DNA from: Polycladomyces abyssicola
Lineage (GTDB): Bacteria; Bacillota; Bacilli; Thermoactinomycetales; JIR-001
Assembly: GCF_018326425.1 (NCBI RefSeq)
Contig: NZ_AP024601.1
Coordinates: 2,778,001 to 2,842,000 of the forward strand
Length of the DNA stretch: 64,000 bases
Reading direction: 5' to 3'
Shown here: piece after piece, positions 1-64,000 of the stretch
How positions within the stretch are numbered: position 1 is the stretch's first letter
How the letters are laid out: the number at the start of each line of letters is the position of its first letter
Notes under the pieces: generated by a model
Told to the model about the DNA's origin: nothing
Seen by the model: only the letters and a program-made list of their open reading frames with translations
Databases searched by the model: none
Program-made: the position numbers and the translations under genes

Positions 1-149
1 ACTTCGCGGGGGTCCAGCTGGGGAACGCGTCTCATCAGCTCTTTGACAACGGCCGCGCCCATTTCATCCGGTCGCGTCGACCGCAAGGTGCCTTTGTGCG
101 CTTTCCCGACCGCCGTACGTACACCCGCGACGATGACGGCTTCACGCAT
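1..149 (-). CDS. fadA: acetyl-CoA C-acyltransferase, 5' part (partial)
   Basis: This is the N-terminal 49 codons of a thiolase; the gene continues past the left edge. The translation begins [20 protein letters not shown] and shows the family's opening pattern: the AVIV-GVRT strand, then the G-K-x-x-K/R-G-x-L segment, then a D-E-x-G helix. Thiolases of this type cleave 3-ketoacyl-CoA in the last step of fatty-acid beta-oxidation. The ATG at 149 follows an AAAGGAGG site. The gene starts 23 bases after the fadN stop on the same strand, the arrangement of the Bacillus fadNAE operon. The catalytic cysteine lies outside the window, so function rests on the N-terminus and context. Confidence 0.88.
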
Positions 150-172
150 GCTTCTCTCCTCCTTTGTCGGGT

Positions 173-2575
173 TTAGTTTCGAAGCGGCTTGTTTTTGGTC
201 AACATGTACTGCATCCGCTGTTGCGATTTGGGCTCGCCGCACAAGCTGAGGAATGCCTCGCGCTCCAGATCCAGGAGATACTCCTCCGTAACCAACGTCC
301 CTTCCGGCACGTTGCCTCCTGCCAACACGTAGGCCAGTTTGCTGGCGATCTTGTAGTCGTGTTCGGTAATGTAACCGGATTGCAGCATCGTGTACGCACC
401 CAAACGAAGCACGTTATATCCCGTTTCACCGACGACAGGGATTTTCTTCGGTTGCGGCGGACGGTAACCAGCGCGGTCCATGGCCAGCACCGTTTGCTTG
501 GCATCATAGAGCAGGTGGTCAGTGTTGATCGTGATGCCGTCCTCCGGACGAAGGAAACGGTAATCCCGTGCTTCACGTGCGCTGGTGGACACTTTGGCCG
601 TGCCGATCACTTCGAACACATGGTTGACCAACGGTTGCAACGCGACGCGATCCTTGGGGTCGACCCCCTCCATCCAACGAAGCAACATCTCCTTGTTGCC
701 GCCACCGCCGGGAATCAGACCGACGCCTACTTCAACCAGACCCATATAAGTTTCGGCGGCCGCCTGAATCCGGTCACACGGCAGACACACTTCCACTCCG
801 CCGCCAAGGGTCATGCCGAACGGTGCTGCCACCACAGGTTTGTCGAGGTAGCGCAGAGAGCCCATCGCTTTTTGGAACTGGCGCACCATCAGGTCCAACT
901 CGGGCCAGTTGTGATCCTGCGCTTCCATCAAAATCAGCATCAGGTTGGCACCTACGCAGAAATGGGTTCCCTGGTTGCCGATGACCAATCCGCGGTAGTT
1001 GGCCGATACCTCTTTGACCGCCGCGTTGATCATGGCGATGATGTCCGCACCGATGGCGTTTTTGGGCGAGTGGAACTCCAACAGAGCCACATCGTCCCCG
1101 ATGTCGATCAAGGAGGCACCCTTGTTGGAACGGATCACTTTGTTCTGTTCTTTCAAACGAGCCAGATCAATCGTTTTCGGATGTTCCTCCACGCCGACAT
1201 ATTTTCCGCCGATTGCAAATACCCGGGGGGGCTCGCCCTTCTCACGGGAATAGAACGACGTATAACCGGAAGCCAACAGCTCCTCCACCAACGGCGGGAT
1301 CTTTTCTCCCTCTTCCCGCATGCGGGCGACTGAACGTTCCACGCCGATCGCGTCCCAGGTTTCAAACGGACCCAACTCCCAGTTGAAGCCCCATTTCATC
1401 GCCTTGTCGACGCTGACGATGTCGTCGGCGATCTCCGGAATGCGCGCCGCCGTATAGAGCAACACCTTTTTCAAGATATGCCAGGCGAATTTCCCCGCCG
1501 GGTCGTCCGCATATACCAAAGTGCGAAGTTTTTCCGGCAAGGTTTTGGCCCGTTTCGCCGTTTCCAGCGAAGCCGCTTTCAGTTTTTTGCGGGGACGGTA
1601 TTCCATCGTCGCAAGGTCCAGGGCGAGAATCTCTTTGCCTTTGTCGGTTTTCACCTTTTTAAAGAACCCTTGTCCCGATTTCTCACCCAACCAGTTTCGC
1701 GACACCATTTCCTTCAGAACATCTGGTACTTCAAACGCTGCCTTTTCTTCGGGGTCATCCACATTGCTCCGAACATTTTCCGCCACATGAACGAAAGTAT
1801 CCAACCCAACCAAATCCAACGTGCGGAACGTGGCGCTTTTGGGCCGTCCCATCACCGGGCCGGTGAGCGCGTCCACTTCGTCCGGTCCCAGGTTCTGCTC
1901 GAACATCGCCTGTAAGGTGACCAGCGTTCCGTACACGCCGATCCGGTTGGCGATGAAATTGGGCGTGTCCTTGGCCATCACCACGCCTTTGCCGAGCACA
2001 TTCTCCGCGAACGCTTTCATCTGGTCGACGATAGCCGGGTCCGTATCCTTGGTCGGGATAATCTCCAGCAGTTTCATGTACCGCGGTGGATTGAAGAAGT
2101 GTGTGCCGAGAAAATGACGGCGGAACGCTTCCGAACGTCCTTCCACCATGGCATGAATGGAAATTCCCGACGTGTTGGAACTGACGATCGTTCCTCTTTT
2201 CCACACTTTTTCGATGTTTTCAAACAGTTGTTGTTTGATCGCCAGATTCTCCACGACCGCTTCGATGATCCAGTCCACTTCGGATAATTTGTCGAGATCG
2301 TCCTCCAAGTTGCCCGGAGTGATCAACTCCAAAACTTCCTTATGATAGACAGGAGACGGCTTTTCCTTCAACAACCGTGCTTTTCCGGCCTCGGCAAGCC
2401 GGTTGCGCACCTGCGGGTCCTGGAGGGTGAGACCTTTTCGCTTCTCCTCCTCCGTCTCCTCCCGAGGCACGATATCCAACAGCAAGGTGGGAATCCCCAC
2501 ATTGGCCAGATGTCCCGCAATGGCCGCTCCCATCACGCCCGCACCGATGACGGCCGCTCGTTTGATGTTCGCCAA
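173..2575 (-). CDS. fadN: 3-hydroxyacyl-CoA dehydrogenase / enoyl-CoA hydratase FadN
   Basis: A bifunctional beta-oxidation protein of about 800 residues, the FadN (YusL) type. The N-terminal half is a 3-hydroxyacyl-CoA dehydrogenase with a Rossmann GAGVMG motif near residues 11-16, followed by the NTSGISI and GTHFFNP segments. The C-terminal third resembles crotonase, with HFCVGANL and a GGGVEVCL-type loop. It should oxidise 3-hydroxyacyl-CoA to 3-ketoacyl-CoA and hydrate enoyl-CoA. An ATG at 2596 gives a longer frame, but the bases after it (GGAGAGGAGG) are an excellent ribosome site for the TTG at 2575, so I place the start there. It lies just upstream of fadA and behind a FadR-like palindrome. 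Confidence 0.93.
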
Positions 2576-2624
2576 AACGGATTCCTCCTCTCCCATACTG
2601 GCGTCGACCCGATGGACTAACTAG

Positions 2625-2644
2625 TGAATGAATGATCATTCATT
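2625..2644. promoter_or_regulatory. FadR-type operator upstream of fadN
   Basis: AATGAATGATCATTCATT (2627-2644) is a perfect 18-base palindrome about 50 bases upstream of the fadN start. With its flank it closely matches the known TGAATGA-N4-TCATTCA-like consensus bound by the TetR-family repressor FadR of Bacillus, which represses fad genes until long-chain acyl-CoA appears. No regulator gene is in the window, so its identity is inferred from the match and position. Confidence 0.75.
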
Positions 2645-2700
2645 TGTGGTGTAGAAAAAAACCCCTCCATCCGGGTCGGTGCTTGTTTCCATTCCATTCG

Positions 2701-2824
2701 GACTTGCCCCACACGGCTAAAGAGCATTAGAGACACTTCCTTGGGTTGCCGTGGGCTTTCTCGCTTCATCTGGTGTGGTAACCCACATCCATCCACGATA
2801 GCTTCGTCCAAGCCTGGGTGATTT
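2701..2824 (-). repeat. TnpB-type right-end / omega-RNA-like remnant, copy 1
   Basis: Read on the minus strand, this stretch contains GAAGCGAGAAAGCCCACGGC, then about 25 bases later TTTAGCCGTGTGGGG, forming the long stem typical of the 3' scaffold and right end of IS605/IS1341 (TnpB) elements. A second diverged copy in the same orientation lies at 3768-3885, and the two share a 23-base identical stretch ending in GCCTGGGTGATT. No tnpB reading frame remains beside it. I infer a relic of a mobile element; the surrounding 2645-3261 stretch has no other gene I can support. Confidence 0.55.
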
Positions 2825-3261
2825 TAGTTTAACGAGTTTTCGCTCGATAGTAGTTTTAAGTGTTTTCTCACTTCTCGACTTGTGGGTTTTCCCGCTTGCT
2901 CTTTATGATCCTTTCAAAGATTATTATTTATCTGATCGACCACGTACGTCAAGGGGTGAATACATATTTTTCGAACCATTTGCAAAGATTTCTTTCTGTA
3001 CGGGCCATGAGTGAAATTGGATGGGAAGAGACGTCGACCGGTAGGGGTGTTATTAACGCTGTCAGTTTACCATTTGCTTCAAAAATGGATGCCAGATGAC
3101 AGCGCTGTATGTCCAAAAAAGACACGGAACGTTACATCCCGTTTTATGACGATAGGCAGATACACAAAATCGTTGTGTTAAGAACAAAAATTTATTGTGT
3201 ACATATACTGGTTCATCACAAAAGGACAAATACCAAAAAGTGATATGGAGGAGGATTGATG

Positions 3262-3579
3262 ATGGGCAAAAAACAAAGACATACTCATGAATTTTTAGGT
3301 AGTACGAAATTAGCAGAACCAGGTGAGGATAGACATAATCACCGATTTGCAGGCGTTACCAGTGAAGCCATCCCCATCAAAGGTGGAAATCACGTCCATA
3401 TTATTAGGGTGAATACAGACTTTCTTGACCACCATCACAAACTGATCATCAAAACAGGGCCGGCAATACCGGTAGGGAATGGAAAACACATCCATCTTGT
3501 AAGAGGAGTGACCACATTCAATGATGGTCATGTTCATCGATTTGTATTTACTACTCTAATTGATCGACCACTAGTATAG
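3262..3579 (+). CDS. YmaF-family protein
   Basis: A protein of about 105 residues, very rich in histidine. It has repeated H-x-H patterns (HTHEFLGSTKLAEPGEDRHN, GGNHVHIIRV, DHHHKLII, GKHIHLVRG, GHVHRF) spaced as four similar segments, the pattern of the Bacillus YmaF family, whose function is unknown. The regular His pairs would allow metal binding, which is inference. TTG, ATG and ATG occur in tandem at 3256-3264; I choose the last because GGAGGAGG at 3247-3254 lies seven bases before it. It stands alone between two TnpB-type remnants and ends before a hairpin terminator. A relatively AT-rich upstream region suggests an accessory location. Confidence 0.85.
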   Translation: MGKKQRHTHEFLGSTKLAEPGEDRHNHRFAGVTSEAIPIKGGNHVHIIRVNTDFLDHHHKLIIKTGPAIPVGNGKHIHLVRGVTTFNDGHVHRFVFTTLIDRPLV

Positions 3580-3650
3580 TAAGATGATTTTCAAGCACGA
3601 GGATCAATTCGCAGGTACTTTCCCCTGAGTGAAGGGTACTTTGTTCGCAA

Positions 3651-3682
3651 CTCCACTTCCGGTGCGAAGTGGAGTTTGTTTG
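3651..3682 (+). terminator. hairpin terminator after the YmaF-family gene
   Basis: CTCCACTTC and GAAGTGGAG form a 9-bp stem around six bases, followed by TTTGTTTGTT. It lies about 70 bases after the stop of the YmaF-family gene and is the only structured element before the second remnant. Confidence 0.6.
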
Positions 3683-3767
3683 TTACCCGTGGGGGTACAG
3701 GACGATAGATTGGTGATACCGTATCCAAGCTGATTTCACATGAACAAACTCCTTGATTTCCATACGT

Positions 3768-3885
3768 GACTTTCCCCACATGGCTGAAGCACCAGTGGCA
3801 GTCCCTTTGGTAGCCGTTGGCTTCTCGCTTCATCTGGCGTGACAACCCACATCGATCTACGAGCTTCGTCCAAGCCTGGGTGATT
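3768..3885 (-). repeat. TnpB-type right-end / omega-RNA-like remnant, copy 2
   Basis: A second, diverged copy of the 2701-2824 element in the same orientation. On the minus strand it has GATGAAGCGAGAAGCCAACG, then TTCAGCCATGTGGGGAAAGT, after which similarity to copy 1 stops, as expected at a transposon right end. The two copies form direct repeats about 1.06 kb apart that bracket the YmaF-family gene. The remainder of 3580-3986 holds a terminator and no gene I can support. Confidence 0.55.
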
Positions 3886-3986
3886 CCTGAAGCTCTGAGT
3901 TTTCCCGCTCGCTCTGGGATACAGTGCTTTCAACTATCTACCCGAAAAATGGGTCAATAGACATGGAGGTCGTTCCCAAGTTCCAC

Positions 3987-4709
3987 CTATTTCACGAAAG
4001 GGTTAATCTGTCGGAGCGCTTCCTCCCCTGACGATTTCGTATCGGCAGAAAGAAAAAATTGACCGGTTTCGTCCCAAAGCAACAGCCGTCTGTCCTTTTT
4101 CCCAAAACGATAACGATGGACTGAAGACGACAGTCTCGTCCCTGGCCTCTCCTCCCAGTTATTTCGAAGCCATATGAGAAACTCAATTTCGCGACCATAT
4201 TCTCCTTGAACGAAAAACGGCCGATCCATAAGCGAAAAGTCCCACGCACAAGCAAAAATAAAATCTGACAACCTTTCACAAGCCAAAATCTGCACATTTT
4301 CTTCCAAGCATTCCACAATCACGGGCGGATCGTCATCCCCTGTCAACAACACCCACCACCACCAACACCCTTGACATTCGATAAAGAAAGGAATGCCTTC
4401 ATTCGCTTGAAGGTGTGCGGGTATTCCCCGAAACGTCAGCCCCATCTCCTCTTCCCAATACTCCCGGTTTTCCACTGTCAGCCGTGCTAACGGCTCGATC
4501 CGGTCCCGGCTTTCCCGGGAGAACCAATCTTCCAACCCGTTTACCGCATACAATTCTTTCAATGCGAGCGGAAGCCTTCTTTGTAGTTCACGTTCTTTCT
4601 CTTCCACCTCTCTCCAACGATCTGCGGATATCTCCGGGGATAATCCTATTAAATTTACAGCCTCAAAATGAAATCGTGTTTGGATATGTATTCCTCCCAA
4701 CAGAATCAC
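3987..4709 (-). CDS. SMI1/KNR4 family protein
   Basis: About 240 residues. The segment with a helix of E-K-E-R-E-L-Q-R-R-L-P, then LKELYAVNG, then GIPAHLQANEGIPFFIECQG is typical of the SMI1/KNR4 (SUKH) fold: a P-x-x-L/Y-K-x-x-Y-x-x-N-G element, followed by a W-rich sheet (CWWWWV) and a late F-x-W/F-x-x-L segment. SUKH proteins are often immunity proteins against secreted polymorphic toxins, but many are orphans of unknown role. No toxin gene is adjacent, so no immunity role is claimed. The start is uncertain: GTG at 4709 has no good ribosome site, while GGGAGG lies inside the frame shortly after it. It neighbours the remnant repeats, consistent with an accessory gene. Confidence 0.72.
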   Translation of the reverse strand: MILLGGIHIQTRFHFEAVNLIGLSPEISADRWREVEEKERELQRRLPLALKELYAVNGLEDWFSRESRDRIEPLARLTVENREYWEEEMGLTFRGIPAHLQANEGIPFFIECQGCWWWWVLLTGDDDPPVIVECLEENVQILACERLSDFIFACAWDFSLMDRPFFVQGEYGREIEFLIWLRNNWEERPGTRLSSSVHRYRFGKKDRRLLLWDETGQFFLSADTKSSGEEALRQINPFVK

Positions 4710-4754
4710 ATCTTTTGGAAACGGTAAATCTAATCTATCTATCTTTCATTTTAT

Positions 4755-4785
4755 CTGAAAAACAAGCCTCCGCATTTGCGGAGGC
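4755..4785 (-). terminator. terminator of the ssu operon
   Basis: On the minus strand GCCTCCGC, a four-base loop, GCGGAGGC and then TTGTTTTTC follow the ssuB stop at 4799. The 8-bp GC-rich perfect stem with a T tract is a textbook intrinsic terminator. Confidence 0.88.
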
Positions 4786-4798
4786 GGTGTTCACACTC

Positions 4799-5566
4799 TC
4801 AACCTTGATTCGAATGGCGGACGGCGTCCACCGTCTTCATGAGTCGGTCCAGAATCGTGCCAACCAACGACGCGAATTTGGCACTACCCCGGTGTCTCGG
4901 TCTCGGGAGCACAATCGGCAAATCCATCGCGATTCTGCCATCTTCCAGCAACACCACCCGGTCTGCCAGCGCCACCGCCTCTTCCACATCGTGGGTGACC
5001 AAAAGTGCCGTAAATCCCTGCTCCTGCCACAACTGCTCGATCAGCTGCTGCATTTCGATCTTCGTCAGGGCATCCAGCGCGCCCAACGGCTCATCCAGCA
5101 ACAACAGCCTCGGACGGCTGACCAACGCCCGGGCCAAGGCGACCCGTTGACGTTGACCGCCGGATAGCACAGCAGGCCATTCTCCGCCGTATTCGGCCAG
5201 TCCCACTTGACGGAGCGCTTCTGCTGTCCGCTTCTCCACTTCCTCCCGATTTTGTGACACTCCCAATGCCACGTTGTCCGCTACTGTTAGCCACGGCAGG
5301 AGCCGATGCTCTTGAAACATGACTCGTGCGGATGGATTCAAGCCCCGAACAAGGTCACCATCCAGTGCAATCCCTCCGACCGTCGGTGTTTCCAATCCCG
5401 CAATCAGGCGCAGCAAGGTACTCTTCCCACACCCAGACCTTCCGACGATGGCCACGAATTCACCCGGCTTCACATGGAGGTGGATATGACGCAGAACCAG
5501 ACGATCCCCGAATCTCTTTTGCAATCCCTCGATCTCCAGTCGGGCACCTGAAACCATTTTCGCCAT
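4799..5566 (-). CDS. ssuB: aliphatic sulfonate ABC transporter ATP-binding protein
   Basis: A 255-residue ABC ATPase: Walker A GRSGCGKS at residues 42-49, Q-loop in [12 protein letters not shown], signature LSGGQ at 134-138, Walker B LLLLDEP at 154-160 and a switch histidine in LLVTHD. The [11 protein letters not shown] segment is characteristic of the SsuB/TauB group. It should energise uptake of alkanesulfonates through SsuC. It is the last gene of ssuA-D-C-B, starting 25 bases after ssuC and followed by a strong terminator. Specificity within the nitrate/sulfonate/taurine family is set by the linked ssuD and ssuA. Confidence 0.92.
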
Positions 5567-5591
5567 CGGCAGGCACTCCCCTCTCCCTCAG

Positions 5592-6368
5592 TTATCGGCT
5601 GACCCGCCAACGCAGGCAACGGCGCTCCAGTCCCTTGGCCAGCACATCGGCCAGCTTGCCGAGCAATGCGTACAGCAAAATGCTCAACACCACCACGTCC
5701 ATCTGCATAAATTCCCGAGCGTTCATCGCCATATACCCGATGCCGGTATCGGAAGAGACGGTTTCCGCTACGATCAGGGTCAACCACATGATCCCGAGGG
5801 AATACCTTAACCCCACCAAAATGGAGGGCATCGCACCCGGCAACATCACCTTCCGAAAGAGCATCCATCCCCGAAGGCCGTAAACTTTCCCCATTTCGAC
5901 GAGTCCGGGGTCGACAGAACGAATCCCGTGAAAAGTGTTCAGGTAAATCGGGAAAAACACACCCAGCGCAACGAGAAACAGTTTGACTTCCTCCCCGATA
6001 CCGAACCACAATATCGCCAGTGGAATCAAGGCAAGGTGCGGGATATTGCGGAGCATCTGGACGGTGGTGTCCAACAGCCGCTCCGCAACAGGAAAAAGGC
6101 CGTTCAAAAAGCCCAACACCAATCCGATGCTGCCCCCAATCACCAGCCCCCACAATGCACGAGAGGTACTATCTCCGATATACCGAAACAGTTCACCCGA
6201 TTCGGCCAAGCGAATGGCTGCCAGTACCACATCAGTCGGCTCGGGCAGTGTTCGCGTGGAAATCCACCCGATAATCCCCAACCATTGCCACACAATCACC
6301 AATACGATGGGAACACTCCAGGGAATCAACGGTTTAACCGTTTTTCGCAGTGAATAGCTGTTGATCAT
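5592..6368 (-). CDS. ssuC: aliphatic sulfonate ABC transporter permease
   Basis: A 258-residue membrane permease of the BPD family with about six hydrophobic segments. It carries the EAA-type cytoplasmic loop ending in [20 protein letters not shown], which docks on the ATPase. A much longer frame starts at 6566, but the ATG at 6368 has AAAGGAG nine bases upstream and gives the usual family length, so I use it. The gene overlaps the 3' end of ssuD by 35 bases, implying translational coupling. It forms the sulfonate channel with SsuB and SsuA. Confidence 0.92.
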
Positions 6369-7515
6369 CAGCAAACACTCCTTTCCGCTCTTTTGGAAAG
6401 TGGTCGTTGGCCACAATCTCTCCAAACGGGCTGAGGAAATGTTGCTTTGGAGCGGAAGGGGTATGCTGTAGGCGCAGTTCTGGGAAGAGCAGTTCCGCCA
6501 CCCGATACGCCTCTTCCAAATGAGGGTATCCCGACAAAATGAATGTATCGATTCCCAATGCGGCATATTCCCTCATCCGTTCCGCCACCGTACGCGGATC
6601 ACCGACGAGCGCGGTGCCAGCGCCACCCCGGACCAGACCAACCCCGGCCCATAGATTGGGACTCACCTCCAAATCCTTTCTCGTGAACCCGTTCAGTTGC
6701 GACATGCGCTGCTGTCCGACAGAATCGTAACGGGAAAGGACCCGTTTCGAGGCTTGGATCACTTCGTCATCCACATACCGGATCAAGCGATTGGCGGCCT
6801 CCCAGGCTTCCTGTTCCGTTTCCCGTACGATCACGTGCAGGCGGATGCCAAATCGCACCGTCCTTCCGTGTTCTTCGGCCAGTTTGCGTACTTGTTTTAT
6901 CTTTTGAGCCACTTGAGCCGGCGGTTCCCCCCAAGTGAGGTAAACATCCACATGTTTGGCCGCCACTTTTAACGCCGCCGGAGAAGAGCCGCCGAAGTAC
7001 AGGGGGGGATAAGGGGTTTGCACCGGCGGGAAAAGCAACTTGCCGCCCCGGATATCCAGATGACGCCCCCGGAAATCGACCTCTTTGCCTTGCATCTCTT
7101 CCCGCCAAACGGTCAGGAACTCATCGGTCAATTCATAACGCGTATCGTGATCCAGGTGAATGCCATCCCCCGCCAGCTCAACAGGATCGCCTCCCGTCAC
7201 CACGTTGATGAGCAGGCGTCCCCCGGACAGGCGGTCAAAGGTGGCAGCCATGCGCGCCGCTGCAGACGGGGACATGAGGCCAGGCCGAACCGCAACCAGA
7301 AAACGCATGCGCTGGGTGACGGACAACAGAGAAGAAGCAACCACCCACGCGTCTTCGCAGGATCGCCCCGTGGGCAGAAGTGCACCTTCGTATCCCAGGT
7401 GGTCCACCGCCTGGGCCAGTTGTTTCATATACGAATGGTCAACGGCACGCCCCCCCTTTGCGGTTCCCAGGTAACGGCTGTCTCCATGCGTGGGAATAAA
7501 CCAAAAGATGTTCAT
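6334..7515 (-). CDS. ssuD: FMNH2-dependent alkanesulfonate monooxygenase
   Basis: A 393-residue flavin monooxygenase of the bacterial luciferase-like family. Family marks include the N-terminal [17 protein letters not shown], the [17 protein letters not shown] strand, [13 protein letters not shown], and [16 protein letters not shown]. SsuD uses FMNH2 and O2 to desulfonate C2 and longer alkanesulfonates to an aldehyde and sulfite. The ATG overlaps the ssuA stop as ATGA (7512-7515), so the two are coupled. No separate flavin reductase (ssuE) is visible in the window, so reduced flavin must come from elsewhere. Confidence 0.94.
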
Positions 7516-8525
7516 CGGTTCTCCGTCCTTTCCTGTTTGGTTTTGACCCGATTACCGTTCCAGACCGCTTTTTCGACCTGAATTCTTTCGGGGATCAAAC
7601 CCACATGATAGAAGGAATCTGCGATCCGCTGCTGTTCCCGAATGATACCTTCGTCCATCGGTTGCAGCCCGTATTTCGATCGTGTGATGGCCTTCTTCAC
7701 CGCCCCCACGTCCATCCCGATCTGCTTGGAGAGCAGTTTCGCCGTATCATCGGGATGTTGGTTGAACCAATCGGTTGTTTTTTCTACTTCTTCCAATATG
7801 GTGCGGACGATATCACCGTGTTCCTTTGCGTAGGTATCGGAGGCGAGTATGAATTCCCGGTTTGTCGTATAGCCGCGACCGTCAGTGATCGTTCGGGCAC
7901 CCAATTCCTTCTCCGCCGCAGAATAATACGGATCCCAAATCACCCAAGCATCCACGCTTTTTCTGGTAAAGGCCGCTCTGGCATCCGCGGGGGGGAGATA
8001 GACAGGTTGGATGTCTTTATACTTCAACCCCGCCTTGTCTAATGCTTGCAACAAGAGATCGTGAACATTGGAGCCTTTGTTCAGTGCCACTTTCTTCCCT
8101 TTCAGATCCTTGACACTCTTGATCGGGGAATCTTTGGGTACCACGATGGCCTCATTCTCGGGTTTGGGCGTACCGGCACCGACATACACCAGTGGCGTCT
8201 TCGCTGCCTGGGCGAAAATCGGCGGTGTGTTGCCCGTATGGCCGATATCGATACTGCCGACATTCATCGCCTCCAAGAGCTGCGGACCCGCAGGAAAATG
8301 GACCCACTCCACCTTGACTCCCCTGGATTTCAGACGCTTCTCCAGGGTTCCGCGAGCTTTCAGGATGCTGAGGGTTCCGAACTTCTGGTAACCGATCCGC
8401 ACCACCTTCCCATCAGCTTCAGAAGCACCTGCATTGCAGCCTCCCAACACCCCTCCAGCCAGTAAGCAAATGGATAAAGCAATCACCGTCGAGATAAGCC
8501 GTTTCCATTTGAAAAAACCCAGCAT
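7512..8525 (-). CDS. ssuA: sulfonate ABC transporter substrate-binding lipoprotein
   Basis: A 337-residue lipoprotein: a charged N-terminus, a hydrophobic stretch, and the lipobox LGGC with cysteine 30, which anchors it outside the membrane. The mature part shows the SsuA/NMT1 pattern: [46 protein letters not shown] and [15 protein letters not shown]. It should capture sulfonates and hand them to SsuC. It is the first ssu gene proper; a terminator-like hairpin sits between it and yezD upstream, so part of its expression may be set by read-through. Confidence 0.92.
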
Positions 8526-8553
8526 TTCCTATCACCTCGTTCGCATGATAAGC

Positions 8554-8594
8554 AAAAAAGGCCCCATTCCCCCTATTTCAGGGAGAGTGGAGCC
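8554..8594 (-). terminator. terminator-like hairpin between yezD and ssuA
   Basis: On the minus strand GGCTCCACTCTCCC and GGGGGAATGGGGCC can pair across seven bases, followed by TTTTTTGC. It lies in the 108-base gap between the yezD stop and ssuA, so it would reduce or gate transcription into ssuADCB. I saw no SAM-I or T-box core upstream of it. Confidence 0.65.
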
Positions 8595-8633
8595 TCCGGT
8601 TGTCCGGTCGGCCTGATATCGATTATGCATTCG

Positions 8634-8822
8634 TTACTGCTGTTGCTGTCCTTTCACCGATCGGCTTGCCGCTCGGGTAGACTTTTCCAGAGGGATGCGA
8701 TATTTCTCAGTTCTGTCGATCTGAACGATTTGTGAGTCGTGAACAGTGATCACTACGGAGCCGTATTGCATTCCTCTCAACGCTTTAAGAATACGCTCAA
8801 CCTGTTCGGTAGACGGATTCAT
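8634..8822 (-). CDS. yezD: YezD family small protein (DUF2292)
   Basis: A 62-residue protein with the DUF2292 signature: a helix VERILKALRGMQYGSVVITV, then VHDSQIVQIDRTEKYRIP. Members of this family commonly sit beside sulfur assimilation and sulfonate genes in Bacilli, and that is the case here, between a TauE-type exporter and ssuA. The biochemical role is unknown. The ATG at 8822 has a rather distant AAGGGGG site (about 13 bases upstream). It is flanked by terminator-like hairpins on both sides, so it may be expressed partly on its own. Confidence 0.85.
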   Translation of the reverse strand: MNPSTEQVERILKALRGMQYGSVVITVHDSQIVQIDRTEKYRIPLEKSTRAASRSVKGQQQQ

Positions 8823-8863
8823 CTGGAATGAAGCCCCCTTTTGGGAAGTTCACGAAGATTGCG

Positions 8864-8896
8864 GAAAAAATGATCATCCTCTTGATCCAAGGATGA
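8864..8896 (-). terminator. hairpin terminator after the TauE-type gene
   Basis: On the minus strand TCATCCT, nine bases, AGGATGA and then TCATTTTTTCC. It falls directly after the TauE/SafE stop (8914) and before yezD. The stem is only 7 bp, so termination may be partial. Confidence 0.55.
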
Positions 8897-8913
8897 AACG
8901 GCGAATGACGACG

Positions 8914-9798
8914 TTATTTCGACAGGGATACCCATTTTTGCCCCACCCTTCGCCACACGACCAGCAGAATGCTGCCCACCCACAACAGGGTCAAAGCACT
9001 GTAGATGGCGGTATGCCAAGTAGAAGGAATCCAGTCAAGCGTCTTCAACAAAGTTTTGGCATTGGTGATGATGATCAATCCCCCGACCAAAACACCCAAC
9101 AGGTGGGAAGGAATGATCCGAACCAGCCAAGCGGCAATGGGAGCGGCGAATATTCCTCCAATCATCAGCGCCGCAACCCATGTCCAGCTGATATTGGACC
9201 AGCCTATGGAGATCAGGAAGCCGAGAGTGGCGGAAACGGCGACCGCGAATTCGCTCGTATCCACCGAACCCACCACTTTTCTGGGTTCCAACCCCTTCCG
9301 GCTGAGCAGGATCGGCGTCGTCAGCGGTCCCCATCCCCCGCCACCGGTGGAATCGACGAACCCTGCAATCAGGCCCAACGGGATGAGAAAACGCTTGGAA
9401 ATGGTACTCTCTTTCCGCTCAGTGCCATTCCCGTTTCCGAACAAAAACCGTCCTAGTACGTAAAAGCCGAGAATAAACAGAAAAGCAGCCACGTACGGTT
9501 TTACCTGATCACCCGGCAGATTGCTGAGGAAACAAGCACCGATGAATGCGCCGATCGAACCTGGAATAACCAAACGTATGACGACAGTCCGATCCACATT
9601 GCCGAACCGGATATGAGAGGCTCCCGAAGCAGCCGTGGTGATCACTTCCGCCATATGAACAGAGGCGGAGGCTACCGCAGGTGCGATACCAAACAAAAAC
9701 AACAGGGATGTGGAAGTGACACCGTAAGCCATTCCCAATGCACCGTCAACCAGTTGTGCAGCAAACCCAATCAATGCCAGGACAATCAATCTCTGCAT
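8914..9798 (-). CDS. sulfite exporter TauE/SafE family protein
   Basis: A membrane protein of about 294 residues with seven to eight hydrophobic segments. It has the TauE/SafE pattern: LIGFAAQLVDGALGMAYGVT near the N-terminus and the repeat IAGFVDSTGGGGWGPLTTPI in the second half. This family moves sulfite, sulfoacetate or related anions. Beside ssuD, which releases sulfite, an export or detoxification role is plausible (inference). ATG at 9804 has AGGAGG only three bases away, so I prefer the ATG at 9798 with a nine-base spacing. It is the first gene of the sulfur cluster, which continues through yezD to ssuADCB. Confidence 0.87.
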   Translation of the reverse strand: MQRLIVLALIGFAAQLVDGALGMAYGVTSTSLLFLFGIAPAVASASVHMAEVITTAASGASHIRFGNVDRTVVIRLVIPGSIGAFIGACFLSNLPGDQVKPYVAAFLFILGFYVLGRFLFGNGNGTERKESTISKRFLIPLGLIAGFVDSTGGGGWGPLTTPILLSRKGLEPRKVVGSVDTSEFAVAVSATLGFLISIGWSNISWTWVAALMIGGIFAAPIAAWLVRIIPSHLLGVLVGGLIIITNAKTLLKTLDWIPSTWHTAIYSALTLLWVGSILLVVWRRVGQKWVSLSK

Positions 9799-10070
9799 GC
9801 CCATCTTCCTCCTGATGTTATTTGATCATGTTGAGCAGAATAGTCGGCTTTTCAACACTAGTGCATGATATGACGAAATAGGGCTCATTGTTCGAAATTT
9901 TGTTATCCATCCCGATCTCGGCTGATCACGTTCTGTATGTAAATTATCTTATTCCGATAAAATTACTTGGTTTATTGAAACACATATTACTATCCGATTA
10001 TTCAAATGTCAATAATGGGGTCATTAATTGAAATTTTCTGTTAAATTCACGACACCTATTTTTAACAATA

Positions 10071-10103
10071 GAAAAAACGGCGGGACCAGCAACCATCCCG
10101 CCG
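10071..10103 (-). terminator. terminator of the EamA transporter gene
   Basis: On the minus strand CGGCGGGA and TCCCGCCG form an 8-bp stem followed by GTTTTTTC, 14 bases after the stop at 10117. Confidence 0.88.
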
Positions 10104-10116
10104 CAACTACATGTTG

Positions 10117-11028
10117 TCACGTTTTCATTTTGTCAGCAATGGTCGAATCGTTTGATTTCGCCTCTTTTTTCGCGGTCAAAAACATGGAACACAGCAGTAT
10201 GACCGCACCCAACCATCCGCTGAAGGACAGCCGTTCTCCCAGCAGCGTGATGGCCAACAGCGTAGCGGTCAACGGCTCCGCCAATGACCAAATGGATGCT
10301 GATGTTGCTGTAACGTAACGCATACCGTGGATAAACAGCACATAAGCCATGGCCGTCGGGACCCAGCCCAGATAAACGAGCAGCAACCATCCCTGCCAAG
10401 GAAGCACCGGCCAACTGAGCACCGGAATCGACAGGATTGCGCCGATCGAAAAAGCTACTCCGATCACCAACAACGGAGGTACGTCCCCAACCAATCGCTT
10501 GCTGATCAACGTATAGCCACCGTAACAGGCCGCTGCCGCCAATGCCAGCAGGTTACCCTGCCACAGGCGCGGTTCGGTCAATCCCTGCAGGCTGTGGAGC
10601 CCGATCAACATGCTCGTGCCGATCACGCCCAATACCAATGCCCAACCGGTGGTTGAGGTCCAACGCTCCTTGAGCCACCAACTCGCCACCACACTGACCA
10701 TCAGTGGTGCCGTGCAAACGGTGAGCAGGGTAGCCGTCGACACCATGGTCTGGCCCACCGCGGAAAAATAGCACGCCTGATACCCTGCAACCCCCACTCC
10801 GAACAACACCAACCAAAGCCAGGAACGACTTGTGAGCCTTCCGATACTCCCCGTGCGGACGCTCTCCTGCCATGTCGCTGCCAATAACACCGGTGCGCTG
10901 AACAGTAAACGAAACGCCCCGATCGTCAACGGATCTGTTCCATAATTTGTCGTCAGCACTTTGGCTGTCATTCCAGCCGTCCCCCATAATACGGCCGCTG
11001 CTACTACTCCCCACATACCAATTCTCAT
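10117..11028 (-). CDS. EamA (DMT superfamily) transporter
   Basis: A 303-residue inner-membrane protein with ten predicted hydrophobic helices arranged as two EamA halves. The first begins VVAAAVLWGTAGMTAKVL; the second contains LLALAAAACYGGYTLISKRL and ends with SLAEPLTATLLAITLLGERL, the usual S/A-x-x-E-P motif. The family exports amino acids, metabolites or drugs; the substrate cannot be told from sequence. The ATG at 11028 has GGGAGGGG six bases upstream, so the 15 codons before it in the open frame are not used. It is monocistronic with its own terminator. Confidence 0.88.
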   Translation of the reverse strand: MRIGMWGVVAAAVLWGTAGMTAKVLTTNYGTDPLTIGAFRLLFSAPVLLAATWQESVRTGSIGRLTSRSWLWLVLFGVGVAGYQACYFSAVGQTMVSTATLLTVCTAPLMVSVVASWWLKERWTSTTGWALVLGVIGTSMLIGLHSLQGLTEPRLWQGNLLALAAAACYGGYTLISKRLVGDVPPLLVIGVAFSIGAILSIPVLSWPVLPWQGWLLLVYLGWVPTAMAYVLFIHGMRYVTATSASIWSLAEPLTATLLAITLLGERLSFSGWLGAVILLCSMFLTAKKEAKSNDSTIADKMKT

Positions 11029-11814
11029 TCCGGACCCCTCCCGATTCAGTTTGTTCACCGTCGGGCGGGTCAACTTGCGCTCCCGCCCGTGTCAGGAAAC
11101 GGGAACGCGACGGGGAGGGGGCAACACACCCTTCCATGCCATGTTCGTTCCTCCTCTCAATTGGTAACTAGGACGCGCCTAATAGATCAATGGTTCAACG
11201 GCTATACTCTGGGGAACCTTCTTTCCCGAATCGTCCCCAGTGGTGAAGTCACGCTTTTGGGAAAGGGTTCCCTCCATCTCATCCCTTGTCAGACACGCCC
11301 TCATCTGCCAGACAGGCTGCTTACCGCAGACACCGCTTCAGCATTTGCGTCCAACTTTCCGTCAAATAGGGGCAATCGCCAATTCGACCCATTCCGCCCG
11401 ATCGGGAGAGGCACTGAATACCAATCATTGTATTTGACGATACCAACCGGTACCCCCAACTCCTTGATCCGACACACGCGTTCGGGGACGCCCCACAACC
11501 TGGCCGGCTTCCAACACGGCATACAGCGGTTGGGAGACTTGCACCACGCCTCCCCTATTCGGTATACGTTATCGATACACTCGTTATGTTCATTCAAACC
11601 GGTGGCGGTAAAAAACGCCCCGTAGTAATTCCAATAACATCAGTTCCCGTCACCACTCGGCATCATAATCCGCCGGCTCCGATTTCCTGTCTCCGCGTCT
11701 GGTTAAAGCGAAGCGTACTTTGCCCGCATTCCGTGCTCCACGGTTCGGAGCGGCCAGACCAGCTTCCTTGCTGGGCGCAGGTGGAGCGATCCGGAAAGGG
11801 AACAGACCACACCC
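11029..11814. other. 785-base gap between the EamA gene and mtnA
   Basis: No intact gene is supported here. It contains one copy of a dispersed hairpin repeat (11211-11299). On the minus strand an open stretch at about 11301-11597 translates to a protein-like run (VGIVKYNDWYSVPLPIGRNG) without a convincing ribosome site or family match, which may be a decayed gene. Near 11130-11160 AGGAGG followed by ATGGCATGGA on the minus strand would start only a short frame. Confidence 0.5.
11211..11299 (-). repeat. dispersed hairpin repeat, copy 1
   Basis: On the minus strand it reads GTGTCTGACAAGG, then GGGAACCCTTTCCC, a loop with TTCACCAC and GGGGACGA, then GGGAAAGAAGGTTCC. The arms pair over about 13 bases. 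A second copy with the same blocks in the same order lies at 39182-39265 on the plus strand. No coding frame is attached. The head GTGTCTGACAA resembles ends of some insertion sequences, so a miniature or decayed element is likely (inference). Confidence 0.7.
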
Positions 11815-12888
11815 TCACCCCTGCGAACGTTGAACCGCTTCTTGCAAACCAGGTCCAAAAGGCGGACGAATCACGCCGTGCTCGGTGATAATCGCAGTGA
11901 CGAGCTCGGCCGGGGTGACATCGAATGCTGGGTTGTACACCTGAACCCCCTCCGGAGCGGTCACAGCACCGAATCCCCGGGTGACTTCTTCGGCAGGTCG
12001 CTCCTCAATCGGGATGTCCGCCCCCGTTGCCGTCTGCAAATCGATGGAAGACGTCGGTGCAGCCACATAGAAGGGGATCCCATGTGCTTTTGCCAACACA
12101 GCCAGTCCATAAGTACCAATTTTGTTGGCCACATCTCCGTTGGCAGCAACGCGGTCCGTTCCCACGATCACCGCCTGCACCCATCCCTTCTGCATCACAG
12201 CGGCGGCCATGTTGTCACAGATCAGTGTGACGTCAATGCCCGCCTGCTGCAACTCGTATGCGGTCAGCCTGGCGCCCTGCAGAACCGGACGCGTCTCGTC
12301 GGCAAATACGCGGAGATGCCATCCCCGTTCCTTCGCCAGATACAATGGTGCCAACGCCGTTCCGTAGGCTGCCGTGGCCAATCCGCCCGCGTTGCAATGC
12401 GTCAGCACGCCCATCCCGTCTTCCAACAAGGTGAGCAAATGCTCACCGATCTTCCTGCACATGTCTGCATCTTCCCGTTGGATCTCGTGCGCTTCCGCCA
12501 ATAAAGCGGCCTTCAGCTCAGAAACTGGGCGCTCCTTCAGCGTTTCCAACCGTCTCCGGATTCGTTCCAGCGCCCAAGCGAGGTTGACCGCAGTGGGCCG
12601 GGCGGAGCGAAGATTTTCCCCCACCCGGCGCAAGGTGGACCAAAATCGGCCTGCATCCACATCCGGGATATCCTTTACTCCCAGATACATCCCGAACGCC
12701 GCCGCCGTCCCGATCGCCGGCGCCCCTCTAACCGCCAGTTTCACGATTGCTTCCCGCACTTCCTCAGGTGTCGTCAGCTCCAAATAGACCGTCTCTGTGG
12801 GCAAGCGCCGTTGATCCAGCAGCAGGAGCCGATCTTCCCGCCAAACAACGGAACGCGGGTGCGGAATTTTTTCCATCGAGACCGTCAT
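11815..12888 (-). CDS. mtnA: S-methyl-5-thioribose-1-phosphate isomerase
   Basis: A 357-residue member of the eIF2B-like isomerase family, which converts methylthioribose-1-phosphate to methylthioribulose-1-phosphate. It has the MtnA marks RGAPAIGTAAAFGM near residue 54, the catalytic-cysteine segment LTHCNAGGLATAAYGTAL, and the aspartate-bearing GTDRVAANGDVANKIGTY. The start is within three bases of the mtnK stop, with its ribosome site inside the mtnK end. It is the final gene of the salvage operon mtnW-X-B-D-K-A; no clear terminator follows it. Confidence 0.96.
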   Translation of the reverse strand: MTVSMEKIPHPRSVVWREDRLLLLDQRRLPTETVYLELTTPEEVREAIVKLAVRGAPAIGTAAAFGMYLGVKDIPDVDAGRFWSTLRRVGENLRSARPTAVNLAWALERIRRRLETLKERPVSELKAALLAEAHEIQREDADMCRKIGEHLLTLLEDGMGVLTHCNAGGLATAAYGTALAPLYLAKERGWHLRVFADETRPVLQGARLTAYELQQAGIDVTLICDNMAAAVMQKGWVQAVIVGTDRVAANGDVANKIGTYGLAVLAKAHGIPFYVAAPTSSIDLQTATGADIPIEERPAEEVTRGFGAVTAPEGVQVYNPAFDVTPAELVTAIITEHGVIRPPFGPGLQEAVQRSQG

Positions 12889-12889
12889 A

Positions 12890-14110
12890 TCATTTCACCA
12901 CCTTCTCTTTGGCTACTTCCCGGACCCATGCCGTCAGCTGTCCGATCGTCTCCAGCGTCTTCCGCCGATTGATCAATGCCTGACCGATGTGGAGAGCCAA
13001 CACTTCCGCCTCCGCGCGAACCTGCGGATCTTCGATGGTCTCCAGGTCAGCTACTGGGGCCAACCCGATCACCCTGCGCAACATCTTGCAACCGGCGAAA
13101 CCGGCACTGTCTTGGAGCACACGGGAGAGGAAGCGTTCCCAGTATCCCGGTACGCGCCACATCTCATCCTTGACGTGCTCCTGCCACAAAGCGGAGAATT
13201 GTTCCTCAAATCTGTTCCAGATGGTTTCAATCGTTTCCAACAACCATTCTTGATAGGCGATTCGGACTTCTCTGTCCACTGTATGCCCCTCGTGGGAAGC
13301 ATAGGACAACAACAGGTTGGCAAACAATGCACCGATGTCAAAGCCCATCGGCCCATAATAGGCGAATTCCGGATCAATTACCTTGGTACTCGTCTCCGTC
13401 ACCATAATGGAACCAGTATGTAAATCACCGTGTACCAACGCTTGCGCCTGCGTCATGAACGCCTCTTTCAGTTCGGCGATTTCCCGCTTGAGCGCATCAT
13501 CCCGCCAAATCGCCTCCACCTCGTCCCTGATCAACGGGTTGAACGAGTTGGTTTCTGCATCGTAATAGGGATCGGTAAAGACCAATCCTTCGGTGATGTC
13601 GCACATTTGCGGGTTGAGAAACCGGCGCACCCACTCTTTTTTCTCCTGACGGTCTACATAGAAATCGGAGGTGAAAAAGAGCGTCCGGGCCAGAAACCGG
13701 GCCATGTGCTCAGCGAAATACGGATATTGTTGACGAGCGATCAACCCTTTTCGCATCACGATGTGATCGGTCAGATCTTCCATGATAGTCAGAGCCAGGT
13801 CAGGATCATACCTGTACACCCGGGGAACCAAACCCTCCGCCAGTTTCGCCTGTACCTGCAACGCTTCGGATTCGATGCGCGCCCGGTCCAACGTAAGCGG
13901 CCATGATTCGCCGACCACGCGGGCATAAGGGAGTGCCTGTTTGAGAATGACTCCCTTTTCCCGGCCTTCCTCCCGAATGTGGAACACGAGATTCAGATTG
14001 CCGTCCCCGATTTCCCTGCTGGTCAATACAGCCCCTTCGGAAAACAGCCCCGGAACGGATCGCGCGTATTGAACCGCTTCAGCTTCCGTCAGCGGATGGT
14101 AATTTGACAT
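12890..14110 (-). CDS. mtnK: S-methyl-5-thioribose kinase
   Basis: A 406-residue aminoglycoside-phosphotransferase-fold kinase that phosphorylates methylthioribose on C1. Visible marks are SREIGDGNLNLVFHI (ATP loop), the Lys of GVILKQALPY, the catalytic LVHGDLHTGSIMV and the metal-binding VIDPEFAYYGPMGFDIG. The open frame extends to 14296, but the ATG at 14110 follows GGGAGGAGAGG and begins MSNYHPLTEA as in the family. A 195-base gap with a strong hairpin separates it from mtnD. It works with mtnA directly after it, as in the Bacillus mtnKA pair. Confidence 0.96.
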   Translation of the reverse strand: MSNYHPLTEAEAVQYARSVPGLFSEGAVLTSREIGDGNLNLVFHIREEGREKGVILKQALPYARVVGESWPLTLDRARIESEALQVQAKLAEGLVPRVYRYDPDLALTIMEDLTDHIVMRKGLIARQQYPYFAEHMARFLARTLFFTSDFYVDRQEKKEWVRRFLNPQMCDITEGLVFTDPYYDAETNSFNPLIRDEVEAIWRDDALKREIAELKEAFMTQAQALVHGDLHTGSIMVTETSTKVIDPEFAYYGPMGFDIGALFANLLLSYASHEGHTVDREVRIAYQEWLLETIETIWNRFEEQFSALWQEHVKDEMWRVPGYWERFLSRVLQDSAGFAGCKMLRRVIGLAPVADLETIEDPQVRAEAEVLALHIGQALINRRKTLETIGQLTAWVREVAKEKVVK

Positions 14111-14221
14111 ATCCCCTCTCCTCCCTCGCAATCGTTTTGCTTTAACCAATTGAAAATTCGGTTTACGATGAGGCATCTGGCCACAGGATTGCCCAACCCA
14201 GCCGCTCATCACCATGCGGAA

Positions 14222-14273
14222 AGCCGTCTCCGCTCCGTATCTGTTCATCAGACTTAGGTTAGGAGACGGCTTC
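14222..14273 (-). other. long inverted repeat between mtnD and mtnK
   Basis: AAGCCGTCTCC and GGAGACGGCTT form a perfect 11-bp stem with a 30-base loop, extendable past one bulged base. There is no T tract, so it is not a clear terminator; it could protect or separate parts of the operon mRNA. It lies in the one long gap of the mtn operon. Confidence 0.6.
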
Positions 14274-14305
14274 CGTTCCTCATAAGCCAACTCCACCTAT
14301 GGCTC

Positions 14306-14845
14306 TTATGGTTGAAATGCCGGGTCTTCCACCGGATGGGCCACCCAACCCGACGGATCGATAAACAAGCGGATGGCCACCACACGCCGGTTCTCCATCA
14401 GCGTAAAGAAATGCGGTGTGTTCACCGGAACCGAGATGACGTCACCGGCGGACAGTTCAACATCGAAATAGCCCGTTTCCTCTTTGCCCTTGATCGTGAA
14501 AATGCCATTGCCGGCAGCGATGGCCCGTACTTCATCCTCCGTGTGAACATGAACCTGCTCAAATTTCTTCAGCAACTCGTCCAGGTTGGGCGTTTCCGGT
14601 GACAGCGCCACCACATCCCACTTCACATAGCCGTTTCGCTCGGCCAATGACCGGATATCCTCATCGTACGCCCGCAAAATCTCCTCTTTTTCCTCATCGG
14701 TCAGGACAAATTTGTCTCTCAGCTTTTCCGGCAGTTTTTCCGTGTCCCAATGTTCATACAACACACCTTGCTCTTCCAAAAATGCGCGAACGTTTGCCTC
14801 TCCTTCGATCCGCTCTCCCGTATTTCGAATGCGAATGCTGGCCAT
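14306..14845 (-). CDS. mtnD: acireductone dioxygenase
   Basis: A 179-residue cupin that converts acireductone and O2 to the keto-acid precursor of methionine plus formate (Fe form) or to an off-pathway product (Ni form). The metal ligands are seen in QVHVHTEDEVR (two His and the Glu) and in NTPHFF (third His). The ATG at 14845 has AAAGGAG eight bases upstream; the 16 codons before it in the open frame are discarded. It sits 84 bases after mtnB and before mtnK in one direction, a compact single-strand salvage operon. Confidence 0.95.
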   Translation of the reverse strand: MASIRIRNTGERIEGEANVRAFLEEQGVLYEHWDTEKLPEKLRDKFVLTDEEKEEILRAYDEDIRSLAERNGYVKWDVVALSPETPNLDELLKKFEQVHVHTEDEVRAIAAGNGIFTIKGKEETGYFDVELSAGDVISVPVNTPHFFTLMENRRVVAIRLFIDPSGWVAHPVEDPAFQP

Positions 14846-14929
14846 CGTTATCGCTCCTTTCACATTGAATATCAACAAAAAAATCCATGCCAAATGATTG
14901 CGAAACTCATCTCCTGCTCTACTAGGAAC

Positions 14930-15595
14930 TTACCCACTCATCAATAAACGCCGCTTGATTTCATACTCAAACAGAAACTCCCAAGCTTCCAAATGGCGTA
15001 AAGCGGAAAATGCATCATCCCCCCAGGCGTAAATCCCGTGATTTCGGATCAACACGCCCCGGTTGTCCCAGGCCGCCACCCGTTCCACAGCGGCCGCCAA
15101 TGCGGGGATATGAGCGTGGTTGGGCACAATCGGTACCGTGACGCTGGCACCTTCCTCCCAATGTCCCAAAGCTTTGATCAGTTCATGATTGGTAAAGGTG
15201 ACGGCAGCGTTGTCACCGTACAACTCGGAAACCAAGTTGTTGGAGACAGTGTGAACGTGAAACACCGCTCCACACTCGGGAAACTTCCGATACAGCGCCG
15301 TATGAACCGCCGTCTCCGCAGAAGGCTTCAGTTCGGTGGGTGCCACCGGAACACCATTTTCATCCACCAGCAAAAAATCCTCCGGGGTGTGAACCGCCTT
15401 ATCTTTGCCGCTGGCGGTGATGGCGATCACCGATGCCCCGCCATACGTCACTTTGACGGACAGATTGCCGCTCGTGGCGGGAAACCAACCGCGTTCGGCC
15501 AAGCGCATTTTGATCCGCCGCAAGGTATCAAATGCCTGTTGCACGGATTCGAGCGGAACTTCAATCCCCCGATTGCTTGTTTGGTTCACTGTCAC
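14930..15595 (-). CDS. mtnB: methylthioribulose-1-phosphate dehydratase
   Basis: A 221-residue class II aldolase/adducin-family enzyme that dehydrates methylthioribulose-1-phosphate to the diketo phosphate. Family features include AERGWFPATSGNLSVKV at the N-terminus, FHVHTVSNNLVSEL with two zinc-binding His, and IRNHGIYAWGDD with the third His. The GTG start at 15595 is preceded by GGAGGAAG. It lies 13 bases after mtnX. Confidence 0.95.
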   Translation of the reverse strand: MTVNQTSNRGIEVPLESVQQAFDTLRRIKMRLAERGWFPATSGNLSVKVTYGGASVIAITASGKDKAVHTPEDFLLVDENGVPVAPTELKPSAETAVHTALYRKFPECGAVFHVHTVSNNLVSELYGDNAAVTFTNHELIKALGHWEEGASVTVPIVPNHAHIPALAAAVERVAAWDNRGVLIRNHGIYAWGDDAFSALRHLEAWEFLFEYEIKRRLLMSG

Positions 15596-15608
15596 GTAGT
15601 CTTCCTCC

Positions 15609-16280
15609 TCACTTCACACCAACCGGGGAGCTCAACCGGTCGATACAATCGTAGAAGGTATCGAACGACGCATGCGGGAGGTTCAGCTCCCGGCATTTCT
15701 CCAGCAGGTAGTCTCGCGCCAGCACCCAATCGGCCAACCGGGACCCGGCCAAATCGGTGACGCTGTCGCCGATCACGATTTTTTCGTATCGCTCCGAAGA
15801 AAAGGAACGAATGATACTGGTTTTGCACATGCCGCAGTCATTGTCACAGTGCTCGTCACAAGAATGCGGCCACAGGATTTGAATCGTCTCTCCCGAAAAG
15901 TCGCTGGCGTTGCAGTAAATGTCGTCACGGGGTATGTCGAATTTGGACAAAATCGGATAGACGAAAAAATCGATTCCCCCGCTGGTGATCAGCAGGCGAA
16001 TATCCCGCTCGCGACAAAATGCCAGGAACTCCTCAAATCCCGGACGGATCTCAGCCTGTTCCAGGACATAGGAGACGATTTCCTCCCTCCGGGCGGACGG
16101 GAGCAGTGAAAACAGCTGTCCCACGCCCTGGCGAACACTGATCCGTCGCGACAGGATGTCATCCACGATGCGCTTCCAGCCGGGTGGATCGAAGTGTTTC
16201 ATGATCTGCACGATGTTGTCGTTGGTCGTAATCGTGCCGTCAAAGTCGCAAAAAATGACGCGTTTGCGCTCATGCGTCAC
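15609..16280 (-). CDS. mtnX: 2-hydroxy-3-keto-5-methylthiopentenyl-1-phosphate phosphatase
   Basis: A 223-residue HAD-superfamily phosphatase with the motif I DFDGTITTND (nucleophile Asp), motif II in LLITSGGIDFFV and motif IV in VIGDSVTDLAGSRLADWVLA. Cysteines in CDEHCDNDCGMCK are a usual MtnX feature. It makes acireductone from the phosphate formed by MtnW. I take the GTG at 16280, which overlaps the mtnW stop as GTGA; a longer frame to 16298 lies wholly within mtnW. MtnW plus MtnX replace the fused MtnC enzyme of other bacteria. Confidence 0.94.
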   Translation of the reverse strand: MTHERKRVIFCDFDGTITTNDNIVQIMKHFDPPGWKRIVDDILSRRISVRQGVGQLFSLLPSARREEIVSYVLEQAEIRPGFEEFLAFCRERDIRLLITSGGIDFFVYPILSKFDIPRDDIYCNASDFSGETIQILWPHSCDEHCDNDCGMCKTSIIRSFSSERYEKIVIGDSVTDLAGSRLADWVLARDYLLEKCRELNLPHASFDTFYDCIDRLSSPVGVK

Positions 16281-17497
16281 GCTTTCACCACTCCCCACGC
16301 ATCAATAGCCTTGCGGAGTGCCGCCGACGTTTCCGCTTTTTCCTCCAACGTCACACCGGACACCACCGCCTCGATGGCATCGACAAAAGCGCGACCGCCC
16401 TGCGTTGAGCCGTCCGGATGTCCGTGAATACCGCCTCCGGCATTGACAATTGCGTCCCTGCCGAAATCGCGGTACAGCACGGGTACCAACCCCGGATGGA
16501 TTCCGGCCGAGGGGGCGGGGAATGCCGGTCGGTGTACCCCGTTGTTCTCCCGCAAATGCTGCGCCACTTTGAGTGCTTCTTTTCTCGGCATGGCCACACT
16601 GCCGTACGGTGACGGATACAGCACGATATCCGCCCCCGCCCAGCGCAGGAGTTTGCCCAACAGCAATGCGGCGGACAGACCGTGATCGGGAGATGCGTAG
16701 ATGGCACCAGTAAACGCCGGATGCGCCATGATCGGAACGGGGATGTCCGGGTCCTCCGCCAACCGATGCAGCACATCCCATCCGTACGGCGCCACGTTGA
16801 GCAGCAGGCAGGAAGCGCCGGCTTCGACCAATCGCTTAGCCCGATCGGGCAATTGCGTGACAGGACCAGTCAGATTGACCGCATACAACACTTTCTTTCC
16901 GGTCTGCTCTTCCCAAACACGGTTGCGCCGTTCAAACGCCCTGACCCGCTCCCCCACCGGAGCCAAATCATCCCGGAAAAATATTTCATCATCTTTGACC
17001 AGATCGACGCCGCCTTCTATTTGCTTTTGGTACTCCGTTTCCAACTCGTCAAGGGGAAGACCGATACATTGCTTGAAAATGCTCATCAACAGCGGCCGGT
17101 CGTGTACACCCAAACGCTCGCGAATGCCCTCGATCCCAAACCGCGGTCCCGGAAAACGGGACAAAAATTCCTCCGGCAATTGCAGATCGATCAGTTTGAT
17201 TTTGCCGTCCATTGACAATTTACCGAATACGGTCGTTAACACGGCCGGCAGATCAGCTGTCAGATTGCGCATCGGATACCCGATGGTGATTCGACCGCGA
17301 GGCGAACCGTCGTCAGCCGGCTCCAGACGAACTACTTCCTCCACCTTACCCAAATACGGGGCCATCTGCTCCTGCTTTTCCCGAGGCAACCCAGTCCATG
17401 TTCCCACCGTCAATCCGACAGCGATGCCGCGGGCTTTCTTTTCCAAGTCCGATGCCCCTTCTATGAGATACGTTGCATATATGTAACCGGAGTCCAT
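16277..17497 (-). CDS. mtnW: 2,3-diketo-5-methylthiopentyl-1-phosphate enolase (RuBisCO-like)
   Basis: A 406-residue RuBisCO-like protein (form IV). The lysine that is carbamylated in the family lies in GGVDLVKDDE, the expected metal-binding K-D-D-E pattern. The large-subunit barrel is otherwise complete, including GIHPGLVPVLYRDFGRDAI and GGGIHGHPDGSTQGG near the C-terminus. It tautomerises the diketone phosphate in methionine salvage and does not fix CO2. It is the first gene of the operon, with ATG at 17497 about 70 bases after a sigma-A-like promoter. Confidence 0.95.
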   Translation of the reverse strand: MDSGYIYATYLIEGASDLEKKARGIAVGLTVGTWTGLPREKQEQMAPYLGKVEEVVRLEPADDGSPRGRITIGYPMRNLTADLPAVLTTVFGKLSMDGKIKLIDLQLPEEFLSRFPGPRFGIEGIRERLGVHDRPLLMSIFKQCIGLPLDELETEYQKQIEGGVDLVKDDEIFFRDDLAPVGERVRAFERRNRVWEEQTGKKVLYAVNLTGPVTQLPDRAKRLVEAGASCLLLNVAPYGWDVLHRLAEDPDIPVPIMAHPAFTGAIYASPDHGLSAALLLGKLLRWAGADIVLYPSPYGSVAMPRKEALKVAQHLRENNGVHRPAFPAPSAGIHPGLVPVLYRDFGRDAIVNAGGGIHGHPDGSTQGGRAFVDAIEAVVSGVTLEEKAETSAALRKAIDAWGVVKA

Positions 17498-17567
17498 CGG
17501 TTCACCGCCTTCCCACCATCATTGATTCGTATGCGACGTTCCTTTTTGAAATGAAAATCAAGAGTGC

Positions 17568-17596
17568 ATTGTATCTTTTTTCATGCAATTATGCAA
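17568..17596 (-). promoter_or_regulatory. sigma-A promoter of the mtn operon
   Basis: On the minus strand TTGCAT, 17 bases, TACAAT. The start site would be about 60 bases before mtnW. That leader is too short for a SAM-I riboswitch, unlike the metH operon in this window. Confidence 0.75.
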
Positions 17597-17657
17597 CAGC
17601 TTCCCCTCTAATGTAAAGCACGATTTTGCAAAGATGATGACGCTTTTTCGACTAATT

Positions 17658-17697
17658 TCGTGTAAAAAGGTTGGAATACATGGGTTTACACGAAACA
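17658..17697. promoter_or_regulatory. 11-base inverted repeat between mtnW and the 17944 gene
   Basis: TTTCGTGTAAA and TTTACACGAAA are perfect inverted arms separated by 18 bases. They lie between divergent genes: mtnW to the left and the 17944 gene to the right, about 60-90 bases upstream of the mtn -35. A TGGTACAAT extended -10 on the plus strand lies shortly after it. A two-way operator for an unknown regulator is plausible. Confidence 0.55.
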
Positions 17698-17943
17698 GCG
17701 GTGGTCTTCAATCGGTTGTGGTACAATGAGACATGACATGTCCTACCAAAGGACGTGAGCCGTCACCCGCCATCGACTCCATTCTGAGGATACGAAACGT
17801 CTGCAAACCGTTCGATCAGTCAGATCACGTGCCTTTTTCCCTACCTTCTGTTTCTTAACACGCCAAAGTTGCTAGAGGGAAAAAGACCGCTCTTTCCTCA
17901 GACCCTGGCATGTCCACACTCCCAGTGAGAAAGGAGAAGGATA

Positions 17944-18756
17944 ATGGGACTGGATGCTGTCGTGTATTGTACCTGTTTCCGGGAGGGGGTCACCGAACCA
18001 CCGCCGGAAACGATTCGTACCTACATCGTGACGGATGAGGAAGGATACCCCGATCTCGACTTTCCGATGGAAGACGAACGGTTTGACGAATATCTGGCCA
18101 TGTTTGACGAATGGTTGGGATCGTGTTGTCCACATCCCAACTTATGGTATGCAGATGAACGGATCACCGATTGGGAAGGATACACTCGTTTTTTACAAGT
18201 GTTGGAGCAGGCTGGTTGGCAACGTTTCCCCGCACTGTACGAGGCACTCCCCTCCGGTAACGAGGGGCGAACGGACGCTGCACTGGCTCGCAGGGCCTTG
18301 GAAGAACTGCATGATGTTCGTGAGGGAACCGATTTGGGAACAGGAGTCCATCTCTTGGACGGAGAAACGGGGGAAATGCTCTATCTGCACACCTCCGATG
18401 CGGTCAGTTTTCTCGGCTGGAACGTACAAGATCGTACCGCCATCGGATTGGATGAAGAAGGATTTTTCGTGGGTAAACTGGCGGAGCGGGATCTAAAGGT
18501 GGAAGAAATCCTGTTTCGGTCCATCCACTTCGAACAGATAAGAAAATCCAATGGAAGGGCCGTTTTGTTTCAGGATCTCCGTTCCGGTACCCGCATCTTG
18601 TCCAACCTGTCCATCCAGGATGGGGAACGGCTGCCCCGATTGCTGCAAGTGGAGAAACGACAGATATCGGGGAAAGACTTCGACTACATCCTTCAACCGC
18701 TGATCAATGTGTTTCAGGCATCTGTGGAAACCGGCAATCCCGTGATTTGGGGATAA
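17944..18756 (+). CDS. hypothetical protein
   Basis: A 270-residue acidic soluble protein that I do not recognise. It has no signal peptide or membrane segment. Notable points are cysteine pairs near the N-terminus (YCTCF, residues 9-11) and SCCPHP around residue 60, a Trp/Tyr-rich middle part, and a run of acidic residues between them. The start is certain: AAGGAG seven bases before ATG. An intrinsic terminator follows 6 bases after the stop, so it is monocistronic. It could be a family of Bacilli-specific hypotheticals starting MGLD. Confidence 0.8.
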   Translation: MGLDAVVYCTCFREGVTEPPPETIRTYIVTDEEGYPDLDFPMEDERFDEYLAMFDEWLGSCCPHPNLWYADERITDWEGYTRFLQVLEQAGWQRFPALYEALPSGNEGRTDAALARRALEELHDVREGTDLGTGVHLLDGETGEMLYLHTSDAVSFLGWNVQDRTAIGLDEEGFFVGKLAERDLKVEEILFRSIHFEQIRKSNGRAVLFQDLRSGTRILSNLSIQDGERLPRLLQVEKRQISGKDFDYILQPLINVFQASVETGNPVIWG

Positions 18757-18761
18757 GAAAA

Positions 18762-18790
18762 AGGACCGCTGTCACGCGGTCCTTTGTATT
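18762..18790 (+). terminator. terminator of the 17944 gene
   Basis: AGGACCGC and GCGGTCCT form an 8-bp stem with a six-base loop, followed by TTGTATTATTT. Confidence 0.85.
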
Positions 18791-18958
18791 ATTTGAAATC
18801 ACTTTGGACTGTATGAGCACCTGAGAAGTAATCATCACTTCCAAAATAAAGTGATTCTTCATTGGACACGATTCGGGTGGTTATATAAAGGTTGTTACCG
18901 TTTACACATGATTATTTTACAGCTAGTATCATGGGTAAGGTGTTGAATTTTTAGATGA

Positions 18959-19117
18959 TGTAGCGGAAACAGAGCCAATGGCTATGTGTTTGAAGGCGGT
19001 GTAGGTGCCGAGGTTCGGTACATCTCCCCATCGGATAACCGAGGAGCCGGTGCCTGGGTAAGCAACCAACTTGAGGATTATCCGGACGGTACTCGGGTAA
19101 AATTTATTGTTCAATGA
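18959..19117 (+). pseudogene. 3' remnant of an unknown gene
   Basis: This plus-strand frame has no start codon or ribosome site but reads as a clean protein end: [20 protein letters not shown], then [20 protein letters not shown], then GTRVKFIVQ and a stop. It is followed after 11 bases by a hairpin terminator. Upstream the frame is closed by a TGA at 18956. I read it as the tail of a larger gene whose 5' part has been deleted. The family is not recognised. The rest of 18790-19239 holds no other supported gene. Confidence 0.4.
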
Positions 19118-19128
19118 AAAGAAGAAAA

Positions 19129-19150
19129 CTACCCGATAAGGGTAGCTTTT
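19129..19150 (+). terminator. terminator after the 3' gene remnant
   Basis: CTACCC, five bases, GGGTAG, then CTTTTCG. It sits 11 bases after the remnant's stop, supporting that the remnant was once a real gene. Confidence 0.6.
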
Positions 19151-19239
19151 CGTGTGTTCCGGGTAACAGAATGGGCAAGTTTCATCAGAAATTCAGTTCG
19201 CTAAGGTGTCACCGAAAAGAACGACTTTTGAAATGCTTT

Positions 19240-19503
19240 CTAGATTATTCCTTGTTTTATAGGTTTTATAAGAAAGATTAGAATGGCAATAACTACAAAG
19301 ATGGCTGCAACAATAAGCAATGATTTTTTTTCTTTTTCTTCCATAAAATAATCTATCCAATATCTAATAGCTGCTAATATATACGTTACTCCTAAAAAGT
19401 AGTCATACCAAGATGGTGTAGTGTTAGTAATACCAAAATAAATGTAAGACAAGAAAAGGGGTAAAAAGAGCCAATCAATGATTGTTTTTATTTTTTTTAC
19501 CAT
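19240..19503 (-). CDS. small membrane protein, unknown function
   Basis: An 87-residue protein with three hydrophobic segments: WLFLPLFLSYIYFGI, a middle YFLGVTYILAAIRYWIDYF, and LLIVAAIFVVIAILIFLI. A charged EEKEKK loop separates the last two. The ATG at 19503 follows AGGGGG with good spacing. AT content is higher than in neighbours, as is usual for small accessory membrane genes. No family is recognised. Confidence 0.72.
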   Translation of the reverse strand: MVKKIKTIIDWLFLPLFLSYIYFGITNTTPSWYDYFLGVTYILAAIRYWIDYFMEEKEKKSLLIVAAIFVVIAILIFLIKPIKQGII

Positions 19504-19638
19504 AGATAAGTTCCCCCTGTTACCATACGCCTATAAGGGCGTTGTCTTAATTTAATCTACTCTTACCACGCTTACAACCAGGCGTGAACCATGATCATAC
19601 GTTTTCCCCGCTTTACGTACCACATCCAGAAGAAACAG

Positions 19639-19663
19639 ACAAAAACCCAGCATAAAAGCTGGG
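19639..19663 (-). terminator. terminator of the 19694 membrane protein gene
   Basis: On the minus strand CCCAGC, six bases, GCTGGG, then TTTTTGTC, about 30 bases after the stop at 19694. Confidence 0.8.
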
Positions 19664-19693
19664 CAAAGTCCACAAAGTAGCTGATGGGGTTTT

Positions 19694-19912
19694 CTAATTC
19701 CACCAAAGCATACATAATCCATATATCGCCATAAAGAGGAAGAAGAGGCCCAACGTAAAACGATTAATGACAAGAAATGATGCTACAGTAGAAATAATTG
19801 CATCAACAATAATATGATTCTCAAGTATTTTCGGTTTCCATCTCAACACCCAAGATAAAATTACCCCAGCAGTTCCAAGTAAGAGAAGAAATAATCCTAG
19901 CAATATTTTCAA
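19694..19912 (-). CDS. small membrane protein, unknown function
   Basis: About 72 residues with two hydrophobic segments (LLGLFLLLLGTAGVILSWVL and FTLGLFFLFMAIYGLCMLWW). The open frame goes up to 20023, but only the TTG at 19912 has a ribosome site (AGGGGGAAGG just upstream), giving MKILLGLFLLLL. An ATG at 19999 without a site is the alternative. It ends with its own terminator. I recognise no family; the size and AT-rich context resemble its neighbour at 19240. Confidence 0.62.
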   Translation of the reverse strand: MKILLGLFLLLLGTAGVILSWVLRWKPKILENHIIVDAIISTVASFLVINRFTLGLFFLFMAIYGLCMLWWN

Positions 19913-20301
19913 AGTCCTTCCCCCTAGAAGCTCTCTTCCAATATATGAGATGATTTTACAAAAATCATTTCCCGAAACAGAAAGATCATTTCTTTTCATA
20001 AAATCACCCAAAGTGTAGCACAATCCGTTACTTTTTTCTCCCTACCTTTTCTTCCAATCAACTGGTAAAGTAGTTAGTTATCTTATTAATGCGAAAATTT
20101 CTACCTATATTAAAAATAGTAAATTGGATCTTCATGCATCACACTGATGACGCCAAAACGGCGACGACAGCGACTGCAATCAACAGTCAAAGGCGCTGAT
20201 TTTCCACCCAAATTGCCGTGGAAGACAGCGCCTCGGAGAAATCATATGTTTGACTCAATCTGAGAGAGATCACATACGCAAAACCGGTTGGATGCTTACC
20301 T

Positions 20302-21069
20302 TTAGACCTGCAGCCCTTTTAAATGGCGTTTCAAATGAGCTCGAATCGTTTCCGCCGCCGACTTCCGTGTTGCCAGTTGTTCCTGAGTAAACACAAAAGA
20401 ACCGGAAGACTCGTCTAAGTTGAAGAAGTCAGCCAGATCCCCACCTTCACCTGCAAACTGTCCGTCGAACTCAAAAAAGCCACGCAGTTCTTTTTTCGAT
20501 TTGACCGTATCATACCAGAAGATGATTTCATCCGCCTGACCTTTAAGCCAATCGGTCGGACGGAATTGGAACATTTGCAAATACTCGTCCTCTTTCCCGG
20601 ACAATCCTTCCCATTTCAGCTCCATTCCCAGTTCGTACATGCCTTCAAGGAATTGCTCGATCGGCCCGGCCGGTTTAATTTTGATAAAGTCCCGATCCTT
20701 GGCGTCGATCCCGTTGTCGATTTCCAGATTGGACACAAAGTAATATTTTGTATTGATTGAGGAAATCGGCAAGGTGTACGGACATACGAATGAGAACGGA
20801 AATTTCATCTCCACACCCGGACGCAAGGTGAATTCCTCGTCGGTCACTTCGATAGTGCAAACGGTTTCTTCCATTTCCTGCGCTGTTTTGGCGTGATGGG
20901 ATATCAAACGCAGATCGACGGACAGCCCTTCAATCTCCTGCTCCACATTTCCGCCGTAGACATACAGTTGACCCGTCACTTTTTCGCCCATAATGACTTC
21001 ATCGCGATCGAGCACGAGGTCGATGCGTGCGGAGCCGATTCCGAGCGATGCAAGCAATGTCTTGAACAA
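20302..21069 (-). CDS. sporulation control protein Spo0M-type (SpoOM family)
   Basis: A 255-residue arrestin-like protein of the Spo0M family. The typical start MFKTLLASLGIGSARIDLVL is followed by the D-x-V-x-x-G strand of the arrestin-type N-domain (VIMGEKVTGQLYVYGGNVEQ) and the LEIDNGIDAKDRDFIKIKP segment. Spo0M influences entry to sporulation and cell shape in Bacillus; its mechanism is not settled. The TTG at 21069 is chosen because AAAGGAGG lies eight bases before it and it aligns with the paralogue's start; the ATG at 21090 is inside that ribosome site. A second copy lies upstream in the same direction. Confidence 0.88.
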   Translation of the reverse strand: MFKTLLASLGIGSARIDLVLDRDEVIMGEKVTGQLYVYGGNVEQEIEGLSVDLRLISHHAKTAQEMEETVCTIEVTDEEFTLRPGVEMKFPFSFVCPYTLPISSINTKYYFVSNLEIDNGIDAKDRDFIKIKPAGPIEQFLEGMYELGMELKWEGLSGKEDEYLQMFQFRPTDWLKGQADEIIFWYDTVKSKKELRGFFEFDGQFAGEGGDLADFFNLDESSGSFVFTQEQLATRKSAAETIRAHLKRHLKGLQV

Positions 21070-21250
21070 TGACAATTCCTCCTTTTCCATGTCTTACGAT
21101 TCAAATAATAGCACACCCGCATTTTGGGGGCATCAGATATACATTAAGAATTTTTGAGGATTCAACCTCACTCGATCCGGAGGACTTTTCAAAGGTTCTT
21201 ACAGAATTCAGGCCACCCTTCTCTCACATTAGCAAATGACCAGACACACC

Positions 21251-22024
21251 CTATCCGATCAGTCCCTGTGCATGCCGTTCGATGAATCGTTTGATCGTGT
21301 CCGCAGCCCGTTCGACACTGGCCAACTCCGCCGCCTCAAAACGGAAAAACCCCTTTTTCTCGTCCAGATCCAGTTGATCGGCGAGCATACCGATCAAGCC
21401 GTGCGTCTTCTTATCCAGCTCAAAGTGCCCTTCGATCCGCTCTTGCGTGCGAGCCGGTGAGTATGAAAACACCACTTCATCAAATTGACCCCGCATCCAG
21501 TCGGTCGGTTGAAACTGGATGAATTGCACGCCGCCGTTCCTGATGCCGGTGTATCCCTCTGAGATGGGGATGAAGCCCAATCGCTGAAACCCTTCCAACA
21601 AGTTGCGCAACAACCCTTGCGGTCGGACGACGACCGCATCCCGGTCCTTGGCATCGACACCTGCCACTATCGCCAGATTGCTGCGAAAATCATAACGCGT
21701 ACGTACCAAGGACACCGGCAAATACGCGGGACATACGAACGAGAAGGAAAATTCCTGTACCTCTCCGGAATGGATGGTAAAAGCATCCATTGTCACAGGG
21801 ATTGTGGATACTGTATCATCTACATATATCGTTTGATCACCGCGTTGAAACGCTGAAGTCACATGAAATTCGACCGTCAATTTTTCAATTTTCTGTTCAA
21901 CGTTCCCACCTGTCAGCACCAACTTGCCGTTGACGGGTTGCCCCATGGTGACGGTGTCATCATCAAGGATCAGATCAATCTTGGCAGCGCCCACTCCCAA
22001 TGAAGCAAGCAAGGTTTTGAACAT
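21251..22024 (-). CDS. Spo0M-type protein, paralogue
   Basis: A 257-residue paralogue of the preceding gene, starting MFKTLLASLGVGAAKIDLIL. It shares the GNVEQ-I-E-x-L motif, the PFSFVCP/FSFVCP segment, VDAKDRD, and QFxPTDWxxGQxDE near the C-terminal third. The sequences have diverged throughout, so the duplication is not recent. ATG at 22024 has GGAGG nine bases upstream. About 180 bases separate the two genes, enough for a separate promoter. Confidence 0.88.
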   Translation of the reverse strand: MFKTLLASLGVGAAKIDLILDDDTVTMGQPVNGKLVLTGGNVEQKIEKLTVEFHVTSAFQRGDQTIYVDDTVSTIPVTMDAFTIHSGEVQEFSFSFVCPAYLPVSLVRTRYDFRSNLAIVAGVDAKDRDAVVVRPQGLLRNLLEGFQRLGFIPISEGYTGIRNGGVQFIQFQPTDWMRGQFDEVVFSYSPARTQERIEGHFELDKKTHGLIGMLADQLDLDEKKGFFRFEAAELASVERAADTIKRFIERHAQGLIG

Positions 22025-22152
22025 ACACAATTGCCTCCTTTATTCCGATCATACAAAAAATCGTAACATATCGTCTTCGCTATGTCGCTGTTTCAACCGA
22101 AAATGGGGGATCTTTTTTCCATACGAATAACCGGATATTTTTGGCATCAAAA

Positions 22153-22180
22153 TTGACTGATAATTCTAAAGGGATAAACT
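22153..22180 (+). promoter_or_regulatory. candidate promoter of the first APC permease
   Basis: TTGACT, 16 bases, TAAACT, about 70 bases before the ATG at 22251. The spacing is one base short of the optimum. Confidence 0.45.
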
Positions 22181-22250
22181 TTATTGACGTCGAATAATCA
22201 TGTGGCGAGCGTTTTCATTCGCACATGTTTCTTTTCAAGGGGGGTCTTAC

Positions 22251-23669
22251 ATGAGTCTTTTTCGCAAAAAAAGCATTCCTGATCTAATCAAAACCACGCA
22301 ACAAGGTCGAACCCTGCGCAAGGAACTCAATGCATGGGATCTAACCCTACTCGGCATCGGCGCCATCATCGGCACGGGGATTTTCGTGCTGACTGGTGAA
22401 GGTGCACTCAAAGCAGGGCCGGGACTGATCCTTTCTTTTGTCGTCGCCGGTCTGGCTTGTGCATTCGCTGCACTGTCCTACGCGGAGTTTGCCTCGACCG
22501 TACCGGTGTCCGGTTCCGTCTACACCTACAGCTACGCCATCATGGGCGAATTTTGGGCGTGGATCATCGGTTGGGACCTGATTCTGGAATATCTTTTGGC
22601 CGTCAGTGCGGTTTCGGCCGGTTGGTCGGGATATTTTCAATCTCTGCTTGAGGGGTTTGGTATCCACTTGCCGACAGTGTTGACTGCAGCACCGGGAGCC
22701 GTTCCCGGAAAGACAACGCTGTTCAACCTGCCCGCCTTTTTGATCGTCATGTTGCTCACGTTCTTGCTGGCGCGCGGGATTCGGGAGTCCAAACGGGCCA
22801 ACAACGTGATGGTGGTCCTGAAAGTGGCGGTGGTTCTTGCCTTTATCTTCGTCGGTGTGTGGTATGTGAAACCCGCCCACTGGCAACCGTTTACCCCATT
22901 CGGCTGGGATGGCATTTTCAACGCAGCGGCACTGGTCTTCTTCGCGTATCTCGGATTTGACGCCGTCAGTACTGCGGCCGAAGAAACGCGGAATCCCGGC
23001 CGTGACCTGCCGCGCGGGATCTTGTATTCGCTGGGAATCTGCACCCTGCTGTACGTGGTGGTCAGCGGAATCTTGACCGGTATCGTGCGTTATCCAGAAT
23101 TCAAAGGGTATGAAGACCGTCCGGTCGCGCTGGCACTGCAGACGGTTGGGCAAAACTGGTTCGCAGGTTTCATCAGCCTCGGTGCCATTCTCGGGATGAC
23201 CACCGTGATGCTGGTGATGTTGTACGGACAGACACGGGTCATTTTCGCCATGTCCAGGGACGGTCTGTTGCCAAGAGGGTTCTCCACCGTACACGAAAAA
23301 TTCCGCACACCATTCGGTGCGACCTGGATTTCGGGAACTGTTGCAGCGTTGATTGGTGCGCTGGTTCCCCTGGGAGACATCGCGGAATTGGTCAACATGG
23401 GTACCCTGGCTGCCTTCGTCATGATTTCGATCGCCGTCATCATCCTGCGCAAAACGCAACCGGATCTGCCTCGTGCGTTCCGTTGCCCGGCCGTGCCGTG
23501 GATTCCGCTCTTGGCGATCCTCTTCTGTGTATTACTGTTGGCGCATCTACCCCTAATCACCTGGATCCGATTCGCCATCTGGCTGGCCATCGGTTTTGCG
23601 ATTTACTTCACTTATTCCCGTAAGCGCTCCTCGTTGAACACGCAATCGACGATCCATCTCGATCAGTGA
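22251..23669 (+). CDS. APC-family amino acid permease
   Basis: A 472-residue permease with about 12 membrane segments, of the cationic amino acid transporter (YfnA/CAT-like) branch. The start of TM1 carries the substrate motif GIGAIIGTGIFVLTGEGA; SAVSAGWSGYFQSLL and FFAYLGFDAVSTAAEETRNP are also typical. The ATG at 22251 follows AAGGGGGG; 17 codons upstream in frame have no ribosome site. Substrate specificity cannot be fixed from sequence. A close paralogue follows after a terminator. Confidence 0.9.
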   Translation: MSLFRKKSIPDLIKTTQQGRTLRKELNAWDLTLLGIGAIIGTGIFVLTGEGALKAGPGLILSFVVAGLACAFAALSYAEFASTVPVSGSVYTYSYAIMGEFWAWIIGWDLILEYLLAVSAVSAGWSGYFQSLLEGFGIHLPTVLTAAPGAVPGKTTLFNLPAFLIVMLLTFLLARGIRESKRANNVMVVLKVAVVLAFIFVGVWYVKPAHWQPFTPFGWDGIFNAAALVFFAYLGFDAVSTAAEETRNPGRDLPRGILYSLGICTLLYVVVSGILTGIVRYPEFKGYEDRPVALALQTVGQNWFAGFISLGAILGMTTVMLVMLYGQTRVIFAMSRDGLLPRGFSTVHEKFRTPFGATWISGTVAALIGALVPLGDIAELVNMGTLAAFVMISIAVIILRKTQPDLPRAFRCPAVPWIPLLAILFCVLLLAHLPLITWIRFAIWLAIGFAIYFTYSRKRSSLNTQSTIHLDQ

Positions 23670-23685
23670 TCTCCACTATGTCCCA

Positions 23686-23720
23686 AAGCCTCGGTTTTCA
23701 ACCGGGGCTTTTTTCTTGTT
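23686..23720 (+). terminator. terminator between the two permease genes
   Basis: AAGCCTCGGTT and AACCGGGGCTT pair with one wobble or mismatch around a short loop, followed by TTTTCTTG. Confidence 0.85.
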
Positions 23721-23727
23721 TTTTCCT

Positions 23728-23757
23728 TTGCATTTTAATGCCCCAACGCGTTAATAT
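23728..23757 (+). promoter_or_regulatory. candidate promoter of the second APC permease
   Basis: TTGCAT, 18 bases, TAATAT, about 90 bases before the GTG at 23845. Confidence 0.45.
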
Positions 23758-23844
23758 ATAGGACATGTGGAATGATGGCTACTCTGAACTGAATTGCGCG
23801 ACTATTTAGCGAAGTGGAGATAATATTGCCTGGGGGTATTGGAA

Positions 23845-25251
23845 GTGGATCTGTTTCGAAAAAAAAATGTTCGTTCACTGATTGATACCAGTCGACGAAA
23901 TAAAGGGCTGAAAAGGGAACTGGGTGTATGGGATCTCACCCTGCTCGGCATCGGGGCCATCATCGGCACCGGTATTTTTGTGTTGACCGGTACGGGTGCG
24001 CTGAAAGCAGGCCCCGGATTGATGTTGTCATTTGTCATCGCCGGACTGGCCTGTGCATTTTCCGCTTTGGCGTATGCGGAGTTCGCTTCCACGGTTCCCG
24101 TGTCCGGTTCGGTGTACACATACAGCTATGTCACTTTGGGCGAACTGGTTGCCTGGATCATCGGTTGGGATTTGGTGTTGGAATATTTGCTTGCCGTCAG
24201 CGCCGTCTCATCCGGCTGGTCCGGTTACTTCCAGTCGCTGCTCGGCGGATTCGGACTGAAATTGCCCGACGCTCTGACGGCGGCCCCCGGTGCCGTTCCC
24301 GGAAAGACGACGCTGTTCAACCTGCCCGCCTTTTTGATCGTCATGCTGATCACGCTGCTGTTGTCCCGTGGCATCAAAGAGTCCAAGCGGGTCAACAACG
24401 TGATGGTTCTGATCAAAGTGGGCGTGGTCCTGCTGTTTATTCTGATCGGCGTGTTTTACGTGAAGCCGACCAACTGGCAACCGTTTGCTCCTTTTGGAAC
24501 CCAAGGCATCTTTACAGCTGCGGCGGTTGTCTTTTCGGCTTACTTGGGGTTTGATGCGGTGAGTGCTGCGGCCGAAGAAGCGCGTGATCCGGCACGCACG
24601 TTACCGCGGGGACTGTTGTATTCACTGGGAATTTGCACATTGTTGTACATGGTGGTTTCTGCCATTATGACGGGGATCATCCCTTATCAGCAAATCCGCG
24701 GGCATGAAGACCATCCCGTCTCGCTGGCCCTGCAGATCGCCGGTCAAAACTGGTTCGCCGCGTTTATTGACCTCGGTGCCATCGTGGGCATGACAACGGT
24801 CATGCTGGTGATTCTTTACGCCCAAACCCGTGTGGCATTCGCCATGTCGCGAGACGGTCTGTTGCCCAAATGGTTTTCCCGCGTACACGAAAAATACCGT
24901 ACCCCTTACAGTGTCACCTGGTTGTTGGGCATCGTCGCAGGACTGATCGGCGCGTTGGTGCCGATCACCCAAATCGCCGAATTGGTCAATATCGGAACCT
25001 TGTTTGCATTCATCATGGTCTCCGTCAGCGTGATCATTCTGCGTAAAACCCAGCCCGATCTTCCGCGGGGATTCCGTTGTCCCGCCGTCCCGTTCGTTCC
25101 GGCGGCGTCGATCGTGCTGTGCGCTTTCTTGATGTCCCAATTGCTGTGGATCACTTGGGCGGCGTTTCTGATCTGGCTGACGATCGGGTTAATCGTCTAC
25201 TTCACCTATTCCCGCAAGCATTCCGCGCTGAATGCATCCAAAGCGCATTAA
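23845..25251 (+). CDS. APC-family amino acid permease, paralogue
   Basis: A 468-residue close paralogue of the previous gene; long stretches are nearly identical (for example LLGIGAIIGTGIFVLTG and AAPGAVPGKTTLFNLPAF). The GTG at 23845 gives MDLFRKKNVRSL, matching the paralogue's MSLFRKKSIPDL, and has GGGGG eight bases upstream; the TTG at 23839 is too close to that site. It probably arose by tandem duplication and carries its own promoter and terminator, so the two may be controlled separately or differ in substrate. Confidence 0.9.
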   Translation: MDLFRKKNVRSLIDTSRRNKGLKRELGVWDLTLLGIGAIIGTGIFVLTGTGALKAGPGLMLSFVIAGLACAFSALAYAEFASTVPVSGSVYTYSYVTLGELVAWIIGWDLVLEYLLAVSAVSSGWSGYFQSLLGGFGLKLPDALTAAPGAVPGKTTLFNLPAFLIVMLITLLLSRGIKESKRVNNVMVLIKVGVVLLFILIGVFYVKPTNWQPFAPFGTQGIFTAAAVVFSAYLGFDAVSAAAEEARDPARTLPRGLLYSLGICTLLYMVVSAIMTGIIPYQQIRGHEDHPVSLALQIAGQNWFAAFIDLGAIVGMTTVMLVILYAQTRVAFAMSRDGLLPKWFSRVHEKYRTPYSVTWLLGIVAGLIGALVPITQIAELVNIGTLFAFIMVSVSVIILRKTQPDLPRGFRCPAVPFVPAASIVLCAFLMSQLLWITWAAFLIWLTIGLIVYFTYSRKHSALNASKAH

Positions 25252-25326
25252 ACAACCCCCCTGAGTATGTGTGGGGTGAGACTGTAGACAAAGCGGTCTA
25301 CCCACTCGCGAATTTTTCAGGGAGTC

Positions 25327-25375
25327 GGTCCAAATTTCCCGTCTCGCACGGAGTTTAGGACGGGAAATTCGGACC
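25327..25375. repeat. 17-base inverted repeat downstream of the permease
   Basis: Arms beginning GGTCCAAATTTCCCGTC and ending GACGGGAAATTCGGACC match with one mismatch around a 15-base loop. It lacks a T tract, so it is not an ordinary terminator. It lies in the 300-base gap 25252-25554, which otherwise holds one terminator and no gene. Confidence 0.55.
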
Positions 25376-25398
25376 CCGCGGACGATATCCTCAACCTG

Positions 25399-25426
25399 AA
25401 TCCCCCTATAACATGGGGGATTTTTT
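25399..25426 (+). terminator. terminator after the second permease
   Basis: AATCCCCC, eight bases, GGGGGATT, then TTTTC. It is about 150 bases after the permease stop. Confidence 0.8.
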
Positions 25427-25554
25427 CGTATCTACAGCATCCACATATACATCCCGCCACCCGGAGTGAGTGCCACTTGCCCCCTTCCACTTCAAAGCCC
25501 ATTTTTCCGATAGAGTGCAAAAGCCACACATTATCACGTTAATTCCGGCTCGGT

Positions 25555-26364
25555 TCATCCCTCTTTTCGCCCCCATACCTGCACAAGCTGATACGTAGCA
25601 TATACACCGTCTTTGGACCGGTACACCTGGTTATATCGGCGGACCACTTCGCGCAACAAGCAGCGTTGAGCGGACAGGGAAACCGCGGAGGAAACGCTGT
25701 AACTGGCCCCCGTTTGCTTGATGGATTGCAGAAAAGCATAGCAGTCCGGATATTCCATCCGATGCGAGCAAACGATCGATCCGATGTCCGCCAATCCGGC
25801 ATGTCGGAGGATGATCTCCCATTCCGCCGCGCTGCGAAGGCGTAATCCGTGCATGCCCGAAGGCAGACGAAGATCATGCTCCACCTCCCGGAATTGTTGG
25901 TGCAGCTCCTGGAAAGTGTCGGGGCCGAAAGTGGAGAACACGATCCAGCCTCTAGGTTGTAAATGGTCGCTCAATGTGCGGAACGAGTGCTCGGGAGCAC
26001 CAAACCATTGCACGGTAGCATTGGAAACGATCAGGTCAAATGTCTCGTCCCATTCCATCGTTTCCGCATCTCCGATCAAAAAACGAATTGTCGCCAAATG
26101 GCCTAACCGCTCTCTAGCGGCTTGCACCATGTTTTCGGCCAAATCCACCGCCGTGATCCTCGCTGAAGGGTACCGCTCCGACAGTAATTGCGTCAAATAC
26201 CCCGTCCCGCACCCGATTTCCAAAATCCGCTCCGCCCTGACATCACGCTCCGACAGCGTCTGCATGATGCGATGGGCCATCCGCTTCTGTACAACCGCGT
26301 ATTCATCGTATGTGGATACATGGCGATTAAATTGACGGGCCACCCGTTTTTTGTTCAGTAACAC
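25555..26364 (-). CDS. bioC: malonyl-ACP O-methyltransferase
   Basis: A 269-residue SAM-dependent methyltransferase. Motif I is ILEIGCGTGYLTQLL, with the acidic end of strand 2 in ITAVDLAENM and motif IV in FDLIVSNATVQWF. The N-terminal NKKRVARQFNRHVSTYDEYA is characteristic of BioC. BioC methylates malonyl-ACP so that fatty-acid synthase can elongate it to pimeloyl-ACP methyl ester. GTG start with GGAG upstream; it overlaps the bioH end by 38 bases. It is the last gene of the bio operon. Pairing with a BioH-type esterase supports the call. Confidence 0.93.
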   Translation of the reverse strand: MLLNKKRVARQFNRHVSTYDEYAVVQKRMAHRIMQTLSERDVRAERILEIGCGTGYLTQLLSERYPSARITAVDLAENMVQAARERLGHLATIRFLIGDAETMEWDETFDLIVSNATVQWFGAPEHSFRTLSDHLQPRGWIVFSTFGPDTFQELHQQFREVEHDLRLPSGMHGLRLRSAAEWEIILRHAGLADIGSIVCSHRMEYPDCYAFLQSIKQTGASYSVSSAVSLSAQRCLLREVVRRYNQVYRSKDGVYATYQLVQVWGRKEG

Positions 26365-27088
26365 GTTCCATTCGCTCCTTCAGCCAGAAATGAAAACGTT
26401 CGGGTTGGGTCCAAAACGGCAAGTGCCCTGCGCCTTCCCATACCGTCAATTCCGCCTTCGGCAGGGTTCGGGCCAAACGCCTGGCACCCGAGACGGGACA
26501 AATCGCGTCGTCCTCGCCGTGCAGCAGAAAAACCGGAACGGACAACAGTGAATCCGGGAACGAAAAACGACGAAGATAGTCCAAACCAGTCAACAGACCG
26601 GAAACATCCGGTTGCTGCTGATTCCGGCATGACTGACGCCACTGCTCGAGCCATCCTGCTTTCATCTCGGTGGAAGAGAACATCCGACAGTCGAAATCGG
26701 CAAGCACCTGTGCCGGATCATCCGGCAACCGTCGTTCCATCCGCCTCAGTACACGCTCATCCCAACCTTCGGGCGAGCGGGGCGACCGGACGAACTGATC
26801 CGTCACGCCGATCGCAAAAACCCCCCTTATCCGATCGGGAAACGTCCGTGCCCATTCCAACGCCATCATCCCGCCCATCGACCAGCCCACTACCCACCAC
26901 AACCCATCAGCCAACCAATCGTGAGCCTGCGAGGGTATACCGCTTTCCCTTTCCAGTAAGGTGTGCACATCAACCAGTTGGTGTCGGGCGCGAGAATTGT
27001 AACGGGAAAAGCGATCGATGACCGGCTGCCAAACGGAGGGAGGAGCGCTCCAACCCGCCAACCACAAAACAGACATTTCTTCAATCAT
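26327..27088 (-). CDS. bioH: alpha/beta hydrolase, probable pimeloyl-ACP methyl ester esterase
   Basis: A 253-residue alpha/beta hydrolase. The nucleophile elbow is GWSMGG (Ser 70), the acid is likely within LLHGEDDAICP and the His is in GAGHLPF, as in BioH and its analogues. It should remove the methyl ester after two elongation cycles. Position between bioF and bioC, as in the Bacillus cereus bioADFHCB order, supports this more than sequence alone. ATG at 27088 overlaps the bioF stop by eight bases. An unrelated hydrolase role is possible but less likely. Confidence 0.82.
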   Translation of the reverse strand: MIEEMSVLWLAGWSAPPSVWQPVIDRFSRYNSRARHQLVDVHTLLERESGIPSQAHDWLADGLWWVVGWSMGGMMALEWARTFPDRIRGVFAIGVTDQFVRSPRSPEGWDERVLRRMERRLPDDPAQVLADFDCRMFSSTEMKAGWLEQWRQSCRNQQQPDVSGLLTGLDYLRRFSFPDSLLSVPVFLLHGEDDAICPVSGARRLARTLPKAELTVWEGAGHLPFWTQPERFHFWLKERMERVTEQKTGGPSI

Positions 27089-28271
27089 GGATGGTTACTC
27101 CCTCCGTTCGCACCGCCCGTTCAATCGCGTCAATCGCCGTTTCGAGATGTTCTTCCGTGTGGGTCGCCATCAGGGAAAACCGCAGCCGGGCGGTCCCTTC
27201 CGGAACGGTGGGCGGACGGATGGGAACTGCCAGCACACCATTCTCCATCAGAGATTGACTCAGTTTGACGGTAGCGTGCACGTCGCCGACGATCAACGGG
27301 ATGATTTGCGTTTCTGACGGACCGACATTCAAACCCAACGCTTTCAAACGGTTGCGAAATCGGGCCGCTTTTCGATGAAGTGCGATCCGCCGGCTTCCCG
27401 CCTCCCGCACCAACCGGAGGGAAGTGCGAATCATCTCGATCACGGCAGGTGGCAATGCCGTGGTATAGATGAAGGGACGACACGTATTGACGAGATAAGA
27501 AATCCATGTCCGGTTGCCGGCAACATATGCTCCCACTACGCCGAATGCCTTGCTGAATGTGCCCATATGCAGATCCACCTTGCCGGCTAAACCCATGTGG
27601 TGAGCAACCCCTTCTCCGTAGGGGCCAAACACGCCTCCGCCATGGGCCTCATCCACCATCAATGCCGCATCGTAACGCTCCTTCAGTGAGATGAGGTCGT
27701 GTAAACGAGCCACATCCCCATCCATGCTGAACACCGTGTCGGTCACGATCAACTTGCGTCGAATGCCTTTTTTCTCTGCCAGACGCAACTGCGCTTCCAA
27801 ATGATCCATATCCAGATGCCGATACCGGAACAGCGTCGCCCCACTCAGGCGAATGCCGTCAACAATGCTCGCATGGTTCCACTTGTCGCTGAACACCGCA
27901 TCGCCCCGTTGCAGCAAGGCGGACAAAACCCCCATATTGGCTGTGTACCCGGATCCAAACACGAGAGCGGCTTCCGTTCCTTTAAAAGCGGCGATCTCCT
28001 GTTCCAACCGTTCCGTCTCCTCGTCATGGCCCACAATCAAACGGGAAGCGGTCGCTCCCGCTCCCCGTTGCGCCCCTTTCCGAGCCGCTTCCATCAACTC
28101 TGGATGATTCGCCAATCCGAGATAATTGTTGGAGGAGAAATTGATCAGCGATCGTCCGTCCCGTTCCAACACCGGGTACACCGCGCGTGCAACCGGCACC
28201 AGGGAACGAAGACGACCTTCCTGCTCCAGACGAGCCAATCGACTGCGCAAGGTTTCCTCCCAGACACTCAC
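27081..28271 (-). CDS. bioF: 8-amino-7-oxononanoate synthase
   Basis: A 396-residue PLP enzyme of the alpha-oxoamine synthase family. It has INFSSNNYLGLANHPEL near the N-terminus, the His stacking region KWNHASIVDG, the aspartate of ALMVDEAHGGGVFG, and the PLP lysine in MGTFSKAFGVVGAYV. It condenses pimeloyl-ACP with alanine. The GTG at 28271 overlaps the bioB stop as GTGA and has GAGGAG eight bases upstream; the GTG at 28280 is too close. Confidence 0.94.
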   Translation of the reverse strand: MSVWEETLRSRLARLEQEGRLRSLVPVARAVYPVLERDGRSLINFSSNNYLGLANHPELMEAARKGAQRGAGATASRLIVGHDEETERLEQEIAAFKGTEAALVFGSGYTANMGVLSALLQRGDAVFSDKWNHASIVDGIRLSGATLFRYRHLDMDHLEAQLRLAEKKGIRRKLIVTDTVFSMDGDVARLHDLISLKERYDAALMVDEAHGGGVFGPYGEGVAHHMGLAGKVDLHMGTFSKAFGVVGAYVAGNRTWISYLVNTCRPFIYTTALPPAVIEMIRTSLRLVREAGSRRIALHRKAARFRNRLKALGLNVGPSETQIIPLIVGDVHATVKLSQSLMENGVLAVPIRPPTVPEGTARLRFSLMATHTEEHLETAIDAIERAVRTEGVTIHD

Positions 28272-29269
28272 AGTGCACACTCCTCGATTTCAAATCCCAA
28301 ATCCCGGATCATTTGATGATCCATCTCCGCCTGTTGCCCTGGCGTGGTGAGATAATCCCCGATGAAGATGGCATTACCCGGATACAAAGCAAACGGTTGT
28401 AACGAACGCAGATTGACCTCCCGACCGCCAGAGACGCGGATCTCCTTGCTGGGGCAGATGAAGCGGAACAGACAGAGCACTTTCAGACAGCGCCGCGGGT
28501 TGAGTTCATCCATTCCCTCCAGCGGCGTGCCGGGGATGACGTTCAAAAAGTTGACCGGGATCGAATCAGCATCCAATTCGCGCAACGCATATGCCACGTC
28601 CACGATCTGCTCATCTGTCTCCCCCATCCCTACGATGCATCCGGAACAAGGGGAAATGCCCGCCTGTTTGGCCGTCTCCACTGTTTGTACCCGGTCCTCG
28701 TACGTATGTGTGGTGGTGATATTGGCATAATGATCGGCACTGGTATTCAGGTTGTGGTTGTAACGGTCGACGCCGGCCTCTTTCAGCCGCCGCGCCTGAT
28801 CCTCCGTCAAAATACCCAAACAGGCGCAAATTTTCATCGGCAACTCCTGCTTGATTTCACGAACGGCAGCGATTACTTCCTCCAGTTCCCGCTCCGTCGG
28901 ACCGCGGCCGCTGGCGACAATGCAGTATGTACCCGCTTTTCTCTCCCAGGCTTGTCGGGCACCCTGCACGAGTACGTCCTTTTTCAAAAAGGTATATTTT
29001 TCGATCGGTGCCTGCGATACGATGGATTGTGAGCAATACCCGCAATCTTCGGGGCACAAACCGCTTTTGGCGTTGATGATCATGTTCAGTTTCACTTTTT
29101 TTCCGAAATAATGGCGACGAACCCGAAAGGCCGCATGCAACAGCGGCAACAATTCATCATCGTCCGCCCGCAGGACCGACAACGCTTCCTCCCGTGTCAG
29201 GCATTGGCCCGCCAATGCTTTATCCGCCAACGTTTCCCAACGGTTCCCGACAGTTTGCTGTTCCCACAT
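28268..29269 (-). CDS. bioB: biotin synthase
   Basis: A 333-residue radical SAM enzyme that inserts sulfur into dethiobiotin. The 4Fe-4S cysteines are C72, C76 and C79 in GLCPEDCGYCSQS. Further marks are YNHNLNTSADHYANI and VNFLNVIPGTPLEG, and the R of the 2Fe-2S site in IRVSGGREVNLR. ATG at 29269 has AAAGGGG nine bases upstream. A 206-base gap separates it from bioD; I see nothing I can support in that gap, although it might hold an internal promoter. Confidence 0.97.
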   Translation of the reverse strand: MWEQQTVGNRWETLADKALAGQCLTREEALSVLRADDDELLPLLHAAFRVRRHYFGKKVKLNMIINAKSGLCPEDCGYCSQSIVSQAPIEKYTFLKKDVLVQGARQAWERKAGTYCIVASGRGPTERELEEVIAAVREIKQELPMKICACLGILTEDQARRLKEAGVDRYNHNLNTSADHYANITTTHTYEDRVQTVETAKQAGISPCSGCIVGMGETDEQIVDVAYALRELDADSIPVNFLNVIPGTPLEGMDELNPRRCLKVLCLFRFICPSKEIRVSGGREVNLRSLQPFALYPGNAIFIGDYLTTPGQQAEMDHQMIRDLGFEIEECAL

Positions 29270-29475
29270 GTGAAAACTGCCCCTTTCCGATCTGAATGTT
29301 CGCGATCATTCGCAACCCGGCTTGTTCCACCTGCGCCCTGCAAAGAAGTAAAGAAAGACGGACAAAACACGCTTCACTTAGTGGTAAATTGCCCACGTTC
29401 TTGCTCCTGCGCTGTCCGGTTCCCCGCAACAATCCGAGAATTGAGGTGTCTGGTTTCCGAGGTCATATCAAACGG

Positions 29476-31553
<2,078 letters not shown>

Positions 31554-31568
31554 GTTTCCCCTCCTCGA

Positions 31569-31600
31569 ATGTCAACTTATTATATTTAGGTGGTTAACAT
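31569..31600 (-). promoter_or_regulatory. BirA operator upstream of bioA
   Basis: On the minus strand TGTTAAC, 16 bases, GTTGACA, which matches the known bipartite BirA box of Bacillus (TGTTAAC-N14-16-GTTAACA type). It spans the start-site region just after the -10 and before the bioA ribosome site. Biotinyl-AMP-bound BirA should repress here. Confidence 0.85.
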
Positions 31601-31613
31601 AACATCTTTTTTG

Positions 31614-31642
31614 AGTATAGCACGGGTAAAAACTCGCGTCCA
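31614..31642 (-). promoter_or_regulatory. sigma-A promoter of the bio operon
   Basis: On the minus strand TGGACG, 17 bases, TATACT. The expected start lies just before the BirA box. Confidence 0.7.
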
Positions 31643-31855
31643 GACATACTGTTCACCGCTTTCTTTATTCCGGGGAAACTTGACGGAAAAAAACGCACGC
31701 TTACGAATAAATGTATATGTGGAGAAAAAAAAGAGGAATCGGGAGATATCGTGCACATATCGACTGTCACAGCCTGAAACAGCCGTGAATGTTATACAAG
31801 TTTCAAATTCCCGATCTACCAGTTATGTTATATATTGTTTAGGAGGGGTGATGGG

Positions 31856-34171
31856 ATGAATTCGCGATTTCCGAAGTTTTATCTAAAGTACCTTCTTAAT
31901 TTCAAAGCAAGCAAAAAATGGTGGCTTTTGGTCTTCCTTACTTCTTTTTTATTGGTCATTATATCTACTATCGCGGTCTTGATGGTAACGACGGTATACG
32001 ACCTGAAAAAGATGGAGTTCGCCTCCGGCCTTTACGACCGCAACGGTAAACGCTTCGCCACATTAGGCGACGCCCCTCTGGAATACGTAAAGCTGGAAGA
32101 TATCAAATCGCCCATGCTGGCGAAAGCTTTCGTCGCCGTGGAGGATCGCCGCTTCTATGAACACAGCGGTGTTGACTATAAAGGCTTGGCCCGGGCATTG
32201 GTCAAGGATATCCTGACGATGAGCCATGCTGAGGGCGGCAGTACGATCACCATGCAGGTGGCGAGAAACGCCATTTTGGACAACCGGGACAAAACGATCT
32301 GGCGGAAGCTGAACGAGATCGCCATCGCGTTGAACTTGGAGAGCCAATACACCAAGGACGAAATTCTGGAAGCGTATATCAACTACATCTACTTGGGCAA
32401 CAACGTCCGCGGCGTCAAAATGGCTGCCAAGATCTATTTCGACAAAGATATCACCAAAGAAAATCTGAGTATCGACCAAATTGCCCTGCTGGCTGGTCTG
32501 CCGCAATCGCCCGAGGGATACAACCCGTACTACAACCCGGAACTGGCTAAAAAACGGCGCAACATCGTGTTGAAAAAGATGCAGGATGCCGGTCTGATTT
32601 CCGAAAAAGAGCGGGAACTCTACTCCAAGAAACCATTGGTCGTCGATCGGGCCAACCTCAAAAAGTACATCAAGAAAGACAAATACGCCGCTTACAAACG
32701 GTACGTCATCGAAGAGGCGAAACGGCTGTATCACATCAGCGAACAGGAACTGACCAGCGGCGGTTACAAGGTATACGCAGGCTTGGATCCCAAAGCACAG
32801 GATGCGCTGGAACAAGCGATGAAAGATCCGTCGCTGTTCAAAAACCACGATCAACTGGATGCTGGAGCGACGATTGTCAACCCGCACAATGGACAAATCG
32901 TGGCGATGGCCGGCGGACGCAACTATCTGCCGGGGTACATCAACTTCGCCACTCAGCGTATGCAACCCGGGTCGTCGATCAAGCCCCTGACCGTGTACGC
33001 TCCGGCCATTGAGAAAAAAGGATACGGGCCGAACACGCCCGTGCGGGATGAACCGTACTCGGTCGGTGGATATTCACCCGACAACTACGATCATCAGTTT
33101 CACGGTTATGTCCCGCTGAAAACGGTGGCCGCCAAATCGCTCAACGTAGCGACGGTCTGGCTGCTCAATGAAAAAGTGGGATTGAAAACCGCATACGAAT
33201 ATGCCCAAAAGTTGGGATTGAATCCGGACAAGGAAGACCGCTCGTTGGCGGCGATGGCACTGGGCGGAATGAACCACGGTGTCAACACGGTGCAAATGGC
33301 GCAAGCGTACTCCGCTTTCGCCAATAACGGCCAGATGTACGAGGCACACGCCATCACCAAAATCGTCAGCCGGGACAACGATGAAAAGGATTTGGATCGC
33401 CCGGTCGAAGTCAAACAGGTGTTCAGTAAACGAACCGCACAATTGATGACGAAAATCCTGGAATACGTCGTGCAAAACGGAACGGCCAAAGCAGCCCAAT
33501 TGCCTGACGGGCGTGATGTGGCCGGTAAAACGGGAACCACCCAACACGGGAAAGAGGCTTGGTTTGTCGGTTACACGCCGGAATACGTCATGGCGGTGGC
33601 GTTTTTCAACAACGGTAAAGCCGATATGGTGGAATTGTCAGGGGGCAAGTATCCGGCCAAATTCTTTTCCGTCGTGATGAGCAAGGCGCTGGACGGTAGA
33701 AAAGTTTCCCACTTCAAATTTGACGCCTTGGGTGGTGGCGCCGCAACCTGGACGCCTCCGGTGACAGACGATGAGCCGGATGAAGACCAAAATCAAGATC
33801 AGAATAAGGACGACCAACAGCAAAAGCCGCCAAAAGAACAACCAGGGAATACCGATCAACCCGGCAACATGGATCAACCGGGTGACACCGGTCAACCGGG
33901 CGGCGATACTGGTCAAACAGGTGACACCGGTCAACCGGGCGATACCGGTCAAACTGGTGGCGATACCGGTCAAACCGGTGGCGATACCGGTCAAACCGGT
34001 GGCGATACCGGTCAAACCGGTGGCGATACCGGTCAAACCGGCGGCGATACCGGTCAAACTGGTGGCGATACCGGTCAAACCGGCGGCGATACCGGTCAAA
34101 CCGGCGGCGATACCGGTCAAACCGGTGGCACCGGTTCATCCAACAACGCCTCCCCGCCCACCACGCCATAA
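31856..34171 (+). CDS. class A penicillin-binding protein (transglycosylase/transpeptidase)
   Basis: A 771-residue PBP1A-type protein. A single N-terminal membrane segment (about residues 25-50) is followed by the GT51 domain with EDRRFYEHSGVDYKG and GGSTITMQVARN, then the transpeptidase domain with SSIK at 373-376, SLN and KTGTT at 558. It polymerises and cross-links peptidoglycan outside the membrane. After about residue 640 comes a disordered Asp/Gln/Pro tail, then about eight copies of GGDTGQT. ATG at 31856 has AGGAGG nine bases before it. It is monocistronic. Confidence 0.95.
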   Translation: MNSRFPKFYLKYLLNFKASKKWWLLVFLTSFLLVIISTIAVLMVTTVYDLKKMEFASGLYDRNGKRFATLGDAPLEYVKLEDIKSPMLAKAFVAVEDRRFYEHSGVDYKGLARALVKDILTMSHAEGGSTITMQVARNAILDNRDKTIWRKLNEIAIALNLESQYTKDEILEAYINYIYLGNNVRGVKMAAKIYFDKDITKENLSIDQIALLAGLPQSPEGYNPYYNPELAKKRRNIVLKKMQDAGLISEKERELYSKKPLVVDRANLKKYIKKDKYAAYKRYVIEEAKRLYHISEQELTSGGYKVYAGLDPKAQDALEQAMKDPSLFKNHDQLDAGATIVNPHNGQIVAMAGGRNYLPGYINFATQRMQPGSSIKPLTVYAPAIEKKGYGPNTPVRDEPYSVGGYSPDNYDHQFHGYVPLKTVAAKSLNVATVWLLNEKVGLKTAYEYAQKLGLNPDKEDRSLAAMALGGMNHGVNTVQMAQAYSAFANNGQMYEAHAITKIVSRDNDEKDLDRPVEVKQVFSKRTAQLMTKILEYVVQNGTAKAAQLPDGRDVAGKTGTTQHGKEAWFVGYTPEYVMAVAFFNNGKADMVELSGGKYPAKFFSVVMSKALDGRKVSHFKFDALGGGAATWTPPVTDDEPDEDQNQDQNKDDQQQKPPKEQPGNTDQPGNMDQPGDTGQPGGDTGQTGDTGQPGDTGQTGGDTGQTGGDTGQTGGDTGQTGGDTGQTGGDTGQTGGDTGQTGGDTGQTGGDTGQTGGTGSSNNASPPTTP
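33955..34132 (+). repeat. 21-base tandem repeats in the PBP tail
   Basis: About eight near-identical copies of a 21-base unit (GGCGATACCGGTCAAACCGG plus T) encode GGDTGQT. Differences are mainly third-position C/T changes. Imperfect QPGDTGQ and GDTGQP units precede it. Copy number should vary between strains by slippage. Confidence 0.95.
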
Positions 34172-34176
34172 ACGTA

Positions 34177-34212
34177 AAAAAAGCCCAGCGGCATAAACCG
34201 CTGGGCTTTTGT
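34177..34212. terminator. bidirectional terminator between the PBP and carbonic anhydrase genes
   Basis: AGCCCAGCGG and CCGCTGGGCT form a 10-bp stem with A runs before and T runs after, so it can serve both convergent genes. Confidence 0.92.
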
Positions 34213-34223
34213 TTCAGCGAAGG

Positions 34224-34787
34224 TCATTCCTTGTATCCATCCACTACCAGGTCCAACTTGCCCGTCTCCGGATCGATGACCAAACCGTGAACAGGCACAT
34301 CCGGCGGAAACAACGGATGCTGCCGCAACATTTGCACACTTCTTTTCACGCTTTCCTCCACTGATTCAAACCCTTCCAACCATTGGTGCAAATCCACTCC
34401 CGCTCCTTGCAGTGTCAGCACCGCATCGGCGGATACTCCGCGATTCACCATTTTCTCCAGTGTTTTTTCCGGTTGAATGGCCCCCATACCGCAACCGTGA
34501 TGGGCGACGATAAAAACTTCTTCCGCTCCCAGTTCAATGATGGCGACCAACAGACTGCGTACCACACTGTCGAACGGATCGGTGATGACTGCTCCTGCAT
34601 TTTTGACGATTTTCGCATCGCCGTTTTTCAGATTCATCGCTTTGGGCAACAATTCCGTCAAGCGTGTATCCATACAAGAGAGGACCGCCATTTTTTTGTC
34701 CGGGTATTTGCTCGTCCTATACGGCTCATATCCTTTGCCTTCCACAAACGACGCGTTGTGTTGCAACACCGCTTCCAACAATCGCAT
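34224..34787 (-). CDS. beta-class carbonic anhydrase
   Basis: A 187-residue beta carbonic anhydrase that interconverts CO2 and bicarbonate. Zinc ligands are in LSCMDTRL (Cys, with the Asp-Arg dyad) and HHGCGM (His and second Cys). The short clade with IVKNAGAVITDPFDSVVRSL is the YtiB/plant-beta type common in Bacilli. ATG at 34787 has AAAAGGG eight bases upstream; the GTG at 34796 overlaps that site. It converges on the PBP gene and shares its terminator. Confidence 0.92.
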   Translation of the reverse strand: MRLLEAVLQHNASFVEGKGYEPYRTSKYPDKKMAVLSCMDTRLTELLPKAMNLKNGDAKIVKNAGAVITDPFDSVVRSLLVAIIELGAEEVFIVAHHGCGMGAIQPEKTLEKMVNRGVSADAVLTLQGAGVDLHQWLEGFESVEESVKRSVQMLRQHPLFPPDVPVHGLVIDPETGKLDLVVDGYKE

Positions 34788-34945
34788 GCCCTTCACCCTT
34801 TTCTTTTGTTGTCCCCCATGATTCTACCTTTGGACATGATTGACATCAACAAGCTGGGGCATAAAAAATCCGGAAATTACGGCGTAAACTCTCATCCCTT
34901 CATTTCGGAAGCTCCCTCAACCCAATAATTTCCACGTTCTCAGGG

Positions 34946-34975
34946 TTGGTCTATAGTGTGCAAAGTGTGTATGAT
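34946..34975 (+). promoter_or_regulatory. candidate promoter of the sigma-54 activator gene
   Basis: TTGGTC, 18 bases, TATGAT. The spacer contains TAGTGTGCAA (34954-34963), the same 10 bases that form each arm of the palindrome at 37881-37907. This placement suggests autoregulation by the encoded activator. Confidence 0.5.
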
Positions 34976-35000
34976 TAAGAAGGAACGGGAGGAGTAGACC

Positions 35001-37736
35001 ATGAAAAAAACGGATCTGGTCGAAAACGCGTTGCGATCATTGAGTGAACAGTACCCCCGCGGAATCAGTGCGGAACAGATGGGGCAAGAATTGTATTTGG
35101 ATCGGTCCACAGCCAGTCGTTACCTCAATGAATTGGTCAGAGAGGGAAAAGCACGCAAAATTCCGGGACGACCGGTGAGATATCTCCCTCACCCTCCCGC
35201 AAAAACAGAGGAAAACTCCGGCAAGGGGGCGGCAGATTCCATGTCACCCTCTTCGCGACAAGCTTCAATCAGTGAACTTTTTTCAGAGATCGTAGGCGCC
35301 CAACACAGTTTGCGCTCCGTTTTGGAGGAAGCACTCGCCGCTGTGATGTACCCTCCACATGGATTGCCGATGCTGATAACCGGCGAAACAGGAACCGGGA
35401 AGAGCTATTTGGCCCACACCCTGTACCGGATCGCCGCGGAGAGGGGTAGATTGCGCCACGACGCCCCGTTTGTCGCATTTAACTGCGCCGAATACGCCCA
35501 AAATCCCGAATTGCTCATGGGACAATTGTTCGGTGTCAAGAAGGGGGCTTTCACCGGCGCCGTCGATGATCGGCCAGGGCTGGTGGAACGTGCTGACGGT
35601 GGCGCCCTGTTCCTGGACGAAATCCATCGTCTTCCTCCTGCGGGGCAGGAAATGCTGTTCTATCTCATCGATCAGGGCGTGTTTCGTCGTTTGGGAGAAA
35701 CGGCCATGGAACGCCGGGCCCGTGTCCTGTTGATCGGTGCCACCACTGAAACGCCGGAAACCGTGCTGTTGCCAACGCTCTACCGGCGGTTTTCCGTTAA
35801 AGTTACCTTGCCTCCGTTGAGCGAGCGGACACGTGAAGAGCGGGAAATTTTATTGCGCCGGTTTTTGGAGCGAGAAGAAGAGAAGATGGGTGTTCCGCTT
35901 AACATGAGCGACGAATGCCGACAGATGCTGTTGACGTATCCCTGCAAAGGGAACATCGGTCAATTGCAATCCGATGTACAAATCGCCTGTGCCCGCGCTT
36001 TTCTGCGTCACCTTCAACAGCCCGGGCCGCGCGTCACCGTCACGGTCGAAGATTTGCCACAAACAGTGTTGCAGGAAGCCTCAGAGAAGACAGCGGTCAC
36101 AACCGTCGAACAACCGCTTCCCCGCAACCAGGGGAAGGTCGATCAGATCCCCAATATTTATGAACAACTGGTGCACCGCAAACAGATGTTACGGGAAAGT
36201 GGAGTGGACGATGCACGGATGATGCAATCGCTGGAGGAAGTGGTGGATCAATATGTCCGTGTATTGATGCAAACTTCCCGTCAGGATGTGGACGATCTGT
36301 CGGGAGGCGTACGCCTGATCGAACCGGAATTGTACAAGCTTCTGCAGAAAGCGGTTTCCGAAGCGGGGGTGTTCTTGCCTTCCCCGGTGAGTATCCATCA
36401 ATTGACCGCTGTGGGACTGCACATACAAGCTTTGCTGAACGATCCCGAGCGGAGAAAAAACCTGTCTTCCCTGCCTGAGATTCCACCGGCCCCTGCTCCT
36501 TATACCCGTGCTGCGGAATGTATCGCCACCCATGTTAAAGTGCGTTGGGGATTGAATTTACCGACAAGGGAAATCAGATTGATCGCACTGATCCTCTCTC
36601 CCCGGGATCAGGAACGATCGCCCGAACGCCGGGTGGCCGTCCTGGTGGCCATGCACGGAGAATCCGCCGCGCGTTCAATGGCGGACGTGACCAACAACCT
36701 GCTGGGATGCCCCGTGATTCATGCCGTCGATATGCCGCTTCATCAACCTTCATCCGTCGCATTTGAACGGATTAAGCAAACCGTGCGACGGATTGATCAA
36801 GGAGCCGGCGTGTTGCTGTTGGTGGATATCGGCTCTCTGACCACCATGGGGGAAGCGATCAGCCGTGAATTGGGCATAGCGGTGGAGACGGTTCCACACG
36901 TCAGCCTGCCCATGGTGATCGAAGCCGGGCGAAAGTCTTTGTACACGGAAAACCGACTGGAGGAAATCGCAGATGCAGTTCGCCGTGCAGCGCAATTGCC
37001 TTCCATCCTGTCGAATCGGCCTTCAAACCGCATTATCGCCACGGTCTGTTACACCGGTGAAGGGGCCGCCGTCACCTTGGAAAACTGGCTGAGGGAACAT
37101 CTGCCTGATACGGATCCCGACGTGACCGTTCGTTCTGTCCGGATCGATCCGGAAAGCCGACGCTCCCCCTTGTTGGAACACCTTGCCCGCACGCACCGAC
37201 TGATCGCAGTTGTCGGCACCGTTGCGCCGGAGCTGCCGGGTGTTCCTTATCTTCCTGCATGGGAACTGTTGCAGCCGGAAGGCGTGGGACGGCTGAAACA
37301 ATTACTTTCAGCCACGCGTACCTCTCCCGTCTTCCCTTCCCGGTCCGACCGTTTGACATATGACCGGATTCCCTCCTTGGTGGAACAGGGGTTGTCGGAA
37401 ACGGCTCGTCATCTCAATCCGAGGCTGTTCTGCCGAATCATGCAGAAAGAGATGGACGCAGTTCGGGAGCAATTTGACCTCTCGGCGGACAGGGAATTGG
37501 GATTGTGGATGCATATGGGCACTTGGATTGACCAATGGATTGGTGTCCAATTGGACGGACAAACACCGGAATGTCCGCAATCGGAATCAGACAATCTCCC
37601 GTCTGCGGCATCCCCGTCCGACATCCGCACGTGGCAGCGTGTACTGGAAGCATTGTCTCAAACCTTCTCCGTGACCATTCCGGAACAAATGGCCATACAT
37701 CTGTGTGGATTGTCACGCCGCCCTCCGTCAACATGA
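35001..37736 (+). CDS. LevR-type sigma-54-dependent PTS-regulated activator
   Basis: A 911-residue transcription activator. Order of domains: an N-terminal helix-turn-helix (about 1-65), an AAA+ domain with Walker A GETGTGKS at 128-135 and the sigma-54 contact motif GAFTGA at 182-187, a PRD near 400-500, a mannose-type EIIA-like domain near 530-650 (RVAVLVAMHGESAARSMADV, with the His of MHGES) and a second PRD-like region at the C-terminus. It should be switched by phosphorylation from HPr/EIIB and activate sigma-54 promoters. It lies just upstream of such a promoter and four PTS genes. The start follows GGGAGG. Confidence 0.93.
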   Translation: MKKTDLVENALRSLSEQYPRGISAEQMGQELYLDRSTASRYLNELVREGKARKIPGRPVRYLPHPPAKTEENSGKGAADSMSPSSRQASISELFSEIVGAQHSLRSVLEEALAAVMYPPHGLPMLITGETGTGKSYLAHTLYRIAAERGRLRHDAPFVAFNCAEYAQNPELLMGQLFGVKKGAFTGAVDDRPGLVERADGGALFLDEIHRLPPAGQEMLFYLIDQGVFRRLGETAMERRARVLLIGATTETPETVLLPTLYRRFSVKVTLPPLSERTREEREILLRRFLEREEEKMGVPLNMSDECRQMLLTYPCKGNIGQLQSDVQIACARAFLRHLQQPGPRVTVTVEDLPQTVLQEASEKTAVTTVEQPLPRNQGKVDQIPNIYEQLVHRKQMLRESGVDDARMMQSLEEVVDQYVRVLMQTSRQDVDDLSGGVRLIEPELYKLLQKAVSEAGVFLPSPVSIHQLTAVGLHIQALLNDPERRKNLSSLPEIPPAPAPYTRAAECIATHVKVRWGLNLPTREIRLIALILSPRDQERSPERRVAVLVAMHGESAARSMADVTNNLLGCPVIHAVDMPLHQPSSVAFERIKQTVRRIDQGAGVLLLVDIGSLTTMGEAISRELGIAVETVPHVSLPMVIEAGRKSLYTENRLEEIADAVRRAAQLPSILSNRPSNRIIATVCYTGEGAAVTLENWLREHLPDTDPDVTVRSVRIDPESRRSPLLEHLARTHRLIAVVGTVAPELPGVPYLPAWELLQPEGVGRLKQLLSATRTSPVFPSRSDRLTYDRIPSLVEQGLSETARHLNPRLFCRIMQKEMDAVREQFDLSADRELGLWMHMGTWIDQWIGVQLDGQTPECPQSESDNLPSAASPSDIRTWQRVLEALSQTFSVTIPEQMAIHLCGLSRRPPST

Positions 37737-37880
37737 CCGTTTTTGCCGAACCGCATACAACAGGACCCGAATCTTGTAATGGATTTGATTTCTGCGCTTT
37801 CCGGTTCTTCGCTCGGCCGGGCTCGGTCAGTCGCTCGCCTGGGAAAAAATCGCCTCTTTACGGAATGACCATACGCACCC

Positions 37881-37907
37881 TAGTGTGCAACCGAAAATTG
37901 CACACTA
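37881..37907. promoter_or_regulatory. palindromic upstream activator site
   Basis: TAGTGTGCAA and TTGCACACTA are perfect 10-base inverted arms with a 7-base spacer, about 58 bases upstream of the -24/-12 element. One arm recurs in the activator gene's own promoter at 34954. The position fits an enhancer for the adjacent sigma-54 activator. Confidence 0.75.
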
Positions 37908-37943
37908 TTTCTTGTTTGCAAATTGGCGAGCTTCTATTGATAA

Positions 37944-37960
37944 TTGGCATGAAACTTGCG
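37944..37960 (+). promoter_or_regulatory. sigma-54 (-24/-12) promoter of the PTS genes
   Basis: TTGGCATGAAACTTGCG: GG and GC are separated by exactly ten bases, a strong match to the TGGCAY-N5-TTGCW consensus. The EIIB gene starts about 140 bases downstream. A sigma-54 activator gene stands immediately upstream, so the pairing is well supported. Confidence 0.88.
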
Positions 37961-38100
37961 TTAAAATAAGGTGAGATCATTCCCTCGTTGTTGTTCCCAA
38001 AACCGTGGACGGGTTCTCCCTTTACATCAAGTGCTCCGGCGCAGGTTTCGGTTGTGGGGTGGTTGTCTCACACACCCATTCAATACGCGGAGGGATTTTC

Positions 38101-38421
38101 ATGAAGGAACCGATCCGATTACTGATCTTGTGCAGTTGGGGTGCTACCTCCAGCCGATTGGCCAAGCAGGTGCAGGAAGCCGCCAACCGGCGCGGGATCT
38201 CCTTGGTAGCGGATGCAGACGGCATCAGCGCTTTCAAACAAGGGCAAAAACCATGTGATGTCGCCCTGCTGGAGCCGCAGGTGCGCCACTTGAAAAAAGA
38301 GGTGTCCAAAGCGGCCAGTGAACGCGGCATCCCGTGGGATCTGGTCGATCCGGTCGCTTTCGCCACCATGGACGGTGACCGGGTATTGGAACAGGTGTTG
38401 CGGTTGATTCAACAGGATTAA
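38101..38421 (+). CDS. PTS EIIB component, lactose/cellobiose family
   Basis: A 106-residue soluble EIIB. The phospho-accepting cysteine is C11 in LLILCSWGATSSRLA, matching the C-S/A-x-G-x-S-T/S-S pattern of the family, and ALLEPQVRHLKKEV is the usual later segment (LL-P-Q-V). It should accept phosphate from EIIA. ATG at 38101 follows GGAGGG; the 32 codons upstream in the open frame have no site. It is the first gene after the sigma-54 promoter; the long leader of about 130 bases holds no clear feature. Confidence 0.9.
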   Translation: MKEPIRLLILCSWGATSSRLAKQVQEAANRRGISLVADADGISAFKQGQKPCDVALLEPQVRHLKKEVSKAASERGIPWDLVDPVAFATMDGDRVLEQVLRLIQQD

Positions 38422-38482
38422 CGATTAACCGAATCAAAGAGAATCAGACTTCAGAATTCTGCTCAGCACCTGACCACATCCC

Positions 38483-38508
38483 TCCGCCGTTCGGAGTGGG
38501 TCGGCGGA
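38483..38508 (+). other. hairpin between EIIB and EIIA genes
   Basis: TCCGCCG and CGGCGGA form a 7-bp stem with a 12-base loop and no T tract. It may stabilise the 5' part of the transcript; it is not a terminator. Confidence 0.4.
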
Positions 38509-38533
38509 TCCTGTCACCGAAGGAGTGAAAGCG

Positions 38534-38881
38534 TTGACCCTGGAGGAAATCATCTTTCATATCGTCCTTCACGGCGGCAATGCTCGCGGAGAAGCGTACG
38601 AAGCACTGGATGCAGCTGAAAACTTAGATTTTGCCACTGCGGAGCACCACCTGGAAAAAGCGGAAGAAGAGTTGGCCGCCGGTCACCGGTATCAAACGGA
38701 ACTGGTACAAACAAACTCCGACAACCCCCATGACACCGCCGCCCCATTTCTCGTCATCCATGCACAGGACCACTTGATGACCGCCATGGCGGAATTGAAC
38801 CTGATCAAGCGGTTGGTGAACAACTATCGAGTGATCGCGGACCTTAAAACGCGAGTAGAAAAATTGGAACAAGCGGAGTGA
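38534..38881 (+). CDS. PTS EIIA component, lactose/cellobiose family
   Basis: A 115-residue all-helical EIIA. LEEIIFHIVLHGGNARGEAY is the characteristic opening and the active histidine is H76 in LVIHAQDHLM. It passes phosphate from HPr to EIIB. The TTG at 38534 has AGGAG eight bases upstream; the GTG at 38525 overlaps that site. Six bases separate it from the HPr gene, so they are certainly cotranscribed. No EIIC gene lies in the cluster. Confidence 0.9.
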   Translation: MTLEEIIFHIVLHGGNARGEAYEALDAAENLDFATAEHHLEKAEEELAAGHRYQTELVQTNSDNPHDTAAPFLVIHAQDHLMTAMAELNLIKRLVNNYRVIADLKTRVEKLEQAE

Positions 38882-38887
38882 TGGCAC

Positions 38888-39148
38888 ATGACGGAAAAAA
38901 CCCTGACCATTCAACATCCCAGTGGTTTGCACGCTCGTCCGGCTTCATTGCTGGTGCAAGAAGCGAGCAAATTCCAAAGCAAAATCACCCTGGTTAAAGC
39001 CGGCAAAGAAGTAGATGCCAAAAGCTTGCTCGGCGTGATGTCCTTGGCAGTCAAACAAGGTGACGAAATCACGGTTCGTGCCGAAGGAGCGGATGCCGAA
39101 CAAGCTGTGTCCGCGCTGGTCGAGCGTCTGGAAAACTTGAGCGAATAA
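38888..39148 (+). CDS. ptsH: phosphocarrier protein HPr
   Basis: An 86-residue HPr with the active-site histidine H15 in HPSGLHARPAS and the regulatory serine S46 in AKSLLGVMSLAV, the site used by HPr kinase in Firmicutes. It transfers phosphate from EI to EIIA proteins and PRDs and, as HPr-Ser-P, acts in catabolite repression. ATG follows GGAGTGATGGCAC, with the ribosome site overlapping the EIIA stop. It sits downstream of a sigma-54-controlled EIIB-EIIA pair, an unusual position if it is the only general HPr. Confidence 0.94.
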   Translation: MTEKTLTIQHPSGLHARPASLLVQEASKFQSKITLVKAGKEVDAKSLLGVMSLAVKQGDEITVRAEGADAEQAVSALVERLENLSE

Positions 39149-39181
39149 CAAACCGATGGAAGGGAAATCATCCCCAGTTCT

Positions 39182-39265
39182 AGGGTGTGTCTGACAAGTG
39201 GTAGGGAACCCTTTCCCCGAGAGCCTTCACCACGTGGGGGACGAGCCGGGGAAAGGGTTTCCAGA
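39182..39265 (+). repeat. dispersed hairpin repeat, copy 2
   Basis: GTGTCTGACAAG, then GGAACCCTTTCCCC pairing with GGGGAAAGGGTTTCC, loop with TTCACCAC and GGGGACGA. The same blocks occur at 11211-11299 in the opposite orientation. It lies in the 215-base gap between the HPr and EI genes, where such a stem could affect read-through. Confidence 0.72.
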
Positions 39266-39363
39266 TCGTCTCATTGATTCATTGATTTCCCTGACATGTC
39301 CTAAACTGCGAAACCGCCTTCATCTGAGCAAAAACGGGATTGTCGATGAAAAGAGGGATTGAC

Positions 39364-41073
39364 ATGCAAACCGACCAACTGTTGAAAGGCATCGGTGCGG
39401 CTCCTGGTTTGGCGATCGGTCGTGCCGTGTGGTGGCGTAAGGAGCGACCTGAGTTTACCATTCATACAGTCGAAGATCCGGAACGTGAAGTGGCACGTTT
39501 GAAGCAAGCAATCGAGCAGGCTCAAGAGCAAATCAGCCGTTTGCGGGAAACCGCAGCCGAACGGATGGGCGAAAGTGAAGCGGCCGTTTTTGACGCTCAC
39601 TTGGCATTTTTGAGCGACCCTGCCTACACCGGGGAGATGGAACGCCGCATCCGCGACGAAGCGAAAAACGCCGAAGCGATTTGTGCCGCCGTCACACAGG
39701 AAATGAGCGACATGTTGGCGGCTCTGCCGGACGAATACATGCAGGCTCGGGCAGATGACATCCGTGATGTAGGCGACCGTTTGCTGTTGATTCTCACGGG
39801 ACGTCAGCCGTTCGACCCATCGCTGTTGGAACCCGGTTCCGTAGTCGTCGCTGAGGAGCTGACCCCGTCGGATACCGCGCAATTCCCGCAAGGCATCGCC
39901 GGTATGATCACCGCGCGCGGGAGCAAAACGGCGCACGCCGCCATCATGGCACGCACACTGGGAATTCCGGCCGTCTTGGGACTCGGAAAAGCGCTTGATC
40001 AGATCCAGGACGGCGACACACTGATTCTGGACGGAACGACGGGTGACGTAACCCGCAATCCTAACCCGCAGGCCGAACAGGCGGCACGGGAAGAAATGCG
40101 CCGGCAACGGGAGCGGCGTGAACGGGCGTTGGCGGCGGCCAAAGAAGATGCCCGCACGGCAGACGGCAAACGGGTTCAGGTGTTTGCCAACATCGGCAGC
40201 CTGAATGATATCGAACTGGCTCTGCAAAGCGGGGCGGAAGGGGTTGGATTGTTCCGAACCGAGTTTCTCTACTTGGAAAATGATCATTGGCCGACGGAAG
40301 AAGAGCAGTACGAAGCCTATCGCCGGGTCCTGGAAGCGTTCAATCCGAACCCGGTCATCATTCGTACCCTGGATATCGGGGGAGACAAAGATCTGCCGTA
40401 CGCGGAACTGCCTAAGGAAGAAAACCCGTTCCTCGGCCATCGCGCGATCCGTTTCTGTTTCTCCCATCCGGAGATTTTCAAAACGCAATTGCGTGCCCTG
40501 CTCCGAGCCAGTGTTCACGGAACCTTGTGGATCATGTTCCCGATGATCGAGAACGTATCGGAAATCCGTCAGGCCAAAGAACTGCTGGCTGAATGCCGGG
40601 CAGAGCTGGTGAAAGAAGGCGTTCAAGTCGCAGAAAAGATTCCTGTCGGCATCATGATCGAAGTACCGGCCGCAGCGGTAACAGCCGATTTGCTCGCACC
40701 GGAAGTTGATTTCATGAGCATCGGCACCAACGACCTGACCCAATACACGCTGGCCGCCGACCGCGGAAACGAACAAGTGGCTCATCTCTACGACGCGGCC
40801 CATCCTGCGGTGCTCCGTTTGGTTCGTCAAACCTGCCTCGCCGGGAAAAAAGCAGGTATCCCCGTGGGCATGTGCGGTGAACTGGCCGGTGACGCGAACA
40901 TGACGGAGATCCTCGTCGGGCTGGGGCTGGACGAGCTGTCCATGAGCGCCGGCGCCATTCCGGAAGTGAAGGAACGGATCAGAAGCGTACAAACCAACGC
41001 AGCCGAAGCCAAATCTGAACGGGCTCTCGCTCAATCCGATCCTGACGCGGTACGCCGTATCGCACAAGAGTAA
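39364..41073 (+). CDS. ptsI: PTS enzyme I
   Basis: A 569-residue phosphoenolpyruvate-protein phosphotransferase. The phosphohistidine is H191 in GSKTAHAAIMAR (most EI have GGRTSHSAIMAR). The PEP-binding barrel shows GVGLFRTEFLY, RTLDIGGDKDLPY and the signature FMSIGTNDLTQYTLAADRGN, with the catalytic Cys in VGMCGELAGD. It starts PTS phosphorylation by taking phosphate from PEP. ATG at 39364 has AGAGGG six bases upstream and gives normal length. A hairpin repeat separates it from the HPr gene; a strong terminator follows. Confidence 0.95.
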   Translation: MQTDQLLKGIGAAPGLAIGRAVWWRKERPEFTIHTVEDPEREVARLKQAIEQAQEQISRLRETAAERMGESEAAVFDAHLAFLSDPAYTGEMERRIRDEAKNAEAICAAVTQEMSDMLAALPDEYMQARADDIRDVGDRLLLILTGRQPFDPSLLEPGSVVVAEELTPSDTAQFPQGIAGMITARGSKTAHAAIMARTLGIPAVLGLGKALDQIQDGDTLILDGTTGDVTRNPNPQAEQAAREEMRRQRERRERALAAAKEDARTADGKRVQVFANIGSLNDIELALQSGAEGVGLFRTEFLYLENDHWPTEEEQYEAYRRVLEAFNPNPVIIRTLDIGGDKDLPYAELPKEENPFLGHRAIRFCFSHPEIFKTQLRALLRASVHGTLWIMFPMIENVSEIRQAKELLAECRAELVKEGVQVAEKIPVGIMIEVPAAAVTADLLAPEVDFMSIGTNDLTQYTLAADRGNEQVAHLYDAAHPAVLRLVRQTCLAGKKAGIPVGMCGELAGDANMTEILVGLGLDELSMSAGAIPEVKERIRSVQTNAAEAKSERALAQSDPDAVRRIAQE

Positions 41074-41078
41074 TAAAA

Positions 41079-41110
41079 AACCCACCCGTTGAAATACGGG
41101 TGGGTTTTTT
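41079..41110 (+). terminator. terminator of the EI gene
   Basis: CCCACCCGT, six bases, ACGGGTGGG, then TTTTTTATTTT. Confidence 0.94.
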
Positions 41111-41185
41111 ATTTTCCCAATAGATTCAGGTTCGTCAGCTGTGGACTGCTATTCCTAGGATTACAAAAGAGATGAGTGCATTTAA

Positions 41186-41215
41186 AAGACGCCCCATGTC
41201 AGGGGCGTTTGTTTT
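41186..41215. terminator. bidirectional terminator near the speD end
   Basis: ACGCCCC, six bases, GGGGCGT with TTTGTTTTC on the plus side and CTTTTAAA on the minus side. It is about 20 bases after the speD stop. Confidence 0.7.
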
Positions 41216-41231
41216 CATCCGCCAAATCGTT

Positions 41232-41636
41232 TTAAACCGTAACTTCTTTTTTCTCAGTCAAAATAGGTTGAACGACCTCGATTGGGCCTTCGCCGCGCTT
41301 CAGCATTTTCGGGAACGCTTGCGTCGGCTTCAGGACTTCCAGCATGTGCTGGATCGCCAGCATCGGATCAACCGTGTGGCCACAGGTATAGCAGTCCAAC
41401 GCTGCAAACCCTTTTTCAGGATAGGTGTGAATAGAAATGTGACTTTCTGACAGCAATACCAAAACCGTAGCGCCCTGAGGCTCGAATTGTTTGGATTGAA
41501 CGGATAAAACCGTCGCTCCACACTTCTTGGCCGCTTCCACCATTTGGTGTTCCAACCAGGAGGCGTCGTTGAGCAGATCAAAATCAACGCCCCACGCATC
41601 CATGGCCACATGTCTTCCGAAAGTGGAGTATTCCAT
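41232..41636 (-). CDS. speD: S-adenosylmethionine decarboxylase proenzyme
   Basis: A 134-residue SpeD of the short bacterial class 1B. It self-cleaves at a serine to form a pyruvoyl group; this is the serine of ESH in LLSESHISIHTYPE (about residue 65). DCYTCGHTVDP supplies the catalytic Cys. It makes decarboxylated SAM for spermidine synthesis, which yields methylthioadenosine, the source of the methylthioribose salvaged by the mtn genes in this window. The ATG at 41636 has GGAAGGGGG upstream and gives the family length; the open frame runs to 41708 without a site. Confidence 0.93.
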   Translation of the reverse strand: MEYSTFGRHVAMDAWGVDFDLLNDASWLEHQMVEAAKKCGATVLSVQSKQFEPQGATVLVLLSESHISIHTYPEKGFAALDCYTCGHTVDPMLAIQHMLEVLKPTQAFPKMLKRGEGPIEVVQPILTEKKEVTV

Positions 41637-41843
41637 ACCTTTCGGCCCCCTTCCTAGGAAATATTTGGTCTTGAGCCAATATTCCGCTAGGATCTGCTCG
41701 TTCACCACGGGGGAAGGTTAGTCCTGTGAGGTCCCAACCCTTTAAGTGAATCCTGGATCCTACTAGCTCAATTTCACGAGTACAAACGTATCACATTTTG
41801 GTGGAGAGTTCAATACCCTTACCGCGAGATTTTGACAAATCCC

Positions 41844-42617
41844 TTACATTCCCATGATGTTGAATCCACTGTCCACATGGATCACTTCACCGGTGACGCC
41901 GCGGGACAAGTCACTGCACAAGAACAGGGCCGTATCTCCCACTTCCGCGGGGTCGGTCGTCCGACGCAACGGAGCGCGTTCTTCCACAACATGAAGCACG
42001 GAGTTGAAATCCTTTACCCCTTTGGCCGCCAACGTGCGAATCGGTCCGGCGGAAATGGCGTTCACCCGGATTCCTTCCGGTCCCAGCTCAGAGGCCAAAT
42101 AGCGGACGCTCGCTTCCAATGCCGCTTTAGCCACGCCCATCACGTTGTAGTTGGGGATGACGCGCTCCGCTCCCAGATAGGTCATGGTGATGATGCTGCC
42201 ACCATTTTTCATCAACGGTTTCGCCGCTTTGGCACAGGCGACCAGAGAGTACGCACTGATATCCTGCGCCAGGGCGTATCCGTCACGAGATGTTTGGTGG
42301 AACGGGGCATCCAGATCTTCACTCTTGGCGAATGCGATACTATGGACCAAGCCGTCCAAGCTTCCCCATTCTTCTTCAATCTTATGAAAGGCGGACTGGA
42401 TTTGTTCGTCCGATGTGACGTCGCATTCAATCAACATCGAACCCGGCATTTCGGCATCCACCAGTTCGCGCACTTTGCGTTCCAACCGTTCACCTTGGTA
42501 TGTAAACGCCAGTTCCGCTCCGTGATTGTGTAGGGATTTGGCGATCGCCCAAGCGATGCTCCGCTTGTTGGCCACGCCCATGATCAGCACCCGCTTGCCT
42601 TCCATCAAATTGGCCAT
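41844..42617 (-). CDS. fabI: enoyl-[acyl-carrier-protein] reductase (NADH)
   Basis: A 257-residue short-chain dehydrogenase of the FabI type. It has the cofactor segment GVANKRSIAWAIAKSL, SIAFAKSEDL, and the catalytic Tyr-x6-Lys in NYNVMGVAKAALEAS. It performs the last reduction of each fatty-acid elongation cycle and is the target of triclosan. ATG at 42617 follows AAGGGG. The upstream region has a TTGACA promoter and a FapR-like operator, as for fabI in Bacillus. It is monocistronic. Confidence 0.95.
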   Translation of the reverse strand: MANLMEGKRVLIMGVANKRSIAWAIAKSLHNHGAELAFTYQGERLERKVRELVDAEMPGSMLIECDVTSDEQIQSAFHKIEEEWGSLDGLVHSIAFAKSEDLDAPFHQTSRDGYALAQDISAYSLVACAKAAKPLMKNGGSIITMTYLGAERVIPNYNVMGVAKAALEASVRYLASELGPEGIRVNAISAGPIRTLAAKGVKDFNSVLHVVEERAPLRRTTDPAEVGDTALFLCSDLSRGVTGEVIHVDSGFNIMGM

Positions 42618-42671
42618 TTTTCATTCCCCTTCCATTTAGGATCTATGCCTTCGATGTTTCATACCCTCGGA

Positions 42672-42690
42672 TTTAGTACCTGCTCCTAAT
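42672..42690. promoter_or_regulatory. FapR operator upstream of fabI
   Basis: TTTAGTACCTGCTCCTAAT matches the FapR consensus ATTAGTACCWGRTACTAA on one half exactly and is degenerate on the other. It lies at the predicted start site of fabI. FapR represses fatty-acid synthesis genes and is released by malonyl-CoA. Confidence 0.75.
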
Positions 42691-42700
42691 TCCAACTAAC

Positions 42701-42729
42701 AGCGTAACGGAAAACAGAGTGCCTGTCAA
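42701..42729 (-). promoter_or_regulatory. sigma-A promoter of fabI
   Basis: On the minus strand TTGACA, 17 bases, TACGCT. The -35 is perfect and the -10 weak; the FapR box follows within about 11 bases. Confidence 0.7.
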
Positions 42730-42928
42730 TGTTTGTGAACGGTTAGTCAAGTGCAACTGTTGATCAGGGCACGTACGTGCAGGCGTCACAAGAATACAGA
42801 GATATGAGCGTGACGGCTTGCCACAGAAGTTCATCGTCAGACGCAAAGCATCCTTTCCTTTTTATCCCAAAATGGGTAGACTGAAAATGAATCGTCAAAA
42901 ACTTTTCCATCCAGAGGAGGAGAAAAGG

Positions 42929-44632
42929 TTGAATTTGCAACGCCCGCGCTGGGTGGCGACCATCATCCTCATCTTTTGTGTTTCCCTCATCCTCGCATCT
43001 TATCCCGTCGCCCAAGCCACCCAAGAGAATCCGCCCCGACGCATGCTGTTAACCATCATGTCCACCAGCGACCTCCACGGATACATCATGCCACTGGATT
43101 ACACCAACAATGCACCGAAAGACCACGGTCTTGCCAAGATCGCCACACTGGTCAAACAAGTCCGCCAGCGCAATCCACATGCCCTGCTACTGGACAGTGG
43201 TGACACGATCCAGGGTTCGCCGATGGCTTACTACCACGCACGTGTGGACAATCGTCCGATTGATCCGATGATGCTGGTGATGAATCATCTGCGATACGAT
43301 GCGATGGCCATCGGGAACCATGAGTACAACTACGGTCCGCAAGTGTTTACAAAAGCGCGGAGTGAAGCGGAATTCCCCTGGTTGTCAGCCAACACTCTGA
43401 TGAAGGGAACTGATCAGGTCTACACCAAGCCGTACAAAATCATCAAAATGCCCAACGGCCTGCGCGTCGGCGTCCTGGGCCTGACCACGCAGTTTGTGCC
43501 GCGCTGGGAAGATCCCAAAAACATTCAGAATCTGGAATTTGTGGATGTGGTGCAGGCAGCAAAAAAATGGGTGCCGATTATGAAGAAAAAAGAGAAGGCG
43601 GACGTGATCTTCGTCTCTTATCACGGCGGTTTGGAACACAAAATCGGACCGAACGGCGAGATCATCCCCCTACCGGAAAGCGACGGGGAGAATCAGGTAT
43701 ATCAATTGGCCACGCAAGTGCCGGGGATTGACGTCATTATGGCCGGTCACATGCATGTTCCCATCGCCGATGTCCGCGTAAACGGTGTTTTGATCACCGA
43801 ACCCAACAAATGGGGGTCCCACCTGTCGGTGGTTGATATGAAACTGATCCAATCTCACGGCAAATGGATCGTACAAGAGAAAAAAGCGCAACTTCTCGAA
43901 GCGTCCCGAGCCCAACCTGACACGGAAGTAGTCAAACTGATCGAATCCTACGAAAAGCAAACGCAAGAGTTTCTGGACAATCCCGTCGGGAAGATCCAAG
44001 GAGACATGACGGTGAAGGACCCGATGTATACGCGCACACACGATACGGCGTTGATCCAGTTCCTCAACCGGGTACAGATGGAGGCAAGCGGTACTTCAAT
44101 CTCCTCCACTGCGCTGTTCAGCAACGATATTCGCGGGCTGCCGTCCGATGTGACCGTGCGCGATATTTTGGGTACCTACATTTATCCCAACACGCTGAAA
44201 GTGATCAAAGTGACCGGCAAAGACATCAAAGACGCATTGGAACGATCGGCCACCTACTTTCAGCAAAACAACGGTTCGGACCCGATCGCGGTCAATCCGG
44301 CCTTCGAGTATCCGAATCCGCAACATTACAATTACGACATGTGGGAAGGCATTCGCTACACCATTGACGTCTCCAAGCCGGAAGGACAACGGATCACCGA
44401 GCTGACCGATCTGAACGGTCAACCTTTGGACATGAATAAAGAATATGAGATCGTGCTGAACAACTACCGCGCCGGCGGAGGCGGCGGATACAACATGTTT
44501 GCTGGGAAACCTGTGGTACGGGAGGTTAATGTGGAAGTCTCCGAATTGATCACCAACTACATCCGTGAACACGGGACGGTGCATGCGGAGACGGATGGAA
44601 ACTGGAAAGTGGTCGGCGCAAAAATAGATTAG
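42929..44632 (+). CDS. secreted bifunctional 2',3'-cyclic-nucleotide phosphodiesterase / 5'-nucleotidase
   Basis: A 567-residue secreted metallophosphoesterase. A signal peptide (WVATIILIFCVSLILASYPV, cleaved after AQA) is followed by the calcineurin-like domain with STSDLHGYIMP, LLDSGDTIQGSP, AIGNHEYNYG, VSYHGGLE and AGHMHVP, then the 5'-nucleotidase C-terminal domain ending YRAGGGGGYNMF. It releases nucleosides and phosphate from extracellular nucleotides. The TTG at 42929 follows GAGGAGG with 8-base spacing, directly before MNLQRPRWV; the open frame extends to 42818 without a site. No cell-wall anchor is seen. Confidence 0.92.
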   Translation: MNLQRPRWVATIILIFCVSLILASYPVAQATQENPPRRMLLTIMSTSDLHGYIMPLDYTNNAPKDHGLAKIATLVKQVRQRNPHALLLDSGDTIQGSPMAYYHARVDNRPIDPMMLVMNHLRYDAMAIGNHEYNYGPQVFTKARSEAEFPWLSANTLMKGTDQVYTKPYKIIKMPNGLRVGVLGLTTQFVPRWEDPKNIQNLEFVDVVQAAKKWVPIMKKKEKADVIFVSYHGGLEHKIGPNGEIIPLPESDGENQVYQLATQVPGIDVIMAGHMHVPIADVRVNGVLITEPNKWGSHLSVVDMKLIQSHGKWIVQEKKAQLLEASRAQPDTEVVKLIESYEKQTQEFLDNPVGKIQGDMTVKDPMYTRTHDTALIQFLNRVQMEASGTSISSTALFSNDIRGLPSDVTVRDILGTYIYPNTLKVIKVTGKDIKDALERSATYFQQNNGSDPIAVNPAFEYPNPQHYNYDMWEGIRYTIDVSKPEGQRITELTDLNGQPLDMNKEYEIVLNNYRAGGGGGYNMFAGKPVVREVNVEVSELITNYIREHGTVHAETDGNWKVVGAKID

Positions 44633-44639
44633 TTCTGCA

Positions 44640-44672
44640 TAAAAAACCGGCCGCACCCGTTCAGCGGCCGGT
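44640..44672 (-). terminator. terminator shared by the nucleotidase and the 44685 gene
   Basis: ACCGGCCGC and GCGGCCGGT form a 9-bp stem. The T tract is strongest on the minus strand (TTTTTT), so it mainly serves the 44685 gene. Confidence 0.85.
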
Positions 44673-44684
44673 TATTCATATTCC

Positions 44685-44876
44685 TCACACTTCATCCACA
44701 TAATAATCATGACTGTGAATTTCACCCAGGGATGCCTCATATTGAGCCAGATCTTCCGCTTTGAGGCGATCCAGCAACTTTTTGTATTCATCAACGCGTG
44801 CATAGGCAGGTTCCGTTTCCAGCACTTTTTCCAACGCCCGGATGATGATGGGGCGCTCCTTGTCAGTCAAATACAC
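44685..44876 (-). CDS. small hypothetical protein
   Basis: A 63-residue soluble, mostly helical protein (MYLTDKERPIIIRALEKVLE, then a linker and EYKKLLDRLKAEDLAQYEAS, ending HSHDYYVDEV). GGAGGG is about ten bases before the ATG. I recognise no family. It ends at a strong terminator and is transcribed alone. Confidence 0.72.
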   Translation of the reverse strand: MYLTDKERPIIIRALEKVLETEPAYARVDEYKKLLDRLKAEDLAQYEASLGEIHSHDYYVDEV

Positions 44877-44975
44877 GGCGGCTCCCTCCTTCAGTCATTC
44901 ATTGATAGGATTCCCCCGGTTTCATCCATTAACCCCCGACGGAGGGATTCAACCGTCGCCAATTGGAGGAAATAG

Positions 44976-45335
44976 ATGAACGGATTACTCAAATTCATCA
45001 TTTACGCCGCCATTTTGGAATCAGCTTCGTATTTGACGCCCGACGTACACTACCAACATATGATTGTTCCGTTCATTCTGGCTTTGTTTTTTGCGGTCGT
45101 CGGACATTTTGCCGACCGATGGATTTTGCCCCGGTTGGGAAACGGTCCATCTACCGTGGCAGGAACCGTTTTTATGCTGTCCGTCATGATCGTCGGATCG
45201 ATCGAGTTGCCCTATTGGTGGATCTCTTTGCATTCTGCCGTTGTCATCAGTATGGTAATGGGTGCGGTGGAATGGGTGATGCACCGATTCATCCTTCGGT
45301 ATCGGAACGGCATAAAAAATGGAGATAGGGCATAG
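44976..45335 (+). CDS. DUF2512-like (YndM-type) membrane protein
   Basis: A 119-residue protein with four hydrophobic segments (LLKFIIYAAILESASYL, IVPFILALFFAVVGHFADRW, VAGTVFMLSVMIVGSIEL, and SAVVISMVMGAVEWVMHRFI). The layout, with a conserved D-R-x-x-L-P-R/K after the second segment, resembles DUF2512 proteins such as YndM, of unknown function in Bacilli. ATG at 44976 follows TTGGAGGAAATAG. Family assignment is tentative. Confidence 0.7.
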   Translation: MNGLLKFIIYAAILESASYLTPDVHYQHMIVPFILALFFAVVGHFADRWILPRLGNGPSTVAGTVFMLSVMIVGSIELPYWWISLHSAVVISMVMGAVEWVMHRFILRYRNGIKNGDRA

Positions 45336-45470
45336 CTCTCGTCGACCACCTGGGAAAACCATTCCCCTTACGGATATACCAAACACTCCTGGAGCGTGTT
45401 CCATCCATATGTCTTGTTCCGACTGAACCTTTTTTCCTTTTACACCTGTTTTACCTCAGTCCAAAGTCGT

Positions 45471-45857
45471 TTACCAGCCTGCTTCCGGATGCCGCTTCAA
45501 TTTGACATCCCGGAACAGCAGAAATTGCGACTGTTCCCCGATATTGTCCAACGGCTGATCGGTCACCAAAATCGTAAACGGCTCATATGCCCGTCCGTCC
45601 TGGAGCAAGGTTCCCGCATGCTCGCGAGGGAACGCGATTGCCCGTTCTTCACCGTTGGACATCCGGATGCAGAAAATATACGCTTTGGATTGACGATCAT
45701 ATAACCAAACATATTCGTATCCTCGGCTCGATGCTCTTAATTGACCCTGCCATTCCGTAACGGACAAAATCAGGACATCCTCACCGTTCAGTTCGGTCCA
45801 TGCCCCATCATCCGGCAGGACGGCCGAGCGCACTTGCGGTATGTATCGCCGTGTCAT
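45471..45857 (-). CDS. hypothetical protein
   Basis: A 128-residue soluble protein, rich in beta-prone stretches (EDVLILSVTEWQGQLRASSR, EYVWLYDRQSKAYIFCIRMS), with no signal or membrane segment. ATG at 45857 has GGGGG nearby upstream. It starts 12 bases after the neighbouring phosphatase-like gene and is probably cotranscribed with it. No family is recognised. Confidence 0.68.
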   Translation of the reverse strand: MTRRYIPQVRSAVLPDDGAWTELNGEDVLILSVTEWQGQLRASSRGYEYVWLYDRQSKAYIFCIRMSNGEERAIAFPREHAGTLLQDGRAYEPFTILVTDQPLDNIGEQSQFLLFRDVKLKRHPEAGW

Positions 45858-45869
45858 TCCGATTCCCCC

Positions 45870-46796
45870 TCATGATGTGGTGATACGTCTTTTTTCCACC
45901 AAACGCAACAAAAGAGGAACAATGCATGTCAAATCCCATTTCTGATGCGGTATCTCCCGCCACGTATGAGCATCGCCAATGATCCATGTGGGAACCGGGT
46001 TGTTCGTATGGGTGCTCACCCGAATATCCTCGCTGTTACCGTGATCGCTTACCAGTACGATGACATCATCCGTCTGCTTGCGGTCGACCAATGCACCAAG
46101 CCATCGGTCGTAATGGTCAATGACGGTTTGCATCAACTCTTCATTCTGTTTGTGACCTGCCAGATCGGACAAAAAATACTCATGGATGACCAGATCGTAT
46201 TGCCGTGCCACATCCAGCAGATGGTCGGCGGCGGTTTCCGGTTCAATCACGGGGACATCCGGAATTGTTCGGGCTAACGTCCACCGAGTCAAATCATGGT
46301 ATACTCCCTTCCCGGCCAATAAGTCGGATAACATACGAACGGGTTCGCGAGAACTCAACAGGGCGGCAGTGGAGACGGACACCCAACCCCTGCGAGTGGC
46401 TGGACGTTGAAAGTACTCCGGCGTGTAGCAATTGAGAAAGGTCGCACGCCATCCCTGTCGTTCCATCTGCAGATAAATGTTGTCTGCCTGCACCCATTTT
46501 CGAAGACGTTGAAAAGGAAGACCGCTCTGATGGGCCCCCATCGCTTTTGGCGCATTGCGTCCGGTGAAGATAGTGGCTTGACCCGTCGCACTCTGCGGCA
46601 ACCCGGGTACACCCAAAGAAGCGTCCGTTTCCAGCAACACCATGTCCGAACCGATCTGCCCAACGGCGCTCCTGACCAATGAACGACCGCCCAGCAACCG
46701 GTCGATATGCGGAGTTGGCCGAACATACCAAGGATTGTGATCGGATTCCTCTCCCAGGCCGACTCCGTCGATGAATAACAGAATCACCGCCAACAT
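45870..46796 (-). CDS. alkaline-phosphatase-superfamily metalloenzyme
   Basis: A 308-residue member of the alkaline phosphatase / phosphopentomutase / iPGM superfamily. The first metal site is LFIDGVGLGEE, the nucleophile region is GLPQSATGQATIFTG and a later metal site is LVSDHGNSEDI; an additional metal ligand is in LAGHKQNEE. It lacks the inserted domain of iPGM and is shorter than DeoB, so it is neither. The substrate cannot be named. The start has GGAG six bases upstream. It leads a two-gene unit with 45471. Confidence 0.82.
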   Translation of the reverse strand: MLAVILLFIDGVGLGEESDHNPWYVRPTPHIDRLLGGRSLVRSAVGQIGSDMVLLETDASLGVPGLPQSATGQATIFTGRNAPKAMGAHQSGLPFQRLRKWVQADNIYLQMERQGWRATFLNCYTPEYFQRPATRRGWVSVSTAALLSSREPVRMLSDLLAGKGVYHDLTRWTLARTIPDVPVIEPETAADHLLDVARQYDLVIHEYFLSDLAGHKQNEELMQTVIDHYDRWLGALVDRKQTDDVIVLVSDHGNSEDIRVSTHTNNPVPTWIIGDAHTWREIPHQKWDLTCIVPLLLRLVEKRRITTS

Positions 46797-47180
46797 TGCT
46801 CACTCCATCCCATATCTCAATTTCATTGTATCACAGTAAAAGCGGGACGTGACGGCAATCTGACCGGTCACCGAACAGGAAAGGGGAAGTATTGTATCAT
46901 TTCTCAACGTACCTGATTGGACAAAGAGACACCGATATGAAACTGTTCAGTCAAATGAGAAGAAAAGCTTCGTTTTGAAATCGGACGCTTCGCTCATCCG
47001 AGCCGGTGTCGTGTACGAGGTGGAGGATCACCCCGACCGTTTCCACTGAAAAAATCAACGGCGTCATGACCATGGGGCAAATGGGAAGGCGAACGGGAAA
47101 CCGTTACGATTCCGATCAGTCTCATCCGCCTCCCCGGAACAAGACAACCGCTTAGCGAGGACAACAGATGTATCAGCACC
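46797..47180. other. gap with possible decayed small gene
   Basis: No intact gene. The plus strand holds protein-like pieces in different frames: ATG AAA CTG at 46937, then SLIRAGVVYEVEDHPDR, VSTEKINGVMTM and GKWEGERETVTIPISLIRLP. Read together they could be one short gene broken by frameshifts; no family is recognised. The evidence is weak. Confidence 0.3.
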
Positions 47181-47411
47181 TTATTTACTCTTGACCGGAC
47201 AAGAAGCACAAGGTTGCGTCATCAATTTGCGAAATAAAATTCCACCCACAAACAATCCGATTCCTACGGAAACGCCTTCTCTCAGCCCGGTCGGTAACAA
47301 CGGAAGGTTAAGAAGCCCAATCTCCAACAGTCCTCCAGCCTCCAAACCGATCACCCAAACAAGCACTTTGCCGCTCATCGCTACAGTGTGTTCACAACTG
47401 CTGCATCTCAT
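47181..47411 (-). CDS. small membrane protein with terminal cysteine pairs
   Basis: A 76-residue protein with MRCSSCEH at the N-terminus, two hydrophobic stretches in between (VLVWVIGLEAGGLLEIGLL and EGVSVGIGLFVGGILF), and CASCP at the C-terminus. ATG at 47411 has AAGGAG eight bases upstream. The two Cys-x2-Cys pairs could bind metal or form disulfides; no family is recognised. It stands alone between gaps. Confidence 0.75.
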   Translation of the reverse strand: MRCSSCEHTVAMSGKVLVWVIGLEAGGLLEIGLLNLPLLPTGLREGVSVGIGLFVGGILFRKLMTQPCASCPVKSK

Positions 47412-47632
47412 CCTTTCAGCTCCTTCACTACAGGATCGACCGAGGGCCCCCCGGAGCGGAGGGGCGATCCTTCAAACAATGGATGTCGAGGGAAAATGAT
47501 TACCTTTCCATGATAACGATTCTCGCCCCTGGCGTGAAGAGTCTTTATGGATTCGACACTGATTCCCGTCGCTCCTCAAAATGATTATGTTGCAAGTTTT
47601 TTGAACATAATAGGAATCAGGAGGTGTCAGCC

Positions 47633-47803
47633 ATGTATTACGTCATCCGGGATTCTGAAAAATATCCGCCTTCCATCCTCAAAGAAGACGATTATTTCCA
47701 ATGGTACAATCCAATGAAAAAAGATCATCGGGTGGAATTTCGCGGAAGCATGAATGAATGCTACGATTACATCCTGACCCGGTATCCCAACACGCGCATG
47801 TAA
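47633..47803 (+). CDS. small conserved-looking protein (56 aa)
   Basis: A 56-residue protein: MYYVIRDSEKYPPSILKEDD, then an aromatic middle with YFQWYNPMKKDHRVEF and an end NECYDYILTRYPNTRM. AGGAGG stands eight bases before the ATG, the best ribosome site in this region. It is followed by a hairpin terminator. I do not recognise a family; the charged, aromatic, soluble composition is unlike a random frame. Confidence 0.72.
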   Translation: MYYVIRDSEKYPPSILKEDDYFQWYNPMKKDHRVEFRGSMNECYDYILTRYPNTRM

Positions 47804-47832
47804 TTGGGTTGAATTATCTGAAAGTTTCGCAC

Positions 47833-47862
47833 GAAAATCAACCGGGGATTACCCCGGTTGAT
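47833..47862 (-). terminator. terminator of ispH (probably bidirectional)
   Basis: ATCAACCGGGG, four bases, CCCCGGTTGAT: an 11-bp perfect stem, followed by TTTTCG on the minus strand. It also follows the 47633 gene on the plus strand. Confidence 0.88.
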
Positions 47863-47866
47863 CGTA

Positions 47867-48817
47867 TTATCGCACTTTTTTCTCCCGTACGGGGGGCAAC
47901 AGCTTTTTCATGTTGACCGTTCGTTTCGGTTTCCAAGTAGATGGATCGTTTTCGTCAAACTGCTCCAGATACTGGATCACTTCACGCGTAATCGGTGTGG
48001 GCGTCGAAGCCCCCGCCGTCACTCCCACCAACTTTTTGCCGAACAACCACTCTGGTTGAATTTCCGTCACATCACTGACGCGAACCGCATCGACACCGGC
48101 GATTTCCTTCGCCACCTGCGCCAAACGGTTGGAATTGTTGCTACGGGGATCCCCGACCACGATCACCAGATCCGTTCCCTTGGCTTGTTCGGCTACCGCT
48201 TCCTGCCGTTCCTGGGTGGCCAGGCAGATCTCATTGTGGATCTCGGCAGTCGGATATTTCTCCCGCACTTTGTTCATCAGATGCGCAGTATCCCACTGGC
48301 TCATGGTAGTTTGGTTGGTCACCAGCACCTTGTCCGTTTTGAGATCCAACTTTTCTATGTCCTCTTCCTTTTCCACCAGATGCACGTGACCTTTGGCCAC
48401 CCCCATCGCTCCCTCCGGCTCAGGATGGCCGCTTTTGCCGATATAGACCACTTCGTAGCCTTCTTCCACTTTTTCCTTGATCAATTGATGGGTGCGGGTC
48501 ACGTCCGGACAAGTGGCGTCCACAATCGTAAGGCCTTTTTCTCGTGCCCGGCGCCGCACCTCCGGAGATACACCATGAGCGGTGAAAATGACAGTTCCTT
48601 TATCCACTTTCTCCAAAAGCTCCAACCGATTGGCCCCGTCCAGTGTGATGATGCCTTCCTCTTCAAACGCCTTCACCACATGACGGTTGTGTACGATCAT
48701 GCCCAAGATGTAAATCGGCCGCGGCAAGTCCAGGTTTTTTGCCGCCTGCCGTGCCAATACCATGGCATCTACCACACCGTAACAATACCCTCGCGGGGTG
48801 ATTTTTCTCACTTCCAT
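47867..48817 (-). CDS. ispH: 4-hydroxy-3-methylbut-2-enyl diphosphate reductase
   Basis: A 316-residue IspH (LytB) that performs the last step of the MEP isoprenoid pathway, yielding IPP and DMAPP. The three 4Fe-4S cysteines are in RGYCYGV (C12), DATCPDV and [11 protein letters not shown]. Other marks are [25 protein letters not shown] and the [11 protein letters not shown] segment. ATG at 48817 begins [14 protein letters not shown] as in Bacillus; GGAGG lies about 11 bases upstream. The open frame extends to 48997 without a site. Confidence 0.95.
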
Positions 48818-49021
48818 AAAACCCATTCCCTCCTGCCCTGTATATTCAGTCAGGGCCGCCTCTATTATATCCTTTTTCGACGGTGGAACCAAGCGACCAT
48901 GATCCGCTGACCAGCCTGTTTGGACGTAAAGTTGGGCATGTACACTCGGTACATCCGCGGCTAGACATTCATACGATACACTGTGATGCGTACCCATAAA
49001 GGATGTAAGGAGTGAAGTTGA

Positions 49022-49402
49022 ATGGGTGAACCACCAAAAAAATTTCCATTGCCGCCGCCCCCACCGCCGTTACCGCCGAAAGATTCCCATAAATACCCCA
49101 TACCCCACAAACCTCATATACCCAGATGGCCCCATCACCATCATATGCCGTACGACCACTACCATCATATGCCGTACGACCACTACCATCATATGCCCAT
49201 GATGGACCCGATGATGATGCGGTATTGGTACCGCCACATGAGAATGTGCCATAGGTTGGAGAAGAAATTCATGAGACGCTGTATGAAATATTATGGCGGC
49301 TACCATCGCTGGGACAGTTCTTCCCGCGGATGGGGAAGTTCTTCCCGCGGATGGGGAAGTTCTTCCCGCAGATGGGACAGTTCCTCCCGCAGTTGGGGGT
49401 AG
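49022..49402 (+). CDS. Pro/His-rich repeat protein, possible spore coat protein
   Basis: A 126-residue low-complexity protein in three blocks: a Pro-rich start ([20 protein letters not shown]), a His/Met/Tyr middle with repeated MPYDHYHH, then a charged [20 protein letters not shown] piece and a tail of four W-[DG]-S-S-S-R repeats. AAGGAG lies nine bases before the ATG and a strong terminator follows, so it is a real gene. Such composition is common in spore coat and crust proteins of Bacilli, but no family is identified; the coat assignment is inference. The promoter was not found. Confidence 0.75.
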
Positions 49403-49456
49403 CTCCACCTGAGATTTCATCTTGATGAATCAACCCCGCAACAGCCATCTCTATCC

Positions 49457-49481
49457 CTCCCCGATGTGGGGAGTTTTTTTT
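49457..49481 (+). terminator. terminator of the Pro/His-rich protein gene
   Basis: CTCCCC, five bases, GGGGAG, then TTTTTTTT, about 55 bases after the stop. Confidence 0.85.
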
Positions 49482-49564
49482 GCAAAAAGAAAGAGCCGCA
49501 CCCGCCTCGCTCCCACAACCTTTCCATCAGCGAGGCTGAGATCCGGCTTTGAATATGGCACTCT

Positions 49565-49672
49565 TCACTTGCTGTTTTTACCGCGTTCGCGTATATACAG
49601 AGCCGTCAACACCAAAATGATGATAATCAAAAATGTGATAATGACCGTCGTCGCAACTTCTTGCTTCAACAC
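49565..49672 (-). CDS. 35-residue single-membrane-span protein
   Basis: A tiny protein beginning MLKQEVATT, then a run of about 18 hydrophobic residues (VIITFLIIIILVLTALYI), then RERGKNSK. GTG at 49672 has GGAGGG six or seven bases upstream, a convincing ribosome site. Single-span proteins of this size with a basic C-tail are frequent in Bacilli (sporulation or regulatory peptides), but none is matched with certainty. The stretch 49483-49880 has no other gene. Confidence 0.6.
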   Translation of the reverse strand: MLKQEVATTVIITFLIIIILVLTALYIRERGKNSK

Positions 49673-49880
49673 TGGAATCCCTCCTTGACGCCTCCGAATG
49701 CCCGGTCGGTCGTTCCCGCGAATCATGAAGTTGCGTATATTCCACGTACTGATTCGCCTTTATTTTACCGTCCATACATTGTTTTGGACATCCCTATTTT
49801 GTGAAAGATTGGCGTATCTTTGACGGATTCCGTTATGGTGACGGATAAAATTGCTTCTCCATGAAAAAATGTTTCACTCT

Positions 49881-51155
49881 TCACAACGGTTGTGCGAGGG
49901 CCTGTTCAGCAGCACTCTTGCCGGCCACATATCCAGTGCAGGAAGCGGCGGTAATGTTATAACCGCCCGTATAACCGTGAATGTCCAGGATTTCACCACA
50001 AAAATACAATCCGCGCATTTTTTTGGACTGCATAGTTTTGGGGTCGATCTCCTTCACATGAACGCCCCCGCCGGTTACAAACGCTTTTTCCAGCGGTAAT
50101 GTCCCATCAATCATGATGGTCAAGTGTTTGGCCTCCCGGCAAAGACGATGCAGTTGCTCGCGGGAGAGATGTGATATAGTCAGATCTTCGGGAAGATGAG
50201 CCCGCTCCATCAAAACCGGGATCAGCCGTTCAGGCAGGAACACTCGTAATGTGTTGCGCACCGTTTTTTTGGGATGTTGTTGCCTTACTTCCCACCATTG
50301 TTGTTCCAGTTGCCCCAGTGAGTGATCCGGAAAGAGGTCGATGGCCAAAGGTGTCGAAGCTGCACCCGACTTTTTCAAGGCATTGACAACAAACTGACTG
50401 CATCTCAGTGCTGCCGGACCGGAGAGGCCAAAATGCGTAAAGATCATGTCCCCGCGATGTTGGACCAGCTTTTTGCCCTTGGGATTGTAAACGGTGAGAA
50501 CGACATCGCGCAAGGAAAGGCCTTGCAACACTCTGTTTTGAATCAAGGGCTCGGACGACGTCAGTGGCACTTCGGTCGGAAATAATTCGGTGATGGTATG
50601 TCCCGCTTCTTCCGCCCAAGCATATCCGTCCCCGGTGGAACCGGTCTGGGGAACCGCTTTTCCTCCCACCGCCACGACGACAGCCGGCGCCTTCCAGACG
50701 TCGCCGTTTCGACATAAGACACCCTTGACTTTCCCGTTTTCATACAAAACACGCTGAACCGGCATATTGAGCCGAATATCGGTCCCTACCGCTCTTACCT
50801 TTTTCACCAGCGCCCGCACCACCGATTGAGCGCTGTCGGATACGGGAAACATGCGTCCGTTGTCCTCTTCCTTCAACGGGACCCCCATTTCTTCAAAAAA
50901 ACGGACCAAATCCCGATTGTTGAAAATGGAAAACACGCTGTAGAGAAAGCGGCCGTTTCCCGGGATATGCCGGATCAGTTCATCGATTTCCTTGATATTG
51001 GTGACATTACATCGTCCGCCACCGGAGATAGCCATCTTTCTTCCCAGTTTTTCACCCTTCTCCAGCAGCAGCACTTTGGCGCCGTGCATACCAGCTGACA
51101 CACTTGCCATCAACCCGGCCGGGCCGCCGCCGATCACGATAACATCGTACCTCAT
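49881..51155 (-). CDS. BaiN/HI0933-family flavoprotein
   Basis: A 424-residue NAD(P)/FAD-dependent oxidoreductase. The Rossmann GxGxxG is in DVIVIGGGPAGLMAS. Family signature segments are LGRKMAISGGGRCNVTN, GDGYAWAEEAGHTI, IFTHFGLSGPAAL, and the C-terminal VTGGGVHVKEIDPKTMQSK and GEILDIHGYTGGYN. These proteins (YtfP, HI0933, BaiN) bind FAD; physiological substrates are mostly unknown. ATG at 51155 has AAGGAG seven bases upstream; the ten codons before it are discarded. Confidence 0.92.
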   Translation of the reverse strand: MRYDVIVIGGGPAGLMASVSAGMHGAKVLLLEKGEKLGRKMAISGGGRCNVTNIKEIDELIRHIPGNGRFLYSVFSIFNNRDLVRFFEEMGVPLKEEDNGRMFPVSDSAQSVVRALVKKVRAVGTDIRLNMPVQRVLYENGKVKGVLCRNGDVWKAPAVVVAVGGKAVPQTGSTGDGYAWAEEAGHTITELFPTEVPLTSSEPLIQNRVLQGLSLRDVVLTVYNPKGKKLVQHRGDMIFTHFGLSGPAALRCSQFVVNALKKSGAASTPLAIDLFPDHSLGQLEQQWWEVRQQHPKKTVRNTLRVFLPERLIPVLMERAHLPEDLTISHLSREQLHRLCREAKHLTIMIDGTLPLEKAFVTGGGVHVKEIDPKTMQSKKMRGLYFCGEILDIHGYTGGYNITAASCTGYVAGKSAAEQALAQPL

Positions 51156-51186
51156 CCTCAAGCTCCTTCGCCTCATCGACATCACG

Positions 51187-52203
51187 TTATTCCACTTTTG
51201 ACGGTTCAGGCTTAGCCGGTTGCATATGATGAGCCGGATTTGGATTTGCCCAGTTCAGACCTTTGTTTAATTGTCCGTACAGCTCGTTCATCAATTTTTC
51301 GTCGGACAATGGTCCATTTCGCTTCAACGCCCATTCCGCCGTCACTTCCATCACCCGCCCGGCTTTGACTGCCGGCAGTTGCCGCAGGACCGGGTCCTTT
51401 TTGATTTGACCCGATGGATCCGAAGGTTTGCGCAATACGATCAGCGTATCTGTGGGAAGACCCGCCAATTTTCCGCCATCCAGATCCACGTACGGTTGTT
51501 TTTGCTTGGAAAAGGAAACGCTCAATCCCACATTGTCCAGCAAAACGGCCAAATCCGACAGTTTCGTGTACGCCCGCACGCGATGGGGACCAATCACTTC
51601 CACCGGCAACACTTTCATCCCCTGATACTGGGATGCCAATGTGCGGACACGATTAGCCGTCTGCTGACTCCGCTTCATCAACGCCTGTGCTTGTCCCGAT
51701 TTTTGAAACACCACGCCCAGGAGATTGGCCACTTTCTGCCAATGATCCGCCCCCGATCCCCGTACCACCAATGTCGGCGCCATAGAAGAAAATTGAGGAT
51801 ACCATTGCTTTTGACTGACATCGGCGATGATCAGATCGGGTTTCAATTTGAGGATGGCGTTCAAATCCGGTTGCTGTTTGGTACCGACCCACTTGAAGTT
51901 GAGTTGGATACGCCCTTTCAAATAGCTTGGAATGCCCGTTTGTTTTTCATTCTCCTTGGTCACGCCGATCGGTTGAATCCCCATGGCCGACGTGATTTCC
52001 AACAGATAGGGATCGGTCAGCACCACCCGTTTAGGCGGCGATTTCAACGTAGTCTCACCCAGCTCGTGATGCACCGTCACCGGCGATTGTGAAGCAGAGG
52101 CTGCCATTGGCGACATACAGCCGGTGAGGAACAAACACAGACACAAACTCCAGATTATCCCTGACCGCCCAACCGTCAGTTTCACGGAACGGTGATAGAA
52201 CAT
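51187..52203 (-). CDS. ABC transporter substrate-binding lipoprotein, iron-siderophore/cobalamin type
   Basis: A 338-residue lipoprotein with lipobox LTGC (Cys 29). The mature part is a FecB/FhuD-type TroA fold: PPKRVVLTDPYLLEITSAMG, DLNAILKLKPDLIIADVSQ, VIGPHRVRAYTKLSDLAVLL and the late SDEKLMNELYGQLN. The family carries ferric siderophores, heme or cobalamin; the ligand is not decidable. No permease or ATPase is adjacent, so it must use a system elsewhere. ATG at 52203 has GGAG seven bases upstream. Confidence 0.85.
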   Translation of the reverse strand: MFYHRSVKLTVGRSGIIWSLCLCLFLTGCMSPMAASASQSPVTVHHELGETTLKSPPKRVVLTDPYLLEITSAMGIQPIGVTKENEKQTGIPSYLKGRIQLNFKWVGTKQQPDLNAILKLKPDLIIADVSQKQWYPQFSSMAPTLVVRGSGADHWQKVANLLGVVFQKSGQAQALMKRSQQTANRVRTLASQYQGMKVLPVEVIGPHRVRAYTKLSDLAVLLDNVGLSVSFSKQKQPYVDLDGGKLAGLPTDTLIVLRKPSDPSGQIKKDPVLRQLPAVKAGRVMEVTAEWALKRNGPLSDEKLMNELYGQLNKGLNWANPNPAHHMQPAKPEPSKVE

Positions 52204-52368
52204 GGCCCCACTCCTTACGGATAATATGGGAATTGTCGAAACACGTTTCAATATAGCCTAAGTAGGTTAATCCGGCAAGGAAAAGAAAGGTGAACAAATC
52301 CATTTCTTATTGAGACAGATACGATCCTACACCCAGCATGTGACAGGTGCAGAGTACGTGGTGATCAC

Positions 52369-52412
52369 GAATAAACAAATCCCGGCTTCCTTAGCGTACA
52401 GGGTGCCGGGAT
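52369..52412 (-). terminator. terminator of the metH-yitJ operon
   Basis: ATCCCGGC and GCCGGGAT pair across 18 bases; on the minus strand TTGTTTATT follows. It lies about 80 bases after the last stop. Confidence 0.75.
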
Positions 52413-52493
52413 TCTTTTGACGGTCAAACACCTTGTTGTACATTTAATAAGGTACTCCCCAAAAGAGGGATCTCAAACGGACTGTTAACGACA

Positions 52494-54365
52494 TCATCCC
52501 TGCCCGCCGGCGCTCTGTACCAATGCATTCTGCTTTGCCCGAAGCACGTAGCGGGTCAGCTCCTCCGTCATTTGCCAATAGGCAAACGGCGTGATCAGAT
52601 AAATACCGCGGAAGTACGCCATCGCCACATCCAACAGCTCCCTGGCGATCGCCACGCCCATTTTTCTTCCTTCTTCCCCTTTCAGATCTTTCATCCGCTC
52701 CAACACATCCGACGGAATTTTAATTCCGGGTACCTCATTGTGTAAAAAAAGCGCATTTCGGTAACCAGTCAACGGCATAATACCGATAAACACCGGGATG
52801 TCCAAATGGGCGGTCGCTTCGGCGATCTGGCGGATTCCATCGGCGTCGTAAACGGGCTGGGTCATGATGAAATCGGCTCCGGCCTCCACTTTTTTCTCCA
52901 ATCGTCGAACGGCCGCATCCAGATGACGCACATGTGGGTTGAATGCGGCACCGACCACGAATTGTGCCCGTTGTTTCAGCGGTTTGCCGGAGAAGGAAAT
53001 GCCTTCGTTGAGCTGTTTGAGCATGCGGATCAGCTCAAACGAGGTGACGTCGTAGATCGAACTGGCCCCAGGCAAATCGCCGATCCGCGTCGGGTCCCCC
53101 GTGATGACCAGCACTTGGTCGATGCCCAGCGCATGCAGCCCCATCACGTGGGATTGTTGCCCAATCAGGTTGCGGTCCCGGCAAGTGATGTGAACCAACG
53201 GATCAATCCCCAATTGCGATTTGACGATCGCGCCCAGCGCCATGTTGCTCATCCGCGTGGTGGCCAACGAATTGTCCGCCATGGTGATCGCCGCCGCTCC
53301 CGCCGCATGCAGGCGTGCAGCTCCTTCCAGGAACGAGGAAGTTTCCAGATCTTTTGGTGGGTCCAGCTCCACGATGACGGTGTATTCCCGCTGCACCCGC
53401 TCGACGATCGTCGGCTTGTTGCGTTGGCGCAAATGGATCGGCACGCGGCGGGCAGATGATTCGGTCTTGTTTTTCGGGTTCACCCGCGGCAGAGGGGGCA
53501 AATCCCGGAGCGATTCGGCCATTGCCCGAATGTGCGCCGGCGTGGTACCGCAACAACCGCCGATGATGCGCACCCCCTGTTCACGCAACCGCAATGCGGA
53601 TTCACCGAAATAGGCGGGCGATGTCTGGTATTCGTAATTTCCGTCAACCAATCCCAACCGTCCCGCGTTGGGGAAAACAGAAATCCACAAGTCAGTAGGC
53701 ATCACCGTCTGTTCCAAGGCACGCAACAATTCAGTCGGACCCAATCGGCAGTTGAATCCGACTCCGTCCACCCCGCTTTTGGCCAAATGGGCAAACGCCC
53801 CATCCAACGTATAGGCATCCCGTGTCCGTGCCACTTCCATCAAAGCCAACTGGGCGATGATCGGCCGGTCTGTCAGCGGACGGATCACTTCCACGGCCAA
53901 GAGAAGTTCTTCCAAATCGAGAAACGTCTCCAGCACGATCCCGTCCACCCCGGCGTGTAACAGCGCTGTGGCCTGTTCCTCATACATGTCGCGGTACGCC
54001 TCAGTGTCGTAATGCGGCACTCTCCCGGCCAAAATCGATCCGATCGACCCGACGACAAACGCATCGTCATCCACAGCGGAACGGGCCACCGCCACCGCCT
54101 CACGGTTGATCCGCGTTACTTTCCCCGCCAGTCCGTAGCGCTCCAATCGCTCCCGGTTGGCACCGTACGTATTGGTTTCGATCAGTCGCGCACCCGCCTC
54201 ATAATAGGCTCGATGGACCGAACGGATCACATCCGGCTGCGTCAATGACAGCTCTTCGTAACAAATTCCCACCGGGATGCCCTGTTGGTACAGGTACGTG
54301 GCCATCGCCCCGTCTCCGACGAGCAAACCGTTTTGCAAACACTGGCGCAAATCTCGTCCGGACAC
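52494..54365 (-). CDS. yitJ: bifunctional homocysteine S-methyltransferase / 5,10-methylenetetrahydrofolate reductase
   Basis: A 623-residue two-domain protein. Residues 1-300 form a homocysteine methyltransferase barrel with LVGDGAMATYLYQQG, IETNTYGAN and the zinc-binding GGCCGTTPAHIRA. Residues 330-620 are a MetF-type reductase with VIVELDPPKDLE, MADNSLATTRMSN, and GADFIMTQPVYD. It makes methyl-THF and may transfer methyl to homocysteine. GTG at 54365 follows GGGGGGAG. It starts 12 bases after metH, under the same SAM-I riboswitch. Confidence 0.94.
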   Translation of the reverse strand: MSGRDLRQCLQNGLLVGDGAMATYLYQQGIPVGICYEELSLTQPDVIRSVHRAYYEAGARLIETNTYGANRERLERYGLAGKVTRINREAVAVARSAVDDDAFVVGSIGSILAGRVPHYDTEAYRDMYEEQATALLHAGVDGIVLETFLDLEELLLAVEVIRPLTDRPIIAQLALMEVARTRDAYTLDGAFAHLAKSGVDGVGFNCRLGPTELLRALEQTVMPTDLWISVFPNAGRLGLVDGNYEYQTSPAYFGESALRLREQGVRIIGGCCGTTPAHIRAMAESLRDLPPLPRVNPKNKTESSARRVPIHLRQRNKPTIVERVQREYTVIVELDPPKDLETSSFLEGAARLHAAGAAAITMADNSLATTRMSNMALGAIVKSQLGIDPLVHITCRDRNLIGQQSHVMGLHALGIDQVLVITGDPTRIGDLPGASSIYDVTSFELIRMLKQLNEGISFSGKPLKQRAQFVVGAAFNPHVRHLDAAVRRLEKKVEAGADFIMTQPVYDADGIRQIAEATAHLDIPVFIGIMPLTGYRNALFLHNEVPGIKIPSDVLERMKDLKGEEGRKMGVAIARELLDVAMAYFRGIYLITPFAYWQMTEELTRYVLRAKQNALVQSAGGQG

Positions 54366-54377
54366 CTTTCTCCCCCC

Positions 54378-57300
54378 TTATTCCGCATTGAAATATCGTG
54401 CTTCCGGATGCGCGAACACCATCGCGGACACCGATGCCTCCGGTTCCATCATCCACCCGTCCGTCAGGTGAACACCGATGGCCTCCGGTTCCATCAAAGC
54501 AAACAACTTTTCCTGATCCTCCAGACGGGGACATGCGGGATAGCCGAACGAGACGCGAATTCCTTGATAACGAGCGCCGAAGCGTTCCTTCATCGTCATT
54601 TCCGGCGGATCAGGAAATCCCCACACGTCGCGCATCACCTGATGCAGCCGCTCTGCGAACGCCTCCGCCAACTCCAAAGCTGTCGCCTGCAGGAGATGCG
54701 AACGGAAATAATCGCCCCGTTGCTTCCACTCCTCGGCCAGTTCCCGGACACCCGCGCCCGCCGTCACGACCAAAAACCCGACCACATCCATCACGCCGGA
54801 CTCTTTCGGCCGCAGGAAATCAGCCAAACACAGGTAGGGCGGCTTCTTCTGGCGGGGAAAATCAAACCGTTGCAACACACGGTTCGTGTCATTCGGATCA
54901 TACACGAGCACTGCATCTCCATCCGCCTGTGCAGGGAAGAACCGATACATCCCGTGCGCCTGCAAAATCCCGTTTTCCCGCGCCTCTCCCAGCAGGCGGT
55001 CCACCTCTTCCCTCAACCGCAACGCTTTTTCGTCGCCGTTTGCCAACAGCTGCTCCACGTTGCCTTTGAGCCCCAGGTGTTTGCCCAAAAGCATCTGTTC
55101 GTTGATGTACGGCCGCAGATGGGACAGCGGATAGTTCCGCAAAATGTGCCGGTCGAAATCAGGCGGGGTAAATACCGGCGCTTCGCGGGAAACATCGGAT
55201 CGACGCGGTGCCGTCGGCACCTTTTCTTCACTTGGTCGAACCGTGACCGTGGTCGCCGCTGTCAATTGCTCCTGCCACTGACGCTCCAACTGTTTCCGTT
55301 TGTCAGGGTCGGTCAGCCGGTTGGCCAATTCCAATCCGTCCATCGCATCTTTGGCGTACAGGACCAGCCCATTGTATTCGGGGCGGATACGGGTTTCCGT
55401 GAATTTTCGGGTCAAAGCAGCCCCGCCCACCAACAAAGGGACATTGATTCCCGCCGCTTTCAAATCCTGTGCGGTGACGACCATCTGTTGTGCCGATTTG
55501 ACCAACAGCCCGGACAGACCGATGGCGTCCGGCTGTTCCTCTCGACAGGCGGCAATCAGTTGTTCCGGTGGCACCTTGATCCCGAGGTTGACCACTTCAA
55601 ATCCGTTGTTGGACAGGATGATCTCCACCAGGTTTTTCCCGATGTCATGCACATCCCCCTTGACCGTGGCCAACAGAATCTTGCCTTTGATGTTCGACTC
55701 CGTTTTCTCCATGTACGGCTCCAGAAACGCGACAGCCGCCTTCATCACTTCGGCACTTTGCAGCACTTCGGCCACGATCAGTTGGTTGTCGTTGAACAAC
55801 CGTCCCACTTCGTCCATTCCCGCCATCAGCGGACCGTTGATGATCTCCAGCGGACTGTACTTCTCCAACGCCAGCTTGAGATCATCGATCAATCCGTCCT
55901 TGGTTCCCTCCACGATATATTGCCCCAGTCGCTCTTCCAACGGCAACGTTTCTCCCGATGACTTCGTCTCCGTTTTCTTGGCGCGGTAAAACTGCACAAA
56001 CTCGGCCAACACTGCTTCGTAGTTCTCATGGTTGGTCTCAAACAGCAAACGTTCCGCCAAACGGACTTCTTCCTGCGGGATGGACGCATAGCGCTCCAGT
56101 TTTTCGGTATTGACGATGGCGTAGTCCAATCCCGCCTTGGTACAGTGATACAAAAAGACGGCGTTCAACACTTCCCGTCCCGCCGGCGGCAAGCCGAACG
56201 ACACGTTGGAGATACCCAAAATCGTCTGGCAACGCGGCAAACGTTCCTTGATCAGACGAATGCCCTCCACAGTTTCCTTGGCCGATCCGATATACGCTTC
56301 ATCGCCCGTCCCGACGGGGAAAACCAGCGGGTCGAAAATGATATCTTCTTCCGGAATGCAGTACTTTTCCGTCAACAAGCGGTAGGAGCGTTCGGCCACC
56401 TCCCATTTCCGCTCGCGGTCGACGGCCATGCCACGTTCGTCGATTGTGCCCACCACAACCGCCGCACCGTAGCGGTGAATCAGGGGCACCACCTTTTCAA
56501 ACCGCTCTTCCCCGTCTTCCAGGTTGATCGAGTTGAGAATGGCTTTGCCCTGCGAAAACTTCAACGCCTCCTCCATTACCTCGGGCGATGTGGAGTCGAT
56601 CATCAGCGGTGCTTTGATCACCTTGACAGCGTAGGTCAAAAACCGCCGCATATCCTCCAGTTCGTCCCGATCAGGATCAGCCAGACACACGTCGATCACC
56701 TGGGCACCGTTTTTCACCTGTTTGCGGGCAATTTCCGCGGCGGCTTCATACTCCCCCTCCTGGATCAAGGTACGAAATTTGCGCGATCCGATCACGTTCG
56801 TCCGCTCACCGACGAGAATCGGTCGATTGTCCGCCTCTACATAAACGGGTTCGATACCGGATACCGCCGGAATATGCCGTTCCGGTACGGGGCGGGGGCG
56901 TTTGTCCCTCAATGCCTCCGCCAGCGCACGGATATGATCCGGTGTCGTACCGCAACATCCTCCCGCCATGTTGAGCCAGCCGGCATCGGCAAAGGCAGCC
57001 AGTTTGGCAGCCAGTCCCTGCGGCGTCTCGTGATACCTTCCCTCCTCGTCGGGCAAACCGGCGTTGGGATAACAGCTCACCCCACAATCGGCCATAGAAG
57101 CCAGCGTTCGCAAGTGGTCACGCATAAATTCCGGGCCGGTCGCACAGTTCAACCCTACACACAAGGGACGGAGATGGGAGATAGACACGTAGAAAGCCTC
57201 CACATTTTGCCCGGCCAACATGGTGCCCATCGGTTCGATCGTGCCGGAAATCAGGATCGGAACTTCGGTTCCCAACTCGGCAAATGCCCGCCGGATCCCG

Positions 57301-57833
57301 ATTCCGCCCGCTTTCACATTCAGCGTGTCCTGGGAGGTCTCCAACAGCAACGCATCCACGCCACCCAACAACAGCGCACGTGCCTGTTCGTAATACGCGT
57401 CCACCAACTGGTCGAACGTGATACCGCCCGTCACCGAGAGCGTCTTGGTTGTCGGTCCCATCGCCCCGGCCACATACCGGGGAGAACCGTCCCGCGTCCA
57501 TTTGTCCACAGCTTTGCGGGCGCAAGCCACCGCTGCGCGGTTGATCTCTTCCACACGGCTCTCCAGTCCGTACTCGGCCAATACCACCGACGTGGCACCG
57601 AACGTGTTGGTCTCCACGATGTCCGCTCCTGCTTCCAGATAGACTTCATGAATGGATTGGATCAGATCGGGGCGCGTCAGGTTGAGCATTTCGTTACATC
57701 CCTCATACGCTTCGCCACCAAAATCCTCCGCCGTCAAACAGGCATTTTGCAGCATCGTTCCCATCGCGCCGTCCAGAATCAGAATTTTTTCTTTCATCCG
57801 TTCCGACAACGGTTGAATACCCATGTCCATCAT
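54378..57833 (-). CDS. metH: cobalamin-dependent methionine synthase
   Basis: About 1,151 residues with the full MetH order: homocysteine domain (ILDGAMGTMLQ, GGCCGTTPDHIRA), pterin-binding domain (ILVGERTNVIGSRKFRTLI), cobalamin cap, cobalamin domain with the ligand histidine in KGDVHDIGKN, and the C-terminal activation domain (FFRSHLLQATALELAEAFAE). It methylates homocysteine using methyl-THF. Three ATGs are close (57833, 57830, 57824); AGGAAAGAGG precedes them, and I use 57833. It is preceded by a SAM-I riboswitch and followed by yitJ. No B12-independent metE is in the window. Confidence 0.95.
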   Translation of the reverse strand: MMDMGIQPLSERMKEKILILDGAMGTMLQNACLTAEDFGGEAYEGCNEMLNLTRPDLIQSIHEVYLEAGADIVETNTFGATSVVLAEYGLESRVEEINRAAVACARKAVDKWTRDGSPRYVAGAMGPTTKTLSVTGGITFDQLVDAYYEQARALLLGGVDALLLETSQDTLNVKAGGIGIRRAFAELGTEVPILISGTIEPMGTMLAGQNVEAFYVSISHLRPLCVGLNCATGPEFMRDHLRTLASMADCGVSCYPNAGLPDEEGRYHETPQGLAAKLAAFADAGWLNMAGGCCGTTPDHIRALAEALRDKRPRPVPERHIPAVSGIEPVYVEADNRPILVGERTNVIGSRKFRTLIQEGEYEAAAEIARKQVKNGAQVIDVCLADPDRDELEDMRRFLTYAVKVIKAPLMIDSTSPEVMEEALKFSQGKAILNSINLEDGEERFEKVVPLIHRYGAAVVVGTIDERGMAVDRERKWEVAERSYRLLTEKYCIPEEDIIFDPLVFPVGTGDEAYIGSAKETVEGIRLIKERLPRCQTILGISNVSFGLPPAGREVLNAVFLYHCTKAGLDYAIVNTEKLERYASIPQEEVRLAERLLFETNHENYEAVLAEFVQFYRAKKTETKSSGETLPLEERLGQYIVEGTKDGLIDDLKLALEKYSPLEIINGPLMAGMDEVGRLFNDNQLIVAEVLQSAEVMKAAVAFLEPYMEKTESNIKGKILLATVKGDVHDIGKNLVEIILSNNGFEVVNLGIKVPPEQLIAACREEQPDAIGLSGLLVKSAQQMVVTAQDLKAAGINVPLLVGGAALTRKFTETRIRPEYNGLVLYAKDAMDGLELANRLTDPDKRKQLERQWQEQLTAATTVTVRPSEEKVPTAPRRSDVSREAPVFTPPDFDRHILRNYPLSHLRPYINEQMLLGKHLGLKGNVEQLLANGDEKALRLREEVDRLLGEARENGILQAHGMYRFFPAQADGDAVLVYDPNDTNRVLQRFDFPRQKKPPYLCLADFLRPKESGVMDVVGFLVVTAGAGVRELAEEWKQRGDYFRSHLLQATALELAEAFAERLHQVMRDVWGFPDPPEMTMKERFGARYQGIRVSFGYPACPRLEDQEKLFALMEPEAIGVHLTDGWMMEPEASVSAMVFAHPEARYFNAE

Positions 57834-57853
57834 CCTCTTTCCTTCCATCAAAT

Positions 57854-57887
57854 AAAAAACCTTTCATCTCTGATCGGATGAAAGGTT
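57854..57887 (-). terminator. SAM-I riboswitch terminator
   Basis: AACCTTTCATC and GATGAAAGGTT form an 11-bp stem followed by TTTTTTATTT on the minus strand, directly before metH and after the aptamer; it is the OFF structure when SAM binds. Confidence 0.93.
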
Positions 57888-57904
57888 GGCGTCGTAAACG
57901 CGCA

Positions 57905-58025
57905 AACTCTCATCTCCCAGAGATACCCTCTGCAGGAATTGGCACCACATTTGAAAGGCTATCCCTTTCAAATAGGTTGCCGGGCTTCATCGGGCCAGTC
58001 CCTCCGCCGCTCTGGATAAGAGTTC
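57905..58025 (-). ncRNA. SAM-I (S-box) riboswitch
   Basis: On the minus strand the conserved core is clear: CTCTTATCCAGAGCGGCGGA, then GGGACTGGCCCGATGAAGCC, CGGCAACC, a P3 stem of TTTGAAAGG/CCTTTCAAA, GGTGCCAATTCCTGCAG and the closing GAGATGAGAG. SAM binding ends transcription of metH-yitJ. The sequence is a standard aptamer with nothing missing that I can see. Confidence 0.97.
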
Positions 58026-58080
58026 CGCTAATCGGATTATGTGATTTTTTCCGAACTGACAAACGAAGGATTTGGAGATA

Positions 58081-58110
58081 AATATACAAAAAGAACGGGG
58101 CACCTGTCAA
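58081..58110 (-). promoter_or_regulatory. sigma-A promoter of metH-yitJ
   Basis: On the minus strand TTGACA, 18 bases, TATATT, with the predicted start about 50 bases before the aptamer. Confidence 0.8.
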
Positions 58111-58331
58111 TGATTTCAGGTCTTTCCCCTCACGAAATGACTCCAGACACACCCTCGTCCTGGTTCCTGGTTCTCTTCAAACATAGTATATGCTTTTGCG
58201 TGAAAACATTTCTCCGTGTTTGACCGACCGGACCGCCCGTTTTACACCTCACGTGCGTTTTTTTGTACGCTCCTCGCTCCCGTTTCAGGTCATGCACTGC
58301 CGGAGTAACGGACAACCGAATCCGATACCGT

Positions 58332-58784
58332 TTATGCTTCCTGTTCCGTAGCTGTTTCATTTTCGTCCGATTCCGCCGTCCGAGCTGCCATTAGAAACCA
58401 AGTGATCAATACAAACGCCGTCAATGCCAAAAAGGGAATGGTGACAATTCCGAACCAGTTGATATAGTCACCCGTACACGGCACTCCCTGCGTGCAGGGA
58501 GTGAACGACTTCATCGCCGGTACCTTTTGCAGCAAATAATGATAAAGCGAGATCGAACCACCAATCACACTGAGCGGCAGCGTGTAGGGGATAATCCTCC
58601 GGTCATCCCGATAGCTGGCAATTCCCAGCAGCACCGTCAACGGATACATGAAAATCCGCTGAAACCAGCACAACTTGCATGGTTCAAACAACGCGATCTC
58701 GCTGAAATACAAACTGCCTCCCGTCGCAACCAATGACACCACCCATGCGAAATACAATCCGTATTGCCGAATCCACGCCATCAT
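58332..58784 (-). CDS. bdbC: disulfide bond formation protein, DsbB-type
   Basis: A 150-residue membrane protein with four hydrophobic segments. The quinone-linked redox pair is C36 and C39 in FEPCKLCWFQR; the second pair is in SFTPCTQGVPC. It oxidises the partner thiol-disulfide protein BdbD and passes electrons to quinone. It follows bdbD by six bases, the usual bdbDC pair. AAAGGAT lies eight bases before the ATG. Confidence 0.92.
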   Translation of the reverse strand: MMAWIRQYGLYFAWVVSLVATGGSLYFSEIALFEPCKLCWFQRIFMYPLTVLLGIASYRDDRRIIPYTLPLSVIGGSISLYHYLLQKVPAMKSFTPCTQGVPCTGDYINWFGIVTIPFLALTAFVLITWFLMAARTAESDENETATEQEA

Positions 58785-58790
58785 TCCGGA

Positions 58791-59516
58791 TTATCCTTTC
58801 TTGCCCGATTCTTGAAGCGCTTCATCCAACGCTTGTTTCAATTGGTTGTAGTCCAGCGGATTTTCCACTTCTTTTCCGTTGACGTAGATCGTCGGAACCG
58901 AATTGATGCCCAGTTTCTTTCCGTTGGCCATATCCCGCTGTACATCCGCCTCGTATTTCCGGGTGCGGATGTCTTGTTCCAGACGTTTCACATCGATGCC
59001 GGAAACGTGTTGCTTGGCCAATTGCACCAGAAACTCCGGCGTGGCCCAGATGGTGTACTCGTCCTGCTGATTCCGGTAGACCGCGTCATAAAACTGCCAG
59101 AATGCCTGCGGATTTTGACGGTAGATCGACTCCCCCGCGATGCCGGCCGTCACCGAATCCGGCCCGATGAACTGCATGTTGAGAAATGCCATCTTGACCT
59201 TGCCGGTGTCGATATATTCCTTTTTCAACAAAGGAAAGACGGTTTCCTCGAACCGTTTGCACACCGGACACTTGAAATCTCCGAATTCGATCAAAGTGAC
59301 TGGTGCATTCGGATCGCCCAGGACGGGTTGACCCTGCGCCAACCGGTTGATTTTCTCCTGTTGACCGTCAGCAGCCATATGCGCGATTCCGAAGATGCCC
59401 ACGATGAGCACTACCAACCCCACCGTGATCATCGTCAACATTCTCATGTCCTTTTTCTTCCTTTTTGCCTGGTACGACACGGATTGCTTCTTCTTTTGTC
59501 GGTTCTTTTTCCCCAT
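58791..59516 (-). CDS. bdbD: thiol-disulfide oxidoreductase, DsbA-type
   Basis: A 241-residue protein with a basic N-terminus, one membrane anchor (residues about 27-46) and an extracellular thioredoxin fold. The active site is C83-P-V-C86 in GDFKCPVCKRF and the cis-proline loop is GINSVPTIYVNG. It introduces disulfides into exported proteins and is reoxidised by BdbC encoded right after. The ATG at 59516 follows AAGGAG. Confidence 0.93.
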   Translation of the reverse strand: MGKKNRQKKKQSVSYQAKRKKKDMRMLTMITVGLVVLIVGIFGIAHMAADGQQEKINRLAQGQPVLGDPNAPVTLIEFGDFKCPVCKRFEETVFPLLKKEYIDTGKVKMAFLNMQFIGPDSVTAGIAGESIYRQNPQAFWQFYDAVYRNQQDEYTIWATPEFLVQLAKQHVSGIDVKRLEQDIRTRKYEADVQRDMANGKKLGINSVPTIYVNGKEVENPLDYNQLKQALDEALQESGKKG

Positions 59517-59655
59517 AAAGTTCTCCTTCCCATCTGATCCGTTCCACTATCGGATTTGCTTTCTATTATCGCATAAAACAAGGAAAATGGGGACTTCAGA
59601 AATGCATCATTTAGCTTGACTGAAAAAATTTACAATCTCTGTGGAAAAAAAGCCG

Positions 59656-59674
59656 TTTATTCCGGGCGAATAAA
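59656..59674. promoter_or_regulatory. short palindrome upstream of the opu operon
   Basis: TTTATTC, five bases, GAATAAA, about 40 bases before the binding-protein ATG. It could be an operator for a local regulator; the evidence is limited to the symmetry and position. Confidence 0.35.
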
Positions 59675-59714
59675 GGGTACGTGTTTAAAGGTTAGCATGT
59701 ATGGAGGGGATTGG

Positions 59715-60623
59715 ATGCTAAAAAGAAGTTGGCTGTTATCCATTTGTCTCATTTTGTTGGTCAGTCTCACCGCATGCAAAGACGGGAAGACCGCCGAGCC
59801 CGGAAAAATCGTTATCTCGGGCAAGGACTGGACCGAGCAGTGGATCTTGGCCCACATTTTGGGCGAATATTTGAAGGCCCACACGGATATGGACGTACAA
59901 GTGCGCGAAGGGTTGGGCACGGAAGCGATCCTGGTCCAAGCCCTTAAGCAAGGGGAAATCGACGCTATTGTAGAGTATTCTGGAACAGGTTACCAGGCGA
60001 TTCTCAAAAAACCTTACAAGCCGGGAATGACTCCTCAGTATATTTACCAGCAAACCAAAAAAGGATACGAAACCCAATTCGGCAGCACCTGGCTGAAACC
60101 GTTGGGCTTTTACAACACGTATGCCCTGGCGATGCGGGCGGACAAAGCGAAACAGCTCCATGTCACCAAGGTAAGCGACCTGAAACGGTTGGCTCCCCGA
60201 CTATCCTTCGGTGCCCCGGCCACTTTCTTTGAGCGGAAAGACGGGTATGACGGAATGACGAAAATGTACGGCCTGTCCTTCGGCAAAAAGGTGACGCTGG
60301 ATGAGGATCTGATGTACAAAGCCGTTGATAACGGGGATGTCGACGTGATTACCGCCTTCACCACCGATCCGCGGATCAAGCAGTTGCACTTGGCGACGCT
60401 CGAGGATGATATGAAATATTTCCCGCCTTACGACGCGGTGCCGGTGGTGCGACAAGCAGTGTTGCGCGCCAATCCGGGACTGGAAAAAACATTGAACGGG
60501 TTGGCCGGCAAAATCACCATTCCCGACATGATGAAAATGAACGACGAAGTGAACAGCAAACGGAAAACGCCACAGGAGGCAGCACGGGACTTTCTGAAAT
60601 CCAAGGGTTTGATTCCACGCTGA
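59715..60623 (+). CDS. opuCC: osmoprotectant ABC transporter substrate-binding lipoprotein (OpuCC-type)
   Basis: A 302-residue lipoprotein with lipobox LTAC (Cys 21). The mature part is an OpuAC/ProX-type fold: IVISGKDWTEQWILAHILGE, GLGTEAILVQALKQGEID, YSGTGYQAILKKP, and LDEDLMYKAVDNGDVDVITA. It should bind glycine betaine, choline or carnitine. ATG at 59715 follows GGAGGGG; the 33 codons upstream in frame have no site. It is the first gene of a three-gene operon with one permease. The exact ligand cannot be told. Confidence 0.88.
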   Translation: MLKRSWLLSICLILLVSLTACKDGKTAEPGKIVISGKDWTEQWILAHILGEYLKAHTDMDVQVREGLGTEAILVQALKQGEIDAIVEYSGTGYQAILKKPYKPGMTPQYIYQQTKKGYETQFGSTWLKPLGFYNTYALAMRADKAKQLHVTKVSDLKRLAPRLSFGAPATFFERKDGYDGMTKMYGLSFGKKVTLDEDLMYKAVDNGDVDVITAFTTDPRIKQLHLATLEDDMKYFPPYDAVPVVRQAVLRANPGLEKTLNGLAGKITIPDMMKMNDEVNSKRKTPQEAARDFLKSKGLIPR

Positions 60624-60662
60624 TGTAGGCACCCGCTGAGAGGGCATGAGGGTGTGAATCGC

Positions 60663-60693
60663 TTGGAAAGGGGAGAAAATTTGGAAAGGGGAG
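60663..60693 (+). repeat. duplicated ribosome-binding-site block
   Basis: TTGGAAAGGGGAG occurs twice with an 18-base period (60663 and 60681); only the second lies at the right distance from the ATG at 60701. It is a small local duplication. Confidence 0.8.
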
Positions 60694-60700
60694 GAAAAAT

Positions 60701-61846
60701 ATGATTCGTTTTGAAAATGTAAGCAAGCGGTACAAAGATGGCACGGTTGCCATCGACAATCTGAATCTGGAAATCCAAAAAGGGGAGTTGCTCGTCCTGA
60801 TCGGCCCCAGCGGGTGCGGGAAAACGACGACCATGCGTATGATCAACCGGCTGATCGAACCGACGAGCGGTACGATCACGATCGACGGGCAAGACATCTC
60901 CCAAATCGACCCTGTCGAACTCAGGCGCAATATCGGGTACGTGATCCAAGAGATCGGCCTGTTTCCCCACATGACCATCGAACAAAATATCGCCCTGGTA
61001 CCCAAGCTGAAAAAATGGCATCCCGAGCGTTACCGGCAACGGGTAAACGAGTTGATGGACTTGGTCGGTCTGGACCCCGACACATACAAGGACCGGTACC
61101 CGTCGGAGCTGAGCGGGGGGCAACAACAGCGTGTCGGTGTCATCCGGGCACTGGCGGGTGAGCCGGACATCATTCTGATGGATGAGCCGTTCAGCGCGCT
61201 CGACCCGATCAGTCGGGAACAATTGCAGGAGGAACTGGTAAACCTGCAAGAGTCGATACAAAAAACCATCGTGTTCGTCACCCACGACATGGATGAAGCG
61301 ATCAGGATCGCCAGCCGGATCGCTATCATGAATGACGGCAAGCTGGTACAAGTGGACAGTCCTGACCGTATCCTGCGTCGACCGGCCAACGAATTCGTAC
61401 GCGGATTCATCGGTGAGGAACGACTGACGAATGCAGCAGAGAAGGCCGTTCCGACGGCACAGGACCTGATGCATCAGTCTCCGGCTACCGTTTCACCCAA
61501 ACGGGGATTGGCCGAAGCGTTCCGCATCATGAAAGAGAAAAAAGTAGACAGCTTGTTCGTCATCGACAGCCAACGCCAACTGCTGGGCAGCGTTACCTTA
61601 GAGAAGGTGGATCAACACTACAATCAGGAAGATTGCACGGTTGCAGACATCATGGAAACGGAGATTCCCACCCTCACGATCGATAACCCGGTCAACGAGG
61701 TGGCCGAAGTGTTCAGGGACGGTAAGCAAAATGCCGTACCCGTAGTGGAGGGGAAACGGCTCATCGGTGTCGTCACCCGCGGCAGCATGATGCGCGGACT
61801 GGCCGACTGGACACATCATCAACCGGAAGGGAGCGTGACAATATGA
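60701..61846 (+). CDS. opuCA: osmoprotectant ABC transporter ATP-binding protein (OpuCA-type)
   Basis: A 381-residue ABC ATPase with tandem CBS domains. Walker A GPSGCGKT near residue 37, signature LSGGQQQRVGVIRAL, Walker B IILMDEPFSALDP, switch His in FVTHDMDEA. The C-terminal third (about 260-370) is a CBS pair, which in OpuA-type systems senses ionic strength. It powers osmoprotectant uptake. GGAAAGGGGAGG stands before the ATG. Its stop overlaps the next start (ATGA). Confidence 0.93.
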   Translation: MIRFENVSKRYKDGTVAIDNLNLEIQKGELLVLIGPSGCGKTTTMRMINRLIEPTSGTITIDGQDISQIDPVELRRNIGYVIQEIGLFPHMTIEQNIALVPKLKKWHPERYRQRVNELMDLVGLDPDTYKDRYPSELSGGQQQRVGVIRALAGEPDIILMDEPFSALDPISREQLQEELVNLQESIQKTIVFVTHDMDEAIRIASRIAIMNDGKLVQVDSPDRILRRPANEFVRGFIGEERLTNAAEKAVPTAQDLMHQSPATVSPKRGLAEAFRIMKEKKVDSLFVIDSQRQLLGSVTLEKVDQHYNQEDCTVADIMETEIPTLTIDNPVNEVAEVFRDGKQNAVPVVEGKRLIGVVTRGSMMRGLADWTHHQPEGSVTI

Positions 61847-62478
61847 GCCTGTGGGAAACGATCGTCAGTCGGAAATCAGACATCTGGATGGCATTCGTCG
61901 ATCATCTTTATCTGTCCGGTGTGGCGATGCTGATCGCCATCCTGGTTGCAGTACCGTTGGGTATCATTCTTACCCGCTACCGATGGATCGCGGAACCAAT
62001 TATCGGGCTTGCCGCACTGATTCAGACGGTTCCAGGTCTTGCGCTGCTGGCCTTTATGCTGCCGTTGTTCGGGATCGGGAAGACACCGGCCATCGTCGCC
62101 TTGACCCTGTATGCGCTCCTGCCCATCATCCGGAACACCTACACCGGCATCCTCGGAGTCGATCGCTCCGTCATCGATGCGGGCAAAGGAATGGGCATGA
62201 CCTCCCGCCAGATCCTGTGGATGGTGGAATTACCCCTTTCGCTCCCGTTTATCATGGCTGGCATCCGCACCTCATCCGTATTCACTGTCGGCTTGGCAGC
62301 ACTGGCCGCCTTTATCGGGGGCGGCGGATTGGGTGATCTGATCGTCCGTGGCATGAGCATGAACGACAATAATCTCATCTTGGCCGGCGCCATTCCTGCC
62401 GCCTTGTTGGCCTTGGCATTCGATCTGATGTTCCGTTTGCTGGAGCGAAAAGTGACTCCCCATGGCATGCAGAGCTGA
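61843..62478 (+). CDS. opuCB: osmoprotectant ABC transporter permease (OpuCB-type)
   Basis: A 211-residue permease with six hydrophobic segments and the EAA-like loop VIDAGKGMGMTSRQILWMVE. GLAALAAFIGGGGLGDLIVRGM is typical of OpuCB/YehW. It forms the channel as a homodimer; B. subtilis OpuC has a second permease (OpuCD) that is absent here. It is coupled to opuCA by a four-base overlap and followed by a terminator. Confidence 0.92.
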   Translation: MSLWETIVSRKSDIWMAFVDHLYLSGVAMLIAILVAVPLGIILTRYRWIAEPIIGLAALIQTVPGLALLAFMLPLFGIGKTPAIVALTLYALLPIIRNTYTGILGVDRSVIDAGKGMGMTSRQILWMVELPLSLPFIMAGIRTSSVFTVGLAALAAFIGGGGLGDLIVRGMSMNDNNLILAGAIPAALLALAFDLMFRLLERKVTPHGMQS

Positions 62479-62496
62479 CAGTGAAACCCGGAAAAC

Positions 62497-62530
62497 AATC
62501 CCCCGGATTCTGTTCGGGGGATTTTATTTG
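62497..62530 (+). terminator. terminator of the opu operon
   Basis: AATCCCCCG, nine bases, CGGGGGATT, then TTATTTG. Confidence 0.9.
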
Positions 62531-62541
62531 TTTTCTTGCGT

Positions 62542-62883
62542 TCACATGATTTGATCCCTGTCCTGCTGCCGATCGCCACCCAGTACCCGACGAACCCACC
62601 ATAACCCCACGACCCCGATCACCACATGCAAGGCGCCGATTTGCCATATAACACTTCCCGGTGAATCTAACAACAGCTGCACCATATCCTTGGACATTCC
62701 CTTCATACCGCCTGCCAACGACTGCTTATAAAGATCCAACGCAGGCACCAACCCGATCACCAAAAGAAGGATCCCTGCAATGATCAGCACGAACATCGCT
62801 GATCCGCAGAAAACGACCAACCAATCGCGCTTGTTCATCGGTGCATCAACGCTCCCTTTCACTTCACCCTCTTCTTTCACCAT
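62542..62883 (-). CDS. hypothetical membrane protein
   Basis: A 113-residue protein with two hydrophobic segments (VVFCGSAMFVLIIAGILLLV and SVIWQIGALHVVIGVVGLWW) separated by a soluble loop. GGGGG lies seven to ten bases before the ATG at 62883. It converges on the opu operon. No family is recognised. Confidence 0.68.
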   Translation of the reverse strand: MVKEEGEVKGSVDAPMNKRDWLVVFCGSAMFVLIIAGILLLVIGLVPALDLYKQSLAGGMKGMSKDMVQLLLDSPGSVIWQIGALHVVIGVVGLWWVRRVLGGDRQQDRDQIM

Positions 62884-63128
62884 AATTCCACCCCCAGGGT
62901 TCCACTTCCTGTTTTTCGAGGAAAGAGAAGGTTTTCTACAACCTTGAGCGGTTTAAACCCTGTAACACCACGTTCAAAGGTCATTTCGCTAAATCACCCT
63001 TATTCAGTATGGACGAAAAACCCTCCTCTCAGGCGGCACTGAAGATATCGAAGAAAGAAGGTTGTTTCAGTGTTTCCAAACACAAAATGCCCAGGCTCCC
63101 AACTCCATGGAACCGGGCAAACCTCTTT

Positions 63129-63326
63129 CTACGGTAAACTTTCACATGCGATTCCGTCGTGGTCGTGATCCAAACCGTCCACATTGTTGGATGGTCTTCC
63201 ACCCACCATGCGCATGCTTTCGAAGAAGAGGGTTTCTTTTGCGTTGAGAGGGCCGGTCCCCTTCTTATACGCTGTAAATAAGCTCTTATTATCTATTTCG
63301 AAACATCCGTCATTTTTCGTGTCCAA
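63129..63326 (-). pseudogene. Excalibur calcium-binding domain remnant
   Basis: About 65 residues with a C-terminal Excalibur-type calcium loop, VDGLDHDHDGIACE (compare the family's LDRDGDGIACE). The N-terminal Y-x-x-C part of the domain and any signal peptide are missing, there is no clear ribosome site, and a minus-strand terminator lies just upstream, so it is probably a 5'-truncated remnant of a secreted protein such as a nuclease. It could still be a small intact gene starting at TTG 63326. Confidence 0.5.
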
Positions 63327-63335
63327 TTCTTATAT

Positions 63336-63378
63336 GAAAAACAAAATACCGTTGACCTTTTAGATCAGGCCAACGGCT
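63336..63378 (-). terminator. terminator upstream of the Excalibur remnant
   Basis: On the minus strand GCCGTTGGCC, ten bases, GGTCAACGGT, then ATTTTGTTTTTC. It implies that a gene once ended here, upstream of the remnant. Confidence 0.65.
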
Positions 63379-63469
63379 AAATAACAGGTTCAGGTACCGG
63401 ACCCGAGCTACTCCTTATCGAAGTAGTGAACGGTCTCCGTGAAGGGGCATAGGTTTTCGCAGTATTGTA

Positions 63470-63724
63470 GTGGAGAAAAAATTGATATTCCATGTGTTTG
63501 AAGCGCTTGCTGAGTTTGAACGGGAGATAATCCGAGAGAGAACGCAGGCTGGTTTGGCTGCGGCTCGTGCAAGGAAGAAATTGGGCGGGCGACCACGGGT
63601 GATGGATGAGCGGAAAGTGAAAATGGCCCAATCTCTTATGAAGGCCCCCAACCTTTCCATCCAAGATATTTATGAAACACTTCAGGTGTCCAAAGCGACG
63701 CTTTACCGGTATCTGTCCGAATGA
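63470..63724 (+). pseudogene. serine recombinase (resolvase/invertase) C-terminal fragment
   Basis: 84 codons matching the end of Tn3-type resolvases and invertases: the E-helix LIFHVFEALAEFEREIIRER, TQAGLAAARARKKLGGRPRV, and a C-terminal helix-turn-helix ending VSKATLYRYLSE. The catalytic N-terminal domain (serine, Arg residues) is absent, and the frame begins without a proper start context. It is a 5'-truncated remnant of a mobile element or inversion system. A palindrome (63736-63753) follows. Confidence 0.85.
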
Positions 63725-63735
63725 AGTGTATTTGG

Positions 63736-63753
63736 ATCTCCAGAACTGGAGAT
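63736..63753. repeat. palindrome after the resolvase fragment
   Basis: ATCTCCAGAACTGGAGAT, an 8-bp perfect stem with a two-base centre, followed by T-rich sequence. It could be a weak terminator or a recombination-site relic. Confidence 0.5.
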
Positions 63754-63758
63754 TCAAT

Positions 63759-63788
63759 TTGATTTTTTTGGCAAAATGTGCGTATAAT
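63759..63788 (+). promoter_or_regulatory. sigma-A promoter of a possible small RNA
   Basis: TTGATT, 18 bases, TATAAT. The -10 is perfect. The start would fall near 63795. Confidence 0.65.
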
Positions 63789-63794
63789 ATGAAT

Positions 63795-63899
63795 AAGCAA
63801 TAAGGAGCCCTCATCGGAAGGGCCGCGATCTTTCAACCTAAAAACCTAGCCACAGAAAAGTGACCTGGTAGGTTGGCAGCCCGACGGGTCACTTTTTTT
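63795..63899 (+). ncRNA. candidate small RNA or orphan leader RNA
   Basis: About 105 bases bounded by a sigma-A promoter and an intrinsic terminator (AAAAGTGACC/GGTCACTTTT, 63856-63896, then TTT). An inner AACCTA / TAGGTT pairing adds structure. No open frame with a ribosome site lies between them; AAGGAG at 63803 is not followed by a start at the right distance. A gene on the opposite strand ends at 63918, so the RNA has no downstream target on its strand nearby. I recognise no Rfam class; a riboswitch relic or antisense regulator is possible. Confidence 0.45.
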
Positions 63900-63917
63900 G
63901 CACCATGATGTGAACGA

Positions 63918-64000
63918 CTACCTGTACCACCACAGGATCGTAGTGATCACCTGGAAGATCAGGGACAGCAGAGCGATCGTCACACTCATTAGCACCACTT
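63918..64000 (-). CDS. membrane protein C-terminus (partial)
   Basis: The last 26 codons of a minus-strand frame: VVLMSVTIALLSLIFQVITT, then ILWWYR and a stop. It is strongly hydrophobic with a basic end, so a membrane segment. The gene starts beyond the window, or the internal ATG at 63989 starts a tiny 23-residue peptide. The ribosome site for the latter is poor. It converges with the candidate small RNA. Confidence 0.45.
   Translation of the reverse strand, partial: VVLMSVTIALLSLIFQVITTILWWYR

Follow-up and report, generated by a model that had tools for sequence, protein, structure and literature searches.

The hairpin between ptsH and ptsI raises the question of what kind of sequence could lie inside this operon and recur, in opposite orientation, elsewhere in the window (the whole stretch of 64,000 nucleotides analysed here): a regulatory RNA, a signal belonging to the operon itself, or a copy of a mobile element. 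Our analyses suggest that such hairpins are very probably MITEs with IS5-type ends, which would have been moved in trans by a transposase of that type and which now appear stranded and mostly decaying.

The preliminary description had reported a set of blocks common to the two copies, and all of these are present, in the same order and in opposite orientation. Its borders were too narrow: the span 39182-39265 takes in the left end and the core of one copy, but this element extends to 39301, and the second copy, placed at 11211-11299, extends to 11171. The placement of one copy between the genes for HPr and enzyme I holds, as Pfam finds both genes around 39183-39301, and for ptsI we prefer the start codon ATG 39364 because the ATG at 39346 is absent from the congeners G001 and G002. 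Among named records, Marinithermofilum abyssi comes closest by enzyme I, at 75%. The features concerned are:

38888-39148, plus strand: ptsH (HPr, PF00381), found by Pfam
39181-39182, no strand: TA, left flank of the ptsH-ptsI copy, presumed target duplication
39183-39301, plus strand: putative family-1 MITE between ptsH and ptsI, 119 bp
39204-39218, plus strand: left arm of its core stem, GGGAACCCTTTCCCC
39248-39262, plus strand: right arm of its core stem, GGGGAAAGGGTTTCC
39302-39303, no strand: TA, right flank of the ptsH-ptsI copy
39364-41073, plus strand: ptsI (enzyme I), found by Pfam
11171-11300, minus strand: putative family-1 MITE, second copy (the 11 kb copy), 130 bp

Each window copy has the form of an imperfect palindrome with ends GGGYGTGTCTGACAA, and its terminal inverted repeats (GGGTGTGTC / GACATGTCC and GGGCGTGTC / GGCGCGTCC) are base-paired with each other in the folding predictions, while the core stem encloses a region with the consensus GAGTGACTTCACCACGTGGGGAACGAGTC. 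An alignment of the two copies over their full length shows 85 identities among 117 aligned bases and 15 columns with gaps. The predicted structure of each copy is for the most part a single long hairpin, which in the ptsH-ptsI copy runs nearly from end to end (-52.8 kcal/mol for 39180-39306). A strong stem between two co-directional genes could also act as an intrinsic terminator or as a processing site between ptsH and ptsI. However, the stem is without a T run of the terminator type, neither a terminator (shuffles gave 1.6 on average) nor a sigma-70 promoter was found in 38600-39700, and the same element lies elsewhere, for example before the gene of an EamA transporter; we consider this explanation improbable. 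Within the window, no tRNA genes were found, and the only match at the Rfam gathering score was a SAM riboswitch elsewhere.

A BLAST search with one copy against its own genome returned eight matches (the query, its reverse strand and six other places) with E-values of 2.6e-10 to 8.2e-4, the 11 kb copy among them at 3.6e-5. The covariance model built from seven own-genome copies (R1) gave eight matches at E <= 1e-10 in this 3.2-Mb genome, seven of them the training copies, and 21 at E <= 1, the weaker of which include elements that differ in their interior and antisense matches to these palindromes. Copies outside the training set were found by R1 in two congeners (best E 4e-25), so that the further copies anticipated in the preliminary description exist both in this genome and in its congeners. 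At E <= 0.001, nine of 61 genomes were positive: all three of the genus (10, 11 and 11 matches, one of them antisense), six of 39 in the same order, where matches were weak (best E 7e-6), and none of 19 in the same class. The same-order matches comprised one each in G007, G010, G013, G030 and G033 and eight in G020, and among these six genomes MITE ends were recognized by eye in G010 (L096) and G030 (L095) only. The G020 repeats (L094, L101, L104, L107, L110, L113) are hairpins of another genus, partly clustered, with a core that is somewhat family-1-like (e.g., CCCCTGCGAGTGCCTTTGCCATCGCAACGAAACGAGCAGGGG) and, by eye, without MITE ends. The three own-genome copies with both ends measure 119, 130 and 134 bp. 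By itself, the shared word GTGTCTGACAAG is not significant in the window (4 sites versus 3.85 expected, at 2 mismatches).

With up to 3 mismatches allowed, the own genome has 143 sites for the end pattern AGGGYGTGTCTGRYAAA, versus 55 for the reversed pattern. A T precedes 18 of the first 30 of these ends (p 5e-5 against 25%), with TA at 16 and CT at 13; one element contributes both of its ends to these 30. The ptsH-ptsI copy, the copy at 955528 and three insertion sequence (IS) copies are flanked by TA on either side. Among 36 candidate pairs, a set that includes chance pairs, overlaps and decayed copies, six have TA at both flanks. The preliminary description had proposed to look for target duplications; presumed ones are the two TA flanks of the ptsH-ptsI copy, and the 11 kb copy has TA on one side (11169-11170) and a decayed GA on the opposite side. 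TA rather than CTAG is the common part of the target, because the flanks of the IS copy in G010 read ACT-TA and TA-ATT. No base-exact empty site was found in the congeners, and reading seven gaps between blocks syntenic to the window gave no clean insertion with these ends; one of the seven gaps (58126-58155) holds decayed copies in all three species. The site of another own-genome copy (L027) is rearranged in both congeners, and the IS site of G002 is not cleanly alignable to G001. In their general features the elements are short (below ~300 bp), non-coding and dispersed in multiple copies, with terminal inverted repeats and with ends common to an autonomous transposon.

This transposon is a 951-bp IS5-family IS in the congener G002 (L136, 1034-1984), and with its inverted ends GGGCGTGTCTGGTAAT it is a full-length element with matching ends, of the sort that the preliminary description had proposed to look for. 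These ends are inverted at 20 of 22 aligned bases and are bordered by CTAG on both sides, giving TA flanks, and the element has open frames at 1106-1501 and 1510-1968, in different frames. Both exceed the cut-off of 110 for the IS5 transposase model NF033580 (131.8 and 163.8 bits), and the second also exceeds the cut-off of 23 for PF01609 (81.7). Family-1 and IS ends differ in few bases (GACAA versus GGTAA), and IS copies with such ends and TA flanks were also recovered from G010 (L146) and G033 (L145, truncated at a contig boundary). L136 resembles the IS427 group of the IS5 family, which is described as having inverted ends of 13-21 bp, a duplication that is mostly of 2 bp and, for some members, a pair of ORFs with a frameshift motif (PMC3281130), in its short inverted ends, TA flanks and two ORFs. 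It differs from that group in length (951 bp versus the 832-865 bp listed for IS427 in the same source), and the window elements, unlike these IS, contain no transposase.

To what extent do such ends accompany this transposase? Among the eight loci of its closest relatives (63-100% identity), five carry an end at up to 2 mismatches (L143, L145, L146, L158 and L165, with the right end only in L158 and L165) and three do not (L144, L157, L164), while among 22 fetched loci of relatives at up to 51% identity none has an end at that threshold. Similar ends were seen on distant relatives at 3 mismatches (L153, 42% identity) and at 4 mismatches (L147 and L166, 51%). The link between end and transposase is therefore not exclusive, because a relative at 42% has a similar end and three close ones have none. 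At E <= 1e-5 the transposase ORF has matches in 22 of 61 genomes and none in the own genome, and G001 has one transposase fragment at a contig end. The own-genome search for a partner consisted of PF01609 and one transposase ORF, and in the loci around its two PF01609 matches (1433047 and 1660314) no such end was recovered at up to 4 mismatches. The copies look stranded because no partner was detected in the genome to which the window belongs.

The same ends delimit a larger group. The first 30 of the 143 end sites include a second family of ~235 bp and shorter end pairs, down to 64 bp. The interior of family 2 partly resembles the family-1 core, both by eye and in weak R1 matches (L029 at E 1.3e-4; L036, L037 and L039 at 0.17 to 0.54). 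With a family-2 copy as query, we obtained 44, 41 and 40 scored matches in the three congeneric genomes, counts bounded by the 40 candidates scored per genome out of 82, 116 and 104 first-look candidates and including some matches that are pieces of one copy. Two members of this group lie in the window:

37782-37885, plus strand (orientation of L049): putative truncated family-2 MITE with one inverted end kept, CCCTA at 37878-37882
58126-58155, no strand: putative remnant that retains one end of such an element

G002 has a 235-bp match at the place syntenic to 37782-37885. At the 58126-58155 site, the copy of G001 is longer and that of G002 measures 67 bp. The first of these pieces lies between the gene for a regulator (sigma-54 and EIIA-man domains) and those for PTS IIB/IIA/HPr, and the second lies close to the SAM riboswitch (57907-58022, minus strand). 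A single end-like site was also noted at 21236-21252 of the window (minus strand; 2 mismatches, preceded by T and so giving TA). MITEs of both families, one of each, lie directly next to each other at the L027 locus (own 1202919), where one seems to have inserted into an end of its neighbour. Palindromic, dispersed repeats with a larger family of 40-44 scored matches per genome would also be compatible with REP/BIME repeats moved by a RAYT (Y1 transposase). However, family 1, at 119-134 bp, has inverted ends and TA flanks, and a DDE element with matching ends exists, which leaves REP/BIME repeats a most improbable explanation and favors MITEs with IS5-type ends.

How old, then, are these MITE insertions? 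We based the orthology count on 29 of the 32 R1 matches in the genus (10, 11 and 11), leaving out the own-genome match at 102533 (family-2-like), the antisense match on G002 C37 and the match at G002 C38:2158 (E above 1e-5). By their flanking DNA, 21 of the 29 family-1 matches fall in nine orthologous groups, and seven of nine own-genome copies examined are common to at least one congener at the same place. All three species have the copies ptsH-ptsI, 11 kb and 1882157, and positions shared in this way date many insertions to before these species diverged. Outside the genus, the start of ptsI lies within ~30 bp of the ptsH stop in 11 measured loci of 12 from Thermoactinomycetaceae, representing nine named genera; in the remaining twelfth locus (L078) HPr was not found. 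Eight other loci have spacers of ~90 and 115 bp (the two from Alicyclobacillus), ~1 kb (L086, L087) or little, and R1 found nothing convincing on these 20 ptsH-ptsI loci (best E 0.1). The element appears to have entered the ptsH-ptsI spacer in the lineage of this genus, because the spacer is near-absent in other genera and R1 was negative there.

In the sequence of events that we propose, gene-less elements with terminal inverted repeats (TA followed by GGGYGTGTCTGRYAA) like those of an IS5-family (DDE, IS427-like) IS would have been moved in trans by an IS427-like transposase, as the shared ends suggest, with TA (often CTAG) as the target, at a time before the three species of the genus diverged. 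Loss of the transposase from the own genome would then have left the copies stranded and most of them presumably decaying neutrally.

Two loci showed further features next to a family-1 copy. A copy present in two species (L003, own 2152753-2152840, minus strand; L100 in G001) lies shortly before a start codon, and the gene that follows reads like glyQ by eye. A T-box suspected by eye in L003 was unsupported, as nothing reached the Rfam gathering score in L003 or L100. Just downstream of the 11 kb copy, a 16-codon ORF MAWKGVLPPPRRVPVS at 11092-11142 (minus strand), with a good ribosome site by eye, lies upstream of the EamA-family transporter gene (10117-11028, minus strand). The pattern M-x-x-KGVLPPP, with one mismatch allowed, was found in six of 61 genomes, once each and with no mismatch, and gave no control matches; carriers of MALKGVLPPP... 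are the three genomes of the genus and G007, G011 and G014, from two families of the order. In all six, GGGCGGGAG follows the ORF and CGGGAGGGG or CGGGAGGAG stands further on, and an intervening C-rich stretch could pair with either, the last G-rich segment being the presumed ribosome site of the transporter. EamA is also encoded by the next long ORF in G007, as in the own genome; for G011 and G014, choosing the longest ORF led to a different frame. The 16-codon ORF resembles a leader peptide of a translation attenuator, with PPP as the presumable stalling site. No match at the Rfam gathering score was found in L236 (own) or L234 (G007), and a literature search on EamA with leader peptide and attenuation found none.

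We then compared sequence constraint within and around the copies. Across 15 orthologous comparisons the cores were 71% identical (636/896) and the left ends 76%, with 75% for the 60 bp past the model match (mostly the right end), 82% for the 120 bp upstream and 88% for the partly coding 61-140 bp downstream. Fourfold sites of four genes were 75.2% (G001) and 81.6% (G002) identical to those of the own genome. Given these core and fourfold identities, most copies change at about the rate of fourfold sites or more quickly, and the preliminary view of a non-coding element rather than a conserved function is upheld for them, although it may fail for the ptsH-ptsI copy.

The partial covariation of the arms that had been described before can also be read only with reservation. 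In 27 copies, changes on both sides were seen on nine of 20 pairs and in 14 cells, versus a shuffle mean of 4.2 cells, but with partners slid by one column seven and eight pairs (7 and 9 cells) were still changed on both sides; since the alignment was fitted to the structure, we count this covariation as weak evidence. A structured RNA family (riboswitch-like or small RNA) instead of a mobile element would account for a hairpin common to many copies, for covariation above shuffles and for the better folding of six of seven own-genome copies than of their shuffles (z <= -2.6; the L003 copy does not, at z -0.9). However, neither window copy has an Rfam match at the gathering score, orthologous cores are less conserved (71%) than their flanks (82% and 88%), slid controls reach nearly equal covariation, the inverted ends match an IS, and the neighbouring genes differ (ptsHI; EamA transporter). 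An RNA family is thus a very unlikely origin for these hairpins.

Could the ptsH-ptsI MITE nevertheless have acquired a role? Among the three species its stem varies in 2/28 columns, its loop in 13/29 and its left end in 4/21 (Fisher p 0.006), and the stem also varies less than fourfold sites (2/28 versus 310/982, or 32%; p 0.0026), in a test that comprises three loci, with p values uncorrected for their number, three species and few sites on an alignment fitted to the model. Outer stem pairs are kept at 14, 14 and 13 of 14 in the three species, and the predicted folds of the orthologues are strong (-52.8, -63.4 and -70.8 kcal/mol). The held stem and varying loop would fit a co-option in which the stem, transcribed with the pts operon, shields the mRNA or slows it, and sets the ratio of HPr to enzyme I. 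However, the 1882157 copy, which is without a known role, shows the same trend (stem 6/28, p 0.006), so that it is perhaps not special to pts, and in the 11 kb copy the trend is opposite (stem 11/25 versus 14/54 elsewhere in that copy). We therefore regard co-option as a tentative and rather doubtful proposal, one that would add to the MITE origin and not replace it. If it applies, a stranded MITE that entered the ptsH-ptsI spacer in the genus ancestor may have been domesticated, its stem being selected as an intercistronic hairpin while sister copies decay.

Several known systems offer comparisons. MITEPsy1 of Pseudomonas syringae is a 100-nt element whose ends resemble those of the IS5-family ISPsy2, with CTAG or YTAA as target (PMC3189936). 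It is described as active, with a 4-nt duplication and identical ends in six copies, whereas the window copies are old and divergent and no partner was detected in their own genome; the authors on MITEPsy1 mark the family as 'IS5?' and mention a potentially contradicting result on the partner (PMC3189936). RUP of Streptococcus pneumoniae and Correia/NEMIS of Neisseria are short hairpin MITEs with terminal TA (PMC2229807, PMC10969869), and RUP also shares its ends with an IS, but its partner is IS630-type (PMC2229807) and the one considered here belongs to the IS5 family. Correia stems in mRNAs are reported to be cut by RNase III (PMC10969869), which is a model, by analogy, for what the pts stem might do. 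The window hairpins are of a kind already known (MITEs); their family itself appears to be new, with no record of it in titles and abstracts on Polycladomyces transposases, on Thermoactinomycetaceae MITEs, on MITEs with IS427 or on MITEs more broadly, and nothing related, as judged by abstract, in the literature on a MITE with ptsH and ptsI.

The above analyses provide a worked case of MITE families that seemingly outlived their transposase, whereas an IS with matching ends persists in a congener, for hairpins that would otherwise be easily annotated as regulatory RNAs. Within this genus, the ptsH-ptsI copy is a directly testable case of possible co-option.
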